Source of the DNA: Sphingomonas sp.
GTDB lineage: Bacteria > Pseudomonadota > Alphaproteobacteria > Sphingomonadales > Sphingomonadaceae
Assembly: GCF_019635515.1 (NCBI RefSeq)
Contig: NZ_JAHBZI010000001.1
Span: forward strand, 1,364,001 to 1,428,000
Reading direction: 5' to 3'
Length of the DNA: 64,000 bases
Part shown: positions 1 to 64,000 of the stretch, one piece after another
Numbering within the stretch: the stretch's first letter is position 1
How the letters are laid out: the number at the start of each line of letters is the position of its first letter
Position numbers and translations under genes: made by a program
The notes under the pieces: generated by a model
What the model saw: only the letters and a program-made list of their open reading frames with translations
Database searches by the model: none
Told to the model about the DNA's origin: nothing

Positions 1-246
1 GATCGCCGCGACGCCCGCTTCGGTGGCGTCGAGGATCGCGCCCTGCAGATGCAGGTCATCGATGGCGTAAGAAGTGACGTTGAGCTCGGGGAAGACCAGC
101 AGGTCGGCGCCTTCGGCATCGCCTTGCCTTACCAGGGCGATGGTCGCTTCGGCATTGGCGGCGGGATCGCCCGCGGTCGCGATCGGCGTGCAAACGCCGG
201 CGCGGATCATTCCCTGGCGGTGGAGCGAATAAAAGGGATGGGTCAC
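1..246 (-). CDS. nadE: NAD+ synthetase (glutamine-dependent), N-terminal fragment
   Basis: Partial gene running off the left edge; 82 codons are visible. The protein begins HPFYSLHRQGMIRAGVCTP and continues with NAEATIALVRQGDAEGADLL, VFPELNVTSYAIDDL and LLQ-like HLQGAI. This is the start of the nitrilase-type glutaminase domain of glutamine-dependent NAD+ synthetase, with the Glu of FPEL as the first catalytic residue. The enzyme amidates deamido-NAD with ammonia channelled from glutamine. The GTG start at 246 overlaps the stop codon of the upstream pncC as GTGA, so translation is probably coupled. Both genes serve pyridine nucleotide metabolism, which supports the call. Confidence 0.88.
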   Translation of the reverse strand, partial: MTHPFYSLHRQGMIRAGVCTPIATAGDPAANAEATIALVRQGDAEGADLLVFPELNVTSYAIDDLHLQGAILDATEAGVAAI

Positions 247-746
247 AGCGCCTCGTCCAGCATTTCCAGCGCCTCGCGCATGCATTCGATGCGCACCGGA
301 CCGCGCCCGATATCGCCGAAATGTCTCTCGCGGTGCCGGGTCGCACCCCGTTCGCTGGCACAGGCGAAATGGACCAACCCCGGCTCATCCTCCGGCGCCC
401 CCTGCCCGGCAAAGCCCGTCACCGATACCGCGACTTGCGCCATGCTCTTGCGCAGCGCACCCTCGGCCATCGCCCGCGCCACCGCCTCGCTGACCGGCCC
501 GGCGCTTTCGATCAGTTGTGGATCGATTCCCAGCATCGCCGCCTTGGCCTCGTTGGAATAGACGACAAACCCGCGCTCGAACGCGTGCGCCGCGCCCTCG
601 ACATCGGTGAGCAGCGAGGCGAGCAGCCCGCCGGTGCAGCTTTCGGCGGTGGCGAGACGCAACTTGCGGCGGCAGGCGCGCTCAAGCACGATGCGCGCCG
701 CCGCATCGACGGAATCGGGCAGTACGGGCGATAGCGTTTCGCTCAT
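243..746 (-). CDS. pncC: CinA-family nicotinamide-nucleotide amidohydrolase
   Basis: 167 aa, the usual length for a stand-alone CinA C-terminal domain. The signature ATAESCTGGLLASLLT lies near residues 32-47 (Ser36 of ESCTGG expected in the active site), followed by YSNEAKAAMLG and AVSVTGFAGQGAPEDEPGLVHFA, all typical of the family. It deamidates NMN to nicotinate mononucleotide in the pyridine nucleotide cycle. Its stop overlaps the GTG start of nadE, so the two are one NAD-metabolism unit. Confidence 0.92.
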   Translation of the reverse strand: MSETLSPVLPDSVDAAARIVLERACRRKLRLATAESCTGGLLASLLTDVEGAAHAFERGFVVYSNEAKAAMLGIDPQLIESAGPVSEAVARAMAEGALRKSMAQVAVSVTGFAGQGAPEDEPGLVHFACASERGATRHRERHFGDIGRGPVRIECMREALEMLDEAL

Positions 747-835
747 GCAACACCCTCTAGGCCCTCAGGGGCGGCGGTGCCAGCCCGCGGGGAGAGGAAG
801 CGCCAACGCGTTGATTGCGCGGGAGTTGCCCTGCG

Positions 836-1540
836 TCAGACCTTTGCCGAATAGATCATCCGGCCCGGCCCGAGGCGCTCGAAAACCTTGGCCAGCTCGT
901 TCTCGCCGACCGCGAAGCAGCCCTGGCTGCGGCCGAGCTTGCCGTGCTTGGTGATCATCTCGGCGTTGGCGTACCAGGCCGAGTGGACGACGATGGCGCG
1001 GTCGAGCGCGTTGTTGTTGGTCGGATCGAGGCCGAGCAGACGCTGGGAATCGCCATGCTTGCCGACATAATAGTCGCTGGTCAGGAACGCGCCCTCGCAG
1101 GTCGCTTCGCTGTTCACTTCGTTGGAGAAGCGGTGCAGCAGGCCGGTATGCTGGGGATCGGAGCCGATGCCGTGCGAAACCAGGAAGGTCTCGACCTCGC
1201 CGCGGCCGAGATGGACCAGATACATGCGCGGTTGATAGGAGGGCTTCGAGAAATCGACGACGGCGAGCCGGTCGTGCGACGGGATCCGCATCGAATGCCT
1301 GTCGAGCGCGGCCAGCGCCTGCTTGAACAGTTCGGGGCGCATGCCGAGCGGCGTGCGCGGCGCGGCCTTGGCCACGACCGGCGCCTGCGGAATCGGCGGC
1401 ACATAGGCCGGCACCGGCAATGCCGGCGCCATCGCCGTTTCAACGCGTGAGACACAGGCCGACGCCGCTGCGCCACTGGCCATCACAAAGGCCGACCTCA
1501 ACATCGCGCGGCGCGTCTGCGCCGTATCCAGATTGTGCAT
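836..1540 (-). CDS. Murein L,D-transpeptidase catalytic-domain (YkuD-like) lipoprotein or Tat substrate
   Basis: 234 aa from the ATG at 1540; an in-frame extension to 1708 exists but lacks a signal peptide at its start. The N-terminus RRAMLRSAFVMASGAAASAC has a twin-arginine-like motif and a possible lipobox ending at Cys. The C-terminal half has VVHSAWYAN and GRSQGCFAV, matching the His and S-x-G-C catalytic signature of the murein L,D-transpeptidase catalytic-domain family. A role in 3-3 peptidoglycan cross-linking or envelope remodelling is inferred. It is transcribed divergently from a second L,D-transpeptidase across about 266 bp. Confidence 0.8.
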   Translation of the reverse strand: MHNLDTAQTRRAMLRSAFVMASGAAASACVSRVETAMAPALPVPAYVPPIPQAPVVAKAAPRTPLGMRPELFKQALAALDRHSMRIPSHDRLAVVDFSKPSYQPRMYLVHLGRGEVETFLVSHGIGSDPQHTGLLHRFSNEVNSEATCEGAFLTSDYYVGKHGDSQRLLGLDPTNNNALDRAIVVHSAWYANAEMITKHGKLGRSQGCFAVGENELAKVFERLGPGRMIYSAKV

Positions 1541-1806
1541 CGTGATAATAATGCCCGCTATCAAGTCCCCGGAGCGCTTATAACATATTGTTCCGTGGCC
1601 TTTTGCTGAACATCTGTCCCAACCCCGACGATTCGCCGCAGCGTTTGCCCGGTTCGTCTTTTCGTCGCCAAAAATCCCCGAACGGGACCGAAACAGTCGA
1701 GCTTTCATCGTTCGTGATTCGGCGATGGCACTAAAATGGGTTAATTTCGTTAATGAATCGAAATCCGGGGCATCCGTTCTGGACGAGGATTCGGAGAAAT
1801 ACCCCG

Positions 1807-2508
1807 ATGCGAACCGGCCTGTTTGCCGCCTTCCTGCTTGCCACTTCAGCGCTGCTCCCGGCCGCGCCGGCTGCTGCCCAGTCGAGCGCGTCGGATACGA
1901 TGCTGCCGGCCAGCGACGCGCTGCGCCCTGGCGAATTCGTCTGGTATCCGCACTATCAGCGCGCGAGCACCGCGGGCCCGGTTTCGATCGTCATCAGCAT
2001 CCCGCAGCAGCGCGCGTTCGTCTATCAGGACGGCCAGCTGATCGCGGTATCGACCGTATCGACCGGCTCGGCGGGGCGCGACACGCCGACCGGCGAGTTC
2101 ACGATCCTCCAGAAGAAAACCTTCCACCGCTCCAATCTCTATTCGAATGCGCCGATGCCCTACATGCAGCGGCTGACCTGGGACGGCATCGCGCTCCACG
2201 CCGGGCATTTGCCGGGCTATCCGGCGTCGCACGGTTGCATCCGCCTGCCCAAGGAATTCGCGCGCCAGCTTTACGACATCACCGAGATGGGCGGGCAGGT
2301 GTCGGTGGTCGACGAGTATATCGACGACACCCCCGGCAATCGCTTCGCCGAGCCGGCGCCGTTGCTCACTGCCGATGCCAGCAAGCTCGGCGGGTCCTCG
2401 TTCGACATGGTGACGATGAGTGGCGATCCGCCCAGGTCGCGCCCGGCCTCCTGGGTGACCGGTGCGGCGCGCGAGATCGTCCAGCCGATCCCGCCGGGCT
2501 CGCGCTGA
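1807..2508 (+). CDS. L,D-transpeptidase (ErfK/YbiS/YcfS/YnhG family)
   Basis: 233 aa from the ATG at 1807, chosen because a clean signal peptide (MRTGLFAAFLLATSALLPAAPAAAQ) follows. The YkuD domain starts around ISIPQQRAFVYQDGQLIAVSTVSTG, and the catalytic motif HAGHLPGYPASHGCIRLP contains the conserved His and the SHGCIRL cysteine. The enzyme would act in the periplasm on peptidoglycan stem peptides. It lies divergent to another L,D-transpeptidase. Confidence 0.9.
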   Translation: MRTGLFAAFLLATSALLPAAPAAAQSSASDTMLPASDALRPGEFVWYPHYQRASTAGPVSIVISIPQQRAFVYQDGQLIAVSTVSTGSAGRDTPTGEFTILQKKTFHRSNLYSNAPMPYMQRLTWDGIALHAGHLPGYPASHGCIRLPKEFARQLYDITEMGGQVSVVDEYIDDTPGNRFAEPAPLLTADASKLGGSSFDMVTMSGDPPRSRPASWVTGAAREIVQPIPPGSR

Positions 2509-2573
2509 GGCTGCCACAGAGCGACATCGAGGCGAAATTATAGACGCCCGCCCAGCCTGAGCGGAAGGGATAT

Positions 2574-3731
2574 CTATCGGCCGCGAAGCGCGGGAATTGC
2601 CGCGGCGATGCGTTCGATCGCCGCGTCGAGCGTCGCTTCCTGTTTGACAAAGCAGAAGCGGACCACGCTGGTCACCGGTTCCTCGGGATAGAAGGCCGAG
2701 ACCGGGATCGAGGCGACGCCCGCTTCGATCAGCCGTTCGCAAAATTCCACATCGCCGAGTGCGATCCCCGAAGCGGCGAGATCGACCGACAGGAAATAGG
2801 TCGCGGTACTCGGCAAGGTCACCAACCCGGCGGCTTCGAGCCCGGCCTTCAGCCGATCGCGCCCGGCCTGAAAGCGGTGCCGCGCGTCCTGCACCCAGCC
2901 GTCCTGCGTCTCCAGCCCCTCGGCGACCGCCCATTGCAGGTTTGGCGGGGTGGTGAAGGTCAGGAACTGGTGCGTCTTGGCGAGAACCCGGGCGAGGGCA
3001 GGGGCGGCGCACATCCAGCCGACCTTGAAGCCGGTCAGCGCGAAGATCTTGCCGGCGCTGCCGATCTTCACCGTCCGCTCACGCATGCCGGGCAAGCCGA
3101 TCAGCGGCAGGTGGCGCGCGCCGTCGAAGGTGACATGCTCCCAAACCTCGTCGCAGATCGCCAGCAGATCATGGGCGACGCAGAAATCGGCGATCGCCGC
3201 CAGTTCCGCCGCGCTCGACATCGTCGCGGTCGGGTTGAGCGGGTTGTTGAGGATCAGCACCTTGGTGCGCGCCGTCACCGCTGCTTGCAGCGCCGCCGGA
3301 TCGATCCTCCATTCGGGCGGCTGGAGACGCACGAACACCGGTACGCCGCCGGCCTGGCGGATCAGCGGCGCATAGGCGTCATAGAGCGGCGGGAAGCAGA
3401 TCACTTCGTCCCCCGGCGCGACGCATGCGAAGATCGCCGCCGCCAGCGCCTCGGTCGCGCCCGAGGTGACGATCACTTCCTCGGCCGCTAGGTTCAGCCC
3501 CTGATGCCGCGCATAGTGATCGGCGACGGCCTGGCGCAGTTCGGGCAGCCCCGGCATTGGCGGATATTGGTTCGATTTGTCGAGCAGCGCTCGCGCCGCC
3601 GCCTGCAGCACCGGCTCGGGACCGCGCCCATCGGCAAAGCCCTGGCCCAGATTGATCGCGCCGGTCTCCCGTGCGCGGGCCGACATCGCTTCAAAAATAG
3701 TAGTGCCCATCGTGGCGTAGAGCGGGTTCAT
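2574..3731 (-). CDS. Pyridoxal-phosphate aminotransferase, class I/II
   Basis: 385 aa. Fold-type I aminotransferase features are present: GAINLGQGFADGRGPEPV at the N-terminus, YPPMPGLPELRQAVADHY, ILNNPLNPTATM, ICDEVWEHVTFD and the PLP-lysine context KIGSAGKIFALTGFKVGW near residue 229. The pattern is that of the methionine aminotransferase (YbdL)/kynurenine aminotransferase-like group. NNPLNPTA is a variant of the usual NNPHNPTG. Substrate cannot be fixed from sequence. Confidence 0.9.
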   Translation of the reverse strand: MNPLYATMGTTIFEAMSARARETGAINLGQGFADGRGPEPVLQAAARALLDKSNQYPPMPGLPELRQAVADHYARHQGLNLAAEEVIVTSGATEALAAAIFACVAPGDEVICFPPLYDAYAPLIRQAGGVPVFVRLQPPEWRIDPAALQAAVTARTKVLILNNPLNPTATMSSAAELAAIADFCVAHDLLAICDEVWEHVTFDGARHLPLIGLPGMRERTVKIGSAGKIFALTGFKVGWMCAAPALARVLAKTHQFLTFTTPPNLQWAVAEGLETQDGWVQDARHRFQAGRDRLKAGLEAAGLVTLPSTATYFLSVDLAASGIALGDVEFCERLIEAGVASIPVSAFYPEEPVTSVVRFCFVKQEATLDAAIERIAAAIPALRGR

Positions 3732-3814
3732 GACGATATTGTGCCAGCTTGCATGGCAATGCGAAACCGCAGCATTAGCTGGTCGTTGAAGAGTTCCGCG
3801 CTAGAAGGATGTCC

Positions 3815-4045
3815 ATGAGCAAGAAGCCTCCCGTTCCCGAAGCCGCCCAGTCGCCCTTCCCGCTGGAGGAAGTGCCGCACGAACATGACGAGGGCAGCGA
3901 AGCGCTCAAGGCCGTGAAGGAAATGGCCGATGCCAAACAGCGCTGGTCGCCCAGCGCGCGCCAGATCGGCATGGGCGCGGCGATCGGCATCGGCTCCGCC
4001 GCGATCGTCGCCGGCCTGCTTTACTGGCGCGGAGGCAAACGCTAA
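3815..4045 (+). CDS. Small single-pass membrane protein of unknown function
   Basis: 76 aa from the ATG at 3815, preferred over an ATG at 3809 because AGAAGG at 3803-3808 is then correctly spaced. The N-terminal half is acidic and polar (EEVPHEHDEGSEALKAVKEMADAKQRWSPSARQ). The C-terminus is one hydrophobic helix (IGMGAAIGIGSAAIVAGLLYW) ending RGGKR, so it is probably a tail-anchored inner-membrane protein. No family recognised. It starts divergently from the aminotransferase. Confidence 0.7.
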   Translation: MSKKPPVPEAAQSPFPLEEVPHEHDEGSEALKAVKEMADAKQRWSPSARQIGMGAAIGIGSAAIVAGLLYWRGGKR

Positions 4046-4054
4046 CATATTGAA

Positions 4055-5491
4055 ATGGGAAGCCTTCGCCGCTCCGGAACGGTTGCCGCCTCGCTAGCTC
4101 TGCTTTCCGCCTGCAGCAGCGGCGGTTCGGGCACGGTGGCATCGGGCGGCGGTGGCGGATCCTCGGCGGTGCCGACGCCGACGCCGACCAGCGTGGCGGT
4201 ATGTTCGGTGCGCGACCGTCAGGATTGGGCGGCGGCGCAACTGCGCGAATGGTATCTGTTTCCAGAGACGCTGCCGGCTTCCCTCGATCCTTCGCCCTAT
4301 GTGACGGTCGATGCTTATATCGACGCCCTGACCGCCACCGCGCGCGCGCAGCGGCGCGACCGCTATTTCACCTATCTGACATCGATCGCCGCCGAAGACG
4401 CTTATTACGCCTCGGGATCGAGCGCCGGCTTCGGTTTCCGTGTCTCGATCGACGGCACCGGGCGGCTATTCGTCACCGAGACCTTCGAGGGCACTTCGGC
4501 GCTCGCCGCCAGTGTCGATCGCGGCGCCGAGATCACCGCAATCGGCACGACCAGCACCGATCTGCGCACCGTCGCCTCGATCTATGCGAGTGGCGGCAGC
4601 GGCGCGGTGTCCGATGCGCTGGGCCCATCGACCGCGGGCACCACGCGTGTGCTCCGCGTCGTTGACGCAACCGGCACGCGCACCGTCACGCTGACCAAGA
4701 CCGATTATTCGCTGACGCCGGTCTCCAGCCGCTACGGCGCCAAGATCATCGACGATGGTGGGCGGCGGGTCGGCTATATCAACCTGCGCACCTTCATCTC
4801 GACCGCCGATCCGGCGCTGCGCAGCGCCTTCGCCAATTTCCGCGCGCAGGGGATCACCGAGTTCGTCATCGATTTCCGCTATAATGGCGGCGGACTGGTC
4901 TCGATCGCGGATCTGATGGGCAATCTGCTCGGCCGCAACCGCGCCACGTCGGATGTCTTCTCCTACACGACCTTCCGCGCCTCCAAGGCCGCGAACAACG
5001 AAGTCACTTATTTCAATCCGCAGTCGCAATCGGTCGCGCCGGTGAAGATCGCGTTCATCGGCACCAGCGGCACGGCTTCGGCCAGCGAACTCGTGATCAA
5101 CGCGTTCGTGCCATATCTCCATGCCAATGTCGCGCTGATCGGCACCAACACCTATGGCAAGCCGGTCGGGCAGATCGCGATCGACCGCGCCCAGTGCGAC
5201 GACCGGCTGCGCGTCATCGCCTTCGCGCTGGAGAATTCGGCGCACCAGGGCACCTATTTCGACGGGCTGGCCAATACCGTGGAGGCGAATTGCCGCGCGG
5301 CCGACGATGTGACGCGGCCGCTCGGCGATCCGCTCGAGGCTTCGACCAGGACCGCGCTCGATTATCTGGCGGGCCGCAGCTGCACCGCGATCGCAGGCGG
5401 CGGACAGACCGCCCTGTCCGTCAACCGCCGCGAGTTGCTGATGCCTGAGCGGCCGACCACCGCGCAGCGCGAGACGCCGGGACTGTTCTAA
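4055..5491 (+). CDS. S41 family peptidase, lipoprotein
   Basis: 478 aa. It begins with a lipoprotein signal (SLALLSAC, Cys about residue 22), followed by a low-complexity Gly/Ser/Pro-Thr linker. A PDZ-like region (SAGFGFRVSIDGTGRLFVTETFEGTSA) precedes the S41 catalytic core: VGYINLRTFI, EFVIDFRYNGGG and GTSGTASASELVINAF, where the Ser of TASASE is the expected nucleophile. It is probably an outer-membrane or periplasmic tail-specific-type protease. It starts 9 bp after the preceding small membrane protein, so cotranscription is likely. Confidence 0.88.
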   Translation: MGSLRRSGTVAASLALLSACSSGGSGTVASGGGGGSSAVPTPTPTSVAVCSVRDRQDWAAAQLREWYLFPETLPASLDPSPYVTVDAYIDALTATARAQRRDRYFTYLTSIAAEDAYYASGSSAGFGFRVSIDGTGRLFVTETFEGTSALAASVDRGAEITAIGTTSTDLRTVASIYASGGSGAVSDALGPSTAGTTRVLRVVDATGTRTVTLTKTDYSLTPVSSRYGAKIIDDGGRRVGYINLRTFISTADPALRSAFANFRAQGITEFVIDFRYNGGGLVSIADLMGNLLGRNRATSDVFSYTTFRASKAANNEVTYFNPQSQSVAPVKIAFIGTSGTASASELVINAFVPYLHANVALIGTNTYGKPVGQIAIDRAQCDDRLRVIAFALENSAHQGTYFDGLANTVEANCRAADDVTRPLGDPLEASTRTALDYLAGRSCTAIAGGGQTALSVNRRELLMPERPTTAQRETPGLF

Positions 5492-5569
5492 TCGCCGGAT
5501 GCCCGAGGGAAGAGCGCCCGCGAGGCCGAACGGCAGTTGTGCCTGGGTGGGGGCATTACAATAAGGAAA

Positions 5570-5646
5570 TGGCGCGCCCGGTTGGATTCGAACCAACGAC
5601 CACAGGCTTAGAAGGCATGTGCTCTATCCAGCTGAGCTACGGGCGC
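5570..5646 (-). tRNA. tRNA-Arg (anticodon TCT)
   Basis: A full cloverleaf on the minus strand: acceptor GCGCCCG pairs with CGGGCGC, the D-arm reads GCTCAGCTGGATAGAGC, the anticodon loop CTTCTAA carries TCT, and the T-loop is TTCGAAT. The CCA tail is encoded (TGG at 5570-5572 on the plus strand). It reads AGA codons. Confidence 0.97.
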
Positions 5647-5721
5647 GCGCCGGGCTTCGTTAGCGCGGATTGCATGGGGTGGAAACCGCGATAAACTCCC
5701 CGAAAGCGTACGGGGGAAGCC

Positions 5722-6453
5722 ATGCCGACAAAGGTCAGCGCGGGCGGGGTGGCCGCGGGCCAGTTCCGTTATTTCGATTTCGTCATGGCCGCGTTCGTCG
5801 CGATCATCCTGCTTTCCAACGTGATCGGCGCGGGCAAGGTCGCGCAAGTCTGGCTGCCCGGATTGAACATCTGGTGGCCGTTCGGCGCCGGCATCCTGTT
5901 CTTCCCGATCTCTTATGTGATCGGCGACGTGCTGACCGAGGTCTATGGCTATGCCCGCGCCCGGCGGGTGATCTGGGCGGGCACCTTCGCGGTGCTGTTC
6001 ATGGCTTTCATGTCCTGGGTGGTGGTGGCGCTGCCGCCGGCGCCGAGCTGGACGAACCAGGCCGCGTACGAGACGATCTTCGGACAGGTGCCGCGCATCG
6101 TGCTCGCCTCGGTCTGCGCCTTCTGGGCGGGCGAGTTCGTCAATTCCTATGTCCTCGCGCGGATGAAGATCTGGACGCAGGGCAGGGCGCTGTGGGCGCG
6201 GACGATCGGCTCGACGATCGCGGGGGAGGGGGTCGACAGCCTGATCTTCTATCCGCTCGCCTTCTGGGGCGCCGAAGGCTGGACCAACGATCTCGTGCTC
6301 AAGGTGCTGGTCACGCAATGGGCGCTGAAGGTGTCGTGGGAAGTGATCCTGACGCCGGTCACCTATCTTGTCGTCGGCTTCCTCAAGCGCCGCGAAGGTG
6401 TCGATGTGTTCGACGAGGGGACGGACTTCACGCCGTTCACGGCCAGGGTCTGA
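5722..6453 (+). CDS. yhhQ: Queuosine precursor transporter (YhhQ/VUT family)
   Basis: 243 aa integral membrane protein with about six hydrophobic helices. Family landmarks are FDFVMAAFVAIILLSNVIGAGK, ILFFPISYVIGDVLTEVYGYARARRVIW, FVNSYVLARMKIWTQGRALWARTIGSTIAGEGVDSLIFYPLAF and VSWEVILTPVTYLVVGFLKRREGVD. YhhQ proteins import preQ0/preQ1 for tRNA queuosine modification. The downstream small membrane gene overlaps by one base (TGATG). Confidence 0.93.
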   Translation: MPTKVSAGGVAAGQFRYFDFVMAAFVAIILLSNVIGAGKVAQVWLPGLNIWWPFGAGILFFPISYVIGDVLTEVYGYARARRVIWAGTFAVLFMAFMSWVVVALPPAPSWTNQAAYETIFGQVPRIVLASVCAFWAGEFVNSYVLARMKIWTQGRALWARTIGSTIAGEGVDSLIFYPLAFWGAEGWTNDLVLKVLVTQWALKVSWEVILTPVTYLVVGFLKRREGVDVFDEGTDFTPFTARV

Positions 6454-6791
6454 TGAGCCCGCTCCAGACGGTGAAGCTGTGGCTGGCCCAGCATGTCACC
6501 CTCGCCAAGGACGCGCTGCATATTTATGTCGCGCTGATGGTCCTGTTCGGCGTGGCGCTGGCGTTCAAATGGCCGCTGCGCAGCTGGAAGCCCTGGGCGG
6601 CCGTGCTCGCCGTGGCGCTGATCGGTGAGGCATGGGATCTCCGCGACAGCATGGTCTATCATACGCCCATTCGCCTCGGCGCGAATTTCCACGACATCTG
6701 GAACACGATGTTCTGGCCGACCGCAATCCTGTTGCTGGCGCGGTTTACGCCGCTGTTGGGCCAGCAGGCGCCTCCTTCAACACGCCGGTAA
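6453..6791 (+). CDS. Small integral membrane protein of unknown function
   Basis: 112 aa starting at an ATG that overlaps the yhhQ stop (TGATG), so the pair is probably translationally coupled. It has two to three hydrophobic segments (YVALMVLFGVALAFKWPL, AAVLAVALIGEAWDLRDS, FWPTAILLLARFTPLLG). The GEAWDLRDS...NFHDIWNTMFWP layout recalls VanZ-like or small phosphatase-like membrane proteins, but no catalytic motif is convincing. Confidence 0.75.
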   Translation: MSPLQTVKLWLAQHVTLAKDALHIYVALMVLFGVALAFKWPLRSWKPWAAVLAVALIGEAWDLRDSMVYHTPIRLGANFHDIWNTMFWPTAILLLARFTPLLGQQAPPSTRR

Positions 6792-6820
6792 CCTCTGAAA
6801 CCATATAGGTTCGCAGTATA

Positions 6821-6895
6821 TGGAGTCCGAGGCCGGAATCGAACCGGCTCCTCGCGGGTTTGCAATCCGCTGTGTTCCCACTTCACCACTCGGAC
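6821..6895 (-). tRNA. tRNA-Cys (anticodon GCA)
   Basis: Minus-strand cloverleaf: acceptor GTCCGAG pairs with CTCGGAC, anticodon stem-loop GCGGATTGCAAATCCGC has GCA in the loop, and the T-arm GCCGGTTCGATTCCGGC is canonical. The CCA end is encoded (TGG at 6821-6823). First of three tRNA-like genes in a 280-bp cluster. Confidence 0.97.
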
Positions 6896-6908
6896 GTGGC
6901 TTTGCCGC

Positions 6909-6985
6909 TGGTGTGGCCGGGGGGAGTTGCACCCGCCTAGCATCGGAATCACAAACCGACCGCGCACTGCATTGCGCTCGGCCAC
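6909..6985 (-). tRNA. tRNA-His-like gene (anticodon GTG), aberrant or pseudo-tRNA
   Basis: On the minus strand a perfect 7-bp acceptor (GTGGCCG/CGGCCAC), discriminator A and encoded CCA enclose a plausible cloverleaf. The D-arm is GCGCA-ATGCAG-TGCGC. The anticodon loop TTGTGAT (T33, GTG, A37) lies on a TCGG/CCGA stem with a T-T closing mismatch. The T-stem has one C-C mismatch and its loop is TGCAACT instead of TTCRANY. The D-loop has six bases and lacks the GG pair. A73 fits the known alphaproteobacterial tRNA-His lineage that lost the G-1:C73 pair. The loops are abnormal, so it may be a pseudogene or a diverged second tRNA-His. Confidence 0.6.
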
Positions 6986-7024
6986 CACACGAAAACGGCG
7001 AAAAAGCTTGATTTTCTGGAAGTC

Positions 7025-7102
7025 TGGTCAGGGTGACAGGATTTGAACCTGCAACCTCCCGGTCCCAAGCCGGGCGCTCTAACGCGCTTGAGCTACACCC
7101 TG
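7025..7102 (-). tRNA. tRNA-Pro (anticodon TGG)
   Basis: Minus-strand cloverleaf with acceptor CAGGGTG/CACCCTG, D-arm GCTCAAGCGCGTTAGAGC, anticodon stem-loop CCCGGCTTGGGACCGGG (anticodon TGG) and T-arm GCAGGTTCAAATCCTGT. CCA is encoded at the 3' end (TGG at 7025-7027). Confidence 0.97.
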
Positions 7103-7221
7103 AGAGACGGGCGCAGCGATGCGTCCGTCAATGTCGACAGGTGCTGGGTCGCGGTCGCGAAAAGAGGGCCTGATTAGCCATGATGCGGGGCCTATGCCAG
7201 CGATTCGCGAAAGATGCAAGC

Positions 7222-7728
7222 CTATTTGGATAAAAATCGCTTGCCGCTTCTGTCTTCGGGCATCCATCCATCGAAATAATCCGTTTCGAGAAGATCCGGA
7301 CGTTCTTCGATCAGTACCAGCTCCGGGTTGGGCGAAAACGGCGGTTTATCGTCATGGCGCAGGCAGAGAAATGCCTGGCCGTCATAGCCGAACGTCGCGG
7401 CGCGGCAATTGGCCGCCGACCGGATTACCGTCGCGCAACCCGGCGAGAAGGGATCGACCGACAGGTAAACAACTTGCCGGAGCGCTGCGGCGTCATTGAG
7501 CGGCACCAGGTACGGCTCAGCAATATCGCTGGACCAGTCTTGCCACGGCCCGCTCCCGGGATTGCGGCAGTCCATCGCGGAGTGAGAATTGTCGCCGCCA
7601 CTGCGGAGACATTCAATCACGATCTCCGTAACCAGCGAAATGCAAGCCTGCACCAGCGCGTCCTCACGGTCGGTGAGATCGAAAACTGGAAAGATGCCAT
7701 AGGTTCTCACCCGGCCAGCATCGGGCAA
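7222..7728 (-). CDS. Hypothetical protein
   Basis: About 168 aa with no signal peptide or membrane helix. The first in-frame candidate start is TTG at 7728, with a GTG at 7710; neither has a clear ribosome-binding site, so the N-terminus is uncertain. Composition is soluble and acidic (FDLTDREDALVQACISLVTEIVIECL near the N-terminus, PELVLIEERPDLLETDYFDGWMPED near the C-terminus). I do not recognise a family. It is downstream of purQ on the same strand. Confidence 0.55.
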   Translation of the reverse strand: MPDAGRVRTYGIFPVFDLTDREDALVQACISLVTEIVIECLRSGGDNSHSAMDCRNPGSGPWQDWSSDIAEPYLVPLNDAAALRQVVYLSVDPFSPGCATVIRSAANCRAATFGYDGQAFLCLRHDDKPPFSPNPELVLIEERPDLLETDYFDGWMPEDRSGKRFLSK

Positions 7729-7758
7729 ATGCCGTCGCGTCGCTAGTCGAGTAGAGCG

Positions 7759-8424
7759 TTAGGCAACCGCTGCGAGCAATCCCTCGAACAACCTCCGCCC
7801 ATCGGTCCCGCCATGCGCCGCTTCGATGCGGCGTTCGGGGTGGGGCATCATGCCCAACACATTGCCCTGCTTGTTGAGCAGCCCGGCGATGCCGCGTGCC
7901 GAGCCGTTGACTTCGGCGGCGTAGCGGAAGGCGACGCGGCCTTCGCCTTCGATCTCGTCGAGCGTCAAGGCATCGGCGAAGTAATTGCCGTCATGGTGCG
8001 CGACCGAGATCGTGACGGCTTCGCCGGCTTGATAGGCCGAGGTGAAGATCGATTGCGCATTGTCGACGGTGAGCGGCACGTCGCGGCAGACGAAGTTGAG
8101 CCCGGCATTGCGCATCAATGCGCCCGGCAGCAGCCCGGTTTCGGTGAGAATCTGGAAGCCGTTGCAGATGCCGAGCACCGGCACGCCGCGTCCGGCCGCC
8201 TCGACAACCGCCTTCACCACCGGAGAGCGCGCCGCGATCGCGCCGCAGCGCAGATAATCGCCATAGGAAAAGCCGCCGGGCAGGGCGATCAGGCCGAGGC
8301 CTGAAGGCAGCTCGCTCTCGCCATGCCACACCATTTCGGGCTTGTTGCCGGTCACGCTTTCCAGCGCGACCGCGATGTCGCGATCGCAATTCGAGCCGGG
8401 GAAGACGATGACCGCGGTCTTCAC
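7759..8424 (-). CDS. purQ: Phosphoribosylformylglycinamidine synthase, glutaminase subunit PurQ
   Basis: 221 aa from the GTG at 8424, which overlaps the purS stop as GTGA. It starts [18 protein letters not shown], the family N-terminus. The nucleophile cysteine is in [14 protein letters not shown], and the His-Glu pair is in [11 protein letters not shown] near the C-terminus. PurQ supplies ammonia to PurL in the fourth step of de novo purine synthesis, with PurS as the third subunit of the complex. Confidence 0.96.
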
Positions 8425-8651
8425 TGCTTCTCGACCCGGTAATTCTCGATAACGGTGTTGGTGAGCAGCTTGCGGCACATCTCGTCGATGGCGGCGTCGC
8501 TGGTCGAATCCGCGACATCGAGCTCGAAAATCTTGCCGGCGCGGACGTCATTGACGCCTTCGAAGCCGAGCCCGCCGAGCGCGTGTTCGATGGCTTTCCC
8601 CTGGGGGTCGAGCACGCCGTTTTTCAGCGTAACGATGATGCGCAGCTTCAT
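8421..8651 (-). CDS. purS: Phosphoribosylformylglycinamidine synthase subunit PurS
   Basis: 76 aa, the normal PurS length. The sequence [20 protein letters not shown], the segment [23 protein letters not shown] and the C-terminal [16 protein letters not shown] are diagnostic. It bridges PurL and PurQ in the FGAM synthase complex. It is coupled to purQ by a GTGA overlap; purL is not in the window. Confidence 0.96.
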
Positions 8652-8700
8652 GCTCGCGGCCTATGGCGTGCGCGGCCGAGTCTCGCAATGCTCCTTTTCC

Positions 8701-8782
8701 GTCATCCTCGCGAAAGCGGGGACCAAGGGTTACTCAGCGGAGCTTTTTTCGGCTCTGGATCCCCGCTTCCGCGGGGGATGAC
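8701..8782. repeat. REP-like palindromic intergenic element
   Basis: The sequence runs from GTCATCCTCGCGAAAGCGGGGACC to GGATCCCCGCTTCCGCGGGGGATGAC, that is, two imperfect hairpins in inverted orientation bounded by GTCATCC and GGATGAC. Related elements occur at 11.5, 12.5, 40.4, 53.7 and 60.3 kb, always intergenic. It sits between purS and the Slam gene. Confidence 0.75.
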
Positions 8783-8790
8783 GACGGAAG

Positions 8791-10149
8791 TTAGAAATAG
8801 CGCGCCACGGCGAAGCGGAAGCGCAGGCGGTCGTTGGCGAAGAAGGGCAGGGTCGATTCGGTGCGCGCATAGGATGCGCTGATCTGCGGGGAGAAGCCCC
8901 ATAGCCGGATCGAGCGCGTGCCGAGCGTGGCGCGGGCGGTGAAGCGCCAGTCCTTGCGCGGATCGGGCGAGAAGATCACCATCGGCGCGTCGAACACCGC
9001 GCGGCTGGCGGTGCCGCTGATGCCGAAGGTGATGCCGTGCGGCAACTCGCCGCCGAAACCGGCGATGACGCCCGCTTCCTTGCTCGAATAGGGCTTGGCG
9101 ACCAGCGAGTCGCGCCGCGCGAACACGCCGCCCGAGGCCACCAGGCTGCGGCTCACCGCGCGCTCATAGGTGACATAGGCGCCGGTCTGCCAGCCATCGT
9201 AGTTGCCGTCGAACAGGGCGTCGGTCTTGCGGCTGTCGATCTGGACGCCGATCTGGCTGGCACGGGTGAGGCGTGCCTGGAACCCTGTCTTGATGCCGAT
9301 CTGGCGGGTGACGAGACGGCCGCCATACCAGCGCTGCGCGCCGACGGCCTGCGCCGAGATGCTCATCGCCGGGGTCAGGCGATATTCCAGACCCGCCGCG
9401 CTCTGCGCCTGGATATCGTCATAGGCGGTGCCCGCATAGTTGCTGCCGCTACTATCGACGTCGAGCAGCACCGCGACCTTCTCCGCGACCGGGAGGCGGA
9501 CGCCGCCCGAGATCGAGGCGGTCTGGCCGGTGCCCGAGCGGGCCTTGGCATTGGGATCGAGCGTCACCGGCAGCTGGCCGCCACCCCATTGCAGGGTGAT
9601 CTGATCGGCGGAAGTGGCGTTGTTGATGTTGGTATCCGGGGCGATCGCGAAGTCGATATCGAGGCGCCAGGCCCGCTTCGAGCGGATCACGTCACGCACC
9701 GAACGGATCGTGCGCGCCACTTCCTCGGGCAGGTCGTCGGTCTGCTGGGCGATGCGGAACTGCTTGTCGGCGCTTTGAAACTTGCCGAGCGCCAACATCT
9801 CGCGGCCAAGCTCGAGCCGGACCCGGGTCTGTGACGGGTCGCTCGCCAGCATGTCCTTGTAGATTTCAGCGGCGGCCTTGTGATCGCCGCGCCCTGCCGC
9901 CAGCTGCGCGCTGAGGAAGCTCGCTTCGAAGCGGTAGGCGGGCAGGGTGGTCAGCACCCGCAGCATCGGCTGCGCCTCATCGAAGCGCTTCGCCGCGATC
10001 AGCGCCTGAACCTCGCCGAACATAGCGTCGGGTGTCAGGCGTACCTTGCACGTCTCCGCGACGCATCGGTCGATGATCGGTTGCCCGTTCTGGGCCAGCG
10101 CGGCGGCCGGCGCGAGCAGCGCCAGCAGCAACGCCACCAGGAATTTCAT
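8791..10149 (-). CDS. Surface lipoprotein assembly modifier (Slam-like, DUF560) outer-membrane translocator
   Basis: 452 aa from the ATG at 10149, which begins a signal peptide (MKFLVALLLALLAPAAALAQ). Residues about 40-165 form a TPR-like helical domain (AKRFDEAQPMLRVL, GRGDHKAAAEIYKDMLASDPSQ, LGKFQSADKQFRIAQQ). The rest is a beta-barrel of alternating strands ending in FRFAVARYF, with the terminal Phe typical of outer-membrane proteins. This is the Slam/type XI secretion architecture. The upstream lipoprotein with a TbpB-like C-terminal barrel ends 1 bp before this start and is the probable cargo. Confidence 0.82.
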   Translation of the reverse strand: MKFLVALLLALLAPAAALAQNGQPIIDRCVAETCKVRLTPDAMFGEVQALIAAKRFDEAQPMLRVLTTLPAYRFEASFLSAQLAAGRGDHKAAAEIYKDMLASDPSQTRVRLELGREMLALGKFQSADKQFRIAQQTDDLPEEVARTIRSVRDVIRSKRAWRLDIDFAIAPDTNINNATSADQITLQWGGGQLPVTLDPNAKARSGTGQTASISGGVRLPVAEKVAVLLDVDSSGSNYAGTAYDDIQAQSAAGLEYRLTPAMSISAQAVGAQRWYGGRLVTRQIGIKTGFQARLTRASQIGVQIDSRKTDALFDGNYDGWQTGAYVTYERAVSRSLVASGGVFARRDSLVAKPYSSKEAGVIAGFGGELPHGITFGISGTASRAVFDAPMVIFSPDPRKDWRFTARATLGTRSIRLWGFSPQISASYARTESTLPFFANDRLRFRFAVARYF

Positions 10150-10150
10150 G

Positions 10151-11377
10151 TTACGGCTTCTTGCCGGTATAGGCGCCGAGGATGTCGATCCGCTGATCGG
10201 GCGTGCCGCCGACGATGCGGAAGCCGCCACCGATCTCATCGGCATTGGGACCGAAGAAGCTGCCGTCCAGGCTCGAACCCGCGATGTTGAGCGAATTGCC
10301 GGCGGTGCAGGTCGTGGCGAAGCAGGCCTGGCTGAACGAGCCGGTGAAGCCGCCGCGATTGACCATGTCGATCGTCGCGCTGCCGGTGGCGCTGAAGGCG
10401 GTGCCGGCCGCCAGCGGATAGAGCGCGCTGGTGTAGGCGTCGAGCGTCGGCGCGAACAGCGTGCCGGTGAAGCTCGAGTTCACGGTCTTGCTGCCGAAAT
10501 TGATCGTCGTGGTCTGCATGCCCTGCATCCACTGGATGTAGGTCGAGCCGGTGGCGTCGAGCGTCGTCGTCGGATCGACATTGACGACCATCGACGCGAT
10601 CATCTCACCGCTGAACGTGCCGGTGCCGCTGGTCGGCACCGCGCCATTGGCGCTACGCTCACCGAACACGAAGGCGCCGCGATCGAGACTGTAGGTTTCG
10701 CGCAGGAAGCTGCCGCTCGCCGGGGTCTGTAGCGCACCGCTGACATTGTTGCGGACGAAGCCGGCATAGGTGACGTATTTCGTCGTCGTGCCCGGCTTCT
10801 GATAGAACAGGGTCTGGCGGGTCGAGTTCGAGGCATCGTCCATCACGGGATATTCGGACTGGGCCGAGCCTGGGTAGTAGGGGCTGGTCGGAGCCAATTC
10901 GTTGCCCGTCGATGTGCCCGCCTCCAGATACTGGATCTGGCGCGATGCGGCGAATTCGGGCACGCCCGCCTGCGGATGCAGCGGCCCGCCAAACGCGGTG
11001 CGGTGCTGCGGATCCTGGTAGCGGAAGGCGGTGACGTTGACGAGACCATTGGGCCGGTTGATCGTCAGCTCGAAGATCGCGTCGCGCGGATTGTAGGTGA
11101 CGCTGATGCCGCTGTCGCGCGCGGTGTTGGCGTCGCCGGCATAGAGCTGCCCGCCCTGGCCGATCTTGTTCGAATCCGTGTAATATTCGTAGTGCTGGAC
11201 CGTGCCGATGCTCTCATAGGTTTTTGTCTCGGTGGGGCTGACGAAGCTGTGCGTCGGGGTCGGCGTGCCGCTGGGCACCACCGCACTGCCGCCCACCGTC
11301 TGCGGCCGGGTGTCGCCGCCGCACGCGGCGAGCGTGACCGCGCCTGAAAGCGCCAGCATGGTACGGAACGAACGCAT
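10151..11377 (-). CDS. Surface-exposed lipoprotein with TbpB-like C-terminal beta-barrel, probable Slam cargo
   Basis: 408 aa. The lipobox LAACGG puts the lipidated Cys near residue 19. The body is rich in Gly, Ser, Thr and aromatic residues in beta-strand-like segments. The C-terminus SSLDGSFFGPNADEIGGGFRIV followed by GAYTGKKP is the hallmark of transferrin-binding-protein-B-like barrels that Slam proteins export. Its stop is one base from the Slam start, so the two are coupled. The ligand is unknown; iron or haem capture is only a guess from better-studied relatives. Confidence 0.78.
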   Translation of the reverse strand: MRSFRTMLALSGAVTLAACGGDTRPQTVGGSAVVPSGTPTPTHSFVSPTETKTYESIGTVQHYEYYTDSNKIGQGGQLYAGDANTARDSGISVTYNPRDAIFELTINRPNGLVNVTAFRYQDPQHRTAFGGPLHPQAGVPEFAASRQIQYLEAGTSTGNELAPTSPYYPGSAQSEYPVMDDASNSTRQTLFYQKPGTTTKYVTYAGFVRNNVSGALQTPASGSFLRETYSLDRGAFVFGERSANGAVPTSGTGTFSGEMIASMVVNVDPTTTLDATGSTYIQWMQGMQTTTINFGSKTVNSSFTGTLFAPTLDAYTSALYPLAAGTAFSATGSATIDMVNRGGFTGSFSQACFATTCTAGNSLNIAGSSLDGSFFGPNADEIGGGFRIVGGTPDQRIDILGAYTGKKP

Positions 11378-11500
11378 CGAAATTCCCCCTGAGAGTTCTG
11401 ACGCAGGGGTAAGCGGGTGTGGTTAAGAAGGCGTTTATGGGTGTCCGGAAAAGAGACCTGACGCGGCGCTAACCACCGGTCCACACGCACAGCCAAATTC

Positions 11501-11582
11501 GTCATCCCGGCGAAAGGCAGGGACCCAGGGTAACTATGCGATGCGCTGCGTAACCCTAGGTCCCGATCGAGTCCGGGATGAC
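11501..11582. repeat. REP-like palindromic intergenic element
   Basis: The element is bounded by GTCATCCCGG and CCGGGATGAC, with internal inverted segments (GGGACCCAGGGT against ACCCTAGGTCCC). It belongs to the same family as the elements at 8.7 and 60.3 kb. It lies between the lipoprotein gene start and the map stop, in a 227-bp gap that otherwise holds only the lipoprotein promoter region. Confidence 0.75.
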
Positions 11583-11604
11583 GATAGAAGAACGAACACG
11601 CCTC

Positions 11605-12429
11605 TCAGGCGTAAGGCGGCCGGTCCAGACCCTTGGGGCTCCTGGTGAAAATCTCGCAACCGCTTTCGGTGATCCCGATCGAATGCTCGAACTGCGCCGA
11701 AAGCGAACGGTCACGCGTCACCGCGGTCCATTCGTCGTCGAGGATCTTCACGCCCGGCTTGCCGATATTGATCATCGGCTCGATCGTGAAGATCATCCCC
11801 GGGCGCAATTCCGGGCCGGTGCCGGGCCGGCCATAGTGAAACACGTCGGGCTGATCGTGATATACCAGTCCCACGCCGTGCCCGACGAAATCCTGGACGA
11901 CGCCGTAGCGGTGCTTCTCGGCATGGCGCTGGATGGCGTGGCCGATATCGCCGAGATGATTGCCGGGCTTCGCCTGCTCAATGCCGAGCATCATGCATTC
12001 ATAGGTGACATCGACCAGCCGCCTGGCCTTGATCGGCACCTCGCCGACGAGGAACATCCGGCTGGTGTCGCCGTGCCAGCCATCGACCACCGCGGTCAGG
12101 TCGATATTGAGAATATCGCCTTCCGCCAGCACCTTGCTGCCCGGAATGCCGTGACAGACGACATGATTCACCGAGATGCAGGTGGCGTGCTGATAGCCCT
12201 TGTACCCGATATTGATCGGGATCGCGTTCGCCGCGACGATGGCATCACGGACAAAATCGTCGAGCTCACCGGTGGTCACCCCGGCCTTGACCCGCGGCAC
12301 CAGCGCATCGAGCGTCTCGGCGGCGACCCGGCCGGCGCGGCGCATCCCCTCGAACCCGTTCGCGCCGTACAGCTTGATGGCGTTGGTGCGGACGCGGGGA
12401 GTGTCGGCGGTGACGTCGATGTAATTCAT
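11605..12429 (-). CDS. map: Type I methionine aminopeptidase
   Basis: 274 aa from the ATG at 12429 (MNYIDVTADTPRVRTNAIKLYG). All metal ligands are visible: the Asp pair in NIDLTAVVDGWHGDTSRMF, His in FVGHGVGLVYH, Glu in MIFTIEPMI and Glu in SAQFEHSIGIT. The enzyme removes N-terminal methionine from nascent proteins in the cytosol. Its start is followed upstream by a long repeat-only gap. Confidence 0.97.
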   Translation of the reverse strand: MNYIDVTADTPRVRTNAIKLYGANGFEGMRRAGRVAAETLDALVPRVKAGVTTGELDDFVRDAIVAANAIPINIGYKGYQHATCISVNHVVCHGIPGSKVLAEGDILNIDLTAVVDGWHGDTSRMFLVGEVPIKARRLVDVTYECMMLGIEQAKPGNHLGDIGHAIQRHAEKHRYGVVQDFVGHGVGLVYHDQPDVFHYGRPGTGPELRPGMIFTIEPMINIGKPGVKILDDEWTAVTRDRSLSAQFEHSIGITESGCEIFTRSPKGLDRPPYA

Positions 12430-12477
12430 GGGGGTGGAAATAGGGGCTTTGGTGGAGTTTTTCCAGCAACCAAGCCT

Positions 12478-12755
12478 GTCACCCCGGACTTGTTGCGGGG
12501 CCAACGTGCGACTGGCGGGGAGCAAGAGGTTCTGGCCGTGGTGCCCGTGGAGCCTTGGACCCCGGAACAAGTCGGTGCTTATCCCGCTCGAGCATGTGCG
12601 GTTCCCCGGCGAAGGCCGGGGCCCAGTTGGAGGACAGATATTGACGGGGGCAGCGCTTCGTTACGGCGACCTCTCCACCTGGCCCCGGCCTTCGCCGGGG
12701 AACCACAGGAGACACATGCTCGAATAGGATAAGTACCGAACAAGTCCGGGGTGAC
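12478..12755. repeat. Nested REP-like palindromes filling the map-purC gap
   Basis: This fills most of the only gap longer than 300 bp (12430-12765). The outer pair is GTCACCCCGGACTTGTTGCG at 12478 and its inverted partner ending CCGGGGTGAC at 12755. Inside lie further inverted pairs: CCCCGGCGAAGGCCGGGG near 12605 against CCCCGGCCTTCGCCGGGG near 12684, and CGAGCATGTG against CACATGCTCG. No gene is supported here. Confidence 0.75.
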
Positions 12756-12765
12756 AGGGCTGGGC

Positions 12766-13545
12766 CTACTTCCCCCGCTTCTTGCGATGCGTCTCCAGAT
12801 CGAGAACCGCCGAATCGGCACCTTCCGGCAACAATCCAAGACGGCGCGCAACTTCCTGATAAGCCTCGACTTCGCCGCCAAGGTCGCGGCGGAAGCGGTC
12901 CTTGTCGAGCTTCTCGTTGGTGGCCATGTCCCACAGGCGGCAGCCATCGGGGCTGATCTCATCGGCGAGGATGATGCGGGGATAGTCGTTGTCCCAGATC
13001 CGTCCGAATTCGAGCTTGAAGTCGACCAGCCGGATACCGATGCCCGCGAACAGGCCCGCTAGGAAATCGTTCACCCGGATCGCCATGTCGGCCATGTCGT
13101 GCAGTTCTTCCTGCGCCGCCCAGCCGAATGCGAGGATGTGCTCGTCGGTGATCATCGGATCGCCAAGGGCATCGTCCTTGTAATAATATTCGATGATCGT
13201 GCGGGGCAGGGGCGTGCCCTCCTCGATGCCGAGGCGCTTGGCCAGCGAGCCCGCGACGACATTGCGAACCACCACTTCGATCGGAACGATCTCAACCTGA
13301 CGAATGAGTTGTTCGCGCATATTGAGACGGCGTATGAAGTGCGTGGGCACGCCGATATTGCCGAGCAGCGTGAAGACATGCTCGGAAATCCGGTTGTTGA
13401 GCACGCCCTTGCCGCTGATCGTGCCCTTTTTCTGGGCGTTGAACGCAGTCGCGTCGTCCTTGAAATACTGGATCAACGTGCCTGGCTCGGGCCCCTCATA
13501 GAGGATCTTGGCCTTGCCTTCGTAGATCTGGCGGCGGCGTGCCAT
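12766..13545 (-). CDS. purC: Phosphoribosylaminoimidazole-succinocarboxamide synthase
   Basis: 259 aa. Diagnostic segments are [97 protein letters not shown] and [14 protein letters not shown]. It condenses CAIR with aspartate (SAICAR synthase) in purine synthesis. purS and purQ lie 4 kb downstream on the same strand, separated by map and the Slam pair. Confidence 0.97.
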
Positions 13546-13653
13546 GGCGTACCCCTGAAAAGCATGGCCCCGGCGGCGCGGGTGACCGCGTTACGCCGGG
13601 GCCCTTGGATTGGCCGGGCCTATATCGAAAGGCCCGGTCAGGTGCAATCAGGC

Positions 13654-14523
13654 TTACGCCGGAGCGGTGTCCCGCTTGCGGCGGAGCCAGCGGACCAGCA
13701 TCACCACCGGGAACATCAGCAGCGCCCAGGGCAGCAGATAGATCGCCAGCGTGAAGAAGGCGCGCAGCCCGATCAGGAAGGTCGCGGCCGATGCCTGGGT
13801 GGCGTCGCCCAGCTGCGCGCCGACGCTTTCGGCGTTGGCCGAGGGCGTGATCGCCATGTAGCGGATGTCGAATTCGGACATGGCGACGCGGCCCTGCTGC
13901 TCCTTCAGCCACGCGCGGGCCTGATCGAGCTCCTCCTGCGCGGCAGTGACGCTGCGCTCGGCCTCGACCAGCTCGCCGACGCTGCCCTTGCGCTTGCGCA
14001 ACACCTCGGTGAGCCGGGCGACAAGCAATTCGCGCTGCCTGATCCGCGCCTGGGTATCGACGATCGACTTCGAGACGTCCTCGCCCTCGACCTTGGTGTC
14101 GGTCGATCGCCCACCGGCATCCTCGATGACGTTGGCGAGCTGGTTCGAAAAGGCGCGGGCCTCGCTGCTGACGACCCGCAGCTTGAGCGTGCCCGCGCCG
14201 GTCTGGTCGGTGCCGGTGCCGCGCTCGAGCGACAGGATCTGACAGCGCGCCGGACCCATATCCTCGCACAGGCTGCGGTGCCGGTCTTGCGCGCTTGCCA
14301 GCCTGTCCTCCGGCACGAGGAAGCCGAGCGACCAGGCATAAGCGAGTTGCGGCACGCTGACGGCGACGGTAGCGGGCCTGTCGGCTCCGCCGGCATCGGG
14401 GGCCGGCGCCGATGCGCTGGCTTCCGTGGCGGTCTCCCCGGCTTTGCCGGTCCGAGTGGTGTTTTCCGCCGAGCAGGCGGCAAGGCCCAGGGCGACACTG
14501 GTAAGGGCAATTAAGGCACGCAT
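13654..14523 (-). CDS. DUF4349 domain lipoprotein
   Basis: 289 aa with lipobox LGLAACSAE. A DUF4349 body includes a coiled-coil stretch (IVDTQARIRQRELLVARLTEVLRKRKGSVGELVEAERSVTAAQEELDQARAWL, about residues 150-203). A C-terminal membrane helix (AFFTLAIYLLPWALLMFPVVMLV) ends in RWLRRKR. Cysteines at CEDMGPARCQIL are shared with the next gene upstream. Function unknown. The adjacent related gene suggests a duplicated pair. Confidence 0.82.
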   Translation of the reverse strand: MRALIALTSVALGLAACSAENTTRTGKAGETATEASASAPAPDAGGADRPATVAVSVPQLAYAWSLGFLVPEDRLASAQDRHRSLCEDMGPARCQILSLERGTGTDQTGAGTLKLRVVSSEARAFSNQLANVIEDAGGRSTDTKVEGEDVSKSIVDTQARIRQRELLVARLTEVLRKRKGSVGELVEAERSVTAAQEELDQARAWLKEQQGRVAMSEFDIRYMAITPSANAESVGAQLGDATQASAATFLIGLRAFFTLAIYLLPWALLMFPVVMLVRWLRRKRDTAPA

Positions 14524-14632
14524 GGCATTATCCTCCGTAGTCCCGGAGATAATCCATCACAAAGCTATGACGTAATCAAGCCACAATCTTGCCCCATTTG
14601 GGGCGAGATTGTGGCGTGGACGATTTCAGCCC

Positions 14633-15535
14633 CTAGTCATCATGGCCCCGATCGAACCATCGCTGCATCAGCGTGCGCTTGTCGTGCGCCGGCGGCGGGG
14701 GCGCGGAATGATAATCGCCATTGCTGTCATGATAGGCGCTCGCAGGCTCGGCATCGGGGCCGACGGCGCGGCCATGGATGATCCAGCGCAGCACCAGCAC
14801 CACCAGCAGCATCAGCAGCAGCCACGGGCCGACACCGGCGAGAATCACCACCAGTTGCGCGAGCGTATTCTGCAGCGTCTGCCCGGCATTGCGGAAATTG
14901 GCGTCGGACGAGCCGAGGCCGGTCAGGGCGTTGCTCGATTCATAAGTGAGCAGCAGCGGCGCGGTCGCCAGCGTCTGGCCCTGGCTCGCTTCGCTCTCGG
15001 CGATCTCGGCCAACGCCGCGTTGATCCGCGCCACCCGTGCGACGCCCTCCGGCGTGCGAATGCTTTCGGCATTGCTCAGGCGCTCGCGCAGGCGATTGAC
15101 GACGGCGGTGCTGCGCGCCTGCGTCGTCGCGTCGGAGCCGGTGATCTCGGTATCGACCAGCACGCCATCCGATCCGGTGACGTTGTTGGTGACGGCATCG
15201 CCATATTTGCGCGCGATCGCGGGATCGATACGGATCGTCAGCACCGCCTTGGTGTGATTGCGGTCGTCGACGCGGTAGCGCATCGACAGGATGCGGCAGC
15301 GCGCCGGCCCGAGCCGTTCGCAGCCATCGGCGTTCGACTGGAGCACGCCCTTCAGCCGGTTGCCCGGCAGGCGATAGGCGTAGCGATAATCGAAGCCGGT
15401 GCCCGTCGAGGCGAACGCCTCGGCATCCGCCGCGGTCGCGAATTCCGACTTGTCCTTGGCCGCGGCGCCCTTCGGCGCCGCATTGTCGCAACCCGCGAGC
15501 AGCGCCAGCGCTGCCAAAGCCCATACGACTCGCAT
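14633..15535 (-). CDS. DUF4349-like lipoprotein, paralogue of the neighbouring gene
   Basis: 300 aa from the ATG at 15535 (MRVVWALAALALLAGCDN, lipobox LAGC). The segment CERLGPARCRILSMRYRVDD parallels CEDMGPARCQILSLERG of the neighbouring lipoprotein, and both end in a membrane helix (VVILAGVGPWLLLMLLVVLVLRWI) with a basic cytoplasmic tail. The central helical region is shorter than in the neighbour. Same strand with about 109 bp between them; likely an old tandem duplication. Function unknown. Confidence 0.78.
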   Translation of the reverse strand: MRVVWALAALALLAGCDNAAPKGAAAKDKSEFATAADAEAFASTGTGFDYRYAYRLPGNRLKGVLQSNADGCERLGPARCRILSMRYRVDDRNHTKAVLTIRIDPAIARKYGDAVTNNVTGSDGVLVDTEITGSDATTQARSTAVVNRLRERLSNAESIRTPEGVARVARINAALAEIAESEASQGQTLATAPLLLTYESSNALTGLGSSDANFRNAGQTLQNTLAQLVVILAGVGPWLLLMLLVVLVLRWIIHGRAVGPDAEPASAYHDSNGDYHSAPPPPAHDKRTLMQRWFDRGHDD

Positions 15536-15629
15536 CGAGTCCTCCCTGTTGGTCAACAGGCAAGTAACGCGTTTTACGTGGGCGCCCAACTGGGCGGTTA
15601 GGGCGCCCCGTTCCCGTTTCGGGAAGCGA

Positions 15630-15779
15630 TTAGTTCCGCACGCGCTCCCAAGGCGCGTCATATTCTATCGCGGCCAAGCGCTCGAACGCAAAGGCGACCT
15701 TGTCGATCATATAGCTGATCGCATCGCTCAGCTTGTGATGACTCTGCGCCCAGGCGGCGCTCTCGAAATCCCGGTTCAT
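15630..15779 (-). CDS. Small hypothetical protein
   Basis: 49 aa from the ATG at 15779 (MNRDFESAAWAQSHHKLSDA), chosen because AGAGGAG lies about 7 bases upstream. The sequence is amphipathic helix (ISYMIDKVAFAFERLAAIEYDAPWERVRN) without a membrane segment. An upstream in-frame start at 15863 would overlap the LysR promoter region. No family recognised. Confidence 0.5.
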   Translation of the reverse strand: MNRDFESAAWAQSHHKLSDAISYMIDKVAFAFERLAAIEYDAPWERVRN

Positions 15780-15883
15780 CGCGGTTCTCCTCTTGAAAGC
15801 GATGATCACCAGATGATCCTTTTGCGGGCCTGGCGCCAACAAATCGTTGGACGCAACTAACAAGTTCAGCTTATGTATTGCGG

Positions 15884-16786
15884 ATGCGTCGCCTGCCTCC
15901 GCTCTCCGCTGTCCGCGTCTTCGAAGCCGCCGCGCGCCACGGCAATTTCACCCGTGCCGCCGAGGAACTGGGCATGACCCAGGCGGCAGTGAGCTATCAG
16001 GTGAAGCTGTTGGAGGAGCGGCTCGGCGCGCCCCTGTTCCGCCGAGAAGGGCGGGGAGTTGCGCTCACCGATGCCGGCGTCCGTGCCGGCCCGCAGGTCA
16101 GCCGCGCTTTCGACGCGATCGATCAGGCCTTCGCCCAGGTCCGCGCCGAGGAAGAGGGGCTTCTGGTCATCTCGACCTCGAACACCTTCGCCAATGCCTG
16201 GCTGGCGTGGCGGCTGGGCAGCTTCCAGATGGCGCATCCGGATATGGCGGTGCGGCTCGACACCAGCGATGCGATTGCCGATCTCGATGCCGGGGATGTC
16301 GATTGCGCGATCCGCGCCGGGCGCGGCGGCTGGCCGGGACTGGCGGCGGACAAGCTGCTCGACGTGGATTTCACGCCGATGGTGAGCCCCGCCTTCCTCA
16401 AGAGCCATGGCGCGATGCGGCCCGCCGATCTGCTGCATCTGCCGCTGATCAGCCCGCATGATCCTTGGTGGAGCGCCTGGCTTCGCGAAGCCGGGGTCGA
16501 TGTGCCCGCCGGCCCGCCGCGTCCGGGCGTCCGCCTCGACAGCCAGGCGCATGAGGGCCATGCGGCGATGGCCGGGCAGGGCGTGGCGATGCTGACGCCG
16601 TTCTTCTGGCGCAACGATCTGGTGGAGGGGAAGCTGGCGATGCCCTTCGATCAGGTATCGACACGCGGCTATGCCTATTGGTTCGTTGTGCCAGAAAGCC
16701 GCCGTAACGTACCAAAGATCAAGCGCTTTCGCGAATGGCTGCTCGAAGAGATGGTCCGCGAGCGGCCGGTGCCGGTGTTGGGATGA
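15884..16786 (+). CDS. LysR-family transcriptional regulator (GcvA-like)
   Basis: 300 aa from the ATG at 15884; a TTG lies two codons earlier. The N-terminal winged helix-turn-helix is clear (LSAVRVFEAAARHGNFTRAAEELGMTQAAVSYQVKLLEERLGAPLFRREGRGVALTDAG). The substrate-binding half (LVISTSNTFANAWLAWRLGSF, GDVDCAIRAGRGGWPGL) follows the GcvA subgroup. The effector and targets are unknown. The divergent neighbour is only a 49-aa ORF. Confidence 0.92.
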   Translation: MRRLPPLSAVRVFEAAARHGNFTRAAEELGMTQAAVSYQVKLLEERLGAPLFRREGRGVALTDAGVRAGPQVSRAFDAIDQAFAQVRAEEEGLLVISTSNTFANAWLAWRLGSFQMAHPDMAVRLDTSDAIADLDAGDVDCAIRAGRGGWPGLAADKLLDVDFTPMVSPAFLKSHGAMRPADLLHLPLISPHDPWWSAWLREAGVDVPAGPPRPGVRLDSQAHEGHAAMAGQGVAMLTPFFWRNDLVEGKLAMPFDQVSTRGYAYWFVVPESRRNVPKIKRFREWLLEEMVRERPVPVLG

Positions 16787-16853
16787 TTGTACGACTTTGC
16801 ACTTGATCCCGGCGGCGCCGCAGACCAGTGTGGGCCAAATTCTGGAGAAATCG

Positions 16854-17384
16854 ATGCTTCGTCTTGCCCTTGCCGCCACCGCCGCCCTCACCGTCTTGCT
16901 GGCGCCTGCGCATGCCGCTGATATCAAGCAGATCGATTGCGTCGAGAAGACTGTCGACAAGCCGACCGTGAAGCTGCTCGACGATGACGTGAACAAGAAC
17001 TTCACCGATCTCGACAACCAAGCCTATTCACAGGGGACGATCGCCGGATTCCGCGCGGCGGCGGCAACCTGTCGCGCCAAATATGGTTGGAGCGACAATG
17101 CCAGCGAAGCGGCGGTTCTCTACGCATTGTACGCACTGTCGAACGCGAACGTCCGCGGCAAGGCAAAGGCCGCCAAGCTCGATTACGCCAAGCTTGCGGC
17201 GCGCTTCGACAAGCTGAGCGAAAGCGAGCGCGCCAACGCGATGGAAGACGCGACGCTCAACAAGCTGGCGAACGGGGCGCTCGACGCGAACGAGATGGAT
17301 GCGAGCAACGCCAAGGTCGCGGGCGCGGTGTTCGGCTTCCTGGCGGTCCGGGCCAAGGCGATGGTCGATTTCGCCGCCAACTGA
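16854..17384 (+). CDS. Secreted hypothetical protein
   Basis: 176 aa from the ATG at 16854, preceded by TGGAGA. The signal peptide MLRLALAATAALTVLLAPAHA is followed by a mature domain of about 155 residues that is mostly alpha-helical and Ala/Asn/Lys-rich (YALSNANVRGKAKAAKLDYAKLAARFDKLSESERANAMEDATLNKL), with two cysteines (QIDCVEK and AATCRAKYGW). Predicted periplasmic. No family recognised. Confidence 0.75.
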   Translation: MLRLALAATAALTVLLAPAHAADIKQIDCVEKTVDKPTVKLLDDDVNKNFTDLDNQAYSQGTIAGFRAAAATCRAKYGWSDNASEAAVLYALYALSNANVRGKAKAAKLDYAKLAARFDKLSESERANAMEDATLNKLANGALDANEMDASNAKVAGAVFGFLAVRAKAMVDFAAN

Positions 17385-17677
17385 CTGCCGGAAGTCAGTA
17401 CGCGCCGCGCTCAGGACCTGTACCCAATACCGGCGATGCGCGTGACGGAGCGCATTTTGGCGTTGGGCGAAGTCCGGGTCAGGTCGATCATCGTCTGCGC
17501 CTCCATTCGCGAATCGAGGCAAGCCCTGTGGCGCAGCGACCCCCGCTTGCCGCAATCCCCATTCCGTTGTCCAAGATGATGGTGGGAGATGACGGCAGGC
17601 TGGTGGCCTCCTATCCCCATAAATTCCCTTGCTCCGGATTGGCTTGAGGCCCGTCTCGCTGCTATCGCGGCCATCCA

Positions 17678-19918
17678 ATGACGCTCGATACCGATCTTAC
17701 CGACCCCGCAGGCCCCACCGACGTTCCTTTCGATAGCGCCCTGTCGGAGCGCTATCTCGTCTATGCGATGTCGACGATCACGGCGCGCTCGCTGCCCGAT
17801 GTTCGCGACGGGCTGAAGCCGGTCCACCGCCGGCTGCTCTGGGCGATGCGGCTGCTCCGGCTCGATCCGGCGAGCGGCTACAAGAAGTGCGCCCGCGTCG
17901 TCGGCGACGTCATCGGCAAATATCATCCGCATGGCGACCAGTCGGTCTATGACGCGATGGTCCGCCTCGCCCAGACCTTCGCACTGCGCTACCCGCTCGT
18001 CGACGGTCAGGGCAATTTCGGCAATATCGACGGCGATAACGCCGCCGCCTATCGCTATACCGAGGCGCGGCTGACCCAGGTCGCGATCGACCTGATGGAC
18101 GGGCTCGACGAGAACGCCACCGATTTCCGCGCGACGTATAACGGGGAAGACGAGGAGCCCGAGCTGTTTCCGGGCCTGTTCCCCAACCTGCTGGCGAACG
18201 GCGCCGCCGGCATCGCGGTCGGCATGGCGACCAGTATCCCGCCGCACAATGCCGCCGAACTGCTCAACGCTGCCGTCGCCCTGATCGACAATCCGCAGGC
18301 CAATGTTCTCGACTATGTCAGCGGCCCCGATTTCCCGACCGGGGGCGTGGTGGTCGACAGCCCGGCCGCGATCGCCGAGGCGTACAACACTGGCCGTGGC
18401 AGCTTCCGCGTGCGGGCGAAGATCGAGAAGGTCATCGAGAAGGGAGGGGGCTGGCACCTCGTCGTCTCCGAGATTCCCTACGGCGTGCAGAAAGGCAAGT
18501 TGATCGAGGGCATCGCCGAGCTGATCAACGACAAGAAACTGCCGATCCTCGGCGATGTCCGCGACGAATCCGCCGACGATATCCGCGTTGTCCTCGAACC
18601 GCGCAGCCGCACGGTCAGCGCCGAGGACCTGATCCACAGCCTCTATCGCCTGTCGGACCTCGAAGTCCGCGTGCCGCTCAACTTGAACGTGCTCGACGCG
18701 CAACACACGCCCCGCGTGATGAGCCTGCACGAAGCGCTCAGCCAGTGGCTGGCGCACCAGTTCATCGTCCTCCAGCGCAAGTCGCAGCACCGGCTCGACA
18801 AGATCGCCGACCGCTTGGAGCTGGTGGCGGGCTACATCATCGCCTTCCTCAATCTTGACCGCGTCATCGAGATCATCCGCACCGAGGACGAGCCCAAGCA
18901 GGTGATGATGGCCGAGTTCGCGCTGACCGACCGCCAGGCCGAGGCGATCCTCAACATGCGCCTGCGCAGCCTGCGCAAGCTAGAGGAAATGGAACTCAAG
19001 CAGGAGCGCGACAAGCTCGAAAAGGAGCAGGCCGAGCTGGAGCTGCTGCTCTCGTCCGACGCCCGCCAGCGCACCCGGATGAAACGCGATCTCGGCAAGA
19101 TGCTGGTCCGCTACGGTCTCGATACCCCGCTGGGCGCGCGCCGCACCACCGTCGAGGAAGCCGCCCCGGCGCGCGAAATCCCGCTGGAAGCGATGATCGA
19201 GCGCGAGCCGATCACCGTCATCCTCTCGCAGCGCGGCTGGATCCGGGCGATGAAGGGGCATGTCGAGACCGGCAGCGGCGAAGCGCTCAAATTCAAGGAA
19301 GGCGACGGCCCCTATCTGGCCTTCCACGCCCACACCACCGACAAGCTGCTCCTCGCCGCCGACAATGGCCGATTCTACACGCTCGCCGCGGACAAGCTTC
19401 CCGGCGGCCGCGGTTTTGGCGAGCCGGTGCGGCTGATGATCGACCTGGAGGGGGAGCGCCAGATCGTCACCCTGCGCCGTGCCACCGCTTCACCGCGCCT
19501 GCTGGTCGCCGCCAGCGACGGGCGTGGCTTCGTGGTCAAGGCCGAGGATGTCATGGCCGAAACCCGCAAGGGCAAGCAGGTGGTGACACCACGCGCCGGC
19601 GCGCATCTCAAGGTGGTGCGCGGCATCGGCGAGGACGATGATATGGTCGCGGCGATCGGCGACAATCGAAAGATGCTGGTCTTCCCGCTCGCCGAAGTCG
19701 CCGAGCTTGCGCGCGGGCAGGGCGTCCAGCTCCAGCGCTTCCGCGACGGTGGTCTTTCGGACGTTACCACCTTCAGGATGGCCGATGGCCTCAGCTGGGC
19801 GATGGGCGGCGAAACCGGCCGGACCCGCACCGAAACCGACCTTGCCCAATGGCGCGCGGCGCGGGGCGCCGCCGGGCGGATGCCGCCCACCGGTTTCCCG
19901 CGCGACAACCGCTTCTGA
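17678..19918 (+). CDS. parC: DNA topoisomerase IV subunit A
   Basis: 746 aa, the normal ParC length. It starts with [38 protein letters not shown]. The quinolone-resistance region is [28 protein letters not shown], and the catalytic tyrosine lies in [12 protein letters not shown] near residue 126. The coiled-coil region ([25 protein letters not shown]) and a beta-pinwheel C-terminal domain follow. ParC decatenates daughter chromosomes with ParE. The 293-bp upstream gap shows no other gene. Confidence 0.97.
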
Positions 19919-19981
19919 TTGTTACGATAAACCCCGGATAGTTCAGGCGGATTTAACCATTTCGGCTTAGCCCGAACCCTG

Positions 19982-21712
19982 ATGGCGTTCCGTAGAGCCA
20001 AGCCCGTAGCCGTACCCGTCGCCGAGCATGCTCCCCCGGCGCCGGATCCGCGTGCCCTCGGCCCGACCGCGACGGGCATGGTGCTGGACCTGCTGCCGAT
20101 CCCCGCCGCCATCGTCGCCCTCTCTGGTGACGCCTTCCATTTCGAAGCGGTCAACAAGCCGTTCCGCATGGCCGGGCTCGGCCATGTCGCCGCCGAATCG
20201 CCGGTGATCCGCCTGCTCGGCGAGCGCATCCGCCGCTTCGTCGAATCACCCGACACGCATCAGGAGTTCGCCTGGCAGTTTGGCAGCGAGGTCGACAGCC
20301 GCCATTTCCGGGTGATGCTGGCCCGCCGCACCTTCAATCGCGACACCGGCAAATGCATGCTCACCCTGGTCGATCAGACCTCGGAGCTGCGCACCGAGCA
20401 GAGTCTGCGCCGCGAAATGGCGACCGACAGCCTGACCGGCCTGCCCAACCGCACCGGCTTCTCCGACGAGCTCGAAGACACGATCAATCACGACAATCGC
20501 AGCGCCCATGCGGTGATGGTCATCGATCTTGCGCGCTTCGGCCGCGTCAATGCCTGCATGGGCGGCCTGGCCGGCGACGAACTGCTGATTTCGGTCGCCC
20601 GCCGCATCAAGGGCGCACTGCGCGGCCGCGACATCCTTGCCCGCCTGGGCGGCGACGAGTTCGGCGTGCTGCTGACCCTCGATGACGGCCCCGACGATGC
20701 GCTCCACGTCGCCAAGCGCATCGAGGCCGCGCTGACCAATCCCTTCCGCCTTTCCGATTTCGAGATCCGCGTCGAATGTTCGGTCGGCATCGCCATGGGC
20801 TCGGACAATGACGGCGATCCCGAGGATCTGATCCGCAACGCCCAGTTCGCGGTCAAGCGGTCGAAGAAGACCGGCCGCCCCGAGGTCTATCAGACCCATG
20901 CCTTCGATATCGCCCGTGAGCAGTTCAGCATCGAGACCGAACTGCGCCGCGCGATCGAGAACGGCCAGATGTCGCTATATTATCAGCCGATCTGCGACCT
21001 CAATTCGGGCAAGGTCTCGTCGTTCGAGGCGCTGGCGCGCTGGACCAACGAAGACGGCGTCTGCCTGTCACCCAATGATTTCATTCCGGTCGCCGAGGAA
21101 TCGGGGCTGATCGTTCCCCTCGGCCGCTGGGCGATGGACGAAGCCGCGAGGACAATCGCGGCATGGGATCGCGGTGCCGGTGGCGATTGCGGGGTCAAGG
21201 TCGCGGTCAACCTCTCGGCGATCCAGCTGCACCGTGACAATATCCCCGACATGGTCAGGAGCGCGCTCGACGCGCACAGGGTCAACGGCAACCGCCTCAC
21301 CCTGGAGTTGACCGAAAGCGCCATCGTCACCGATCCGGATCGCGTCGCGCGCGTCATGAACGCGCTCAAGGATCTCGGCGCGACGCTGGCGATGGACGAT
21401 TTCGGCACCGGCTATTCGAACCTGGCGTTCCTGCAAAGGCTGCCGATCGACATCCTCAAGATCGACCGCAGCTTCGTCTCCGGCATGCTCGCCGATCGTG
21501 ACAAGATCGCGATTGTCCGCGCCATTTTGTCGCTGGCGCAGGCGCTGGGAATGCGAACCACCGCCGAAGGTATCGAAACCAACGAGCTGGCCCAGACGCT
21601 GGCGGCGCTCGGCTGCACCTATGGCCAGGGCTTCCTCTACTCGCGCGCGCTGGCCCGCGATGACGCCTATGAATTGTTGATCGAGCGCAACACGAGTTCG
21701 TCAGCGATCTGA
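19982..21712 (+). CDS. Diguanylate cyclase/phosphodiesterase with GGDEF and EAL domains
   Basis: 576 aa, no membrane helix. The first 130 residues look PAS-like (LLPIPAAIVALSGDAFHFEAVNKPF). The GGDEF domain carries an intact RLGGDEFGVLL signature near residue 223, and the EAL domain has FEALARW near 349, NLSAIQL, LELTES, DDFGTGYSN and KIDRSFV, so both c-di-GMP synthesis and degradation residues are present. Its 3' end overlaps the convergent cca gene by 46 bp. Confidence 0.94.
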   Translation: MAFRRAKPVAVPVAEHAPPAPDPRALGPTATGMVLDLLPIPAAIVALSGDAFHFEAVNKPFRMAGLGHVAAESPVIRLLGERIRRFVESPDTHQEFAWQFGSEVDSRHFRVMLARRTFNRDTGKCMLTLVDQTSELRTEQSLRREMATDSLTGLPNRTGFSDELEDTINHDNRSAHAVMVIDLARFGRVNACMGGLAGDELLISVARRIKGALRGRDILARLGGDEFGVLLTLDDGPDDALHVAKRIEAALTNPFRLSDFEIRVECSVGIAMGSDNDGDPEDLIRNAQFAVKRSKKTGRPEVYQTHAFDIAREQFSIETELRRAIENGQMSLYYQPICDLNSGKVSSFEALARWTNEDGVCLSPNDFIPVAEESGLIVPLGRWAMDEAARTIAAWDRGAGGDCGVKVAVNLSAIQLHRDNIPDMVRSALDAHRVNGNRLTLELTESAIVTDPDRVARVMNALKDLGATLAMDDFGTGYSNLAFLQRLPIDILKIDRSFVSGMLADRDKIAIVRAILSLAQALGMRTTAEGIETNELAQTLAALGCTYGQGFLYSRALARDDAYELLIERNTSSSAI

Positions 21713-22839
21713 TCGACCCGCGCCGAATCGGGGAAATCCTCGGCAATCCACTGATCTTCGATCTGGCGCATCAACCTGGCGACCTGCGGCCCCGCCTTGA
21801 TCCCCCGCCTGATGATCGCGCCGCCAGTGAGCGGAAAGCACGGGGCTTCCCAGGTGGCTGCGACCATCGCTTCCCTGATCGGCCGCTCTGAGAGAAGCAG
21901 GCGGTCAACCGCGCCCTCCTGGCCGGCGCGATAGACCAGCGCCTTGGCGTTCTCGACGGGCCGCGCCACGGCCGCTTGCAGGCGACGGCGCTGGAGATTG
22001 GACAATTTGAAACGCGCGCCGACGGTTTCGACATCCTCGGGTGGTATCAGCGCCGCGAGGCGCCGGATCGGGTCGGGCGCGATGCCTGCCTCCGCCTCGC
22101 GCTTGGCAAGATAGGCCAGCCGCTCGGCGGAGCGGACGAAGAGGATGGGCACGAACATGCGGCGCCGGATCATCAGCTCGACGACCCGCACCGCGTCCCT
22201 GGCGACGAGCAGCTTGAGCAGCTCGTCGCGAATCCGCTCGCGACTGAGCGCCATCAGGTCGTTGGCGCGGTCCGAGCATGCCCGTAGCGCCTCGCCATCG
22301 GGTTCGTCGCCGAATCGGGCGAGGAAACGGAAGAAGCGGAGGATTCGCAAGTGATCCTCGGCGATTCGCTGATAGGGGTCGCCGATGAAGCGGACCTTGC
22401 GCGCCTCGAGATCGGCGAGCCCGCCGAAATAGTCGAAGATCTCGCGGGTATTCGGGTCCGCGTAGAGCGCGTTCATCGTGAAATCGCGCCGCGCCGCATC
22501 CTCGCGCCAATTGTCTGTGAAGGCGACGGTGGCGTGGCGCCCGTCGGTCGAGACATCGCGGCGCAAGGTCGTCACCTCGACCGGCCCGCTCTCGATCACC
22601 GCCGTCACCGTGCCGTGCGCGATCCCGGTCGGCACCGCGGTGATCCCGGCTTCCTTCAGATATTCGACCACCGTCTCGGGCGCGAGCGAGGTCGCCAGAT
22701 CGATATCCGAGACCGGAATTCCCAACAGCGTATCGCGCACGCAGCCACCGACGAACCGAACGTCGCCGAGCACACGGACCAGACCGGCGAGCCCCGCGCG
22801 ATGCTGCCACTCGGCATCGGGGAGGATCATGTCCGCCAT
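21667..22839 (-). CDS. cca: CCA tRNA nucleotidyltransferase
   Basis: 390 aa class II nucleotidyltransferase. The catalytic signature is VRFVGGCVRDTLLGIPVSDIDLAT (residues about 27-50), followed by RRDFTMNALYADP and RFIGDPYQRIAEDHLRILRFFRFLARFG. The enzyme adds or repairs the tRNA 3' CCA, although the tRNAs seen in this window encode CCA. It overlaps the upstream Nudix gene by 13 bp and the convergent GGDEF-EAL gene by 46 bp. Confidence 0.95.
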   Translation of the reverse strand: MADMILPDAEWQHRAGLAGLVRVLGDVRFVGGCVRDTLLGIPVSDIDLATSLAPETVVEYLKEAGITAVPTGIAHGTVTAVIESGPVEVTTLRRDVSTDGRHATVAFTDNWREDAARRDFTMNALYADPNTREIFDYFGGLADLEARKVRFIGDPYQRIAEDHLRILRFFRFLARFGDEPDGEALRACSDRANDLMALSRERIRDELLKLLVARDAVRVVELMIRRRMFVPILFVRSAERLAYLAKREAEAGIAPDPIRRLAALIPPEDVETVGARFKLSNLQRRRLQAAVARPVENAKALVYRAGQEGAVDRLLLSERPIREAMVAATWEAPCFPLTGGAIIRRGIKAGPQVARLMRQIEDQWIAEDFPDSARVDQIADELVLRSINNS

Positions 22840-23417
22840 TGCAGCCGCCGTGACAGATTGACGATCATCGCCGCCGTGGCGCCCCAGATACGCCGCTCAC
22901 CCCACATAATCTCATAGTAGCGCCGCTGCGCGCCCTGAAACTCGACGCTGTTCCGCCGGTGATTGGCCGAATCGAGCAGGAAGGACAGGGGCACTTCGAA
23001 CACATTGGCGACCTCCGCCTCCGCCGGCACCAGTGCCAGATCGGCCGGTACCACGCCGACCACCGGCGTGACGTCATAGCCGGTCACGGTACGGTAGCGC
23101 TCGGCGGTGCCGATCACTTCGACCATGGCGCGGGGCAGGGCGATCTCCTCCTCGGCCTCGCGCAGCGCCGCGCTGACCGGGCCGTCATCCTCGGGGTCGA
23201 TCCGCCCGCCGGGAAACGCAACCTGGCCGGCGTGGCGGCGCAGCGTGTCGGTGCGCTGGGTCAGGATCACGCCGGGATCGGCGCGGTCTGTCACCGCGAC
23301 CAGCACGGCCGCCGGCTGCCCGGCAATTTCAGGGTCGAAATCGAAATGGTCGCCCGGCAGCAGGATCGCCGCATGCGGCGAATCGAGCGCGGCGCGCAGC
23401 CGTTCGGCGAGCGTCAC
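22827..23417 (-). CDS. CoA pyrophosphatase-type Nudix hydrolase
   Basis: 196 aa from the GTG at 23417, which overlaps the stop of the DUF1285 gene as GTGA. The CoA-diphosphatase Nudix pattern is present: LRRHAGQVAFPGGRIDPEDD followed by AALREAEEEIALP, with VLVAVTDRADPGVILTQRTDTL before it. It probably hydrolyses CoA or its oxidised forms. It forms an operon with the DUF1285 gene upstream and cca downstream. Confidence 0.9.
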   Translation of the reverse strand: MTLAERLRAALDSPHAAILLPGDHFDFDPEIAGQPAAVLVAVTDRADPGVILTQRTDTLRRHAGQVAFPGGRIDPEDDGPVSAALREAEEEIALPRAMVEVIGTAERYRTVTGYDVTPVVGVVPADLALVPAEAEVANVFEVPLSFLLDSANHRRNSVEFQGAQRRYYEIMWGERRIWGATAAMIVNLSRRLQWRT

Positions 23418-23995
23418 GTGCCGGACTCCGATTCGGCCGGCTCCAGTGGAAAGAAGGCACCGTCGCTCCACACCCCGGCCGGATCGCTGCCATTGGCCAG
23501 AGCGATCTGCGCCAGTTCATAATAGACCGGGCGCGCCACCAACGCCTCCAGCCCGCCACGGACATGGAGATAGGGGCGGGGCCCCTCCGCGGTATCCTCG
23601 AATCGCAGGGCGCGCTCGGGGCCGGCGGTGACGAGATCGCCGGTGTTGAGGCGGAAGGCGAGCTTCATCGCCTCGCCCGTGCCCTCGGTCTTCATTTCCA
23701 CCGCCTGGAACGGTGCGTCCTCGACTTCGATGTCGAGCTTCTCGACCGGGGTCACCAGCACGAAGCGGCCATCGGGTTCGCGGCGGAGAATCGTCGAGAA
23801 CAGCCGCACCATCGGCATCCGCCCGATCGGCGAACCCTGGTGGAACCACGTCCCGTCGCGCGCGATCCGCATGTCGCTGTCGCCACAATGGGTCGGATTC
23901 CAGCTCTCCACCGGCGGCAAGCGATTCTCGTCGACCAGCCGCGCGATCTCGGCGAGCGAGAGGCTGGCGAAATCGGGAGGCGGTGCGGAGGGCAT
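23414..23995 (-). CDS. DUF1285 domain protein
   Basis: 193 aa from the ATG at 23995. The pattern CGDSDMRIARDGTWFHQGSPI, GRMPMVRLFSTILRREPDG, FVLVTPVEKLDIEVEDAPFQAVEM and LHVRGGLEALVARPVYYELAQIAL is typical of DUF1285, a cytosolic family often encoded with the Nudix and cca genes in alphaproteobacteria, as here. Biochemical function unknown. Confidence 0.88.
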   Translation of the reverse strand: MPSAPPPDFASLSLAEIARLVDENRLPPVESWNPTHCGDSDMRIARDGTWFHQGSPIGRMPMVRLFSTILRREPDGRFVLVTPVEKLDIEVEDAPFQAVEMKTEGTGEAMKLAFRLNTGDLVTAGPERALRFEDTAEGPRPYLHVRGGLEALVARPVYYELAQIALANGSDPAGVWSDGAFFPLEPAESESGT

Positions 23996-24014
23996 GCTGC
24001 CCCTTAGACCGAGC

Positions 24015-24536
24015 TCAGGCCGCCTGTCGAACCCGCGGTGCCAGCATTCCAGCGCAATCCGGCACGGAATCGCCACGCGCGAGCAATCGCCGCGGCTCGA
24101 ACGGGCCGGGCAGGCGCCAGCCGCCGGTTCTCTCGGCGGTGAAACCGAAGAAGCGCGCATAATATTCGGGATCGCCAACCAGCATCAGCGCGTCACAGCC
24201 CGGCGCTTGGCATCCCGGCACCGCCGCCAGCATCCGCTCCATCAGCGCGCGGCCAATGCCTTCCTGCTGCCATTCGGGCTCGACCGCGACCGGGCCGACC
24301 ATGGTCAGCGGCAGGCTGCGGCCATCGTCGCAGACCAGCGACACCGGCCAGCACTGGATCGTTCCCATCAGCGCGCCATCGTCGCGGACGGCGGCGAAGC
24401 TCAGCTCGGGAATCGCGGTGGCGCCTTCGCGCAGCCTGTACGCGGTGCGCGCGCGTCGATCGGTCCCGAAAGCGCGGTCGAGCAGGGACTCGATAGCCTG
24501 GGAGTCGATTCTGTCGAGCGGCACCAATGCGATCAC
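24015..24536 (-). CDS. GNAT-family N-acetyltransferase
   Basis: 173 aa from the GTG at 24536; an AAGGAA-like ribosome-binding site is about ten bases upstream. The acetyl-CoA loop is VGPVAVEPEWQQEGIGRALMERML (V-x5-Q-x2-G-IG-A form), and GDPEYYARFFGFTAE is characteristic of the YhbS-type subgroup. The substrate is unknown. An upstream extension to 24644 is possible but reads less like protein. Confidence 0.85.
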   Translation of the reverse strand: MIALVPLDRIDSQAIESLLDRAFGTDRRARTAYRLREGATAIPELSFAAVRDDGALMGTIQCWPVSLVCDDGRSLPLTMVGPVAVEPEWQQEGIGRALMERMLAAVPGCQAPGCDALMLVGDPEYYARFFGFTAERTGGWRLPGPFEPRRLLARGDSVPDCAGMLAPRVRQAA

Positions 24537-24668
24537 TTCATGCGGTTCCTTCTGATAGGGAGGGGCGCGGCCTTTAGACCCCTCCTGCGCTGACGCAAGG
24601 ATGAATGTGGCGCGCGGAGACGCATCTGCTATGGGCGCGCGCAACCGCTTCCCCCTGAAAGGCCCGTC

Positions 24669-25037
24669 TTGTCCGACCTACTCCAGCTCCAGGTGCACGA
24701 TCTCGAAGTCGATGTGCTGACCGGAATCTACTCGGAAGAGACGCATCTGCCGCAGCCGCTGCGTATCTCGATGAACGTCGATATCGACATGCCCGAGCGC
24801 TTCGAGGCGGATACCCCGCTCAGCGCATCGAAAAGCTATATCGACCTCAAACAGGCCGCGACCGCCCTGCCCGAGGGCGTGCACTTCAAGCTGATCGAGG
24901 CCGTCGCCGATTATATCTGTGAGACGCTGTTCGTGTCCGACAGGCGCGTCCGCCGCGTCGAGATCAAGATCGTCAAGCTCGCTATCGCCGAGCGCGGCGA
25001 ATCGATCGGCATCACGCTGGTGCGCCATCGGCGCTAG
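24669..25037 (+). CDS. folB: Dihydroneopterin aldolase
   Basis: 122 aa with a TTG start at 24669 shortly after CCCTGAAAGG. The sequence (QVHDLEVDVLTGIYSEETHLPQPLRISMNVDID, DTPLSASKSYIDLKQAATAL, HFKLIEAVADYICETLF, VRRVEIKIVKLAIAERGESIGITLVR) follows the FolB tunnelling fold, including the ELIEA-like Glu. It makes 6-hydroxymethyl-dihydropterin in folate synthesis. Confidence 0.92.
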   Translation: MSDLLQLQVHDLEVDVLTGIYSEETHLPQPLRISMNVDIDMPERFEADTPLSASKSYIDLKQAATALPEGVHFKLIEAVADYICETLFVSDRRVRRVEIKIVKLAIAERGESIGITLVRHRR

Positions 25038-25083
25038 TTGTTGGCGGCGCCGGCCCGCGCCGCATCGGCGTGAGCCAATCAAA

Positions 25084-25920
25084 CTAGGCGCAGGGCCCCA
25101 GCGCGCGGAGCACCATCGCATAATCCTCCGCCGCGATCCGCGAGCTTTCGGGATCGTCCGATTCGAGCGCTTCCGGGCTCAGCCGGCGCGGCAATCCGCA
25201 GGCGAGGCGATACCAGAGCAGCGTGTTGACCGCCGGCGGCCCTGCCGAATCGTCCACAATGTCCCCTAATGAGACACTCCAGCGCGGGTTGACGCCGGGG
25301 CGGCGGATCACCTGCAGCGACACCGGAGCGTTGCTCTCGGTGGTCAGGAATATCTGCGTTTCGCCTTCGCCGGGCAGCGATCCGGGGACATGGAAAGCGT
25401 TGCCCACGCCGGTGATCGCGGGCGGGGCGCCGGCAGCGACGGCCTCGCGGGTGATGCCGCGCACGAGCGCGTCGGTTTCGGGCAAGTAATTGCGCTGGCT
25501 GTCTATTCCGGTGAGCTGGATCTGGTCAGCGCGCCCCGGCACCGGGCGGGCGAACAGCAGCACGCGCTGCTTCTTGAGCTTGGGCGCCTTGCCACGGGAA
25601 TCGAGCGGGATATCGGCGACATAGGCCACGCGGGTCGGCATCGCACCGTTGCCGCGAATCAGCGCCAGCACGTCAGCGACGATATAGAAGCGGCCACGGC
25701 CCGGCGCGACGTCGCGAGCCTGGTCGGGATCGAGTTTGGTGACCTCGCGGATGCGCGCGTCGAGGATCAGCGGCGCGCGCACGACCTGTCCCGCGACCAC
25801 CGCGTAGCTTGGCGCGGAAACCACCGCCGGCCCTTGATTCTGCCGGGTTTGTGCTGGAGCGGGCGCGGCGGCGGAAAATGCCAGCGCGCAATAAATGGCA
25901 ACATTCTGGATACGGATCAT
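25084..25920 (-). CDS. Secreted hypothetical protein
   Basis: 278 aa from the ATG at 25920, with a signal peptide (MIRIQNVAIYCALAFSAAAPAPAQ). The mature part is predicted beta-rich (APLILDARIREVTKLDPDQARDVAPGRGRFYIVADVLALI, KKQRVLLFARPVPGRADQIQLTG). The C-terminal region has two cysteines (LACGLPRRL and LGPCA). No family recognised. It is divergent from the tonB operon over a 219-bp gap. Confidence 0.78.
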   Translation of the reverse strand: MIRIQNVAIYCALAFSAAAPAPAQTRQNQGPAVVSAPSYAVVAGQVVRAPLILDARIREVTKLDPDQARDVAPGRGRFYIVADVLALIRGNGAMPTRVAYVADIPLDSRGKAPKLKKQRVLLFARPVPGRADQIQLTGIDSQRNYLPETDALVRGITREAVAAGAPPAITGVGNAFHVPGSLPGEGETQIFLTTESNAPVSLQVIRRPGVNPRWSVSLGDIVDDSAGPPAVNTLLWYRLACGLPRRLSPEALESDDPESSRIAAEDYAMVLRALGPCA

Positions 25921-26139
25921 TCGCACAGCGTTACCGGATTGTGCCCCGGGTATATACAAATAATTCCGGGATGCCCGATGGCATGTGCCGAATGTCTGAC
26001 AAAGGGTTTGCGTCCCTCCGGCCACCGCGATAGAGGTCGCGCTCTGCCGAGAGAACGCAACAGTGCGGCAGGCGGAACTGCGCGCGGGGTCCCCCGCGAC
26101 AGGGTCGCAGTCAGGAATATATAGGAGTGACGTTCCCGA

Positions 26140-26811
26140 ATGGCTTACGCTGACCGGAATACAGGTGGCAGCCGCATCGTCGCGATCGTTTTGGTCGCGC
26201 TGATCGTCGCCGGCATGGGATATGCTTTCGTCACCGGCCTCGCATATCAGTACGTCAAGAAGGCGACCGAGAAGCTCGACGTCTTCGACGTGAACGACCC
26301 GCCGCCGCCGGAGGAAGTTCCGCCTCCGCCGCCGCCGCCGGATTCGCCGGTTCCGCCGCCGCCTACCTTGGTGGTGACGCCTCCCGCGATCGTGGCCGTG
26401 CCGCAGCCCTCGCCGCCGATGATGACGACGCCGGTGCCGCAGCCGCCGCCGCCGATCGCACCGCCGGCTCCGCCGGCTCCGCCCGCGCCTCCCGCGCCGC
26501 CGCCGCCGCCGCGCGTCGCGAAGAAGATGACGCCGAAGGGGTCCCCGCAAAGCTGGGTGACCGACGACGACTATCCGGCCGCGGCGCTTCGTGCCGAGCA
26601 GGCGGGAACCGTTGGCTTCCGGCTCGACGTCGACGCGACCGGCAAGGTCACGGAGTGCACCGTGACTTCGTCGAGCGGTTCATCTCTGCTGGATAATACG
26701 GCGTGCTCGCTGCTCAAGCGCCGCGCCAAGTTCAACCCGGCCGAAGATGCGAACGGCAACAAGATCGGTGCGCCGTTCAACAGCCGCTTCACCTGGAAGA
26801 TCCCGAAATAA
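26140..26811 (+). CDS. TonB-family energy transducer
   Basis: 223 aa. It has an N-terminal membrane anchor (IVAIVLVALIVAGMGYAFV), then a long proline-rich periplasmic linker (about residues 54-126, runs of PPPPP and PAPPAPP). The C-terminal TonB domain shows YPAAALRAEQAGTVGFRLDVDATGKVTECTVTSSSGSSLLDNTACSLLKRRAKF. It transmits proton-motive force to outer-membrane receptors. It is followed by exbB and two exbD genes in one operon. AGGAG lies about 13 bases before the ATG. Confidence 0.94.
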   Translation: MAYADRNTGGSRIVAIVLVALIVAGMGYAFVTGLAYQYVKKATEKLDVFDVNDPPPPEEVPPPPPPPDSPVPPPPTLVVTPPAIVAVPQPSPPMMTTPVPQPPPPIAPPAPPAPPAPPAPPPPPRVAKKMTPKGSPQSWVTDDDYPAAALRAEQAGTVGFRLDVDATGKVTECTVTSSSGSSLLDNTACSLLKRRAKFNPAEDANGNKIGAPFNSRFTWKIPK

Positions 26812-26820
26812 TTTGAGAGG

Positions 26821-26843
26821 CCGGCGCGCCGGGGGCGCGCCGG
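26821..26843 (+). promoter_or_regulatory. Perfect GC hairpin between tonB and exbB
   Basis: CCGGCGCGCC, a GGG loop and GGCGCGCCGG form a perfect 10-bp hairpin starting 9 bp after the tonB stop. No T-tract follows, so it is more likely an RNA-stability or attenuation element than a terminator. Confidence 0.55.
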
Positions 26844-26880
26844 ATGTTTGAAAGCGCTATTTTTAGAGGAAAGACCGAAA

Positions 26881-27642
26881 ATGCTCACGACCATTCTCGC
26901 AGCTGCGGCGCCCGCTGCCGCCAAGGAAAATCCCTACGGCCTCATCCCCGCGCTGCGTGAAGGCGGTCTGATTTCGCAGACCGTGTTCGGCATCCTGGTG
27001 ATCATGCTGTTCTTCTCGCTCTACATCCTGTTCACCAAGCTGTTCGAGCAGCAGAAGATCATTTCGCAGCATCGCCGCATGCGCTCGACCTTCTGGAACC
27101 AGAACAGCCTGCGCGAAGGCGCCGCCAAGCTCGAGAAGAACTCGGCTTACCGCCAGATCGTCGACGACGGTCTCGCCGCGCAGGAGCAGCACGCGAAGCT
27201 GACCGATCCGGTCGAAGCGCATGACTGGCTGCACAATTCGCTGCGCCGCTCGGAAGACCTGATCCTGTCGCAGCTCAAGAAGGGCCTGTCGTTCCTCGCG
27301 ACCGTCGGTTCGACCGCGCCGTTCGTCGGTCTGTTCGGTACGGTTATCGGCATCATCCGCGCACTGGTCCGCATCGGTTCGTCGGGTCAGGCATCGATCG
27401 ACGCCGTCGCCGGCCCGGTCGGTGAAGCGCTGATCATGACCGCCGTCGGCCTCGCGGTCGCCGTTCCGGCCGTGCTCGCCTTCAACTGGCTCCAGGCTCG
27501 CAACAAGAAGATCGCTGAAGACATGAGCGCCTTCTCGAACGACATCCTGGGTTATCTCGCTTCGAACGGCGCCGTGCGCCCGGCCGCCGCGAAGGGCGCG
27601 CCGGTCAAGGCTCCCGCCGCTGCGACCACGGCTGCTCGCTAA
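26881..27642 (+). CDS. exbB: ExbB/TolQ/MotA-family proton channel
   Basis: 253 aa from the ATG at 26881, preceded by GAGGAAAGACC. Three membrane segments are visible (TVFGILVIMLFFSLYILFTKLF, GLSFLATVGSTAPFVGLFGTVIGIIRAL, GEALIMTAVGLAVAVPAVLAFNWL). The conserved ATVGSTAPFVGLFGTVIGI and EALIMTAVGLAVAVPA motifs identify ExbB. With ExbD it forms the proton-driven motor that energises TonB. Confidence 0.96.
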   Translation: MLTTILAAAAPAAAKENPYGLIPALREGGLISQTVFGILVIMLFFSLYILFTKLFEQQKIISQHRRMRSTFWNQNSLREGAAKLEKNSAYRQIVDDGLAAQEQHAKLTDPVEAHDWLHNSLRRSEDLILSQLKKGLSFLATVGSTAPFVGLFGTVIGIIRALVRIGSSGQASIDAVAGPVGEALIMTAVGLAVAVPAVLAFNWLQARNKKIAEDMSAFSNDILGYLASNGAVRPAAAKGAPVKAPAAATTAAR

Positions 27643-27650
27643 GGGTTGAT

Positions 27651-27676
27651 GGGGCCGCGCTCCGGGGCGGCCCCAA
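27651..27676 (+). promoter_or_regulatory. GC hairpin between exbB and the first exbD
   Basis: GGGGCCGC and GCGGCCCC form an 8-bp stem about ten bases after the exbB stop, followed by AATTCTT rather than a clean T-tract. It could reduce read-through into the exbD genes or protect the exbB transcript. Confidence 0.45.
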
Positions 27677-27733
27677 TTCTTCGCCACGGCGAAGGCATCC
27701 CGGCAACGAATGCGTAGAATAGGATAGCGCGCA

Positions 27734-28225
27734 ATGTCGATGAGTGTAGGCGATTCCGACGAAGACGGCCCGATGTCGGACATCAACACCACCCCGCTGG
27801 TGGACATCATGCTCGTGCTGCTGATCATCTTCCTGATCACGGTTCCGGTCGTGATTCAGACGGTGCAGATCACCCTTCCGAAGGTGCAGTTCGAGCCGAC
27901 GATCACCAAGCCTGAGAATGTGGCGCTTTCGGTCACTGCCGAGAACGGCGTGTGCAAGGTTTATTGGGGCATGACCCCGGTGAACAGCACCGAGCTGCTC
28001 GATCGCGCGGTCAAGAAGCTGAAGTCCGAAGTCGAAAAGGCCGGCGGCGAGGCCGCGTTCAAGGCCGATCCGACCCTTGAGCTTCCGGAAGTCCATATCC
28101 GCGGCGACGTGGATACTCCGTACCGCTGCATCGGCGGCGCGATCTTCACCATGCAGATGGCCGGTTTCGCAAAGGTCGGATTCATCTCCGAGCCGGAAGC
28201 CGGTTCGGCTGTCACTCGCCTGTGA
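27734..28225 (+). CDS. exbD: ExbD/TolR-family biopolymer transport protein (first copy)
   Basis: 163 aa. After a short acidic N-terminus comes the signature MSDINTTPLVDIMLVLLIIFLITVPVV, with the essential Asp of LVDIM in the single membrane helix. The periplasmic domain follows and contains VHIRGDVDTPYRCIGGAIFTMQMAGF. It is longer than the second copy (163 against 142 aa) and carries two cysteines. Paired paralogues are common in TonB systems of this group. Confidence 0.94.
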   Translation: MSMSVGDSDEDGPMSDINTTPLVDIMLVLLIIFLITVPVVIQTVQITLPKVQFEPTITKPENVALSVTAENGVCKVYWGMTPVNSTELLDRAVKKLKSEVEKAGGEAAFKADPTLELPEVHIRGDVDTPYRCIGGAIFTMQMAGFAKVGFISEPEAGSAVTRL

Positions 28226-28249
28226 CAGGCATCTAAGGAGTTATTTCTC

Positions 28250-28678
28250 ATGTCAATGAGCACAGGCGGGGGCGATGGCGATGGCCCGATGATGGAGATC
28301 AACACGACGCCGCTTATCGACGTCATGTTGGTGCTTCTCATCATGATCATCATGACCATTCCGATCCAGAGCCACGCGGTGAAGGTCGATCTGCCGCAGA
28401 ATACCGGCGCGATTACGCCACCGGTCGATGCGCAGAAGAACAAGATCTACATCCAGCCGGATGGGGTCGTGCAGTGGAACAGCGTCCCCGTGGATGACGT
28501 GACGCTGCGCCAGTATCTGGATGCGTCGCTGCAGATCAGCCCGGAGCCCGAGCTGCACTTCCAGCCCGATCCGCAGGCGCGCTACGAAGTCGTCGATCGT
28601 GTTCTCGCGATCGTCAAGCGGGCGAACGTGAACAAGCTCGGCTTCGTCGGCAACGATCAGTATCGCAGCGATTTCTGA
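28250..28678 (+). CDS. exbD: ExbD/TolR-family biopolymer transport protein (second copy)
   Basis: 142 aa, 24 bp after the first exbD, with AAGGAG upstream. MMEINTTPLIDVMLVLLIMIIMTIPI is the ExbD membrane segment with the conserved Asp. The periplasmic part includes DLPQNTGAITPPVDAQ and EVVDRVLAIVKRANVNKLGFVG. It is the last gene of the tonB operon, followed by a strong terminator. Confidence 0.94.
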   Translation: MSMSTGGGDGDGPMMEINTTPLIDVMLVLLIMIIMTIPIQSHAVKVDLPQNTGAITPPVDAQKNKIYIQPDGVVQWNSVPVDDVTLRQYLDASLQISPEPELHFQPDPQARYEVVDRVLAIVKRANVNKLGFVGNDQYRSDF

Positions 28679-28716
28679 TCCGCCCCGGCGCTTCGGCGCT
28701 GGCGAGCGAACGATTT

Positions 28717-28745
28717 GGGGCGGCCCTTCGGGGCCGCCCTTTTTC
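28717..28745 (+). terminator. Rho-independent terminator of the tonB-exbB-exbD-exbD operon
   Basis: GGGCGGCCC, loop TTCG and GGGCCGCCC form a 9-bp GC stem immediately followed by TTTTT, about 40 bp after the second exbD stop. Confidence 0.92.
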
Positions 28746-28768
28746 GTTGGTGGTCAGGCTTGAGGTCT

Positions 28769-28846
28769 GCTTGCAATGTAGGATTTCGTCTGCTTGGCTC
28801 GATCCCGGCAGGGCCTCAGCGGCGTGCCGGCTGCTCTTTGAAATCG
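28769..28846 (+). ncRNA. Orphan rRNA-leader-like element, copy A
   Basis: The element starts with GCTTGCAATGTAGGATTTCG and continues with TGCTTGG. A hairpin follows (CAGCGGC-GT-GCCGGCTG with one bulge), then TGCTCTTTGAAAT, which resembles the rrn antitermination boxA. An equivalent module lies on the other strand near 34.89 kb. No rRNA gene follows. Whether it is transcribed is not known. The rest of the 28.75-28.96 kb gap shows no gene. Confidence 0.45.
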
Positions 28847-28964
28847 AGGGCCGGGGACCCCCATGGTCAGTGCGACCATTGGGACCATTCGCACCCCGGG
28901 GCAGGGCGCGTCGGGGTAGCGTTCAGTCAGCTATCGCCAGAAACTATGGATTCTCTAACGAGGC

Positions 28965-29519
28965 CTAGAGCCGAGGCAGGGTCACGCCGCGCTGGCCCAT
29001 ATATTTGCCGGCGCGGTCGGCATAGCTGGTCTCGCAGGGCTGCTCGCCCTGGAGGAACAGGAACTGGCACGCGCCTTCATTGGCATAGATCTTGGCGGGC
29101 AGCGGCGTCGTGTTCGAAAATTCGAGCGTGACATGGCCCTCCCATTCGGGCTCGAGCGGGGTCACGTTGACGATGATTCCGCAGCGCGCATAGGTCGATT
29201 TGCCGAGGCAGATCACCAGCACGTCGCGCGGCACCCGGAAATATTCCACCGTCCGCGCCAGCGCGAAGCTGTTCGGCGGGATGATGCAGCAATCGGTCTG
29301 CCGATCGACGAAGCTGGTTGAGGCGAAGTCCTTGGGGTCGACCACCGCGCTGTCGATATTGGTGAAAATCTTGAATTCGTCCGCCACCCGTGCGTCATAG
29401 CCATAGGAGGACAGCCCATAGCTGATGCAGCCCTCGCGGCGCTGCGCCTCCACGAACGGCTCGATCATGCCCTTGGTGAGCGCCTGCTCGCGAATCCAGC
29501 GGTCGGAAAGAATGGCCAT
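28965..29519 (-). CDS. dcd: dCTP deaminase
   Basis: 184 aa from the ATG at 29519. The trimeric dCTP deaminase pattern is complete: [99 protein letters not shown], then [20 protein letters not shown]. It supplies dUTP for dTMP synthesis. The sialate esterase gene upstream is on the same strand, ending 21 bp before this start. Confidence 0.96.
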
Positions 29520-29539
29520 GACCTGTCTTCGCCAGCGGA

Positions 29540-31489
29540 CTATTGAATGGCAAGCTCGAAAGGCGTGACCGGCAGCTTCGAAGCGTCGGTCAGGTTGCAG
29601 ACCGGGCTGTCGCCCCAGCAATACCGCACCCGCGTGGCGATACGCCCGCCGGGATCGAGGCGCACGGTCTCGCCGGCCAGTTGCGCCGGAACGGAGCGAC
29701 AGGTGCCCGGCCCGGCCCCGCACAACTCGAACCCGGTGAGCGCGCCGCCGTCCGATGCCGCCAGCGCCGTCTTGGTCGCGACGAACATGACGGTGATGCC
29801 ATCGCCCTCGCGCACCGCGACGGCGGGCACCGCGCCCGAAGGCGACATCACCGCGCCATACGCCAGAACGCGGGCGGCGCGGGCCAGGCGGTGGCCGACA
29901 TCCTGCTTGTTGGTCGGGTGGATGTCCTTCACATCGCCGAGATCGACGGTGACCACGATCTCCGCGCGGATGTCCTCGATCGCGGCGCGGCGCTGCTGGT
30001 CGCGGATCGCGGCGGTGCCGCTCTCGATCGGCGCGGTGTTACGCGGACCCCAGCCGGCAAGCTGGACGATCAGGAACGGCAACGTGTCGTTATCGAACTG
30101 CCCGCGCCATCCGGCCATCATCCCGGCCAGCTTGTCGGCGTAGCCCTGCGGCTGTCCGGTGTCGGCCTCGCCCTGATACCAGGCGACACCGCGCAATCCA
30201 TACGGCCCGACCGGCGCGATCATGCCATTATAGATGCCGGCCAGTCCGGTGATCCCGTCCCACGGCGCACGCGGCGGCTCGCCGGCGCTGGAAGGCATGG
30301 CGACCAGATATTGCCAGTCCCTGGCAGCGGGCAGCGGCACGACGCTGCCATCGGCCAGCCTGATGCCGCGCTGCTCGGGCGTGCCGGTCAGCCCGCCATT
30401 GCCCCAACTGTCATAGATCGCAACGACCAGCCGGTTGCGCCCGGCCTTCAACGTCCCCGGCGCCAGCTTGTACTGCCGCGGCACGCCCCATGCGGTGTTG
30501 GTCCCGACGCCAATGCCGTTGACCCAGGTCATGTCGAGATCGTCGGGCGGTCCGAGCAGCAGCGCGGTCCCCTGCTGCGCCTGTGCGGCGGTCAGCGTGA
30601 TTTCGGTGCGGTAGAAGACCACGCCGTTGAACGCGCGCAGCTTTCCGACGCCCCAGGTTTCCCAATAGTCGAAGGCGGGCAAGGTCTTCCAATCGCCCTT
30701 TGCGCCCGCAGCCCAGGGCTCCGGCGCGCCGCCTGCCTTGCCGGCCCACCATGGCGACCAATTGGCGGCGAAGGTCGCGGCGGCCTTGGCTGGATCGGCG
30801 CGATACGCGGCGAGCAGCGCGAGGCGGTCATGCGCGGTCGGATCGGCGGCGAGCGAGGCTTCGCTGCGCCACGCATCGATCGCGGTGCCGCCCCAAGAGG
30901 CGTTGATCAGTCCGACCGGTACCTTTTCCGAGATTCGCAGATCGCGGCCCATGAAATAGCAGGCGGCGGAAAAGTCGGCGACGCTCTCGGGGTCGGCGCG
31001 CTTCCAGCTGACCGGCGCACTGAACTGTCGTTCGGGGCTGGCGCTGACATTCTTGCCAACGGTCAGCAGCCGCATCCGGTCGTCGCTGCCCGCGGCGGCC
31101 TCGGCGGCGCCATTCACCGCGCCGCGCACCTGGAATTCCATGTTAGACTGACCGGAGCACAGCCAGACATCGCCGACGAGCACGTCGCTGATGGTGGCGG
31201 TGCCGCCGGGCCCGGTGACGCTCAGCGTGTAGGGGCCGCCCGCGGGCATCGCCGCCAGCTCGGCACGCCAATGCCCGTCGATATCGGCGATCGCCTTCGC
31301 GGTGTTGCCCGCCATCGCCACGGTGACGACCGTGCCCTGCGCCGCATCGCCCCAGATCGCGATCGGTCGATCGCGCTGGAGGACGGCGTGATCCTGGAAC
31401 ATCGCATGAAGGCTGGGAGGCGCGCCCTGTGCCAGCGCGGCGGCGGGCATCAAGGCGGCGATGAGAATCGCGCGAATCATCCGGTGCAT
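29540..31489 (-). CDS. Sialate O-acetylesterase-like SGNH hydrolase
   Basis: 649 aa from the ATG at 31489, preceded by AGGAGG, with a signal peptide ([18 protein letters not shown]). The SGNH nucleophile is in [14 protein letters not shown], and other family marks are [56 protein letters not shown] and [21 protein letters not shown] (Asp-x-x-His of the active site). A jelly-roll insert (about residues 270-400) is expected in this family. It is probably a periplasmic glycan deacetylase. Confidence 0.9.
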
Positions 31490-31543
31490 CGGCCCCTCCT
31501 GGTTAGCGGTACCAAGCATGAGCCGCCGGGATGAGGCAAGCGC

Positions 31544-31984
31544 TCAGGCCAGGCCGAGGTCCTTCGGGCCGAAGGCGTGGGGAAGCAACTCCGAGAGCTT
31601 GTACGTTGCCATCGCATCGCCGGTCGCGCCGCCGCAATGCACCGGCACGTCGCGCTGGCTCATCTGCGCGGCTTCGTTGATCACCTGTCGGCAGCGCCCG
31701 CAGGGAGAGACCGGCGCGGTATCGGCATGGTCCATCCGCCCGCCAATCACGCCGATCGCGACGACATCGCGCAGACGCCCCATCGAACTGACCGTCCCCA
31801 AGGCCACCGTCTCGGCGCAGAGCGTCAGGCCGTAGCTAGCATTCTCGAAATTGGCGCCGGTGACGATACTACCGTCGGTCAGCAGCACCGCGGCGCCGAC
31901 CGCGAAGCGCGAATAGGGCGCATGCGCGTTCTTCGAAGCCTCACGGGCGCGGGCGACGAGCATTTGCGGGTCATAATCGGTCAT
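31544..31984 (-). CDS. cdd: Cytidine deaminase
   Basis: 146 aa from the ATG at 31984, overlapping the previous gene's stop as ATGA. Zinc ligands and the catalytic Glu are in NASYGLTLCAETVALG and PCGRCRQVINE, the standard C-A-E and P-C-x-x-C pattern. The homotetrameric enzyme converts cytidine and deoxycytidine to uridine forms. Confidence 0.94.
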   Translation of the reverse strand: MTDYDPQMLVARAREASKNAHAPYSRFAVGAAVLLTDGSIVTGANFENASYGLTLCAETVALGTVSSMGRLRDVVAIGVIGGRMDHADTAPVSPCGRCRQVINEAAQMSQRDVPVHCGGATGDAMATYKLSELLPHAFGPKDLGLA

Positions 31985-32673
31985 CGCGCCATCACGCTCC
32001 AGTTCACAGGCCCGCTGATCCCCTCGATACGGCGGAAGCTCGACGCCTGCCATACCGTCCAGGGGCGGGAGAGATAATAGGGTGGGAAGAACGCCTGCCG
32101 GCTCCACAACAGGCGCGGGAACGCCTCACTGATCCGGTAGCGCGCTTCGAAATTCTTGCTGACGCGCAGCACCGCATGTTCGCCGAGATGGGTTTCGATG
32201 GCGGTGATGAAACGGCCTATCTCGCCGATCACCACATCGCGCTCCGGCCGGGCGTTGCAATCGGGCTGGAAATCGAGATCGACCGCCGCTGGCAGCTGAT
32301 CGTCGGAGCGCGGCACGATGCTGACGAAGTTGCCCGCCTGATCGGCGGCGAGCTGGCAGAGAGAGAAGATATGCAGCGCGCCGCGGCGGATTCCGGCCTC
32401 AAAGGTGCCGCGCCAGTTTTCGGGAAAGCGCAGATCGGTCTCGTTCGCGCCGGTGGTGGCACGGAGATACGCGAACTGCGCGCCCGATTTCTTGACCGTC
32501 CACCATTCGATCGGTCCCTGCGCCTCGCTGACATCGACGCCCTGGACGGGGAAATCGGCGGGGCGCGGGCGCCAGTTGATCGCGAACAACCAGGCGCATA
32601 GCGCGCACACCGCCAGCGCAAGGGCGATGCCTGCGATCACGCGAAAGCGGCGGGCAAGGACACGGATGTGCAT
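31981..32673 (-). CDS. Glycoside hydrolase family 25 (lysozyme-type) membrane-anchored protein
   Basis: 230 aa. One N-terminal membrane segment (VIAGIALALAVCALCAWLFAI) precedes a GH25 barrel: GVDVSEAQGPIEWWTVKKSGAQFAYLRATTG, FPENWRGTFEAGIRRGALHIFSLC and LPAAVDLDFQPDC. The usual D-x-E catalytic pair appears as D-L-D here (VDLDF), a conservative change that could alter activity. Predicted to cut or bind peptidoglycan in the periplasm. It is coupled to cdd by ATGA. Confidence 0.83.
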   Translation of the reverse strand: MHIRVLARRFRVIAGIALALAVCALCAWLFAINWRPRPADFPVQGVDVSEAQGPIEWWTVKKSGAQFAYLRATTGANETDLRFPENWRGTFEAGIRRGALHIFSLCQLAADQAGNFVSIVPRSDDQLPAAVDLDFQPDCNARPERDVVIGEIGRFITAIETHLGEHAVLRVSKNFEARYRISEAFPRLLWSRQAFFPPYYLSRPWTVWQASSFRRIEGISGPVNWSVMAR

Positions 32674-32674
32674 C

Positions 32675-33157
32675 TCAGCCCTTGATGTGCAGCACGCAGA
32701 TCAGCGTGAACAGGCGGCGGGCGGTGTCGAAATCGACGTGGATCTTGCCTTCCAGCCGTTCCCTGAGCAATTCGGCCGCATCGTTGTGGATGCCGCGCCG
32801 GGCCATGTCGATCGTCTCGATCTGCGCCGGGCTGGCGTTGCGAATCGCCTGATAATAGCTGTCGCAGATCGCGAAATAGTCGCGGATCGGGCGGCGGAAG
32901 CGGGCGAGACCGAGCACCAGAGTCTCGAGTGGTGCGCCGTCCTCACGGCGTATTTCCAGCGCCAGCCGCCCTTCCTCGACGCGCAGATGCAGACGGTAGG
33001 GGCCGGCATAGCCATCGGCATGCTCGCGCTGGGGGGCGAACTGGTTCTCCTCGAGCAGGTCGAAGATCGCGATCCGCCGCTCCTGCTCGATATCGGCCGA
33101 GCGCCAAAGAATCGTGCGCTCGTCGAGAGTCACGTCTATGATGCGCGGATCGGCCAT
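32675..33157 (-). CDS. UPF0262 family protein
   Basis: 160 aa, typical length. IIDVTLDERTILWRSADIEQERRIAIFDLLEENQF, LVLGLARFRRPIRDYFAICDSYYQAIRNASPAQIETIDMARRGIHNDAAELL and RRLFTLICVLHIKG match the UPF0262 family, which is nearly confined to alphaproteobacteria. Function unknown. Divergent from dnaB. Confidence 0.92.
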   Translation of the reverse strand: MADPRIIDVTLDERTILWRSADIEQERRIAIFDLLEENQFAPQREHADGYAGPYRLHLRVEEGRLALEIRREDGAPLETLVLGLARFRRPIRDYFAICDSYYQAIRNASPAQIETIDMARRGIHNDAAELLRERLEGKIHVDFDTARRLFTLICVLHIKG

Positions 33158-33238
33158 TCCCGGTCCCTATCGGGTAATGCCCGTAATCCACAAGCGTTCG
33201 CCGTTGATGGCACAGGCTTTACGAGCAACAGAAGAATC

Positions 33239-34732
33239 ATGGCCCAGCCGATCCCGTTTCCGACTCCCGACGCGCCCGAGGGACTGCAACTGCCGCAGAA
33301 TATCGAGGCGGAGGCCGCGCTGCTCGGCGCGATGATGATCGACAACCGCGTGGCGGAGGACGTTCTCCAGAAGCTGCGGCCCGAGCATTTCTTCGAGCCG
33401 CTGCACGGGCGCATCTACGACATGATCGCGATGCTGGTCGGCGATAACCGGCTGGCGACACCGGTGACGCTGCGCCCGTTGTTCGCGAACGATCCGGCGA
33501 TGAAGGAGCTGGGCGGCCCGGCCTACCTCGCCCAGTTGACCGGCAATCCCGCCAGCCTGATCGGCGCGCGGGCGTTCGCGGACCAGGTCTATGACCTCGC
33601 GGTGCTGCGCGCGCTGGTGACGGTGGGCCGCGATCTGGTCGATTCGGCGCTCGACACCAGCGAGGACATCAATCCCGCCAAGCAGATCGAGCAGGCCGAG
33701 CTCAAGCTCTACGAGGTCGCCGAGACCGGTGGTGAGGATAGCGGCGCCAAGAGCTTCATGCGCGCCGCGACCATGGCGGTGCGCAACACCGAGCGGGCGA
33801 TGAATTCGGGCGGGAGCGTCTCGGGCGTCACTTCGGGCCTGACCGATTTCAACGCGATGACCGGCGGTCTCAACCGATCGGACCTGCTAATCCTCGCCGG
33901 TCGTCCGGGCATGGGCAAGACCTCGCTCGCCACCAACATGGCCTTCAACGCCGCCAAGCGCTGGATGGACGATATGGAAGCCGGCATTCCCGAGGAGAAG
34001 TCGATCGGCGCGCCGGTCGCGTTCTTCAGCCTCGAAATGTCGGCCGACCAGCTGGCGCTGCGTATCCTGTCCGAACAATCTGAAGTCTCGTCGGAGAAGC
34101 TGCGCACCGGCAATATCTCGGCGCCGGAATTCCAGAAATTCGCGCGGGCATCGGGCGATATCGAGCGGCTGCCCCTGTTCATCGACGATACGCCGGGCCT
34201 GACCATCGCCGCGCTGCGGACTCGTGCGCGGCGGCTCAAGCGCCAGCACAAGATCGGCATGGTGGTGGTCGATTACCTCCAGCTGCTGACCGGCAGTTCA
34301 AAGAGCCAGGGCGATGGCCGCGTTCAGGAAATCTCCGAGATTTCACGCGGCCTCAAGACGCTGGCCAAGGAACTCAACGTGCCGGTGCTGGCGCTGTCGC
34401 AGCTCAGCCGCGCGGTGGAGAGCCGCGAAGACAAGCGCCCGCAGCTTTCGGACCTGCGCGAGTCGGGCTCGATCGAGCAGGACGCGGACATCGTGCTGTT
34501 CGTCTATCGCGACGAATATTATCACGATTTCAAGGCGCCCAAGGCGATCGACGGAAACAGTTCCGCCGACGAGATCGCCAAATATCAGGCCTGGCAGGAT
34601 CATCAGTTGCAAGTCGCAAACAAGGCCAGCGTGATCATCGCCAAGCAGCGTCACGGCGCGACCGGCACGGTCGATCTGCGATTCGACCGCCAGTTCACCA
34701 AGTTCAGCGATCTCGCGCCGAGCGGCTATTGA
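33239..34732 (+). CDS. dnaB: Replicative DNA helicase DnaB
   Basis: 497 aa from the ATG at 33239. The N-terminal DnaG-interaction domain (LPQNIEAEAALLGAMMIDNRV, LRPEHFFEPLHGRIYDMI) is followed by a RecA-type helicase core. Walker A is AGRPGMGKTSLA (about residues 219-230), Walker B is MVVVDYLQLL, and LSQLSRAVESREDKRPQLSDLRESGSIEQDAD is the DnaB4 motif. No intein is present. It unwinds DNA at the replication fork. Confidence 0.97.
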   Translation: MAQPIPFPTPDAPEGLQLPQNIEAEAALLGAMMIDNRVAEDVLQKLRPEHFFEPLHGRIYDMIAMLVGDNRLATPVTLRPLFANDPAMKELGGPAYLAQLTGNPASLIGARAFADQVYDLAVLRALVTVGRDLVDSALDTSEDINPAKQIEQAELKLYEVAETGGEDSGAKSFMRAATMAVRNTERAMNSGGSVSGVTSGLTDFNAMTGGLNRSDLLILAGRPGMGKTSLATNMAFNAAKRWMDDMEAGIPEEKSIGAPVAFFSLEMSADQLALRILSEQSEVSSEKLRTGNISAPEFQKFARASGDIERLPLFIDDTPGLTIAALRTRARRLKRQHKIGMVVVDYLQLLTGSSKSQGDGRVQEISEISRGLKTLAKELNVPVLALSQLSRAVESREDKRPQLSDLRESGSIEQDADIVLFVYRDEYYHDFKAPKAIDGNSSADEIAKYQAWQDHQLQVANKASVIIAKQRHGATGTVDLRFDRQFTKFSDLAPSGY

Positions 34733-34811
34733 GCGGCCAGCTTCACGCTTTTCACGGTCGTTCGGTAATAGCGTTGCGTGGGTAGGAAATTATAGTGCGC
34801 GCGACGGGAAG

Positions 34812-34889
34812 AGGATCGACGGCGTCAAAGAGCGAGCCGCAAGCGGCGTCACCTCACCAAGCAAGCGAAATCCTACATTGCAAGCATGA
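34812..34889 (-). ncRNA. Orphan rRNA-leader-like element, copy B
   Basis: On the minus strand GCTTGCAATGTAGGATTTCG is identical over 20 bases to copy A and is followed by TGCTTGG. A hairpin (GCCGC-TT-GCGGC) and CGCTCTTTGACG, a boxA-like sequence, come next. The module order matches copy A although the hairpin sequence differs. It occupies most of the dnaB-cysH gap (34733-34942), which holds no gene. Confidence 0.45.
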
Positions 34890-34942
34890 GATTCAGCCGG
34901 TCGTATAGCTTGCAAGGATTTGAAGGCGGCGCAATCGACTGT

Positions 34943-35716
34943 TCAGAATACCGGCAGGTTCGGGTCGCCGTCGCTGACCGGAGTGTGGATGCCGCACTCG
35001 GTCTTGTCCCACCCGCTCCAGCGGCCCGAGCGCGGGTCTTCGCCTGGCTTGACGATAGAGGTGCACGGCGCGCAGCCGATCGACAGATAGCCCTGCGCGA
35101 CCAAGGGATGCGGCGGCAGATCATGCTCGGCGAAATAGGCGGCGATATCCTCGCGGGTCCAATCGGCGAGCGGATTGAGCTTCACGCGATCGCCATCGAT
35201 CTCGAAGCGGGGCAGGGCGCTGCGGGTGCTGGCCTGATGCGCCTTGCGGCCAGTGATGCTGGCGTCGAAGCCGGCCATCGCCTTTTCGAGCGGAAGCACC
35301 TTGCGGATCTCGCAGCAGCCGTCTGGGTCGTAGGACCAGCGCAGCGCGGTGCCGTCGCGGGTTTCGAGTTGCTCCGGGTCGGGGTGGACGATCTGGAGGT
35401 TGAGGCCGAGACGCTCAGTCAGCAGATCGCGATAGGCGAGCGTTTCGGGAAAATGCTTGCCGGTATCGAGGAAGAGCACGGGCACGCCGCGGTCGACCGA
35501 GGCGACGAGATGGAGCAGCGCCGCGGATTCGGCGCCGAAGGACGAGACCAAGGCGATCCCGCCGAGCAGATGCTCGCCCAGCACGGTGCGCAGCAGATCC
35601 TGGGTGCCGGTGCCGCGAAACATGTTGTTGAGGCGGATCGCGTCGTGCTGGGTGAAGCGCGGCGTGACGTCGATGCGGTCGACCTCTCTGGCGATCTTCC
35701 GCGCCGCGTCAGCCAT
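34943..35716 (-). CDS. cysH: Phosphoadenylyl/adenylyl-sulfate reductase CysH (APS-type)
   Basis: 257 aa from the ATG at 35716, overlapping the upstream DUF934 gene by 8 bp. The PAPS-reductase core has ALVSSFGAESAALLHL, VLFLDTGKHFPET and GRKAHQASTRS. The paired cysteines CCEIRKVLPLEKA and IGCAPCTSIV, plus the catalytic KTECGIH, make the CC...CxxC set that holds a [4Fe-4S] cluster, which points to APS rather than PAPS as substrate. Last gene of a sulfate-assimilation operon. Confidence 0.94.
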   Translation of the reverse strand: MADAARKIAREVDRIDVTPRFTQHDAIRLNNMFRGTGTQDLLRTVLGEHLLGGIALVSSFGAESAALLHLVASVDRGVPVLFLDTGKHFPETLAYRDLLTERLGLNLQIVHPDPEQLETRDGTALRWSYDPDGCCEIRKVLPLEKAMAGFDASITGRKAHQASTRSALPRFEIDGDRVKLNPLADWTREDIAAYFAEHDLPPHPLVAQGYLSIGCAPCTSIVKPGEDPRSGRWSGWDKTECGIHTPVSDGDPNLPVF

Positions 35717-36164
35717 GGCGCAGCTTCCACACCGGCACCTGCGCGTCGGCGGCGGGCTGGTAGAAATATTCGTAGCGGGCGAAGGCGCGGTCGAGCGCTT
35801 CGGGATCGATCGCCGCATCGGGCGCGAAGCTGTCAAACCCGCAGCGGCGCATGAACAGCATCTGATCTACCAGCACGTCGCCCGCCGCGCGGATCTCGCC
35901 GGTATAGCCGGCCTCGCGAAGAATCTTCGCGGAGGAATAGCCCCGGCCATCGCGGAAGCGGGGGAAATCGATCTCGACGAGTTGCACGCGGGACAAATGC
36001 GGGATCAGGTGGCGCGCGTCTTCGCCGGCCTCGATGCGGACGGCGCTGGCCTGGTCCTGATCGAGGAAGGCGTCGAGGCTGACGGCGGGCTCTTCGTGCG
36101 CGGCGTCGTCGCGGAAGCGGAGCAGCCCGTCGGTGTTCGCCGACAACGACAGGGACTTATCCAT
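35709..36164 (-). CDS. DUF934 domain protein (sulfur assimilation accessory)
   Basis: 151 aa from the ATG at 36164, overlapping the cysI stop by 8 bp. The pattern EAGEDARHLIPHLSRVQLVEIDFPRFRDGRGYSSAKILREAGYTGEIRAAGDVLVDQMLFMRRCGFDSF is DUF934, a family nearly always encoded between sulfite reductase and CysH in proteobacteria. Its exact role is not established. Confidence 0.93.
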   Translation of the reverse strand: MDKSLSLSANTDGLLRFRDDAAHEEPAVSLDAFLDQDQASAVRIEAGEDARHLIPHLSRVQLVEIDFPRFRDGRGYSSAKILREAGYTGEIRAAGDVLVDQMLFMRRCGFDSFAPDAAIDPEALDRAFARYEYFYQPAADAQVPVWKLRHG

Positions 36165-37791
36165 AGATCGCCTCCTTGAACGGCTCGACGCCGATGCGGC
36201 GATAGGTGTCGAGGAAGCGTTCGCCGGTCTGCCGCTCGCGCAGGTACACGTCAGTGGCCTTCTCGACCGCGTCGACGATGCCGTCCTCGTTGAAGCCGGG
36301 GCCGGTGATCTTGCCGAGGCTGGCATCCTCCGCGCCCGACCCGCCGAGCAACAGCTGGTAATTCTCGGTGCCTTTGCGGTCGACGCCGAGGATGCCGATA
36401 TGGCCGGCATGATGGTGGCCGCAGGCATTGATGCAGCCGCTGATCTTGAGCTTCAGTTCACCGATGTCGCGCTGACGGGCGGGATCGGCGAAGCGGGTCG
36501 CGATCTTCTGCGCGACGGGAATCGAGCGGGCATTGGCGAGGCTGCAATAATCGAGGCCCGGGCAGGCGATGATGTCGCCGATCAGGTCGAGATTGGCGGG
36601 GGCGAGGCCGGCGGCGTCGAGCGCCTGCCAGACGGCGTGGAGATCCGCCTTGCGGACGTGCGGCAGGACGATGTTCTGGGCGTGGGTGACGCGCAGTTCA
36701 TCGAAGCTGTAGCGCTCGGCGAGATCTGCCATCAGGTCGATCTGGTCCGCCGTGGCGTCGCCGGGGATGCCGCCGGTCGGCTTGAGGCTGATGTTGACGA
36801 TGGCGTAGCCGGGCGCCTTGTGGGCGCGGACGTTCTGGTCGAGCCACAGCGCGAAATCGGGGTCGCTGCGATCGATTTCTTCCGATGCGTTCGCCTCATA
36901 GGCGGGATCGGTGAAATACGCGGCGATGCGGTCGAACTCGGCCATCGGCACGTCGGACTGGTTGGGCAGGATCTCCTGCCACTCGGCCTCGACCTGGCGG
37001 GTGAACTCCTCCTGGCCAAGCTCATGGACGAGGATCTTGATGCGCTGCTTGTGGATATTGTCGCGGCGTGCCCAGCGGTTCCAGACGCGCAGCGCCGCCT
37101 CGCAATAGCTGAACAGGTTTTCGGCGGGCAGGAACTCGCGGATCAGCGGCGCGACGAAGGGCGTGCGGCCCATGCCGCCACCGATATAGACCTGGAAGCC
37201 GAGCGCGCCGGCGTCGTTCCTCAAGAGCTTGAGGCCGATATCGTGGAGGCGGATCGCGGCGCGGTCCTCCTCGGCGGCGGTGACCGCGATCTTGAACTTG
37301 CGCGGCAGATAGCTGAATTCGGGGTGGAAGGTGGTCGCCTGGCGGATCAACTCGGCCCAGGGGCGCGGATCGGCGATCTCGTCGGCGGCAGCGCCGGCAT
37401 ATTGATCCGACGAGACGTTGCGGATGCTTTCGCCGCTGGTCTGGATGGCGTGCATCTCGACGGTGGCGAGGTCCGCCAGGATGTCAGGCGCTTCCTCGAG
37501 CTTGATCCAGTTATACTGGATGTTCTGCCGCGTGGTGAAATGGCCATAGCCGCGGTCGTACTTGCGGGCGATTGCCCCAAGCATCCGCATCTGGCGGCTG
37601 TCGAGCGTGCCATAGGGGATGGCGACGCGCAGCATATAGGCGTGGAGCTGGAGATAGAGGCCGTTCTTGAGCCGGAGCGGCTTGAACTGGTCGTCGTTCA
37701 TCGCGCCGGAGAGGCGCCGGGCGACCTGGTCGCGGAACTCGTCGACACGGGCATCGACGATCGCCTGATCATATTTGTCGTAGCGGTACAT
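36157..37791 (-). CDS. cysI: Sulfite/nitrite reductase hemoprotein, CysI-type
   Basis: 544 aa. Two ferredoxin-like repeats are present (GYGHFTTRQNIQYNWI and LRVTHAQNIVLPHV). The sirohaem-[4Fe-4S] ligands are in ACPGLDYCSLANA (about residue 410) and SGCINACGHHHAGHIG (about 448-460). Context with cysH and cobA makes sulfite reduction to sulfide the likely role. No flavoprotein partner (cysJ) is in the operon, so the electron donor is probably ferredoxin or encoded elsewhere. Confidence 0.94.
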   Translation of the reverse strand: MYRYDKYDQAIVDARVDEFRDQVARRLSGAMNDDQFKPLRLKNGLYLQLHAYMLRVAIPYGTLDSRQMRMLGAIARKYDRGYGHFTTRQNIQYNWIKLEEAPDILADLATVEMHAIQTSGESIRNVSSDQYAGAAADEIADPRPWAELIRQATTFHPEFSYLPRKFKIAVTAAEEDRAAIRLHDIGLKLLRNDAGALGFQVYIGGGMGRTPFVAPLIREFLPAENLFSYCEAALRVWNRWARRDNIHKQRIKILVHELGQEEFTRQVEAEWQEILPNQSDVPMAEFDRIAAYFTDPAYEANASEEIDRSDPDFALWLDQNVRAHKAPGYAIVNISLKPTGGIPGDATADQIDLMADLAERYSFDELRVTHAQNIVLPHVRKADLHAVWQALDAAGLAPANLDLIGDIIACPGLDYCSLANARSIPVAQKIATRFADPARQRDIGELKLKISGCINACGHHHAGHIGILGVDRKGTENYQLLLGGSGAEDASLGKITGPGFNEDGIVDAVEKATDVYLRERQTGERFLDTYRRIGVEPFKEAIYG

Positions 37792-38088
37792 TCAAATCAC
37801 CCAATTGCCGGCGTCGGGATCGGCGGGCTTCAGCGTGAGATCGGGGCGCACGGTGGGCCCGAGGGCGCGGATGCGGTCCTTGATATGGGCGGGGCGGGGC
37901 CCTTCGGGCGTCATCGTGCCTTCGATGACGACCCCGCCATTGACGCGGCGCGCGCCGGTCTCCTCGGTCAGAATCGCTTCGCCGCGATCGCCGACATCGC
38001 CGGCATCCTCGACGTGCAGCGACCAGTCGCGGCCCGTCCACCAGATCACCGCGCCGGTGCGCAGATCGTTGCCGGTGAGGATCTTCAC
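37792..38088 (-). CDS. DUF2849 domain protein
   Basis: 98 aa, starting MKILTGNDLRTGAVIWWTGRDWSLHVEDA, the standard DUF2849 opening. It ends directly before the cysI start and overlaps the cobA stop as ATGA. The family is restricted mainly to alphaproteobacterial sulfite-reductase operons. Function unknown, but the context implies a role in assimilatory sulfite reduction. Confidence 0.92.
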   Translation of the reverse strand: MKILTGNDLRTGAVIWWTGRDWSLHVEDAGDVGDRGEAILTEETGARRVNGGVVIEGTMTPEGPRPAHIKDRIRALGPTVRPDLTLKPADPDAGNWVI

Positions 38089-38870
38089 GCCAGCGCCTCG
38101 GCGGCTCTGGCCCAGGCGGCGAGCTTGTCCTCGGCGTCGGCGAGCAGGGTCACTTCGCCGACGACGATGATCGCCGGGCTTTTGACCTTCTCGCGCTTCA
38201 CCATCTCACCGAGATCGGCGAGCAGGGTGCGCATCGCGCGGCTGCCCTCCAACGTGCCGCGCTCCAGCACGGCGACGGGCATGTCGGGAGCCACGCCATC
38301 GGCCATCAGCTTGTCGGCGATGTCCGGGCAGGTGGCGACGCCCATATAGATGACGAGGGTGCGGCCCTTGCCGGCGAGGCCCGACCAGTCCTGGTCCTTG
38401 AGCCCCTTGCACTGGCCGGCGACGAAGCTGACCGCGCTCGACCAGTCGCGATGGGTGAGCGGCATGTTGAATTCCGCCGCCGCGCCGAGCGCCGCCGAGA
38501 TGCCGGGGATGACCTCGACCGGAAGCCCGGCTTCGCGCACCGCTTCGACCTCTTCGCCGCCACGCCCGAAGATGAAGGGATCGCCGCCCTTTAGCCGCAC
38601 GACGATCGCGCCGGTCTTCACATGCGCGACGATCAGCGCGTTGATCGCGTCCTGCGGCAAGGTGTGGCGGTCGCGCTGCTTGGCGACCGAGATGCGGTGC
38701 GCCTGCGGCGCCATATCGAGGACGCGCGGATCGACGAGGCCGTCATGGACGAGCACATCGGCCTGGGCGAGCGCTTCGACGGCGCGGACGGTGAGCAGGC
38801 CGGGATCGCCCGGGCCGGCGCCGACAAGGATGACGCGGCCGCGTGCCGCTGGATCGAGAAGACTAGCCAT
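38085..38870 (-). CDS. cobA: Uroporphyrinogen-III C-methyltransferase
   Basis: 261 aa. SUMT signatures are VILVGAGPGDPGLLTVRAVEAL, ADVLVHDGLVDPRVL, RLKGGDPFIFGRGGEE and VEVIPGISAALGAAAEFNMPLTHRD. It makes precorrin-2, the sirohaem precursor required by CysI, and is the first gene of the cobA-DUF2849-cysI-DUF934-cysH operon. It is a methyltransferase only, without the CysG dehydrogenase/chelatase domain. Confidence 0.95.
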   Translation of the reverse strand: MASLLDPAARGRVILVGAGPGDPGLLTVRAVEALAQADVLVHDGLVDPRVLDMAPQAHRISVAKQRDRHTLPQDAINALIVAHVKTGAIVVRLKGGDPFIFGRGGEEVEAVREAGLPVEVIPGISAALGAAAEFNMPLTHRDWSSAVSFVAGQCKGLKDQDWSGLAGKGRTLVIYMGVATCPDIADKLMADGVAPDMPVAVLERGTLEGSRAMRTLLADLGEMVKREKVKSPAIIVVGEVTLLADAEDKLAAWARAAEALA

Positions 38871-38939
38871 GCGAGCGGAGATGCGCCCGGGGCGCGCGGG
38901 CTACAATCCAAGGTTGCTTGGGGGGGGAGTAGCGGAGCT

Positions 38940-39045
38940 TTCCGCGATCACCCCTATGCTCGCAGAACGGTTCTCCTGCGAAAGCAGGAGCCTAGAGTTC
39001 CAACGATGGCGCTCGTGGCCCTGGACCCCTGCTTTTGCAAGGGAA
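38940..39045. repeat. REP-like palindromic element (second type)
   Basis: The 182-bp gap between cobA and the GH5 gene contains an inverted pair, roughly TTCTCCTGCGAAAGCAGGAG at 38970 and CCCTGCTTTTGCAAGGGAA at 39028. It resembles the other palindromic elements in layout but differs in core sequence. No gene seen. Confidence 0.55.
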
Positions 39046-39052
39046 CGGCAAG

Positions 39053-40330
39053 TCAGGATGCTGCCAGCAGCTTGGCATGGGCCTTGATGACGGCCACAGT
39101 GGTCGCGTCGCTGTCGAACACGCCGTACCAGCCCTGCGGCTCGTGCGGGGGGTCGCCGAGCCAGGCGGTGTCGCCGGGGCGGAAGCGGTGGTCGCCATGC
39201 AAGGCGCGGCCTTCGCCGTTCCAGGCCCAGAAGTTCGAGCCGGCGATGATCGGGTTGGCCTCCACGGCTTCGTAGATCTGGCGGTAGTAGCGGTCCTTAT
39301 AGGCGGTCGAGGACGCTGGATCGTAGCCGCCGCCGTCGCGGGGATAGCCGAATTCCTCGATCACCAGCGGTTTGCCGAGTTCGGTGGCGAGGCCGATATG
39401 CTGGGCAATATATTCCGCGACCTTCTTGGTGGCCGCGTCGTGGGTGCCGGGGATGTCCTGTGCGCTGACCCAGCTCCAGTTGAGCGGCCAGATATGAGCG
39501 GTGACGTAATCGATCTCGGGGAAGACGTGCGCTGCCTTGTAGACTGCGGCGCGCTCGATCGAGCCCTTGAGGCCTTCGCTGCCGGTGGAGACGAGCTGGT
39601 TGGGCGCAATCGACTTGATCAGCTTCGCGGTCGACTGGATCCAGGCGTAATAGGCCGGCAGCAGCGGCTCGGCGATCCTGTCGCTGCCGCCGGGGCGGGG
39701 CTCGTTGGCGAGCTGCCAGGCCATGACCGTGGGGATGCCGGCATAGCGCCTGACGATCGAGGCGACATAGTCGTGGTAGAGCTTCACCGCCTCCGCATTT
39801 GCGTAGAACTGCGCGGTCATGTCCGGGAATTCGGGCCAGGGGTGCGCGGGATCGTTCATGTCGATGAACTTCCCGCCGTTCACATAGGTGAGGTAGGTCA
39901 TCATGCCGCCCGACCATTCCCAGAAATTGGTGAGGTACAGCACCGCGCGCATGCCGCGCGCTTCGAGTTGGGCGAGGAGATGGTCGAGACCGTCGAGCAG
40001 ATCGGGGTTCCAGGAGGCGCCGGCGGTGCGGAAGGCGGGGCTGACGGCGTTCTTGAGCGGCGAGGTTTCGGCGGAGGCGAGGATGCGGAGGTTGGTGACG
40101 CCAAGGGCGGCAAGCGCGTCGAGCTCGCGGGCGAGGCGCGCGCGGTTGCCGAAATCCGCGCGGGCGCCGAGCCAGGGGCCGTACCACAAATTGGCGCCGG
40201 CGAAGCGATAGGGCTTGCCGCCGAGGGTGAGGGTCGTGCCCTCGCGGCGGACGAAGGGAGGGGGTACGGCGGCGGCCGGGAGGGCGGCGAGCGCCGCGCC
40301 GATGCCGAGAATCGTCCTGCGAGTGACCAT
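39053..40330 (-). CDS. Glycoside hydrolase family 5 (beta-mannanase-like)
   Basis: 425 aa. The N-terminus MVTRRTILGIGAALAALPAAA has a twin-arginine-type signal. The GH5 barrel shows the acid/base Glu in VMAWQLANEPRPGG (about residue 209) and the nucleophile Glu in LVIEEFGYPRDGG (about 325), with FAGANLWYGPWLG and LYLTNFWEWSGGM. These match the endo-1,4-beta-mannosidase group. It is predicted to be exported in folded form to act on plant mannans. Confidence 0.9.
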   Translation of the reverse strand: MVTRRTILGIGAALAALPAAAVPPPFVRREGTTLTLGGKPYRFAGANLWYGPWLGARADFGNRARLARELDALAALGVTNLRILASAETSPLKNAVSPAFRTAGASWNPDLLDGLDHLLAQLEARGMRAVLYLTNFWEWSGGMMTYLTYVNGGKFIDMNDPAHPWPEFPDMTAQFYANAEAVKLYHDYVASIVRRYAGIPTVMAWQLANEPRPGGSDRIAEPLLPAYYAWIQSTAKLIKSIAPNQLVSTGSEGLKGSIERAAVYKAAHVFPEIDYVTAHIWPLNWSWVSAQDIPGTHDAATKKVAEYIAQHIGLATELGKPLVIEEFGYPRDGGGYDPASSTAYKDRYYRQIYEAVEANPIIAGSNFWAWNGEGRALHGDHRFRPGDTAWLGDPPHEPQGWYGVFDSDATTVAVIKAHAKLLAAS

Positions 40331-40378
40331 TATTTCCCCTCCACTGTTTCGAAGAGGGTAGCGCTAACAACTAGCTTC

Positions 40379-40480
40379 GTCACCCCGGCCGAAGTGCCGG
40401 GGCCTACTTATCCGCGAGCGAGCCGCAAGAGGTTCTCGCGGCTCTCCCAGTTTTGCGAGTGGGCCCCGGCACAAGGCCGG
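40379..40480. repeat. REP-like pair forming the left flank and target of the transposon
   Basis: The first half is GTCACCCCGGCCGAAGTGCC followed by GGGGCC. The second half is GGGCCCCGGC followed by ACAAGGCCGG and then, instead of the expected GGGTGAC, the transposon end. The missing GGGGTGAC end is found at 53757-53764 across the element. The sequence between the halves (CGAGCGAGCCGCAAGAGG against CTCGCGG) is itself partly palindromic. Confidence 0.75.
40466..40480. repeat. Left target-site duplication of the casposon-like element
   Basis: CCGGCACAAGGCCGG, identical to 53744-53758. The element's end begins GGGG and the repeat is itself a palindrome with G/C runs, so the duplication could be read as 11 to 19 bp. 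The 15-bp reading matches the 14-15 bp reported for casposons. Confidence 0.75.
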
Positions 40481-40517
40481 GGGGTATAATGATAGCTGCA
40501 ATTTGACGGCTTTCAGA
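40481..40517 (+). repeat. Left terminal inverted repeat
   Basis: It begins GGGGTATAATGATAGCTG and continues with TTGACGGC and TT--GACC-type positions. Aligned without gaps from GGTATA to the reverse complement of the right end it matches 27 of 37 positions, with the first 14 bases differing at one. Confidence 0.8.
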
Positions 40518-40606
40518 CCCCGCTAGGAGAGAGGAGGCGCAGCTTCGCGTGGTGGGGAGGCTAGCATTTTGAGCCGACCTCCCATGTCGTCACGACGACG
40601 ATAATC

Positions 40607-40957
40607 TCAGATAACTTGATCGAGGGCTGATAGGGTTTCCGTCAGAGATCGTCGTAAAGACATTAGGCTAGCACCGAGCGACATTTCAGGACGCTCGGCC
40701 ATGAGCATCAATGCCTTAAGCACTGCATTGGATTCTTTCGCCAGCATCACGAGGTGGACGCCGCTTGGAGCATTTGTCCCGCCAAGCCAGTTTTTGGCTG
40801 TGCGCTGACTAACGCCCGTCCATTGGGTGATGATTTTGGGTCCGTTGCGGGCTGATCCAAACTCAACCTTCAGCGCAGATGCGATCACTTGCGCGAATTC
40901 CGTCTCCGTTAGACTGGCGCGGCCAATTGGAAATGAACTTCCCTTCTTAGGTAACAT
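40607..40957 (-). CDS. Small helix-turn-helix-type protein at the left end of the element
   Basis: 116 aa with a good ribosome-binding site (GGAGAGG, four bases from ATG). Residues about 35-75 look like a helix-turn-helix (GPKIITQWTGVSQRTAKNWLGGTNAPSGVHLVMLAKESNAVL), the arrangement seen in small regulators of mobile elements. It is divergent from the serine recombinase across 74 bp that contain CCGAT-AGAAA-ATCGG, a possible operator. It probably regulates the recombinase cassette. Confidence 0.7.
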   Translation of the reverse strand: MLPKKGSSFPIGRASLTETEFAQVIASALKVEFGSARNGPKIITQWTGVSQRTAKNWLGGTNAPSGVHLVMLAKESNAVLKALMLMAERPEMSLGASLMSLRRSLTETLSALDQVI

Positions 40958-40987
40958 TTTGCCTCTCCATTGCTGTTAGGGAGGCGA

Positions 40988-41008
40988 AAGCAGCCGATAG
41001 AAAATCGG
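40988..41008. promoter_or_regulatory. Short inverted repeat in the HTH-recombinase divergent promoter region
   Basis: CCGAT-AGAAA-ATCGG lies between the two divergent starts. Candidate operator for the HTH protein; no experimental support. Confidence 0.35.
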
Positions 41009-41031
41009 TCGATCAATACCAAGGCGTATCA

Positions 41032-42603
41032 ATGGTCATAAAGTGGGGGACGGCAAAAGACGATAAGTCTGGAGAAAAGCCGCTTAAGCGCGCAGCCGAA
41101 TATGTCCGCATGTCCACGGACCATCAGAAATATTCGACTGATAATCAGACAGCGGAAATCCGAGCCTATGCCGAGAGGCGCGGGTTTGAGATTGTCCGCA
41201 CCTATGCCGACGAGGGGAAAAGTGGCCTGAGCATCGATGGGCGCGATTCCTTCCAGCGGCTTTTAACGGACATCCAGAACGGCGATGCCGACTTTGAAGC
41301 GGTCCTCGTCTATGACGTGAGCCGCTGGGGACGTTTTCAAGACCCCAACGAATCCGCGCATTACGCATGGCTTTGCAAAAGCGCAGGTATCGCCCTTCAT
41401 TTCTGCGCCGAGCAGGTCGAGAATGACGGATCGATGGGATCGTCCATCGTAACCACCGTCAAACAGGTGATGGCGGGCGAATATAGCCGTGAGCTGTCGG
41501 TTAAGGTGTTCAAGGGGCAATGCCGCCTCATCACCCTTGGCTATCGGCAAGGCGGCACTCCCGGCTACGGATTGCGCCGGATGCTTGTCGATGAGCACGG
41601 CACGCAGAAAGGTTTGCTTGATCGCGGCGAGCATAAGAGCATCGCAACGGATCGCGTCGTGCTGGTTGAAGGGCCAGACGAAGAGGTTGCCATCGTCCGC
41701 GAAATCTATCGTCAGTTCGTCGAGGACCAGCGCTCCGAACGACAGATCGCCGACTGGCTGAACGCACAAGGAATCATGTCCGACCTTGAACGTCCGTGGT
41801 CGCGCGGCACGGTCCACCAGATTCTCATCAACGAAAAATATGCCGGTCACAATGTCTGGGGGCGCACGTCCTTCAAGCTGAAAACCAAGCATGTCCGCAA
41901 CGATCCATCAGAATGGATCAGACACGATTCTGCGTTTCCCGCCATCGTGCCACAGGCGCTTTTCGATGCGGCACGGCTCATCATCGATCAGCGGTCGCAG
42001 CGCCTTTCCGATGACGAGATGCTGGCTTTGCTTGGCGAAATTTTCGCGAAGAACGGTTCACTCTCAGGCCTTATCATCGACGAGTGCGAGGACGGCCCAT
42101 CGAGCAGTGCCTACCAATCGCGCTTTGGCAGTTTGCTCCGGGCCTACTCCTTGGTCGGATACGTTCCCGACCATGATTACCGCTATCTCGAAATCAATCG
42201 CGCGCTGCGGCGGATGCACCCGTCCATCGTTAAAGACGTGATCGAAGGCGTGCATGCGGCGGGCGGCACCGCGATTCAGAATCTCGAAAACGACACGCTG
42301 CTTATCAACGAAGAGATCACCGCATCGATCGTGATTGCGCGGTGCAAACTTACGCGGGGCGGAAGCCACCGCTGGAAAATTCGGCTCGATGAAAGTCTTC
42401 GCCCCGACATCACCATCTGCGTCAGAATGGACGAGGATAATATGAACGCACACGACTATTATATTTTGCCGCGCATGACGCTCGCGGAAGGCGTCCTGCG
42501 GCTCGCCGACCACAACGGATTGTCGCTCGACGCTTTCCGCTTTGAATCGCTGGAAGGCTTCTTCACGCTCACTGAGCGCGCCCCATTCCGTAAGGCGGCA
42601 TGA
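41032..42603 (+). CDS. Large serine recombinase
   Basis: 523 aa. The resolvase domain starts RAAEYVRMSTDHQKYSTDNQ, with catalytic Ser28 after the conserved Arg, and continues with DEGKSGLSIDGRDSFQRLL, VLVYDVSRWGRF and the long helix VKQVMAGEYSRELSVKV. A recombinase domain follows (GGTPGYGLRRML, IYRQFVEDQRSERQIADWLNAQGI, WSRGTVHQILINEKYAGHNVWGR). The C-terminal 200 residues are atypical and lack the usual zinc-ribbon cysteines. Its ATGA stop overlap couples it to the first ParB-like gene. Confidence 0.92.
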   Translation: MVIKWGTAKDDKSGEKPLKRAAEYVRMSTDHQKYSTDNQTAEIRAYAERRGFEIVRTYADEGKSGLSIDGRDSFQRLLTDIQNGDADFEAVLVYDVSRWGRFQDPNESAHYAWLCKSAGIALHFCAEQVENDGSMGSSIVTTVKQVMAGEYSRELSVKVFKGQCRLITLGYRQGGTPGYGLRRMLVDEHGTQKGLLDRGEHKSIATDRVVLVEGPDEEVAIVREIYRQFVEDQRSERQIADWLNAQGIMSDLERPWSRGTVHQILINEKYAGHNVWGRTSFKLKTKHVRNDPSEWIRHDSAFPAIVPQALFDAARLIIDQRSQRLSDDEMLALLGEIFAKNGSLSGLIIDECEDGPSSSAYQSRFGSLLRAYSLVGYVPDHDYRYLEINRALRRMHPSIVKDVIEGVHAAGGTAIQNLENDTLLINEEITASIVIARCKLTRGGSHRWKIRLDESLRPDITICVRMDEDNMNAHDYYILPRMTLAEGVLRLADHNGLSLDAFRFESLEGFFTLTERAPFRKAA

Positions 42604-43499
42604 CGGTGGCGCGTCCCGCACAGCGCGTCGAGATGATCCCGATTGACCGGATCACTATCGTCAATCCGCGCCTTCGCAGCAAAAAGGTATTCAAGGGCAT
42701 CGTCGAGAATATCGCCGAGATCGGCCTCAAGCGCCCAATCACCGTGACATCGCGGCAGGGGGCGGACGGCCCGCTCTATGATCTTGTTTGTGGTCAAGGA
42801 CGACTCGAAGCCTTTCGCGAGCTGGGGCAGACCGAGGTGCCAGCCCTGATTGTGTCGGCTGACACGGAAGACTGCATGGTCGCGAGCCTCGTTGAGAATT
42901 GCGCGCGCCGTCAGCATCAGGCCGTTGACCTGCTGCAAGATATCGTCGGGATGCGTGAACGCGGCTATTCGGACAATGAGATTGCCGAGAAGACCGGACT
43001 CTCCGCGAACTACGTCTGGAGCGTCGGGAAATTACTCGCGCGAGGCGAGCGCCGGCTGGTTGCCGCCGTAGAAGCTGGATATCTTCCGATCTCCGTTGCC
43101 CTCGAAATATGTGAGGCCGACGATCAGGGTGTGCAGGCGGCACTCCACAAAGCCTATGAGGAAAAGCTTCTGCGCGGTCGCGCTCTCATTGCGGCGCGCC
43201 GGTTAGTCGAAGTGCGCAAACGCTCCGGCAAGGCCGCGAAGCTTAATCGGCTTGTTGAGAAAGGATCGGCGGCCACGCCAGAGGATTTGGTGAAAGCTTT
43301 TCAAGAGGACACCGAACGCAAGCGCATGATGATACGCAGGACCGAGGCGACCCGAAACCGCCTTGTGTTCATCGTGGAAGCATTGAGCCAGCTCTCGAAT
43401 GACGAGAGCTTTGTCGCGCTTCTCGAAGACGAAGGCTTGGCATCTATGCCGAACCGGCTCGCTGAGCGCATTCAGAATGTCAGGATCAATCTGCAATGA
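42600..43499 (+). CDS. ParB-like protein 1 (ParB/RepB N-terminal domain)
   Basis: 299 aa. The ParB N-terminal fold is clear: EMIPIDRITIVNPRLRSKKVFKGIVENIAEIGLKRPITVT, YDLVCGQGRLEAFRELGQTEVPALIV and VASLVENCARRQHQAVD. An HTH follows (GYSDNEIAEKTGLSANYVWSVGKLL). GQGRLEA stands where ParB proteins carry the CTP-binding GERRxxA-type motif. Coupled at both ends (ATGA) to the recombinase and to ParB-like 2, so the three probably work together. Confidence 0.88.
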   Translation: MTVARPAQRVEMIPIDRITIVNPRLRSKKVFKGIVENIAEIGLKRPITVTSRQGADGPLYDLVCGQGRLEAFRELGQTEVPALIVSADTEDCMVASLVENCARRQHQAVDLLQDIVGMRERGYSDNEIAEKTGLSANYVWSVGKLLARGERRLVAAVEAGYLPISVALEICEADDQGVQAALHKAYEEKLLRGRALIAARRLVEVRKRSGKAAKLNRLVEKGSAATPEDLVKAFQEDTERKRMMIRRTEATRNRLVFIVEALSQLSNDESFVALLEDEGLASMPNRLAERIQNVRINLQ

Positions 43500-44389
43500 C
43501 TGGAAGCTCACGAAACCGGAAGATCAAGCTCGCCTTCGAGACAACAAGCCTGCGCATTCCGCTTGCCGATATCGAGATGCTGCGTGCGATGACGCTCGCA
43601 ATCAAGAAGTCTGTCAAATATGCGCAGATCGAGGCGTCCATCCGAGAAGTCGGAATCATCGAGCCGCCAGTCGTTGTTAGGGTGAAAGGCGAAGAAGATC
43701 GCTATCGCTTGCTGGATGGACATATCCGCGTCGAAATTCTGAAAGAGCGCGGCGACAAGGATGTGGTGTGTCTTGTCGCCACCGATGACGAGGCGATCAC
43801 CTACAACAAGCGCATCAGCCGCATGGCTATCGTTCAGGAGCACAAGATGATCCTGAAAGCGCTTGAGAAGGGCGTATCGGAGGAGCGGCTAGCACGTGCG
43901 CTCAACGTCAATATCACCACAATCCGCGACAAGCGCCGGTTGCTCGATGGCATTTGCGATGAAGTGGCAAAGTTGTTGCAGGATCGGATGGTCCCGATCA
44001 ACACGTTTAGCGAACTGAAAAAGCTGCGGCCTATGCGACAGCTCGAAGCCGCCGAAACCATGATCGCCATGAACAAGTTTTCATGGCCTTATGCGAAATC
44101 GCTTGTGGCAGCGACACCGCAAGGCCAACTCGTAAGCGACAAGAAGAAGGCGGTGCGTGGTCTTAGCGAGGAGCAGATCGACCATATGGAGCGCGAGGCG
44201 ACAAACATCGACCGCGAGTTTCGCATGATCGAGCAGAGCTATGGGACCGATCATCTCGATCTTGTTTTGGCGACGGGATATCTGTGCCGCCTGATCGAGA
44301 ATGTGCGCGTCGTGCATCATCTTGCTCGCTTCCATCCGGAGTTGTTGGCAGAGTTCCAGCGCATCGTGCAGTTGCGAAATGCGGCTTGA
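43496..44389 (+). CDS. ParB-like protein 2 (RepB-type)
   Basis: 297 aa. ParB-like N-terminus (YAQIEASIREVGIIEPPVVVRVKGEEDRYRLLDGHIRVEILKERGDKDVVCLVA), an HTH (GVSEERLARALNVNITTIRDKRRLL) and a C-terminal region resembling RepB plasmid partition proteins. The motif is DGHIRVE, different from ParB-like 1. It starts in the stop codon of its neighbour. A 55-bp gap separates it from the convergent polymerase gene. Confidence 0.85.
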   Translation: MTGSSRNRKIKLAFETTSLRIPLADIEMLRAMTLAIKKSVKYAQIEASIREVGIIEPPVVVRVKGEEDRYRLLDGHIRVEILKERGDKDVVCLVATDDEAITYNKRISRMAIVQEHKMILKALEKGVSEERLARALNVNITTIRDKRRLLDGICDEVAKLLQDRMVPINTFSELKKLRPMRQLEAAETMIAMNKFSWPYAKSLVAATPQGQLVSDKKKAVRGLSEEQIDHMEREATNIDREFRMIEQSYGTDHLDLVLATGYLCRLIENVRVVHHLARFHPELLAEFQRIVQLRNAA

Positions 44390-44444
44390 GCATCTGAAAC
44401 CCTTCAACAACCGCACGTGCCAGACACTATCCAGCCCATTCTCA

Positions 44445-47400
44445 CTATGGCTTGTCGTCATGAACATGGCTCGAAAGATATTCGCTGGACGCTTCCCTAA
44501 TCCCCGCCTTGCGGAGCATGCGGCCAAGATTTGAGGGATCAATGCCCAACCGCCTCGCGGTCACATTTCTTCCGTCGCGTTCAATGTCTTCGCGCAACGC
44601 CTGAATCTCGGCCTGTCGCTGAAAGCTGACCCGTTCCGCGAGCGTTTGCGCGACCGGAAGGCGGGCCAAGATCGACTGCGAGAAAGCTTGATCCGATCGC
44701 GATGCCTTGCCGGAAATGAAGCGCTGCAATCTGGTGGCGTTGGTCGCGAGCGCTGTGACAGTCTTTGCCGTCCCGATCGTATCGATAAGCGCTGTCACAT
44801 TCGCAACCAACTCTCCGCGATCGATGCCACTGATGCCGTAGGTCGGCGCGGCGCTCGGCTCCAATCCGATATAAGCTTGCCGCTCCAGGTCATGCGCCTC
44901 CTTCCCGATATGGCGGGTGGCGGTCATGCGAATATGACGGCGCCGGGTAGTGCCGCGATCACCATAGTTGCCGTTCAGAAACTTGGCTTCGGGATGGATA
45001 TGATATTGCGCGAGTGCATCGGCATAGGTTGCGAGCCGGTCCTTTGACACTGGCTTGCCGGTTTCGCGATCGAATACGAGTTCCGCCGCCCGCGAGCGAT
45101 CCTTCGTGTAAGGCGAAACAGGACGACAATCCTTGATCTTGCGACGTGACGGTTTCGCGTCCGCCGCGATCATCCCTTCTCCGGTGTCGATTGCGTTCGC
45201 GATCATCGCGAGCAGGAAATTGAACGGCTTCACCCGATCGCGCGGTTTAAGGGGCTGGTTGTATCCCTTGAACCATCGCAGCAGCTCGGGCGTGGTGGCG
45301 GCATATTGCGACATGGCAGGCCCGACCATCGCGTCATGAAAATGAAGGTCGATTTCATCGGGATCGCCGCTGACCGCCGCGCTGACGATCTTCCACCACA
45401 AATCATGCTGCCAATGTTCCACCCCATCGGTCAGCACCGAAGAATGCGGGAGCGGGATGTTCGGTGCCGGTGTGCTGGCATCATAGGGGGCGAGCAAATG
45501 GCCCAATCCGTGCGCCGATATCTTGCGCATGATCGGCGTGCCGTCCTCCGCCAGATTGAAAAGGGCATAGCGCTTCGCCGATATCGCCCAGCAATAGAGC
45601 GGTGCAGGTCCGCTCTTGTCGAGCGCGGTATTCACCTTCTCGATTTGCAGGATCGAACCATCGAAATCATAGGGGTTCAATTCGGCGAACCAATCCACAA
45701 CCGATTGCACCCGCGCGGCGAATTCGTCTGGATCGAGCGGTTCAGGCCGCGCAATTGCCATGCTGTCGGTGTCGCAGAACGCCCAATCGAGGCCTTGCTT
45801 CGTCACCAGCTGTTCGGTGATTGCGAGCATCAACCGCGCAGCGCCGCAGATCAGGGTGGCGAGAAGCGGATGAAAGAACGGTCCCGGCCTCTCATTCTTG
45901 TCGATGCGGAAGGTGAACCGATCGCATGTCGATGCGTGAACAGTCGTCATCCGGGCGTCGGGCAAGTCCTCGACATTGACCTCTACGAAGATGCCGTAGC
46001 TGGTCGAGTTCGCCGCGATCTTGAGCGCGTTCTGTTCGGTATCGAGCCTGTCATATTCCGCGCCGGTCGCGGCATCGCGCCTGATCTTCGTATCATTCCG
46101 CAGCTCGATCACGCGCTTGAAGAAATCGGCTTGGTTGGGATCGACGCGATAGGCCGCGTTCCCCTGAATGTTGATCGCGCTCAAGTCGGTTTGCGCCGAA
46201 CCCGCCGAAAACGTGACGGCTTCGATCACCTTCGGAGCCTTGCCCGACAACAACTTGGAGGAAATGCACTCGGCGAGGGTCAACCATAACGGCACATCGC
46301 CCGTCAGTAAGTTGGTGCCGGTGGTCGGGGTCGCCTTCGGAGTATAGGATGCGCGAACCGGAAAAATGTCGGCATCGGGCAGGACGCGAACGATCGTCGT
46401 GAGGCGAGGCCAGAATTCAGGCGATTGAAGCGCGGCGATATCGATCCCGTCCAGCAGCGCCCGGGTTTCGTCGGTGGAATCGCGCCACGCCATGCCTTCC
46501 CCCCGCACGAAGGGCCAAAGGTTCATGAGCGTGCAAACGGTCGGATACATCGACAGAAAATCGCAATGGATCACCTGGCGTAATTCCCGCCGGATGCGGA
46601 CTTCCGCCCGACCGCCGAAATAGCTGCCCATGATGTTCGCCAGCATCTGCGGCGGAAAGTCGGGCTGAATTTTCTGCCATGACCGAATGCCCATGCCGCG
46701 CAGATAGGCTTTGCCGATACTGGCTTCGCTCAGGATTTTGTCGGGTCTCGCGCCTTCCAGCTCCAGCCGATCGAACCGTACGATCAGGTCTGCATAGCAT
46801 TGCCATGTCGCTTCCACGTCGCGCACGGCATAGCACACCATTTCGGGCGTGACGGGACCGGCGAAATCGACGGCTGCAAGCTTCTTGTCCTTCGTGCCGA
46901 GATGATCGCACAGGCTCGCAAGCGAAAATGAGCGCGACAGAAGCGCTTTCGCCAACGTCTTCACGTCGAGAAAATGCCCGGAATTGAAGGGTGTCTTGCG
47001 ACCATGCTTGCGGTCGGTGTTGCCATCGAGCTGTTTCGACGGGGCGGCGAATTTGATGAAGGCGGCACTCTGCGAAAGGTGCTTTACGCGCACGTTAGGA
47101 TGGAAGCGATCTTCGGACAGGGTGAACGAGAACCCACCGCGCATGTCGCCTCGCGCCGGTTCGTGCCGAAGCGCGATACGCGAAATGTCGAACGGCAGAT
47201 TGAAGCCGACTATCGTTCCGCGCGACCGATAGCCGAACGTGTAGAGGATATCGACTGCAAACTCGTCGCGGGTCAGCAACTCCAGGCCATGCTGATCCGC
47301 ATAGTCGGCGAGCGTCCGCAACTCGGCGGCATTCACGCCATCCGGTGCGTAGAAAATCCCCTCGCGATATCGTTCGCCATTGTGGCGGATCTGAAAGGTG

Positions 47401-47594
47401 CCGAACCGGAGCGATTGCGCCGCATCGCTGGTGGTTTCGGTATCGAAGATGACGACCCAAGGCGAAGCCGCTCTCTTCGATGCCTTGCGCCTCGGCTTCC
47501 CGGTCAGCGTTTCGTAGGTGTGGATGGTTGGTGCCGCATAGGCGCGAATCGCGACCACCAAATGGTCCGTGATCGATGGTGCTGGACTATTCAT
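44445..47594 (-). CDS. Family B DNA polymerase with 3'-5' exonuclease domain
   Basis: 1049 aa. Exonuclease motifs are IFDTETT (D51, E53), GFNLPFD (N132, D136) and CYAVRD (Y255, D259). Polymerase motifs are GSYFGGRAEV (about 323-332), HCDFLSMYPT (motif A, D345), LKIAANSTSYG (motif B, K525, Y533), FCDTDSM (motif C, D608, D610) and SAKRY (about 673-676). Catalysis looks intact. About 350 further residues include an HTH-like end (RNVTARRLGIDPSNLGRMLRKAG). Presumed to replicate the element; whether it is protein-primed, primer-independent or RNA-primed cannot be told. It overlaps the HNH gene as ATGA. Confidence 0.93.
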   Translation of the reverse strand: MNSPAPSITDHLVVAIRAYAAPTIHTYETLTGKPRRKASKRAASPWVVIFDTETTSDAAQSLRFGTFQIRHNGERYREGIFYAPDGVNAAELRTLADYADQHGLELLTRDEFAVDILYTFGYRSRGTIVGFNLPFDISRIALRHEPARGDMRGGFSFTLSEDRFHPNVRVKHLSQSAAFIKFAAPSKQLDGNTDRKHGRKTPFNSGHFLDVKTLAKALLSRSFSLASLCDHLGTKDKKLAAVDFAGPVTPEMVCYAVRDVEATWQCYADLIVRFDRLELEGARPDKILSEASIGKAYLRGMGIRSWQKIQPDFPPQMLANIMGSYFGGRAEVRIRRELRQVIHCDFLSMYPTVCTLMNLWPFVRGEGMAWRDSTDETRALLDGIDIAALQSPEFWPRLTTIVRVLPDADIFPVRASYTPKATPTTGTNLLTGDVPLWLTLAECISSKLLSGKAPKVIEAVTFSAGSAQTDLSAINIQGNAAYRVDPNQADFFKRVIELRNDTKIRRDAATGAEYDRLDTEQNALKIAANSTSYGIFVEVNVEDLPDARMTTVHASTCDRFTFRIDKNERPGPFFHPLLATLICGAARLMLAITEQLVTKQGLDWAFCDTDSMAIARPEPLDPDEFAARVQSVVDWFAELNPYDFDGSILQIEKVNTALDKSGPAPLYCWAISAKRYALFNLAEDGTPIMRKISAHGLGHLLAPYDASTPAPNIPLPHSSVLTDGVEHWQHDLWWKIVSAAVSGDPDEIDLHFHDAMVGPAMSQYAATTPELLRWFKGYNQPLKPRDRVKPFNFLLAMIANAIDTGEGMIAADAKPSRRKIKDCRPVSPYTKDRSRAAELVFDRETGKPVSKDRLATYADALAQYHIHPEAKFLNGNYGDRGTTRRRHIRMTATRHIGKEAHDLERQAYIGLEPSAAPTYGISGIDRGELVANVTALIDTIGTAKTVTALATNATRLQRFISGKASRSDQAFSQSILARLPVAQTLAERVSFQRQAEIQALREDIERDGRNVTARRLGIDPSNLGRMLRKAGIREASSEYLSSHVHDDKP

Positions 47595-47980
47595 GCCGCA
47601 CCTTCCTTCAAAACAGGCAGGCTGCGTTCGATCAGACGGATGCCATAGTCATAGAGGTATTCGATCATCTCGCGCAGCATGTCGGCAATGCCGATCAGCA
47701 GCCGTCCAGCCGCGTACAGGAAGGCGTCAGCCTCCGGGTGCATGGATCGCACGAAACTCTGTTCGAATGTCATCTTGCGATGGTCGTTCGCGCAAATCTG
47801 ACTGGTGAATGCGCGGTCCTGCTTCTGCCCGGCAGGGTGATGCAGTTCGAAGGTGCGCACATCGGTTTCGCCGCATATGCCGCAGACGGGATCGCTCACC
47901 CCCAGCTTGTCCAACCGATCCTGCAACGCGGCTTCTCGCTTCATCTCCACGACTCGCTTGCGCATGATAATCTCCGTCAT
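47591..47980 (-). CDS. HNH-like zinc-binding protein
   Basis: 129 aa. CGICGETDVRTFELHHPAGQ followed by ICANDHRKMTFEQ has the C-x-x-C, HH and second-histidine layout of HNH-type nucleases, although the second C-x-x-C pair is incomplete. The C-terminal part is a hydrophobic helix (YAAGRLLIGIADMLREMIEYLYDYGI). Bacterial and archaeal casposons commonly carry an HNH gene. Coupled by ATGA to both neighbours. Confidence 0.75.
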   Translation of the reverse strand: MTEIIMRKRVVEMKREAALQDRLDKLGVSDPVCGICGETDVRTFELHHPAGQKQDRAFTSQICANDHRKMTFEQSFVRSMHPEADAFLYAAGRLLIGIADMLREMIEYLYDYGIRLIERSLPVLKEGAA

Positions 47981-48573
47981 TTTTGGACAAGGCGATAAAT
48001 CTCGACATAACTTCCCTCCACGCTCGCCAATTCGTGAAGGATGTTCCGGTCAGTTTCGAGAGGATGGGACTTGCCCTTGGCGTCGATGATCGACGTGCCG
48101 ATGAACGGGCGGATCAGATCGTATTTGTTCGATCGCGTGTATTTCTTGACGGCGTTCATATAGGTGCCGTTGATCGACGCCTGATCGCGGTCACGCAGAA
48201 CCAAGAGCTTTTTCTGGCCTTCCGAATAGGTTTCCATCTGCGGTTTGCGCGTATCGGTGATCCGCCATCCGCGCCCTGCGCGTTCGGCATAGGCATTCTC
48301 GCGAAGAAAGCGCCGCGCCCGTTCGGTCGAGACACCAGCTTGTTTCGCGGCCTGCGTCAGATTGCCTGTTCGGTGCAATTCCTTGAGGGCAAGTTCCAAC
48401 CGCGCGTCGGACTTGGGCGACCGGCGCGATCTGACCGGGGTTTCATGATGCCGCGCATGTCCGCGCGCCTGCGAAACGCTCAGGCCACGCGCAACGCCCC
48501 TCGCTTTCCGGCGAGCATATTCGACCTTGAAATCGCGTACCCGCGCCATTCTTTCCGACTCCGCCGACGACAT
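47977..48573 (-). CDS. Helix-turn-helix protein of the polymerase operon
   Basis: 198 aa (a later ATG at 48549 is possible). The N-terminus is strongly basic (RDFKVEYARRKARGVARGLSVSQARGHARHH). An HTH follows at about residues 65-92 (LHRTGNLTQAAKQAGVSTERARRFLREN), then a WRITDTRKPQMETYSEGQKKLLVLRD domain I do not recognise. Probably binds element DNA. It overlaps the HNH gene by 4 bp. Confidence 0.75.
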   Translation of the reverse strand: MSSAESERMARVRDFKVEYARRKARGVARGLSVSQARGHARHHETPVRSRRSPKSDARLELALKELHRTGNLTQAAKQAGVSTERARRFLRENAYAERAGRGWRITDTRKPQMETYSEGQKKLLVLRDRDQASINGTYMNAVKKYTRSNKYDLIRPFIGTSIIDAKGKSHPLETDRNILHELASVEGSYVEIYRLVQK

Positions 48574-48634
48574 GCCGGGCGGAAATGACGGTGACGCAAC
48601 GCGCCCCGCGAAAGTATTGAGTCATCTGGCAAGT

Positions 48635-49306
48635 TCAGTTCTTGCCAGTATCTTCCAGTTCCTGCCGATATTGCTTGATGTGATCCCGGAGCGTTCGCGG
48701 GCTGGGCGCGCGCAAATGATACTGCTCGACGGGAAACCGGCGTTCGAATTCGCGCTTGAAATCAGGATGCAGGATTTCTGCGGAGAGCGTTCGATTGCTT
48801 TCTTTCTCATAGAGGAATTGCAGCACCTCTGCGGCATAGCGATAGGTATGGCGACGGCCACCACCCCGCTTTGCCGGTGCCGTCACCGCAATCGCAATTT
48901 CTGGATCGGGTGCGGGCAAAGGCGGATTTACTGGCGCGCCATCGGTATCCGGTTCGCGAACTCGAATGACCTTCACACCTTCATAGCGCCAGCCGGAAAT
49001 CTCGATATCGTCGCTATTCTCAATTCCGCGCGGATGATCGAATTCGAACATATATAACGGGAGCGGGACCGGGCCTTTGCTGATTTCCGGTTCGACGCAT
49101 TTGCCAAAAGCCTGAAATTCCCCGTCCCGCAATCCGGCCCATAGCTCCGCAACCATTAGAAATTGCTCAGCTTCAAATGCTTGCCGTGTCGTAGTCTCGC
49201 GAAATTTGCGCACCGCGTAAGGATCGCCAAATTCAAACCAAGCAGAGCTGAATCTGACGCCCGCGCGCCATTTCTCAATTGCACCGGATGAGTCATTTTG
49301 GGCCAT
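48635..49306 (-). CDS. Hypothetical protein, first gene of the polymerase operon
   Basis: 223 aa. The N-terminal half is mixed alpha/beta (WRAGVRFSSAWFEFGDPYAVRKFRETTTRQAFEAEQFLMVAELWAGLRDGEFQAFG). A proline-rich linker (APVNPPLPAPDPE) and a C-terminal basic helical domain follow (HTYRYAAEVLQFLYEKESNRTLSAEILHPDFKREFERRF, RTLRDHIKQYRQELE), possibly DNA-binding. No family recognised. It is divergent from cas1 across a 95-bp AT-rich gap and ends 61 bp before the HTH gene. Confidence 0.72.
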   Translation of the reverse strand: MAQNDSSGAIEKWRAGVRFSSAWFEFGDPYAVRKFRETTTRQAFEAEQFLMVAELWAGLRDGEFQAFGKCVEPEISKGPVPLPLYMFEFDHPRGIENSDDIEISGWRYEGVKVIRVREPDTDGAPVNPPLPAPDPEIAIAVTAPAKRGGGRRHTYRYAAEVLQFLYEKESNRTLSAEILHPDFKREFERRFPVEQYHLRAPSPRTLRDHIKQYRQELEDTGKN

Positions 49307-49401
49307 TGGTACAATGATATAGCGCCATCATTAACTTTGAATTTCATGTCTAAATTGCTGATTAATTGATATATTCCGGCATTGAATTGAAAGGGCTTTC
49401 A
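49307..49401. promoter_or_regulatory. Divergent AT-rich promoter region between the polymerase operon and cas1
   Basis: Much more AT-rich than its surroundings, with repeated TTAATTGATATAT-like sequence. It must hold promoters for both the polymerase operon (minus) and cas1 (plus), so it is the likely control centre of the transposition genes. Confidence 0.6.
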
Positions 49402-49403
49402 AT
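49386..49403 (+). promoter_or_regulatory. Perfect palindrome spanning the cas1 ribosome-binding site and start codon
   Basis: ATTGAAAG-GG-CTTTCAAT, 8-bp arms with a 2-bp centre. It covers the AAAGGG ribosome-binding site and the first two bases of the cas1 ATG. It could be an operator for one of the element's HTH proteins or, as RNA, a 7-bp hairpin that hides the start codon. Confidence 0.6.
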
Positions 49404-50475
49404 GCTGCAAACCGCAATTCTCGCCGACAGCGAACGCGGAGATGAATGGGCCGAGCGATCGGAATTCTGGCTGCAATGCGCCAATGCGGCAAAGCCCAAT
49501 AGGAAGCTGCGGCAGCGCAATCCCTCACCACTGATTTTGAACGGTCACGGCGTTTCGCTGCGAATTGAAAATGGCGCATTGTTGATCCGGGACGGCTTTA
49601 CCCATAATCCGCAAGGGCAAATCCAATACCGATTTTTCCCGCGCGACCTCGATTTGCCGACCCGCATCCTATTGCTCGACGGCAGCGGTACGCTGTCGTT
49701 CGATGTGCTGTCCTGGCTGTCGGAACAAGGCGTTGCACTTGCCCGCATCAAGGCGAGCGGCGAGATCGCAACGGTGGCAAGCGGCACCGGCTATTTCGCC
49801 GATCGCGAAAAGGTGATGTGGCAACAGGCCACTCGTGCAAACGAAACCGAGCGGCTGGCATTTGCAGCCGACCTGATCCGCCGAAAGGTCATTTCCAGCG
49901 TGCCGACGCTGGAGGTTCATATCCCTCCGTCCAAATCCCGCGATATGGCTTTGGAGAAGGCGAATACCGGCATCGATCGCCTGAGCCGAGAGACATTCGC
50001 CGATATCAATGCGATCTTCGCGATCGAGGGTGAATGCGCATCGGCCTATTTTCGATCGTGGCACGGCTTGCCGGTTCGCTGGAAAGGCGTCCAGCGCCGA
50101 CCCGTTCCGCAAGAGTGGAACGCCTATAACTGGCGCAGTTCGCGGGCGACCGGGGTTAAGCCGGAAAACCGCAACGCCTCGCATCCGGTCAACGCGATGC
50201 TGAACTATGCCTATGCCGTGAAGCTGGCGCAGTTGCAGATTCAGTCCATCGCGGACGGTTATGACCCGACCTTGGGGATCATGCACAACAGCAATCGAGG
50301 CAGTTCGGCTTGGGTTCTCGACATGATCGAACTGGAGCGTGCCGCCGTTGATGCCGCCATTCTACAATTTGTGCGGGATCAGACCTTCGCCGCAGCCGAT
50401 TTTGTCGTCAGAAAGGACGGGGTTTGCAGATTGTCGCCGCAGCTAGCTCGAATGGTTGCCGGTTTGATCGCCTAG
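49402..50475 (+). CDS. cas1: Stand-alone Cas1 (casposase-like integrase)
   Basis: 357 aa from the ATG at 49402, chosen for its AAAGGG ribosome-binding site; a TTG 36 bases upstream is less likely. The N-terminal beta-domain reads LILNGHGVSLRIENGALLIRDG and RILLLDGSGTLSFDVLSWLSEQGVALARI. The catalytic domain has E209 in AIEGECASAYFRSW, RNASHPVNAMLNYAYAV, H295 in GYDPTLGIMHNSNRG, and D307/E310 in WVLDMIELERAAVDAAI. The metal-binding E-H-D/E set is present. No cas2, effector or CRISPR array occurs nearby. Context predicts integration of this transposon rather than spacer acquisition. Confidence 0.92.
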   Translation: MLQTAILADSERGDEWAERSEFWLQCANAAKPNRKLRQRNPSPLILNGHGVSLRIENGALLIRDGFTHNPQGQIQYRFFPRDLDLPTRILLLDGSGTLSFDVLSWLSEQGVALARIKASGEIATVASGTGYFADREKVMWQQATRANETERLAFAADLIRRKVISSVPTLEVHIPPSKSRDMALEKANTGIDRLSRETFADINAIFAIEGECASAYFRSWHGLPVRWKGVQRRPVPQEWNAYNWRSSRATGVKPENRNASHPVNAMLNYAYAVKLAQLQIQSIADGYDPTLGIMHNSNRGSSAWVLDMIELERAAVDAAILQFVRDQTFAAADFVVRKDGVCRLSPQLARMVAGLIA

Positions 50476-50479
50476 CAAG

Positions 50480-50740
50480 CTAGCCGTTCAGAGGCTTTCG
50501 CCCGCGCTTCAGACCCTTCGGCACATTGCCGTCACCGGCTGCGAATAGATCGCCAACTGGCACAGCCAACGTGGCCGCGAGCCGATCAAGGATATCAACG
50601 GTCGGATTTTCTTCGCCGCGTTCCATCCCGCCAAGATAGGATCGATCCACGCCTGAATCGAAGGCGAGCCGTTCCTGCGAAATATCCCGCTCAACACGCA
50701 GACGGCGAAGGTTCAGACCTACAAGTTCGCGTCCGCGCAT
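50480..50740 (-). CDS. XRE-family transcriptional regulator
   Basis: 86 aa. The Cro/C1-type HTH is LVGLNLRRLRVERDISQERLAFDSGVDRSYLGGMERGEENPTVDILDRLAATLAVPVGDLF, residues 7-67. It is convergent with cas1, the two stops being 4 bp apart. It may control the cargo genes to its right or cas1. Confidence 0.9.
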   Translation of the reverse strand: MRGRELVGLNLRRLRVERDISQERLAFDSGVDRSYLGGMERGEENPTVDILDRLAATLAVPVGDLFAAGDGNVPKGLKRGRKPLNG

Positions 50741-50842
50741 GGCAGGACAGCAATCTTTTTGAAGGCCAATAAACCACTGTCTATATCCCTCTAATTAAGG
50801 AATGGGCGGTATCTTCGGAACCTTCTAACGTGAGGTTCGCGA

Positions 50843-51379
50843 ATGCGCCTGTCTGTCAAACTCGTAATTGGAGCCTCCGCTATTGGTGGGGCGGCCTTGG
50901 GTGCTTGGGATTACGCTTCACCGCTTTGGACAGTACAGGGATTGCAGTCCGCGATACTGGCCCGAGATGCGACGGCGTTAAACGGTTATGTCGATTTCGA
51001 GGCTTTGCGCACCAACCTCAAGGCACAATTCGCCGCCCGTCTAGTCGCAAACAATCTCGGAGCGCCGACCTCCACTCCAGAGTACGCAGCAACCCGGCTT
51101 CAATCCGTGAACGCGATGGTTGACGGCATGATTAGCCCGCAGGCAATTCAAGTGGCAATGGAGCGAGCGGCGCAATTGCCACCCGACGCGGGGGTCAGAA
51201 AATCTTTTGATTTCAGCTCGATCCATCGCGATGGCTTCAATCAGTTCCATGTGTCGCTCGACCCAGCCGTTACGATCGCAATACGATTCGAGCGGCGCGG
51301 CTTTGGTTGGCAGGTAATCGACGTCAAACTGCCATACGATTTGAACGCAGCATTTGGACGCGGTCAGCAACCGGAGTGA
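50843..51379 (+). CDS. DUF2939 domain protein
   Basis: 178 aa. An N-terminal hydrophobic signal or anchor (LVIGASAIGGAALGAWDYASPLWTVQGL) precedes SAILARDATALNGYVDFEALRTNLKAQF and FERRGFGWQVIDVKLP, the DUF2939 pattern. Predicted periplasmic or membrane-anchored. It is a cargo gene of the transposon; function unknown. Confidence 0.85.
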   Translation: MRLSVKLVIGASAIGGAALGAWDYASPLWTVQGLQSAILARDATALNGYVDFEALRTNLKAQFAARLVANNLGAPTSTPEYAATRLQSVNAMVDGMISPQAIQVAMERAAQLPPDAGVRKSFDFSSIHRDGFNQFHVSLDPAVTIAIRFERRGFGWQVIDVKLPYDLNAAFGRGQQPE

Positions 51380-51496
51380 TCGAAAATCTGGAGCAGTGCT
51401 AGAGACGGTCGAGGTTGTCCGTTGGCTGGCAATCCGCCGATCTTTTTTGCGCAATTTCGTTGAACCGTTTGGGAAGTTCGCGCCACCTTCATTGCG

Positions 51497-52069
51497 ATGA
51501 CGCAGAAACCCGCCTTGTCTGATGAAGCGTCCCGCGCACTTGACGCCTATCTCGTTGTCGCCGCGCAATCCGGCGACGGCGCGGCATTGAGCCAGTTAGT
51601 ACGGCGGTGGCATCGGCCGTTGGTGGCCCATGCCTGGCGACTGACGGGACGCCTCGATGCAGCGGAGGAAGTCGCGCAAACCGCATGGATTGAAATCATG
51701 CGCGGGCTTCCAAAGCTTCGCGACGAACGCGCTTTCCCGGCTTGGGCCTATCGGATCGTGACCCGGCATTCGGCTAAGCGCGTCGGTCAGTTTGTTGCTG
51801 AACGTGCCGCAATTGATTCGCTGTCAGTGGAAGCGGACGTTGCAGATAACGAAGCCAGCCCACAGGAGGTTGATGCCAGCCGCCTTCATCGCGCGATTGC
51901 GACCCTATCGCCCACGCACCGCGCGGCGGTCGCGCTTCACTACTTCGAAGGGTTGAGCGTCGCCGAAGTTGCCGTCGCGCTCGATACGCCAACCGGCACG
52001 ATCAAAACCCGCCTTATGCACGCCCGCAATCAACTGCGGTCCCAATTCAAAGGAGACGACGATGCGTAA
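51497..52069 (+). CDS. ECF-type RNA polymerase sigma factor
   Basis: 190 aa. Region 2 is LVRRWHRPLVAHAWRLTGRLDAAEEVAQTAWIEIMRGLPKLRDERAFPAWAYRIV. Region 4 is AIATLSPTHRAAVALHYFEGLSVAEVAVALDTPTGTIKTRLMHARNQLR. Regions 1.1 and 3 are missing, so it is an ECF sigma factor. It overlaps the next gene by 8 bp, the usual arrangement for a sigma factor with a membrane partner. Confidence 0.92.
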   Translation: MTQKPALSDEASRALDAYLVVAAQSGDGAALSQLVRRWHRPLVAHAWRLTGRLDAAEEVAQTAWIEIMRGLPKLRDERAFPAWAYRIVTRHSAKRVGQFVAERAAIDSLSVEADVADNEASPQEVDASRLHRAIATLSPTHRAAVALHYFEGLSVAEVAVALDTPTGTIKTRLMHARNQLRSQFKGDDDA

Positions 52070-52421
52070 TTCCGACGACAATATCGACGCGGCCATTGCC
52101 GCCGAGGAGCGCGAATTGCTGCGCCAGATCGGGCAGGAGCCGAATTATTTTCGGCAGCTTGCGACGGTTTTCAGCGGCGAGGCCGCTTGGGTAAACGTGA
52201 TTATGATGGTCGCACAAACGGCGCTGTTCATCGGCGGCCTTTACGCCGGTTGGCAGTTTTACGACGCGACGGACACGATAGCCGCCCTTCACTGGGGCCT
52301 CCCAAGTGCCGTGATGCTGGTCACTTCGTTGATGATTAAGCTGGCGCTGTGGCCGGTCGTCCAGACCAACCGCGTGCTGTTAGCTTTGAAGCGGCTCGAA
52401 GTGCTGGCTTCCACGCGGTGA
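52062..52421 (+). CDS. DUF6768-like membrane protein, sigma-factor partner
   Basis: 119 aa from the ATG at 52062, preceded by AAAGGAG. ERELLRQIGQEPNYFRQLATVFSGEAAWVNVIMMVAQTALFIGGLYAGWQFYDA and SAVMLVTSLMIKLALWPVVQTNRVLLALKRLEVL match proteins annotated DUF6768 that follow ECF sigma genes in sphingomonads. Two membrane helices. A regulatory (anti-sigma-like) role is inferred from position only. Confidence 0.72.
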   Translation: MRNSDDNIDAAIAAEERELLRQIGQEPNYFRQLATVFSGEAAWVNVIMMVAQTALFIGGLYAGWQFYDATDTIAALHWGLPSAVMLVTSLMIKLALWPVVQTNRVLLALKRLEVLASTR

Positions 52422-52430
52422 TAAATTAAG

Positions 52431-52503
52431 GCTCACGAATGTTGACGAAGCGCCGAGGCGGCCCGGTATAGACGGCTGTAGGATTTCGGAGACATTCGTG
52501 AGC
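52431..52503 (+). promoter_or_regulatory. Structured nhaA leader, candidate Li+/Na+ riboswitch
   Basis: GCTCACGAATGT (52431-52442) and ACATTCGTGAGC (52492-52503) are perfect 12-bp complements enclosing 49 bases. The 3' arm contains the GTG start codon of nhaA, and the GGAG ribosome-binding site lies just before it. The enclosed region is GC-rich with further pairing potential. nhaA leaders of known motifs (nhaA-I, nhaA-II) have been reported to sense Li+. Membership here is not proven. Confidence 0.6.
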
Positions 52504-53682
52504 ATTTTTAGAGTGATTAGACGTGGGCCGGTGTCGGCCATTCGTCACTTTCTGCATAATGAAGCGGCTGGCGGCATTCTGCTCATGGGCGCGGCGGCGC
52601 TAGCGATGATCGTTGCGAACAGCCCCCTCAGCGAATCCTACTTTCACACGCTTCATGCGAAGGTTGGTCCCCTGTCGCTGGCCCATTGGATCAACGATGG
52701 GTTGATGGCGCTGTTTTTCCTGCTGGTCGGGCTGGAGATAAAACGCGAGTTTGTTGACGGCCATCTCGCTACTTGGTCCGATCGGCTGCTGCCCTCGATC
52801 GCGGCGATAGGCGGCATGGCGCTTCCCGCGATCGTCTATCTCGGCATCGCCGGTTCGACGCCGGGCTTGGCGCGGGGTTGGGCCATTCCTGCGGCGACCG
52901 ACATTGCGTTCGCTATCGGCGTAATGGCATTGCTCGGAAAGCGCGTGCCGACTTCGCTAAAACTGTTCCTGACTACGGTTGCGATCGTTGACGACATGGG
53001 CGCTGTAGCCATCATTGCGCTGGCATACACGAGTCAAATCAGCGGCCTTGCATTGCTCGCGGCTGCGGTCGTCATGGGAGCAATGTTTATCCTGAATCGC
53101 GTTGGTGTGCGGATGCTGTGGCCCTATCTCGCCTTGGCATTTTTGCTTTGGCTCGCTGTGCTGCTTTCAGGAGTTCATGCGACGATCGCAGGCGTGTTGG
53201 CCGCGACCATGGTTCCTATTCAGCGGTCGCGTGGCGCGCCTGATGATGAATTGTCGCCCCTCCACCGGTTGGAACATGGCCTTCACCCTTGGGTCGCCTT
53301 CGGCATCATCCCCATCTTCGGCTTCGCGAATGCGGGGGTGTCGTTCGCCGGTATTGGTATTGAACATATTCTAGCGCCGCTTCCGCTAGGTGTCGCCGCA
53401 GGCTTGTTCGTCGGCAAACAGTTGGGTGTATTCGGCGCGGTATGGGCATGTGATCGCTATCATATTGCCCCCAAGCCGGGCGGTGCCACGTGGCTTCAAA
53501 TCTACGGCACGGCACTGTTATGCGGGATCGGCTTCACAATGAGCCTGTTCATTGGCGGACTGGCGTTTGCCGATCCGCTGTTAGTGGACGAGGTGAAGAT
53601 CGGTGTATTGGGTGGCTCTATCCTGTCGGCGTTGGCAGGCTTCATTGTTCTAAGATTTGCGGCCAATAGCGTGCGCAGATGA
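52498..53682 (+). CDS. nhaA: Na+/H+ antiporter NhaA
   Basis: 394 aa with a GTG start. Family landmarks are FLHNEAAGGILLMGAAALAMIVANSPLSESY, HWINDGLMALFFLLVGLEIKREF, GWAIPAATDIAFAIGVMALLGKRVP and VAIVDDMGAVAIIALAY, which holds the paired transport aspartates, then GVHATIAGVLAATMVP and GFANAGV. It exchanges cytoplasmic Na+ or Li+ for protons. It is the last gene of the transposon (58 bp from the terminal repeat) and so is probably cargo giving salt or lithium tolerance. Confidence 0.95.
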   Translation: MSIFRVIRRGPVSAIRHFLHNEAAGGILLMGAAALAMIVANSPLSESYFHTLHAKVGPLSLAHWINDGLMALFFLLVGLEIKREFVDGHLATWSDRLLPSIAAIGGMALPAIVYLGIAGSTPGLARGWAIPAATDIAFAIGVMALLGKRVPTSLKLFLTTVAIVDDMGAVAIIALAYTSQISGLALLAAAVVMGAMFILNRVGVRMLWPYLALAFLLWLAVLLSGVHATIAGVLAATMVPIQRSRGAPDDELSPLHRLEHGLHPWVAFGIIPIFGFANAGVSFAGIGIEHILAPLPLGVAAGLFVGKQLGVFGAVWACDRYHIAPKPGGATWLQIYGTALLCGIGFTMSLFIGGLAFADPLLVDEVKIGVLGGSILSALAGFIVLRFAANSVRR

Positions 53683-53706
53683 GCAAAACGATCGGCTGAG
53701 GCGAGG

Positions 53707-53743
53707 TCAAAACGGCGTCAACACCCGGCTATCACTATACCCC
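53707..53743 (-). repeat. Right terminal inverted repeat
   Basis: Read on the minus strand it begins GGGGTATAGTGATAGCCG and continues with TTGACGCC and a downstream TTTTGACC, matching the left end at conserved blocks GGTATA, TGATAGC, TTGACG and GACC. Confidence 0.8.
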
Positions 53744-53758
53744 CCGGCACAAGGCCGG
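53744..53758. repeat. Right target-site duplication
   Basis: CCGGCACAAGGCCGG, the second copy of 40466-40480. It is followed by GGGTGAC, the missing end of the interrupted REP. Confidence 0.75.
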
Positions 53759-53773
53759 GGTGACTATCAGGGG

Positions 53774-54019
53774 TCAGTCGAACAATTCCTCGAAGAACGA
53801 CTTGCGCTTCTTGTACGGATGATGGCCGCGATTGTCGTAGTGCGGGCGTTGCTCGCGATAGGGCTCGGGCGCAGGGGTGGCGCTGCGCTCGATGATCTTG
53901 TCGAGCTCGCCGCGATCGAGCCACACGCCCCGGCAGGTGGGGCAGTGGTCGATCTCGATGCCCGAGCGCTCGACGGGCACCAGAGTGGCGCCATCGACGG
54001 GGCAGGCGAAGCTGCTCAT
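53774..54019 (-). CDS. zf-TFIIB domain protein
   Basis: 81 aa. The zinc ribbon is CPVDG...DHCPTCRGVWLDRGELDKIIER, typical of zf-TFIIB proteins; the first pair has one visible Cys. The tail is basic and aromatic (YKKRKSFFEELFD). First backbone gene right of the transposon, 5 bp after the Bax inhibitor-1 gene on the same strand. Function unknown. Confidence 0.85.
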   Translation of the reverse strand: MSSFACPVDGATLVPVERSGIEIDHCPTCRGVWLDRGELDKIIERSATPAPEPYREQRPHYDNRGHHPYKKRKSFFEELFD

Positions 54020-54024
54020 TGCGC

Positions 54025-54738
54025 TTACTCCCGCTCACCCATCAGCCCCAGCAGCAGCTGGAACATGTTGATGAGGTTCAGATAGAGCGACAGCGCCCCC
54101 ATGATCGCCAGCTTGTCCGCCGCCTCGCTGCGGCCATAGGCGATATATTCGCTCTTCAGGCGCTGGGTGTCATAGGCGGTGAGTCCCGCGAAAACGAGCA
54201 CGCCGATGACCGACACCACCATCTGCAGCACCGACGAGCCGATGAACAGATTGACCAGACTTGCGCCGATCACCGCGATCAGCCCGACGAACAGGAAGGT
54301 GCCGAAGCCGCTGAGATCGCGATTGGTGGTGTAGCCGATCAGGCTGAGTCCCGCGAACATCGCCGAAGCGGTGAAGAACGCCATGGCGATGCTGGTGTTG
54401 GTGAAGACCAGGAAGATGCTGGCCATCGACACGCCCATGACGGCGGCGAAGGCGAAGAAGGCGGTGCGCGCGCCGGCGGTGCTCATCCGATCGATGCGGA
54501 AGGTGAAGAAGAACACGAAGGCGAGCGGCGCCAGCATCGCCACCCACTTCAGCGGGGTGCCGAAGATCAGCGCGACGAGCGCCGGCGTGGCCGCGACGCC
54601 CATCGCGACGAGGCCGGTCAGCGCCAGGCCGATGCCCATGTTGCGGTAGATGCCCAGCATGTGGCTCCGCAGGCCTTCGTCGAAGCGCGCCTGTGCGCCA
54701 GATGCCGCCATGCGATTGAATTGCGAGAGGTTTTCCAT
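54025..54738 (-). CDS. Bax inhibitor-1/YccA family membrane protein
   Basis: 237 aa with seven membrane segments. Family marks are LRSHMLGIYRNMGIGLALTGLVA, FRIDRMSTAGARTAFFAFAAVMGVSMASIFLVFTNTSIAMAFFTASAMFAGLSLIGYTTNRDLSGFGTFLFVGLI and GLTAYDTQRLKSEYI. The conserved acidic C-terminal region suggests a calcium- or proton-linked channel as in BsYetJ; the physiological role in this organism is unknown. Confidence 0.93.
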   Translation of the reverse strand: MENLSQFNRMAASGAQARFDEGLRSHMLGIYRNMGIGLALTGLVAMGVAATPALVALIFGTPLKWVAMLAPLAFVFFFTFRIDRMSTAGARTAFFAFAAVMGVSMASIFLVFTNTSIAMAFFTASAMFAGLSLIGYTTNRDLSGFGTFLFVGLIAVIGASLVNLFIGSSVLQMVVSVIGVLVFAGLTAYDTQRLKSEYIAYGRSEAADKLAIMGALSLYLNLINMFQLLLGLMGERE

Positions 54739-54748
54739 GTGGGGCTCC

Positions 54749-54964
54749 TTAAGCGGTGCGGGCGCGAGCGATCACGCCGCGCGCAACGCGGCGCATATGG
54801 CTCGCGTCGGGGAAATGGCGGAACAGCCGGTCCTTGATCGCCAGCCGTTCCTTTTTCAGCCGGGCGAGCCGGATGCTGTCGGGAACGCGGCGCGCGAGCT
54901 CGCGGCGGATTTCACGGTTGAGGATGCGGTGCGCCGCGATCAGGCGCTGGATAAGATCGGTCAT
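54749..54964 (-). CDS. DUF465 (YdcH-like) small protein
   Basis: 71 aa from the ATG at 54964. RILNREIRRELARRVPDSIRLARLKKERLAIKDRLFRH is the DUF465 helical hairpin (LK-x-x-RL-x-x-KD). It ends 11 bp before the Bax inhibitor-1 gene, probably cotranscribed. The 217-bp gap upstream (54965-55181) shows no convincing gene. Confidence 0.88.
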   Translation of the reverse strand: MTDLIQRLIAAHRILNREIRRELARRVPDSIRLARLKKERLAIKDRLFRHFPDASHMRRVARGVIARARTA

Positions 54965-55181
54965 TACTCGGCTCCATCGATATTGCATCGATCGAGCGGC
55001 CCGGTGGAGCTTTGGTGGGAAAGGAGGGGGCCTTTTGCCATGTCCAAACCTGCACCGAGCACGCTCGATGCGGTCCGACATCACGAGGGCTTGGAAGCAC
55101 TCGCCAGAGGGGCCCGGTCCCGCACTATCCAGAGTAGGGGTGGAGGCCCGCGGTTTCAACCCCTGGATGGGCGCGTGCGGC

Positions 55182-56453
55182 TCAATCGGCCCGGCTGACC
55201 GGTCCCAACGTGCGGTCGGCGGCGGCGCGCGCCTCACGCTCCGCGGAAGCGCGCAGCGGCGCGGATATCTCGCGCTCGAACCGTTCGGTCCGCCGCTTGC
55301 GCACGCGCAAATGAACCACCGTCGCGGCGATCATTGCGAACGGGAAGCTGAGCAGGACCGGTACCGCCGCCGCGGCCCCCATTCCCTCCTGAACGGAAAG
55401 CGCCGCGAAGATGCCGCCAAGCAGCAGGCCGACATTTCCGATCGAGAGCGTCAGCCCCGCCCAACCCAGGAAACCCAAACCGAACATTTTCTTGATCGCC
55501 GCCCGGTTGCTCGTCGTCTCGTCCAGCGTGAAATTCCAGACGCGTAGATAGGGTCCGGTTCGCCGGCCCTTGCGGATCGCATGCATGGCGCCGATCACGT
55601 GGCCGCCGCGTGCCGAGATGCTCCAGTCGTCCAACCGCAGCACCTGCTCGTGCCCGGTACCGTCTATCAGGTGAATCGTTTCGTGGAGCGTGGTGTAGCT
55701 GTATCCCGCAGTCGAACTGACGACATGGCTATGGCCATATTGATTGGTCGCGATCGTTTGCGAACCGGGAACGTGATGCGTGGAGCGCGAAGCCGCTGCC
55801 TGCACGACCACGCCACCCTGCTGATAGAAAGTGAAGCTGCGCCCGCCGAAGCGGAGCAGACCGCTCTGGCTGTCAAGCCTCCATGGACGCAACGCGCGCA
55901 GGATCAGGAACATCCCGGCTGCAAATACAAGGAGATAGGGGACTAGCATGATCAGGTTTAAGTAGCGCGTATTCGCATCAAGCTCGTCGGCGATCTGCCA
56001 CTGGATCTTCTGGCCGGATTCCCAGGCTTGGTAATCGGCGGACGAAAGATAGCGGCGCGAGACCTCGCGTTGGAAATCCGGATCCCGCGCCTTCTCTTCA
56101 AGCCGCCTTGAGGCTGTGCCGACATCTAAGCCTTCCGTCCGAGCGTCGTTGATCGCCTGGACACGGCACTTTTCATAATCGCGGAAGCGTTTCGGTTCGG
56201 GCCCCGATCCCAAGCGCAGATTCGTCTCATTGCTCAAGGACCGAAGGGCCGCGGCGAGTATCGCGCAGGCGGCGCCCTGGCTGGGCCGGTTGGCGCCGTA
56301 GTCGCGAACCACTTTGTCGACGGCGGGCAATCGCGATACCAGCGGACTCTCGCGCTTCGCCGACGCCGCCGGTACGAGCGCCACTGCGAGATAAAGAAAC
56401 GCGGCAAATCGAAAACAAGCGCCAGTCACCGGTGACCCCCCCGATACCTTCAC
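55182..56453 (-). CDS. Membrane protein of unknown function
   Basis: 423 aa. It has a signal peptide (FAAFLYLAVALVPAASA), a helical periplasmic part with DYEKCRVQAINDARTEG and ARDPDFQREVSRRYLSSADYQAW, a membrane helix (LIMLVPYLLVFAAGMFLILRAL), a beta-rich middle (LRFGGRSFTFYQQGGVVVQ, GYSYTTLHETIHLIDGTGHEQVL), two more helices (GLGFLGWAGLTLSIGNVGLLLGGIFAAL, VPVLLSFPFAMIAATVV) and a basic tail. No family recognised. Confidence 0.78.
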   Translation of the reverse strand: MKVSGGSPVTGACFRFAAFLYLAVALVPAASAKRESPLVSRLPAVDKVVRDYGANRPSQGAACAILAAALRSLSNETNLRLGSGPEPKRFRDYEKCRVQAINDARTEGLDVGTASRRLEEKARDPDFQREVSRRYLSSADYQAWESGQKIQWQIADELDANTRYLNLIMLVPYLLVFAAGMFLILRALRPWRLDSQSGLLRFGGRSFTFYQQGGVVVQAAASRSTHHVPGSQTIATNQYGHSHVVSSTAGYSYTTLHETIHLIDGTGHEQVLRLDDWSISARGGHVIGAMHAIRKGRRTGPYLRVWNFTLDETTSNRAAIKKMFGLGFLGWAGLTLSIGNVGLLLGGIFAALSVQEGMGAAAAVPVLLSFPFAMIAATVVHLRVRKRRTERFEREISAPLRASAEREARAAADRTLGPVSRAD

Positions 56454-56517
56454 ACGTTCCCGAACGGATCGTGGCTCATTACGGGGGCGTCAAGAACGAA
56501 AGCGTTTCGGATTTCTT

Positions 56518-57933
56518 TCAGGCGTCGCGCAGGCCCAGACCGATCGCGGCGCGGGCGCTGTCGGATTCGGACGAGACCACCGGATAGGCGCAATAATCGG
56601 CGGCGTAGTAGGCGCTGGGGCGATGATTGCCCGACCAGCCGATGCCGCCGAACGGCGCCGAGGAGGAAGCGCCGTTGGTCGGGCGGTTCCAGTTGACGAT
56701 GCCGGCGCGGATATTGGCCCAGAACTGGTCGTAGAGCTTGGGGTCCTGGCTTACCAGCGACGCCGAGAGGCCGTAGCGCGTGTCGTTGGCCTCGGCGATC
56801 GCCGCTTCGAACGTATCGACGCGGAAAACCTGGAGGATCGGGCCGAACAGCTCGACATCGACCTTCTCGTTGGCGCCGGTCATATCGATCAGGCCGGGGG
56901 TGATGAACGGGCGCCCCTCGATCGGGCGCTCCATGTGGCGCAGCGGGCGGCCGCCCATGGTGGAGAGCGCGAGGAAACTCTCGGTCAGCATGTCGGCGGC
57001 ATCGTTATCGATGACCGGGCCCATGAACGGGGCGGGATCGGCATGCGGTTCGCCGATGATCAGGCGACCGATCAGCTTGTTGATCTCGGCGATCAGCGGA
57101 TCGTAGAGCTTCTGATCGACGATCAGGCGGCGCGCGGCGGTGCAGCGCTGGCCCGCGGTGGTGAAGGCCGACTGGACCGTCAGCACCGCGGCCGAATAGA
57201 GATCGGGGGTGTTCCACACCACGATCGGATTGTTGCCGCCCATTTCCAGCGCGAGGATCTTTTCGGGCCGCGACGCGAACTGGCGGTTGAGGGCGATGCC
57301 GGTGTTGGCCGAGCCGGTGAACAGCAGCCCGTCGATATCGGGATGTGCGGCAAGCGCCTTGCCTTCGTCGGGGCCGCCGATCAGCAGGCGGATGCAGCCC
57401 TCGGGAATGCCGGCGGCGTGGAAGCAATCGACCAGCATCGCGCCGGAGGCGGGGGTCTTTTCCGACGGCTTGAACACCACCGCGTTGCCCGCGAGCAGGG
57501 CCGGGACGATATGGCCGTTGGGCAGATGCACCGGGAAATTATAGGGGCCGAGCACCGCCAGCACGCCGTGCGGCTTGTGGCGCAGCGCCAGGCGGGTGTT
57601 CATCGGCGCGTCGATGCGGCGCTGGCCGGTGCGTTCGGAGAAAGCGGTGATCGAGATATCGACCTTGGCGATCACCGTCTCGATTTCGCTGCGGGCTTCC
57701 CATAGCGGCTTGCCGGTTTCGCGGGCGAGCAGATCGGTGAAGGTATCGGCCTTTTGCCGGACGACATTGGCGAACCGGCGCAGCGCCTCGATGCGATAGG
57801 CGAGCGGGCGCGCCGCCCATTCCGCCCAGGAGCGGCGTGCGTGCGCGACTTCGGTGTCTGCGTCTCCGGACTTCTGGCGCCAGAGAATGGCGCCCGTCGC
57901 GGGCTCGGTCGAGATGATTTCCTGTCCGGCCAT
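56518..57933 (-). CDS. astD: Succinylglutamate-semialdehyde dehydrogenase
   Basis: 471 aa from the ATG at 57933 (MAGQEIISTEPATGAILW); a GTG at 57981 is a weaker start. The aldehyde dehydrogenase core has PYNFPVHLPNGHIVPALLAGNAVVFKPSEKTP, FTGSANTGIALNRQFA, the catalytic Glu in ALEMGGNNPIVV and the catalytic Cys in TTAGQRCTAARRLIV. These fit AstD of the arginine succinyltransferase pathway. No other ast genes are in the window. Confidence 0.92.
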   Translation of the reverse strand: MAGQEIISTEPATGAILWRQKSGDADTEVAHARRSWAEWAARPLAYRIEALRRFANVVRQKADTFTDLLARETGKPLWEARSEIETVIAKVDISITAFSERTGQRRIDAPMNTRLALRHKPHGVLAVLGPYNFPVHLPNGHIVPALLAGNAVVFKPSEKTPASGAMLVDCFHAAGIPEGCIRLLIGGPDEGKALAAHPDIDGLLFTGSANTGIALNRQFASRPEKILALEMGGNNPIVVWNTPDLYSAAVLTVQSAFTTAGQRCTAARRLIVDQKLYDPLIAEINKLIGRLIIGEPHADPAPFMGPVIDNDAADMLTESFLALSTMGGRPLRHMERPIEGRPFITPGLIDMTGANEKVDVELFGPILQVFRVDTFEAAIAEANDTRYGLSASLVSQDPKLYDQFWANIRAGIVNWNRPTNGASSSAPFGGIGWSGNHRPSAYYAADYCAYPVVSSESDSARAAIGLGLRDA

Positions 57934-57993
57934 TCTGTTCTTGGTATCGTCGCCCCGATAGAAAGTTGCGTGCTCTTGCACGAATTTTCGCGG

Positions 57994-59400
57994 CTATGCC
58001 AGAGCCTCCCCTCGTCCCTCATTCCAACGATGCCGCGCATCGCCGGACCCTTGGAGGGCCTCGCCCATTCGGCGAATAGCGGCGATCTTCGCGTTGAGGG
58101 GGGACCAATCGTCTTGCTCGGCGATGCGTGACCAGATCGCCTCGACTTCCTCGATCAGCATCGAGCAGGGCTCGGAATCTTCCCAATAGGGATGGTCGCG
58201 AGGCTTTCGCGGTTCGTAGCCCGCCAGCAATCCGCGGAGTTCTGCGAAAGGTTCGCCATAGGATTGGGGGAGCTGGCCGCCGAACGCGTCGAAATAAAAG
58301 CGGTCGAGCGGCGCCTTGCTGGCGGTGAGGGCGCGTTCGGTCGCCTGGACCAGCGCGCGGTCCTGCTCCGGGTTGCGCGGCTTGAGGCCGAGCCGCCACA
58401 GGACGGCGGCGGTGACTTCGCGCGTATAGGCTGCGGGAAAGCGGTCCATTGCCGCCACCAGCGGTGCCTCGTCGCAGATCAGGCGCAGCGAACTGGCGAG
58501 TTGCATCACGTCCCAGAAGATCGCCTCGGGCTGGCGGCCGAAGGCGTAAAGCCCGGCATGGTCGAAATAGGCGGCGGTGAAGCCGGGGTCCCAAGTCGGG
58601 GCGAAGCGCCACGGGCCGTAATCGAAGCTTTCGCCGCTGACGTTGATATTGTCGCTGTTGAGCACGCCGTGGACAAAGCCCGCAGCCATGAACTGGCCGG
58701 CGAGGCGCGCGGTGCGCTCGGCGACGAGAGCAAGCAGGCGTTGCGGTGCGTCATCTTTCGCTTCCTCGCCGTAATAATGGCGCAGAACATAGCCGGTGAG
58801 GCGCTTGAGGTTCTCGGTGTCCTGGAAATAGGCCAGCCGCTGGAAGATGCCGATGCGGATATGACCATGGTTGAGGCGGACCATCACCGCCGAGCGGGTG
58901 GGCGAGGGCTCGTCGCCGCGATGCAGTTGCTCGCCGGTCTCGATCAGCGAGAAGGTGCGTGAGGTTTCGACGCCCAATGCTTCGAGCATTTCGGTGGCGA
59001 GGATTTCGCGGACGCCTCCCTTGAGCGTCAGGCGGCCGTCGCCGAAGCGGCTATAGGGCGTTTGCCCCGACCCCTTGGTGCCGAGGTCCATCAGGCGGCC
59101 GTTTTCGTCCAGCATCTGGGCGAACAGGAAGCCGCGGCCATCGCCGATCTCGGGATTGTACACGCGGAACTGATGGCCGTGATAGCGCAGGGCCAGCGGG
59201 CGTGGCTGGGCGCCGGGCAGGGGTTCGAAGCGGGCGAAGTGCCGGATCCACGCGGCGTCGTCCAAGTCCTCAAGCCCGATTTCCGCTGCGGCGCGATCGT
59301 TGCGGAAGCGCAGGATCGTCTCGGGAAACGGCGCGGCCGAGACCGGATCGGCGAATTCGTCGCCTAGTTCGTCGATGGCATGTTGCGGAGTGAAGAGCAT
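57994..59400 (-). CDS. selO: Protein adenylyltransferase SelO (YdiU)
   Basis: 468 aa from the ATG at 59400. It has the pseudokinase-fold signatures GHQFRVYNPEIGDGRGFLFAQML, LGTKGSGQTPYSRFGDGRLTLKGGVREILATEML, FVHGVLNSDNINVSGESFDYGPWRF and YAFGRQPEAIFWDVMQLA. SelO proteins AMPylate targets during oxidative stress; bacterial forms end without selenocysteine, as here (RGEALA). Divergent from the hydrolase gene by 18 bp. Confidence 0.94.
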   Translation of the reverse strand: MLFTPQHAIDELGDEFADPVSAAPFPETILRFRNDRAAAEIGLEDLDDAAWIRHFARFEPLPGAQPRPLALRYHGHQFRVYNPEIGDGRGFLFAQMLDENGRLMDLGTKGSGQTPYSRFGDGRLTLKGGVREILATEMLEALGVETSRTFSLIETGEQLHRGDEPSPTRSAVMVRLNHGHIRIGIFQRLAYFQDTENLKRLTGYVLRHYYGEEAKDDAPQRLLALVAERTARLAGQFMAAGFVHGVLNSDNINVSGESFDYGPWRFAPTWDPGFTAAYFDHAGLYAFGRQPEAIFWDVMQLASSLRLICDEAPLVAAMDRFPAAYTREVTAAVLWRLGLKPRNPEQDRALVQATERALTASKAPLDRFYFDAFGGQLPQSYGEPFAELRGLLAGYEPRKPRDHPYWEDSEPCSMLIEEVEAIWSRIAEQDDWSPLNAKIAAIRRMGEALQGSGDARHRWNEGRGEALA

Positions 59401-59418
59401 GCCGCGATATGGGGAGCG

Positions 59419-60288
59419 ATGGGTGAACGGCGCAACTATGAAGACGGCTATTGGTGGTCGCGGGACGAGCTGAAGCTCCATTATCGCGATTATGCCGGCC
59501 CCGCGGACAAGCCGCCGGTGCTGTGCTTCCCCGGGCTGACGCGCAACGCGCGCGATTACGAGCAACTCGCCGCGCGGCTGGCGGGCGAATGGCGGGTGAT
59601 CCTGGTCGAGTTTCGCGGGCGCGGCGAAAGCGCCTATGCCAAGGATCCGATGAGCTATGTGCCGCTGGCCTATCTTCAGGACGTCGAGGCGCTGCTCGCC
59701 GAGCTCAAGATCGACAGGTTCGTCGCGATCGGAACGTCTCTGGGCGGGATCGTGACAATGCTGCTGGCGGGCACCAATCCGCAGCGGCTGGCGGGCGCGG
59801 TGCTCAACGATGTCGGTCCCGAGATCGGCGAGGCCGGGCTGGCGCGGATCCGCACCTATGTCGGCAAGGGCGTGTGGCACCCGACCTGGATGCATGCGGC
59901 GCGCGCGGTCGCGGAGGGCAATGCCGATGTCTATCCCGATTTCGGGATCGAGGACTGGCTGCGGATGGCCAAGCGGCTGTACCGGGTGAACAGCCAGGGG
60001 CGGATCGTGCTCGATTACGACATGAAGATCGCCGAGCCGTTCCGCATTCCCGGCAACGAGGCCGCGCCCGATATGTGGCCGACGATCGACGCGCTGCAGG
60101 GCAAGCCGCTGCTGGTGGTGCGCGGCGAGCGATCGGATATCCTGAGCAAGGATGTGGCGGCGAAGATGGTCAAGCGGGTCAAGGGCGCCGAACTGGTGAC
60201 GCTCCCCGGCATCGGCCATGCGCCGACGCTGGATGAGCCGGAAGCGGTGGCGGGAATCGAGCGACTCTTGGCGAAGGTTGTTCCTTAA
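59419..60288 (+). CDS. Alpha/beta-fold hydrolase
   Basis: 289 aa from the ATG at 59419 with GGGGAG immediately upstream. The fold shows PPVLCFPGLTRNARDYEQLAARLAGEWRVILVEFRGRGESAY, the nucleophile elbow GTSLGGIVTM, and the C-terminal LPGIGHAPTLDEPEAV with the catalytic His. Substrate unknown; similar proteins include esterases and lactonases. Confidence 0.9.
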   Translation: MGERRNYEDGYWWSRDELKLHYRDYAGPADKPPVLCFPGLTRNARDYEQLAARLAGEWRVILVEFRGRGESAYAKDPMSYVPLAYLQDVEALLAELKIDRFVAIGTSLGGIVTMLLAGTNPQRLAGAVLNDVGPEIGEAGLARIRTYVGKGVWHPTWMHAARAVAEGNADVYPDFGIEDWLRMAKRLYRVNSQGRIVLDYDMKIAEPFRIPGNEAAPDMWPTIDALQGKPLLVVRGERSDILSKDVAAKMVKRVKGAELVTLPGIGHAPTLDEPEAVAGIERLLAKVVP

Positions 60289-60291
60289 ATT

Positions 60292-60397
60292 GTCGCCCCG
60301 GACTTGTTCTGGGGTCAAACTATCCGCAGGCTATGGGCGGGAGGCTCTGGCTGCAGCGCCCGCCGCACCCTGGACCCCGGAACAAGTCCGGGGTGAC
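60292..60397. repeat. REP-like palindromic intergenic element
   Basis: GTCGCCCCGGACTTGTTCTG (60292) and CAGTCCGGGG-type inverse ending CCGGGGTGAC (60397) form inverted halves. The core CCCCGGAACAAGTCCGGGG differs by two bases from the 19-bp core interrupted by the transposon. Confidence 0.75.
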
Positions 60398-60431
60398 AGT
60401 GAAGTGGGTGCTCGCTAAGCCCTCCCCCAGC

Positions 60432-61565
60432 ATGTCGATCCACATCCTCCACCTCCATTCCACCTTCAACCTTGGCGGCAAGGAAGCGCGCGCGGTTCGG
60501 CTGATGAACGCGTTCGGCGACAAGGCGCGGCATACCATCGTCTCGGCAATGCCTGATCAGCTCGCCGCGCGCGCCATGATCGACAAGGGCATCAAATATG
60601 AGATCGCGCTCGATCCGCCGCCGCTTTCGGGGCGGCCCTCGGTCAGGCGCTACGAGGCGATCGCCCGCTATATGCGCCGCTTCGATCTGGTGCTGACCTA
60701 TAATTGGGGCGCGATCGACGGGGTGATGGCGGCGCGGGTGTTCGGCAAGGATCTGCCGCCGCTCGTGCATCATGAGGACGGGTTCAACGCCGATGAGGCG
60801 GTGCGGCTCAATCCGGTGCGCAACATGTACCGCCGGATCGCCTTGCCCGCCGCCAATGCGCTGGTGGTGCCGTCGGAAAAGCTCCAGCAGGTCGCGCTCA
60901 CCCAGTGGCGTCAGCCGCCGGAGCGGCTGCGGCGGATCGCGAATGGCGTGCGGACGGGGCTCTACTCCGGAAAACCCGATCCGAAGCTGATACCCGAACT
61001 GCGGAAGAAGAAGCCCGGGCAGGTCGTCATCGGCACCGTGGCGGGCCTGCGGCCGGTAAAGGATCTGCCGATGCTGGTGCGCGCCTGTGCCGGGCTCAAC
61101 AGCCGCTTCAAGCTGGTGATCGTCGGCGAGGGGCCGGAGCGCCAAGCGATCGTCGATGCCGCCGAGGGGATGGGGATCGAGGATGACGTGATCCTCACCG
61201 GTTTTCTGCCCGAGCCGCACAAATATATGGGGCTGTTCGATATCTTCGCGCTCTCGTCGCAGAGCGAGCAGGCGCCGATCTCGGTGATCGAGGCGATGGC
61301 GGCCGGGCTGCCGGTGGTGGCGCCCGATGTCGGTGATATCTCGGCGATGGTGTGCGAGTACAACCGCAAATATATCGCGCCCGAGCGTACCGAGGTGCTG
61401 TTGCGCGACCGCATCGACATTTTCGCCCAGCATAGCGATTTGCGCCAATATGTCGGCGCCGCGAACCGCGAGCGGGCTCGCGCGTTATATGACGAAAGCG
61501 AAATGGTCTTCGCCTATGCGCGGCTCTATGCCGAGGCTATGGGCCGTCCGGGCGTTCTCGGGTAA
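60432..61565 (+). CDS. Glycosyltransferase family 4
   Basis: 377 aa from the ATG at 60432. The GT-B fold shows LHLHSTFNLGGKEARAVRLMNAF at the N-terminus, VHHEDGFNADEA, VPSEKLQQVAL, IGTVAGLRPVKDLPMLVRACAGL, LVIVGEGPERQAI and the E-x7-E donor-site motif SEQAPISVIEAMAAGLPVVAPDVGDI. Acceptor unknown; cell-surface or exopolysaccharide synthesis is plausible. Confidence 0.92.
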   Translation: MSIHILHLHSTFNLGGKEARAVRLMNAFGDKARHTIVSAMPDQLAARAMIDKGIKYEIALDPPPLSGRPSVRRYEAIARYMRRFDLVLTYNWGAIDGVMAARVFGKDLPPLVHHEDGFNADEAVRLNPVRNMYRRIALPAANALVVPSEKLQQVALTQWRQPPERLRRIANGVRTGLYSGKPDPKLIPELRKKKPGQVVIGTVAGLRPVKDLPMLVRACAGLNSRFKLVIVGEGPERQAIVDAAEGMGIEDDVILTGFLPEPHKYMGLFDIFALSSQSEQAPISVIEAMAAGLPVVAPDVGDISAMVCEYNRKYIAPERTEVLLRDRIDIFAQHSDLRQYVGAANRERARALYDESEMVFAYARLYAEAMGRPGVLG

Positions 61566-61629
61566 CAAATGTTACTCGCTTGTTGCCGTTGATCGGGCTA
61601 GGTCGCCCGTGAATTTTAGTGGAGGCGAT

Positions 61630-63033
61630 GTGTTCAAGGGTCTTAGTCCTATTCTCTACAACGGCCGCGAGGTTTGGCCGCTCGTCGAGGGTGGGAAGGG
61701 CGTTGCCGCTACCAATCATGCCAGCGCGGGCGCCTGGGCGGCTGCCGGCGGCATCGGTACGGTCAGCGCGGTGAATGCCGACAGCTATGACGCCGAAGGC
61801 AAGATCATTCCCCAGATCTACAAGGCCCTGACCCGCCGCGAGCGCCATGAAGAGCTGATCGAATATGCGATCGAAGGGGCGGTCACCCAGGTCAAGCGCG
61901 CTTATGACATCGCCAGCGGCAAGGGCGCGATCAACATCAACGTGCTGTGGGAAATGGGCGGCGCCCAGCGCATCCTGCAGGGCGTGCTCGAGCGGACCAA
62001 GGGGCTGGTCGCGGGCGTGACCTGCGGCGCGGGGATGCCCTACAAGCTCAGCGAGATCGCGGCGCACCACAACGTCACCTATCTGCCGATCGTCAGCTCG
62101 GGCCGTGCCTTCCGGGCGCTGTGGAAGCGGGCTTATTCCAAGGCTTCGGAATGGCTTTCGGCGGTGGTCTATGAGGATCCGTGGCTGGCGGGCGGGCACA
62201 ATGGCTTGTCCAACGCCGAAGACCCGCTGAAGCCGCAGGACCCGTATCCGCGCGTCAAGGAACTGCGCGACGTGATGCGCGAGGGCGGGATTTCGGACGA
62301 TGTGCCGATCGTGATGGCCGGCGGCGTCTGGTATCTGCGCGACTGGAACAACTGGATCGACAATCCCGAGCTTGGCAAAATCGCTTTCCAGTTCGGCACC
62401 CGGCCGCTGCTGACGCAGGAAAGCCCCATCCCGCAGGGGTGGAAAGACGAGCTGATGAAGATCGAGCCCGGCGACGTGCTCCTCCATCGCTTCTCGCCGA
62501 CCGGCTTCTATTCGTCGGCGGTCAAGAACCCGTTCCTGCGTGCGCTCGAGGCGCGCTCGGAGCGCCAGATTGCCTATTCGACCGAAAGCGTCGGCGATCA
62601 CACCTTCCAGCTCGATGTGGGCGTGAAGGGCAAGAACTTCTGGGTGACGCGCAACGATCTGCTGCGCGCGCGCGAGTGGTTCGGCCTCGGTTATACCAGC
62701 GCGCTCAAGACGCCGGACAACACGCTGGTCTTTGTCGGCGAAGAGGAAAAGGCTGTGATCCGCAAGGATCAGGCCGATTGCATGGGCTGCCTCAGCCAGT
62801 GCGCCTTCTCGAGCTGGGCGGACAGCGAGACCAACTCGACCGGACGCCTGGCCGATCCGCGCAGCTTCTGCATCCAGAAGACGCTGCAGGACATCGCGCA
62901 TGGCGGGCCGACCGACCAGAACCTGATGTTCGCGGGGCACGGCGCGTATAATTTCAAGAAGGACCCGTTCTATTCGAACGGGTTCGTGCCGACGGTGAAG
63001 CAACTGGTCGATCGGATTTTGACGGGGGACTGA
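61630..63033 (+). CDS. Nitronate monooxygenase-family flavoprotein with C-terminal cysteine cluster
   Basis: 467 aa from the GTG at 61630, placed by GGAGG at 61621-61625. The FMN-barrel features are NHASAGAWAAAGGIGTVSAVNADSY, AGVTCGAGMPYKLSEIAAHHN, YLPIVSSGRAFRALWKRAY and IVMAGGVWYLRDW. It is about 100 residues longer than common nitronate monooxygenases. The extension holds DCMGCLSQCAFSSW and FCIQKTLQDI, a C-x2-C-x3-C plus distant Cys arrangement that could bind a metal or Fe-S cluster. Substrate unknown. Confidence 0.85.
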   Translation: MFKGLSPILYNGREVWPLVEGGKGVAATNHASAGAWAAAGGIGTVSAVNADSYDAEGKIIPQIYKALTRRERHEELIEYAIEGAVTQVKRAYDIASGKGAININVLWEMGGAQRILQGVLERTKGLVAGVTCGAGMPYKLSEIAAHHNVTYLPIVSSGRAFRALWKRAYSKASEWLSAVVYEDPWLAGGHNGLSNAEDPLKPQDPYPRVKELRDVMREGGISDDVPIVMAGGVWYLRDWNNWIDNPELGKIAFQFGTRPLLTQESPIPQGWKDELMKIEPGDVLLHRFSPTGFYSSAVKNPFLRALEARSERQIAYSTESVGDHTFQLDVGVKGKNFWVTRNDLLRAREWFGLGYTSALKTPDNTLVFVGEEEKAVIRKDQADCMGCLSQCAFSSWADSETNSTGRLADPRSFCIQKTLQDIAHGGPTDQNLMFAGHGAYNFKKDPFYSNGFVPTVKQLVDRILTGD

Positions 63034-63036
63034 GGC

Positions 63037-63330
63037 ATGGGGGTCTCCGATCTGTACGGAGCCTTCGCGCTATTTTCGGTACTCGCATCTGTCCTGAGCA
63101 TCAGACTGCTTCAGCGTAACCCCGCTTGGGCCTATGTAGCGTCGCTGGTGCTGACGTGCATCCTGACACATGCCTTTTTGAGCTATCACTTCGAAGAGCT
63201 TGGCCGGGATCCGCTCTACGTTCCCGCATATTTCTTTGCGGCAGTGATCACTGCGTTAGGTCTAGTCTTGCTGCACATGGTGCTTCGGATCGCGTTGGAC
63301 CTGATAACCGCCAGTCGCGAGAGCGGCTGA
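63037..63330 (+). CDS. Small membrane protein of unknown function
   Basis: 97 aa with three hydrophobic segments (YGAFALFSVLASVLSIRLL, WAYVASLVLTCILTHAFLSY, VPAYFFAAVITALGLVLLHMVLRIAL). It starts 3 bp after the flavoprotein stop, so it may be cotranscribed. No family recognised. Confidence 0.75.
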   Translation: MGVSDLYGAFALFSVLASVLSIRLLQRNPAWAYVASLVLTCILTHAFLSYHFEELGRDPLYVPAYFFAAVITALGLVLLHMVLRIALDLITASRESG

Positions 63331-63399
63331 AGGTCGCGTTTCGGCGCGCCAAGAATGGTTAACTGGCCGGAAACCGGCGATCCGTTATTCTGAGCCGCA

Positions 63400-64000
63400 A
63401 TGAAGAAGGGCCTGATCGTTCGGCACGTTCCCTATGAAGGGATTGCGGGGTTTCGCGAGCCGATCGAGGCCGCGGGCTATGATCTCGACCGCTTCGACGT
63501 CACCGATCCCGGATTTTGGCAGCTCGATCTCAACGCGCCCGACCTCGTCATCCTGATGGGCGGCCCGATGGGCGTGTACGAGCTTGGCGCGCACCCGTGG
63601 ATTTGCTGCGAGGTCGACCGGCTGGCGCGGCGGATCGAACGGGGCTTGCCGACGCTCGGCGTATGCCTGGGCGCGCAGATGATCGCGGCGGCGATGGGCG
63701 CGGAGGTTTATCCCGGACCGGTCAAGGAAGTGGGGTTTCACCCGGTGACGGTGCACAGCGACTCGCCGGTGCGCCATGTCGCCGATGTGCCGGTGCTGCA
63801 CTGGCATGGCGACACCTTCGCGCTGCCTGACAATGTCGAATTGCTCGCCTCCAGCGACGCCTATCCGCATCAGGCGTTCCGCCGCGGCCCGGAACTGCTG
63901 GCGCTGCAATTCCATGCCGAGATGGGTGAGGATTCGCGCTTTGAGTCGTGGCTTGAAAGTGGTGCCGACTATGCGGTGCAGGCTGGCACCTCGGTCGAGC
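63400..64000 (+). CDS. Class I glutamine amidotransferase (GMP synthase-like), 5' part
   Basis: Starts at the ATG at 63400 (KKGLIVRHVPYEGIAGF) and runs off the right edge after about 200 codons. The amidotransferase triad is recognisable: nucleophile Cys in TLGVCLGAQMIAAAMG (about residue 89) and His-Glu in ALQFHAEMGEDS. LVILMGGPMGVYE is the usual oxyanion strand. It resembles stand-alone GMP synthase-like amidotransferases; substrate unknown. Confidence 0.9.
   Translation, partial: MKKGLIVRHVPYEGIAGFREPIEAAGYDLDRFDVTDPGFWQLDLNAPDLVILMGGPMGVYELGAHPWICCEVDRLARRIERGLPTLGVCLGAQMIAAAMGAEVYPGPVKEVGFHPVTVHSDSPVRHVADVPVLHWHGDTFALPDNVELLASSDAYPHQAFRRGPELLALQFHAEMGEDSRFESWLESGADYAVQAGTSVE

What the first reader, a model, noticed from the sequence alone, without database searches (positions are those of the whole stretch)
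40481..53743. A complete casposon-like transposon with ends, target duplication, Cas1 and family B polymerase
The sequence shows terminal inverted repeats (GGGGTATARTGATAGCYG, then TTGACGSC and GACC blocks; 27 of 37 positions from GGTATA) and a 15-bp direct repeat at both borders. Inside are a stand-alone Cas1 with its catalytic residues, a full PolB, an HNH-like protein and HTH proteins. That set plus a 14-15 bp duplication is the known definition of a casposon. Casposons are best known from archaea, and bacterial ones are few. This one is large and carries regulatory and ion-transport cargo. The intact ends and genes suggest recent movement.
Basis: partly seen in the sequence, partly recalled or inferred. 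Interest (0 to 1): 0.96.

Follow-up and report, generated by a model that had tools for sequence, protein, structure and literature searches.

The report
Casposon that lands in palindromic repeats
This is a complete 13.3-kb Cas1-encoding transposon (casposon) in a bacterium likely of the Sphingomonas family, sitting at the centre of a short palindromic repeat; 13 of its 15 delimited relatives sit in such hairpins too, so its Cas1 likely picks small palindromes as targets, much as the Cas1 of CRISPR systems inserts at often palindromic repeats.

Summary

The new point is the target, the middle of a REP palindrome (CCCCGG-N7-CCGGGG; 34 exact places in this genome, two of them the junctions). In 13 of the 15 elements with an exact duplication (window included), it is centred within 2 nt on a hairpin of at least 8 pairs; the background is 0.8-0.9% of positions. 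G481, altered by a G run, also sits in a REP. G1021 is a clear exception and G1110 a weak case.

A serine recombinase-RepB-RepB module is read as borrowed cargo (3 of 16 elements). "Bacterial ones are few" no longer holds (20 loci found here). Recent movement is not shown; symmetric recognition by Cas1 is inferred.

The parts
40481..53743 (+). whole casposon, 13,263 bp
   Evidence: TIRs and 15-bp duplication; border base fixed by relatives; GC 57.5% against 65.3% in the rest of the window
40481..40521 (+). left terminal inverted repeat, GGGGTATAATGATAGC then a TTGACGGC/GACC block
   Evidence: 30 of 41 positions match the right end; 0 of 200,000 random pairs do
53703..53743 (-). right terminal inverted repeat, GGGGTATAGTGATAGC then TTGACGCC/GACC
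40466..40480 (.). left copy of the target duplication CCGGCACAAGGCCGG (5-bp stem, 5-nt loop)
53744..53758 (.). right copy of the target duplication CCGGCACAAGGCCGG
40464..40482 (.). REP palindrome CCCCGGCACAAGGCCGGGG, whole at the left junction; its last GG is the start of the element
   Evidence: pattern CCCCGG-N7-CCGGGG has 34 exact places in this genome, the two junctions included
53742..53760 (.). REP palindrome, whole at the right junction; its first CC is the end of the element
40383..40402 (.). second REP-like palindrome (CCCCGGCCGAAGTGCCGGGG) 81 bp from the first: the target was one half of a REP pair
   Evidence: read
40607..40957 (-). small predicted regulator, beside the serine recombinase in G168 too
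   Evidence: PHROG 23106 (unknown function) E 4e-9 and a phage repressor family E 0.03; 42% identical gene in G168
41032..42603 (+). large serine recombinase (523 aa), cargo
   Evidence: PF00239 and PF07508, E about 1e-24; relatives on alphaproteobacterial plasmids
42600..43499 (+). RepB/ParB-like protein 1, cargo
   Evidence: PF07506, PF02195
43496..44389 (+). RepB/ParB-like protein 2, cargo
   Evidence: PF07506 4e-41
44445..47594 (-). family B DNA polymerase (1049 aa) with exonuclease and polymerase motifs, helical C-terminal part
   Evidence: motif residues invariant in 8 of 8 aligned; PHROG DNA polymerase 6.3e-7; at E<=1 PF00136 in 6 of 8, PF03175 in 5 of 8, best 6.2e-9; Foldseek top matches are B-family polymerases, with low TM-scores
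47591..47980 (-). HNH-like protein
   Evidence: CxxC and HH pattern read; tblastn homologue beside PolB in 10 of the 15 other delimited elements; PHROG HNH only E 0.059
47977..48573 (-). HTH-like core protein
   Evidence: tblastn homologue between PolB and cas1 in all 15 other delimited elements; no significant Pfam match
48635..49306 (-). unknown protein
   Evidence: 32% identical gene in G481; no Pfam match and only a PHROG at E 0.041
49402..50475 (+). Cas1 casposase, 357 aa (start 49402 preferred to TTG 49366)
   Evidence: PF01867 1.5e-28; E209, H295, D307, E310 invariant in 31 of 31 aligned; model pLDDT 84, closest to 6opm
50480..50740 (-). Cro/C1-type HTH regulator
   Evidence: PF01381 1.3e-13; homologues in G162, G481, G1110, G1270, G1276
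50843..51379 (+). DUF2939 protein, cargo
   Evidence: PF11159 1e-16
51497..52069 (+). ECF-type sigma factor, cargo
   Evidence: PF08281, PF04542
52062..52421 (+). DUF6768 protein behind the sigma factor, cargo
   Evidence: PF20556 7.6e-33, scanned from 52068
52498..53682 (+). NhaA-type Na+/H+ antiporter, cargo
   Evidence: PF06965 1.1e-139

Best explanation
This is a complete casposon lying exactly at the centre of a REP palindrome, and its Cas1 likely put it there by joining the two element ends to opposite strands 15 bp apart on either side of the hairpin core. Shown: the ends, the duplication, the gene set, the casposase-side Cas1, and a hairpin target at 14 of 16 delimited elements (window included), in three orders of the class. 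Shown too: the REP lies in either orientation relative to cas1 (two elements each way, judged by the GTCA beside one arm). Inferred from work on the M. mazei casposase: Cas1 acts as a two-fold symmetric tetramer that grips a 14-bp target. Inferred here: a palindrome offers the same contacts to both halves, so it would serve as a natural symmetric target, perhaps without a one-sided leader. The element ends in GGGG/CCCC, which can pair with the C-run of the palindrome arm, so a hairpin stands at each junction (whole REPs in the window, L002 and G162; mostly shorter than the original elsewhere). PolB, probably with host priming, would copy the excised element; the HNH-like and HTH-like proteins may help excision or targeting. 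The recombinase-RepB-RepB module, sigma factor and NhaA are probably passengers.
Against: G1021 has a 15-bp duplication, GGCTTCAAGAAACAA, that is not palindromic. G1110 has only a 6-pair hairpin, 4 nt off centre, and slightly different ends. The duplication length read with a fixed GGGG end varies from 14 to 17 (14 in three, 15 in six, 16 in two, 17 in four), partly because G/C runs blur the border. Right-junction hairpins are only 5-6 pairs in 6 of the 13 hairpin elements, little more than the duplication itself, and had no random control. No empty REP site was seen in a relative. The branch of the bacterial Cas1 clade is long (2.96). No activity was tested; an HTH-like or HNH-like protein, not Cas1, could do the targeting.
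Confidence: 0.8

Rival explanations
1. Insertion is nearly random, and elements are only seen in hairpins because insertions into intergenic repeats and terminators do no harm.
For: The window's target lies between two genes; REPs and terminators are intergenic as a rule (recalled). I did not check the gene position of every other target.
Against: Outside long ORFs only 0.92% of positions are centred on such a hairpin (161 of 17,444), yet 13 of 15 insertions are; and the duplication is centred on the hairpin, not merely near it.
Confidence: 0.08
2. The hairpin is part of the element (long inverted repeats carrying a REP), not host target.
For: A palindrome next to an inverted repeat lengthens the inverted repeat on paper (60-nt arms).
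Against: The hairpin differs from element to element but agrees at the two sides of each; the REP pattern occurs at 32 other places of this genome (34 less the two junctions; other hosts).
Confidence: 0.03
3. The large serine recombinase is the mobility enzyme and Cas1 a passenger.
For: A 523-aa recombinase with both domains lies inside.
Against: A homologue was found in 3 of 16 delimited elements (window, G168, G481), at different sides and orientations, while the ends are of the same type in the 13 without it. The same recombinase-RepB-RepB order sits on two plasmids looked at, with no casposon genes annotated in the stretch shown. That serine recombinases leave no 15-bp duplication is recalled, not tested.
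Confidence: 0.03
4. Targeting of palindromes is done by the element's HTH-like or HNH-like protein, and Cas1 only joins the ends.
For: The HTH-like gene is present in all 16 delimited elements; Krupovic et al. 2014 propose such a helper role (part 2 of 3 of the Results).
Against: Archaeal casposases find their own targets in vitro (passages of PMC6614799 and PMC6977970). The HNH-like gene was not found by tblastn in 5 of 16 delimited elements (G1021, G1278, G1198a, G1198b, G1110), three of which have clear hairpin targets.
Confidence: 0.25
5. It is a CRISPR adaptation remnant or a defence island.
For: The gene is a Cas1 homologue and databases name it CRISPR-associated.
Against: No other Cas1 match in the genome; no Cas2 family match among the element's 14 scanned proteins; no array-like repeat run in the window by a simple scan; tree and fold on the casposase side; transposon ends present.
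Confidence: 0.01

Closest known systems
Casposons, family 3 (bacterial; HenMar-C1, StrAlb-C1, NitAL212-C1, AceAut-C1) of Krupovic et al. 2014, PMC4046053
   Same: Stand-alone Cas1 without added domains (as described for HenMar-C1 and StrAlb-C1), B-family polymerase, HNH and HTH genes, TIRs, duplication near 15 bp (parts 1 and 2 of 3 of the Results read).
   Different: Those parts report intergenic, tRNA-end and EF-2 targets and no serine or tyrosine recombinase; here the target is a palindrome at its centre and a serine recombinase is carried. The supplementary table with the bacterial target sites could not be read, and no named family 3 sequence was compared.
MetMaz-C1 of Methanosarcina mazei and its casposase (6opm)
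   Same: Element end GGGATATAG in the paper against GGGGTATAG here; 14-bp duplication; same spacing of H, D and E in the active site; closest solved structure.
   Different: Its duplication ATAATCTTAATGCG is not palindromic, and in vitro it needs up to 30 bp of tRNA-Leu next to the site (passages). A symmetrised site worked equally well in vitro; here symmetric sites are the natural ones.
CRISPR adaptation by Cas1-Cas2
   Same: Cas1 inserts at a short, often palindromic repeat and duplicates it.
   Different: No Cas2 found in the element, no array in the window; the insert is a whole transposon and the duplicated piece is 14-17 bp.
REP-targeting insertion sequences (ISPa11, IS621, ISPpu10)
   Same: Use REP palindromes as insertion sites (ISPa11 from passages, the others from reference titles in PMC11187229).
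   Different: IS110/IS1111 transposases of DEDD type guided by an RNA (title and abstract); unrelated enzyme and mechanism.

Membership tests
Casposon | Stand-alone Cas1 with the catalytic residues, no CRISPR-Cas locus around it | tested here: met
   Only PF01867 place in the genome, matched in two pieces; E209, H295, D307, E310 invariant in 31 of 31 aligned; no array-like run in the window
Casposon | Family B DNA polymerase in the same element | tested here: met
   the Pfam match of the window protein alone is below the cut-off and its model has mean pLDDT 56
Casposon | Terminal inverted repeats | tested here: met
   15 of 16 and 30 of 41 positions
Casposon | Target duplication (1-27, median 15, in the 2014 description) | tested here: met
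   15 bp here; 14-17 in the 15 elements with an exact duplication
Casposon | Cas1 falls on the casposase side of the Cas1 tree | tested here: met
Casposon | Cas1 is the only integration enzyme common to the elements | tested here: met
   cas1 in 16 of 16 delimited elements (frameshifted in G162, one in-frame stop in G1270); serine recombinase homologue in 3 of 16; other recombinase families were not sought in the relatives
Casposon | Excision and integration shown in the cell or in vitro | not testable with these tools
   needs experiment
Casposon family 3 | Cas1 and PolB group with HenMar-C1, StrAlb-C1, NitAL212-C1, AceAut-C1 | not tested
   no named family 3 sequence was fetched
Casposon family 3 | HNH and HTH core genes shared with family 2 | tested here: inconclusive
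   Genes in the right place with HNH/HTH-like motifs, but no significant Pfam match
REP (repetitive extragenic palindrome) as the target | Short palindrome in many copies, often in inverted pairs | tested here: met
   34 exact CCCCGG-N7-CCGGGG places, reversed control 0; six pairs 78-79 bp apart. That each copy is intergenic was not checked

The most novel reading that the evidence does not exclude
A whole clade of bacterial casposases has natural palindromic targets: Cas1 alone, without Cas2 or leader, reads a hairpin repeat by two-fold symmetry and duplicates it at each insertion. Repeated insertion would leave hairpin-insert-hairpin rows, a living model of how a Cas1 transposase could have become the integrase of clustered palindromic repeats.
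Probability: 0.3. Interest if true: 0.9.

Novelty: new variant of a known kind. Interest (0 to 1): 0.72.

Why it matters
Casposons are held to be the source of the Cas1 integrase of CRISPR systems, but the ones studied in vitro use tRNA-gene or EF-2 targets with a needed stretch on one side, so it is open how Cas1 came to work on palindromic repeats. Here a bacterial casposon group, seen in three orders, already uses short palindromes as targets and copies them on insertion. That gives concrete enzymes, ends and target sites with which the question can be tested, and a target rule (short C/G-rich hairpins) that could explain how these elements spread without harming the host.

Tried and rejected
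Viral contigs: no relative of the Cas1. Plasmid records: 23 with a match; 22 are annotated as CRISPR-associated Cas1 at 23-29% identity and one, unannotated, is a casposon-type piece (47%) in a Bradyrhizobium plasmid. The genome-contig scan with the single protein gave only Tsuneonella flava. A second family draw of 397 genomes gave no new element, and the order of G791 held only 2 genomes. The precise empty site: of the 120 same-genus genomes with a flank match (the own genome is one of them) I fetched 11 of the best; 10 keep the two neighbouring genes without the element (L052 lacks the GH5 gene), but none has the same REP there; L048 has a partial one. tRNA target for the exception G1021: no tRNA in the fetched 16.5 kb on the left side. 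A further end-like match at G000 656694 has 2 mismatches and is within the chance level. Not delimited and left out of the 16: G090 (L023), G154 (contig broken), G808 (cas1 fragment), G1223 (one end only, at a CCTGCCTGCGCAGG hairpin). G521 was taken to be the same record as L002 because its contig has the same length (510,722) and was not counted twice. The Cas1 tree used 8 of 120 listed archaeal hits, 5 of 120 listed bacterial hits and 7 of 23 plasmid hits; the frameshifted G162 and the places other than G1021 were not in it. The binomial figure treats insertions as independent. The host's name is inferred: Tsuneonella flava (G521) is listed as of the same family. Literature: casposon with Sphingomonas, 0 papers; with extragenic palindromic, 0; with Henriciella, 2; further listings (40 of 82 shown; 15 of 2,780 shown). 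I found no report of palindrome-centred casposon targets in what I saw of these; subscription papers and supplements were not readable, so this is not proof of absence. PMC9939771 says the A. boonei enzyme recognises the palindromic T-loop part of tRNA-Pro; from the passages on its target I take this to lie beside, not within, the duplication.
Full report
1. The observation. The element spans 40481-53743. Its two ends read GGGGTATAATGATAGC and GGGGTATAGTGATAGC; they match at 15 of 16 positions and at 30 of 41, a level not reached by any of 200,000 random pairs from the element. It is flanked by the same 19-bp palindrome, CCCCGGCACAAGGCCGGGG, on both sides. Because the palindrome starts and ends with the same letters as the element, the border is ambiguous from this copy alone. 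Two relatives help: G168 (target CTCT-CCCGCCTTCGCGGG-AGAG) and G1021 (non-palindromic 15-bp duplication) both give an element that starts with GGGGTA when the longest duplication is taken. With that rule the window's duplication is CCGGCACAAGGCCGG, 15 bp. The element has 57.5% GC, the rest of the window 65.3%.

2. The genes. Cas1 (357 aa from 49402) matches PF01867 at 1.5e-28 and is the only such place in the 3.54-Mb genome. The residues E209, H295, D307 and E310 are invariant in 31 of 31 aligned relatives; that they are the catalytic ones follows from the alignment to other Cas1. The 1049-aa polymerase carries the exonuclease and polymerase motifs of family B, invariant in 8 of 8 aligned. Alone it matches a phage DNA polymerase family at 6.3e-7 and PF00136 only at 0.025, while at E<=1 6 of 8 members match PF00136 and 5 of 8 PF03175, best 6.2e-9. 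A model of modest quality (pLDDT 56) matches B-family polymerases (top: polymerase alpha, 1.6e-6, TM-score 0.25 by query length). HNH-like, HTH-like and Cro/C1-type genes complete the core. On the left lie a serine recombinase and two RepB-like genes; on the right DUF2939, an ECF sigma factor, DUF6768 and an NhaA-type antiporter.

4. Relatives. 1906 proteins are related at E<=1e-3; the 120 listed are 63-87% identical, the others were not seen and may include other Cas1. Genome draws gave 5 of 298 (family), 4 of 396 (order), 4 of 385 (class), 6 of 397 (second family draw, nothing new) and 8 of 190 (order of G1021) genomes with a match; draws overlap, and each of the first four contains the window's own genome. 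Together they hold 20 cas1 loci in 18 genomes. Sixteen elements could be delimited at both ends: the window, L002 (Tsuneonella flava), G162, G168, G481, G307, G791, G1021, G1278, G1142a, G1142b, G1276, G1198a, G1198b, G1270, G1110. Lengths of the 15 with an exact duplication run from 9.8 to 16.6 kb. All 16 have tblastn matches to PolB, the HTH-like gene and cas1, in the same order. Over 30 ends (both ends of 15 elements, G1110 left out) the first four bases are G in 30 of 30, as the end patterns required, and base 9 is G in 29 of 30.

5. The target. In 13 of the 15 elements with an exact duplication the reconstructed empty site is a hairpin of at least 8 pairs, centred within 2 nt of the duplication's centre. 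Examples: REPs (window, L002, G162; L002 has a G-T pair), AGCCCTCTCCCGC-CTTC-GCGGGAGAGGGCT (G168), a terminator-like AAAAGCCCCTGC-ACTA-GCGGGGGCTTTT (G307), CCCCTCTCCCG-AATC-CGGGAGAGGGG (G1198b). The same measure holds for 0.79% of 272,782 flank positions and 0.92% of 17,444 positions outside long ORFs. G481 also sits in a REP, but its left junction has an expanded G run, so it was not counted in the test. Against the rule: G1021 (none) and G1110 (6 pairs, 4 nt off). The 34 exact REP places (two of them the junctions) make up about 0.02% of the window's genome. G1198 has two casposons in two copies of the same palindrome, with three further copies free in the fetched stretches.

6. How it likely works. 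The M. mazei casposase forms a pseudo two-fold symmetric tetramer on a 14-bp target and accepts a symmetrised target as well as the native one (passages of PMC6977970). A palindrome of 14-15 bp gives both halves of such a tetramer the same contacts. The REP is seen in either orientation relative to cas1 (window and L002 one way, G162 and G481 the other), as expected for symmetric reading. The terminal GGGG of the element pairs with the C-run of the outer arm, so the 19-bp REP is whole at both junctions in the window, L002 and G162. In the 13 hairpin elements the left-junction stem (7-10 pairs) exceeds the mean obtained with a random element end (4.7-8.4) every time; right-junction stems are 5-12 pairs, in six elements only 5-6, and had no random control. 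That this protects the host's repeat or allows a second insertion is inference.

7. The serine recombinase. The same recombinase-RepB-RepB order occurs on conjugative plasmids of Sphingobium and Aminobacter, with no casposon genes annotated in the stretch shown (62 plasmid records match the recombinase). A homologue is found in 3 of 16 delimited elements, in different places and orientations. It is therefore read as cargo. Krupovic et al. 2014 report no such recombinase in their casposons (part 1 of the Results).

8. Empty site. In 10 of 11 fetched same-genus loci the GH5-like and zf-TFIIB-like genes lie side by side with no element. The intergenic sequence differs and lacks the same REP, so the exact pre-insertion site is reconstructed, not observed.

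9. Verdict. It is a casposon (a known kind), in a variant whose target rule I did not find described in the open papers searched. The association with palindromes is strong; that Cas1 itself reads the symmetry is the inferred part.

Noticed in passing
L023 10894-10939 (G090): Two casposon ends face each other across about 16 bp (CTATACCCC-CCCGCCGACAATTAGC-GGGGTATAG): tandem insertion or a circle junction; the contig's two ends do not overlap.
   Followed up: partly
L021+L022 joined, 8905, 18960 and 22319 (G162): Three identical copies of about 957 bp, apparently an insertion sequence, two inside and one just outside this casposon, whose cas1 is frameshifted: a decaying element.
   Followed up: no
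reverse complement of L031+L032, about 7942 (G481): The left junction has a run of about 12 G where the other REP-inserted elements have 6.
   Followed up: no
window 40383-40482: The target REP is one of a REP pair 81 bp apart; elsewhere in the genome six pairs 78-79 bp apart occur.
   Followed up: partly
L018 1918-5274 (G168): A large ligase-like gene and a Ku-like gene follow the casposon's right end; names are from reading the translations, not from a family search.
   Followed up: no
L082 15001-15352 (Bradyrhizobium plasmid pBsp2S1b): A 47%-identical cas1 stretch in two pieces, among insertion sequences: possibly a casposon remnant on a conjugative plasmid.
   Followed up: no
G1142 and G1198: Each genome carries two different casposons.
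   Followed up: partly
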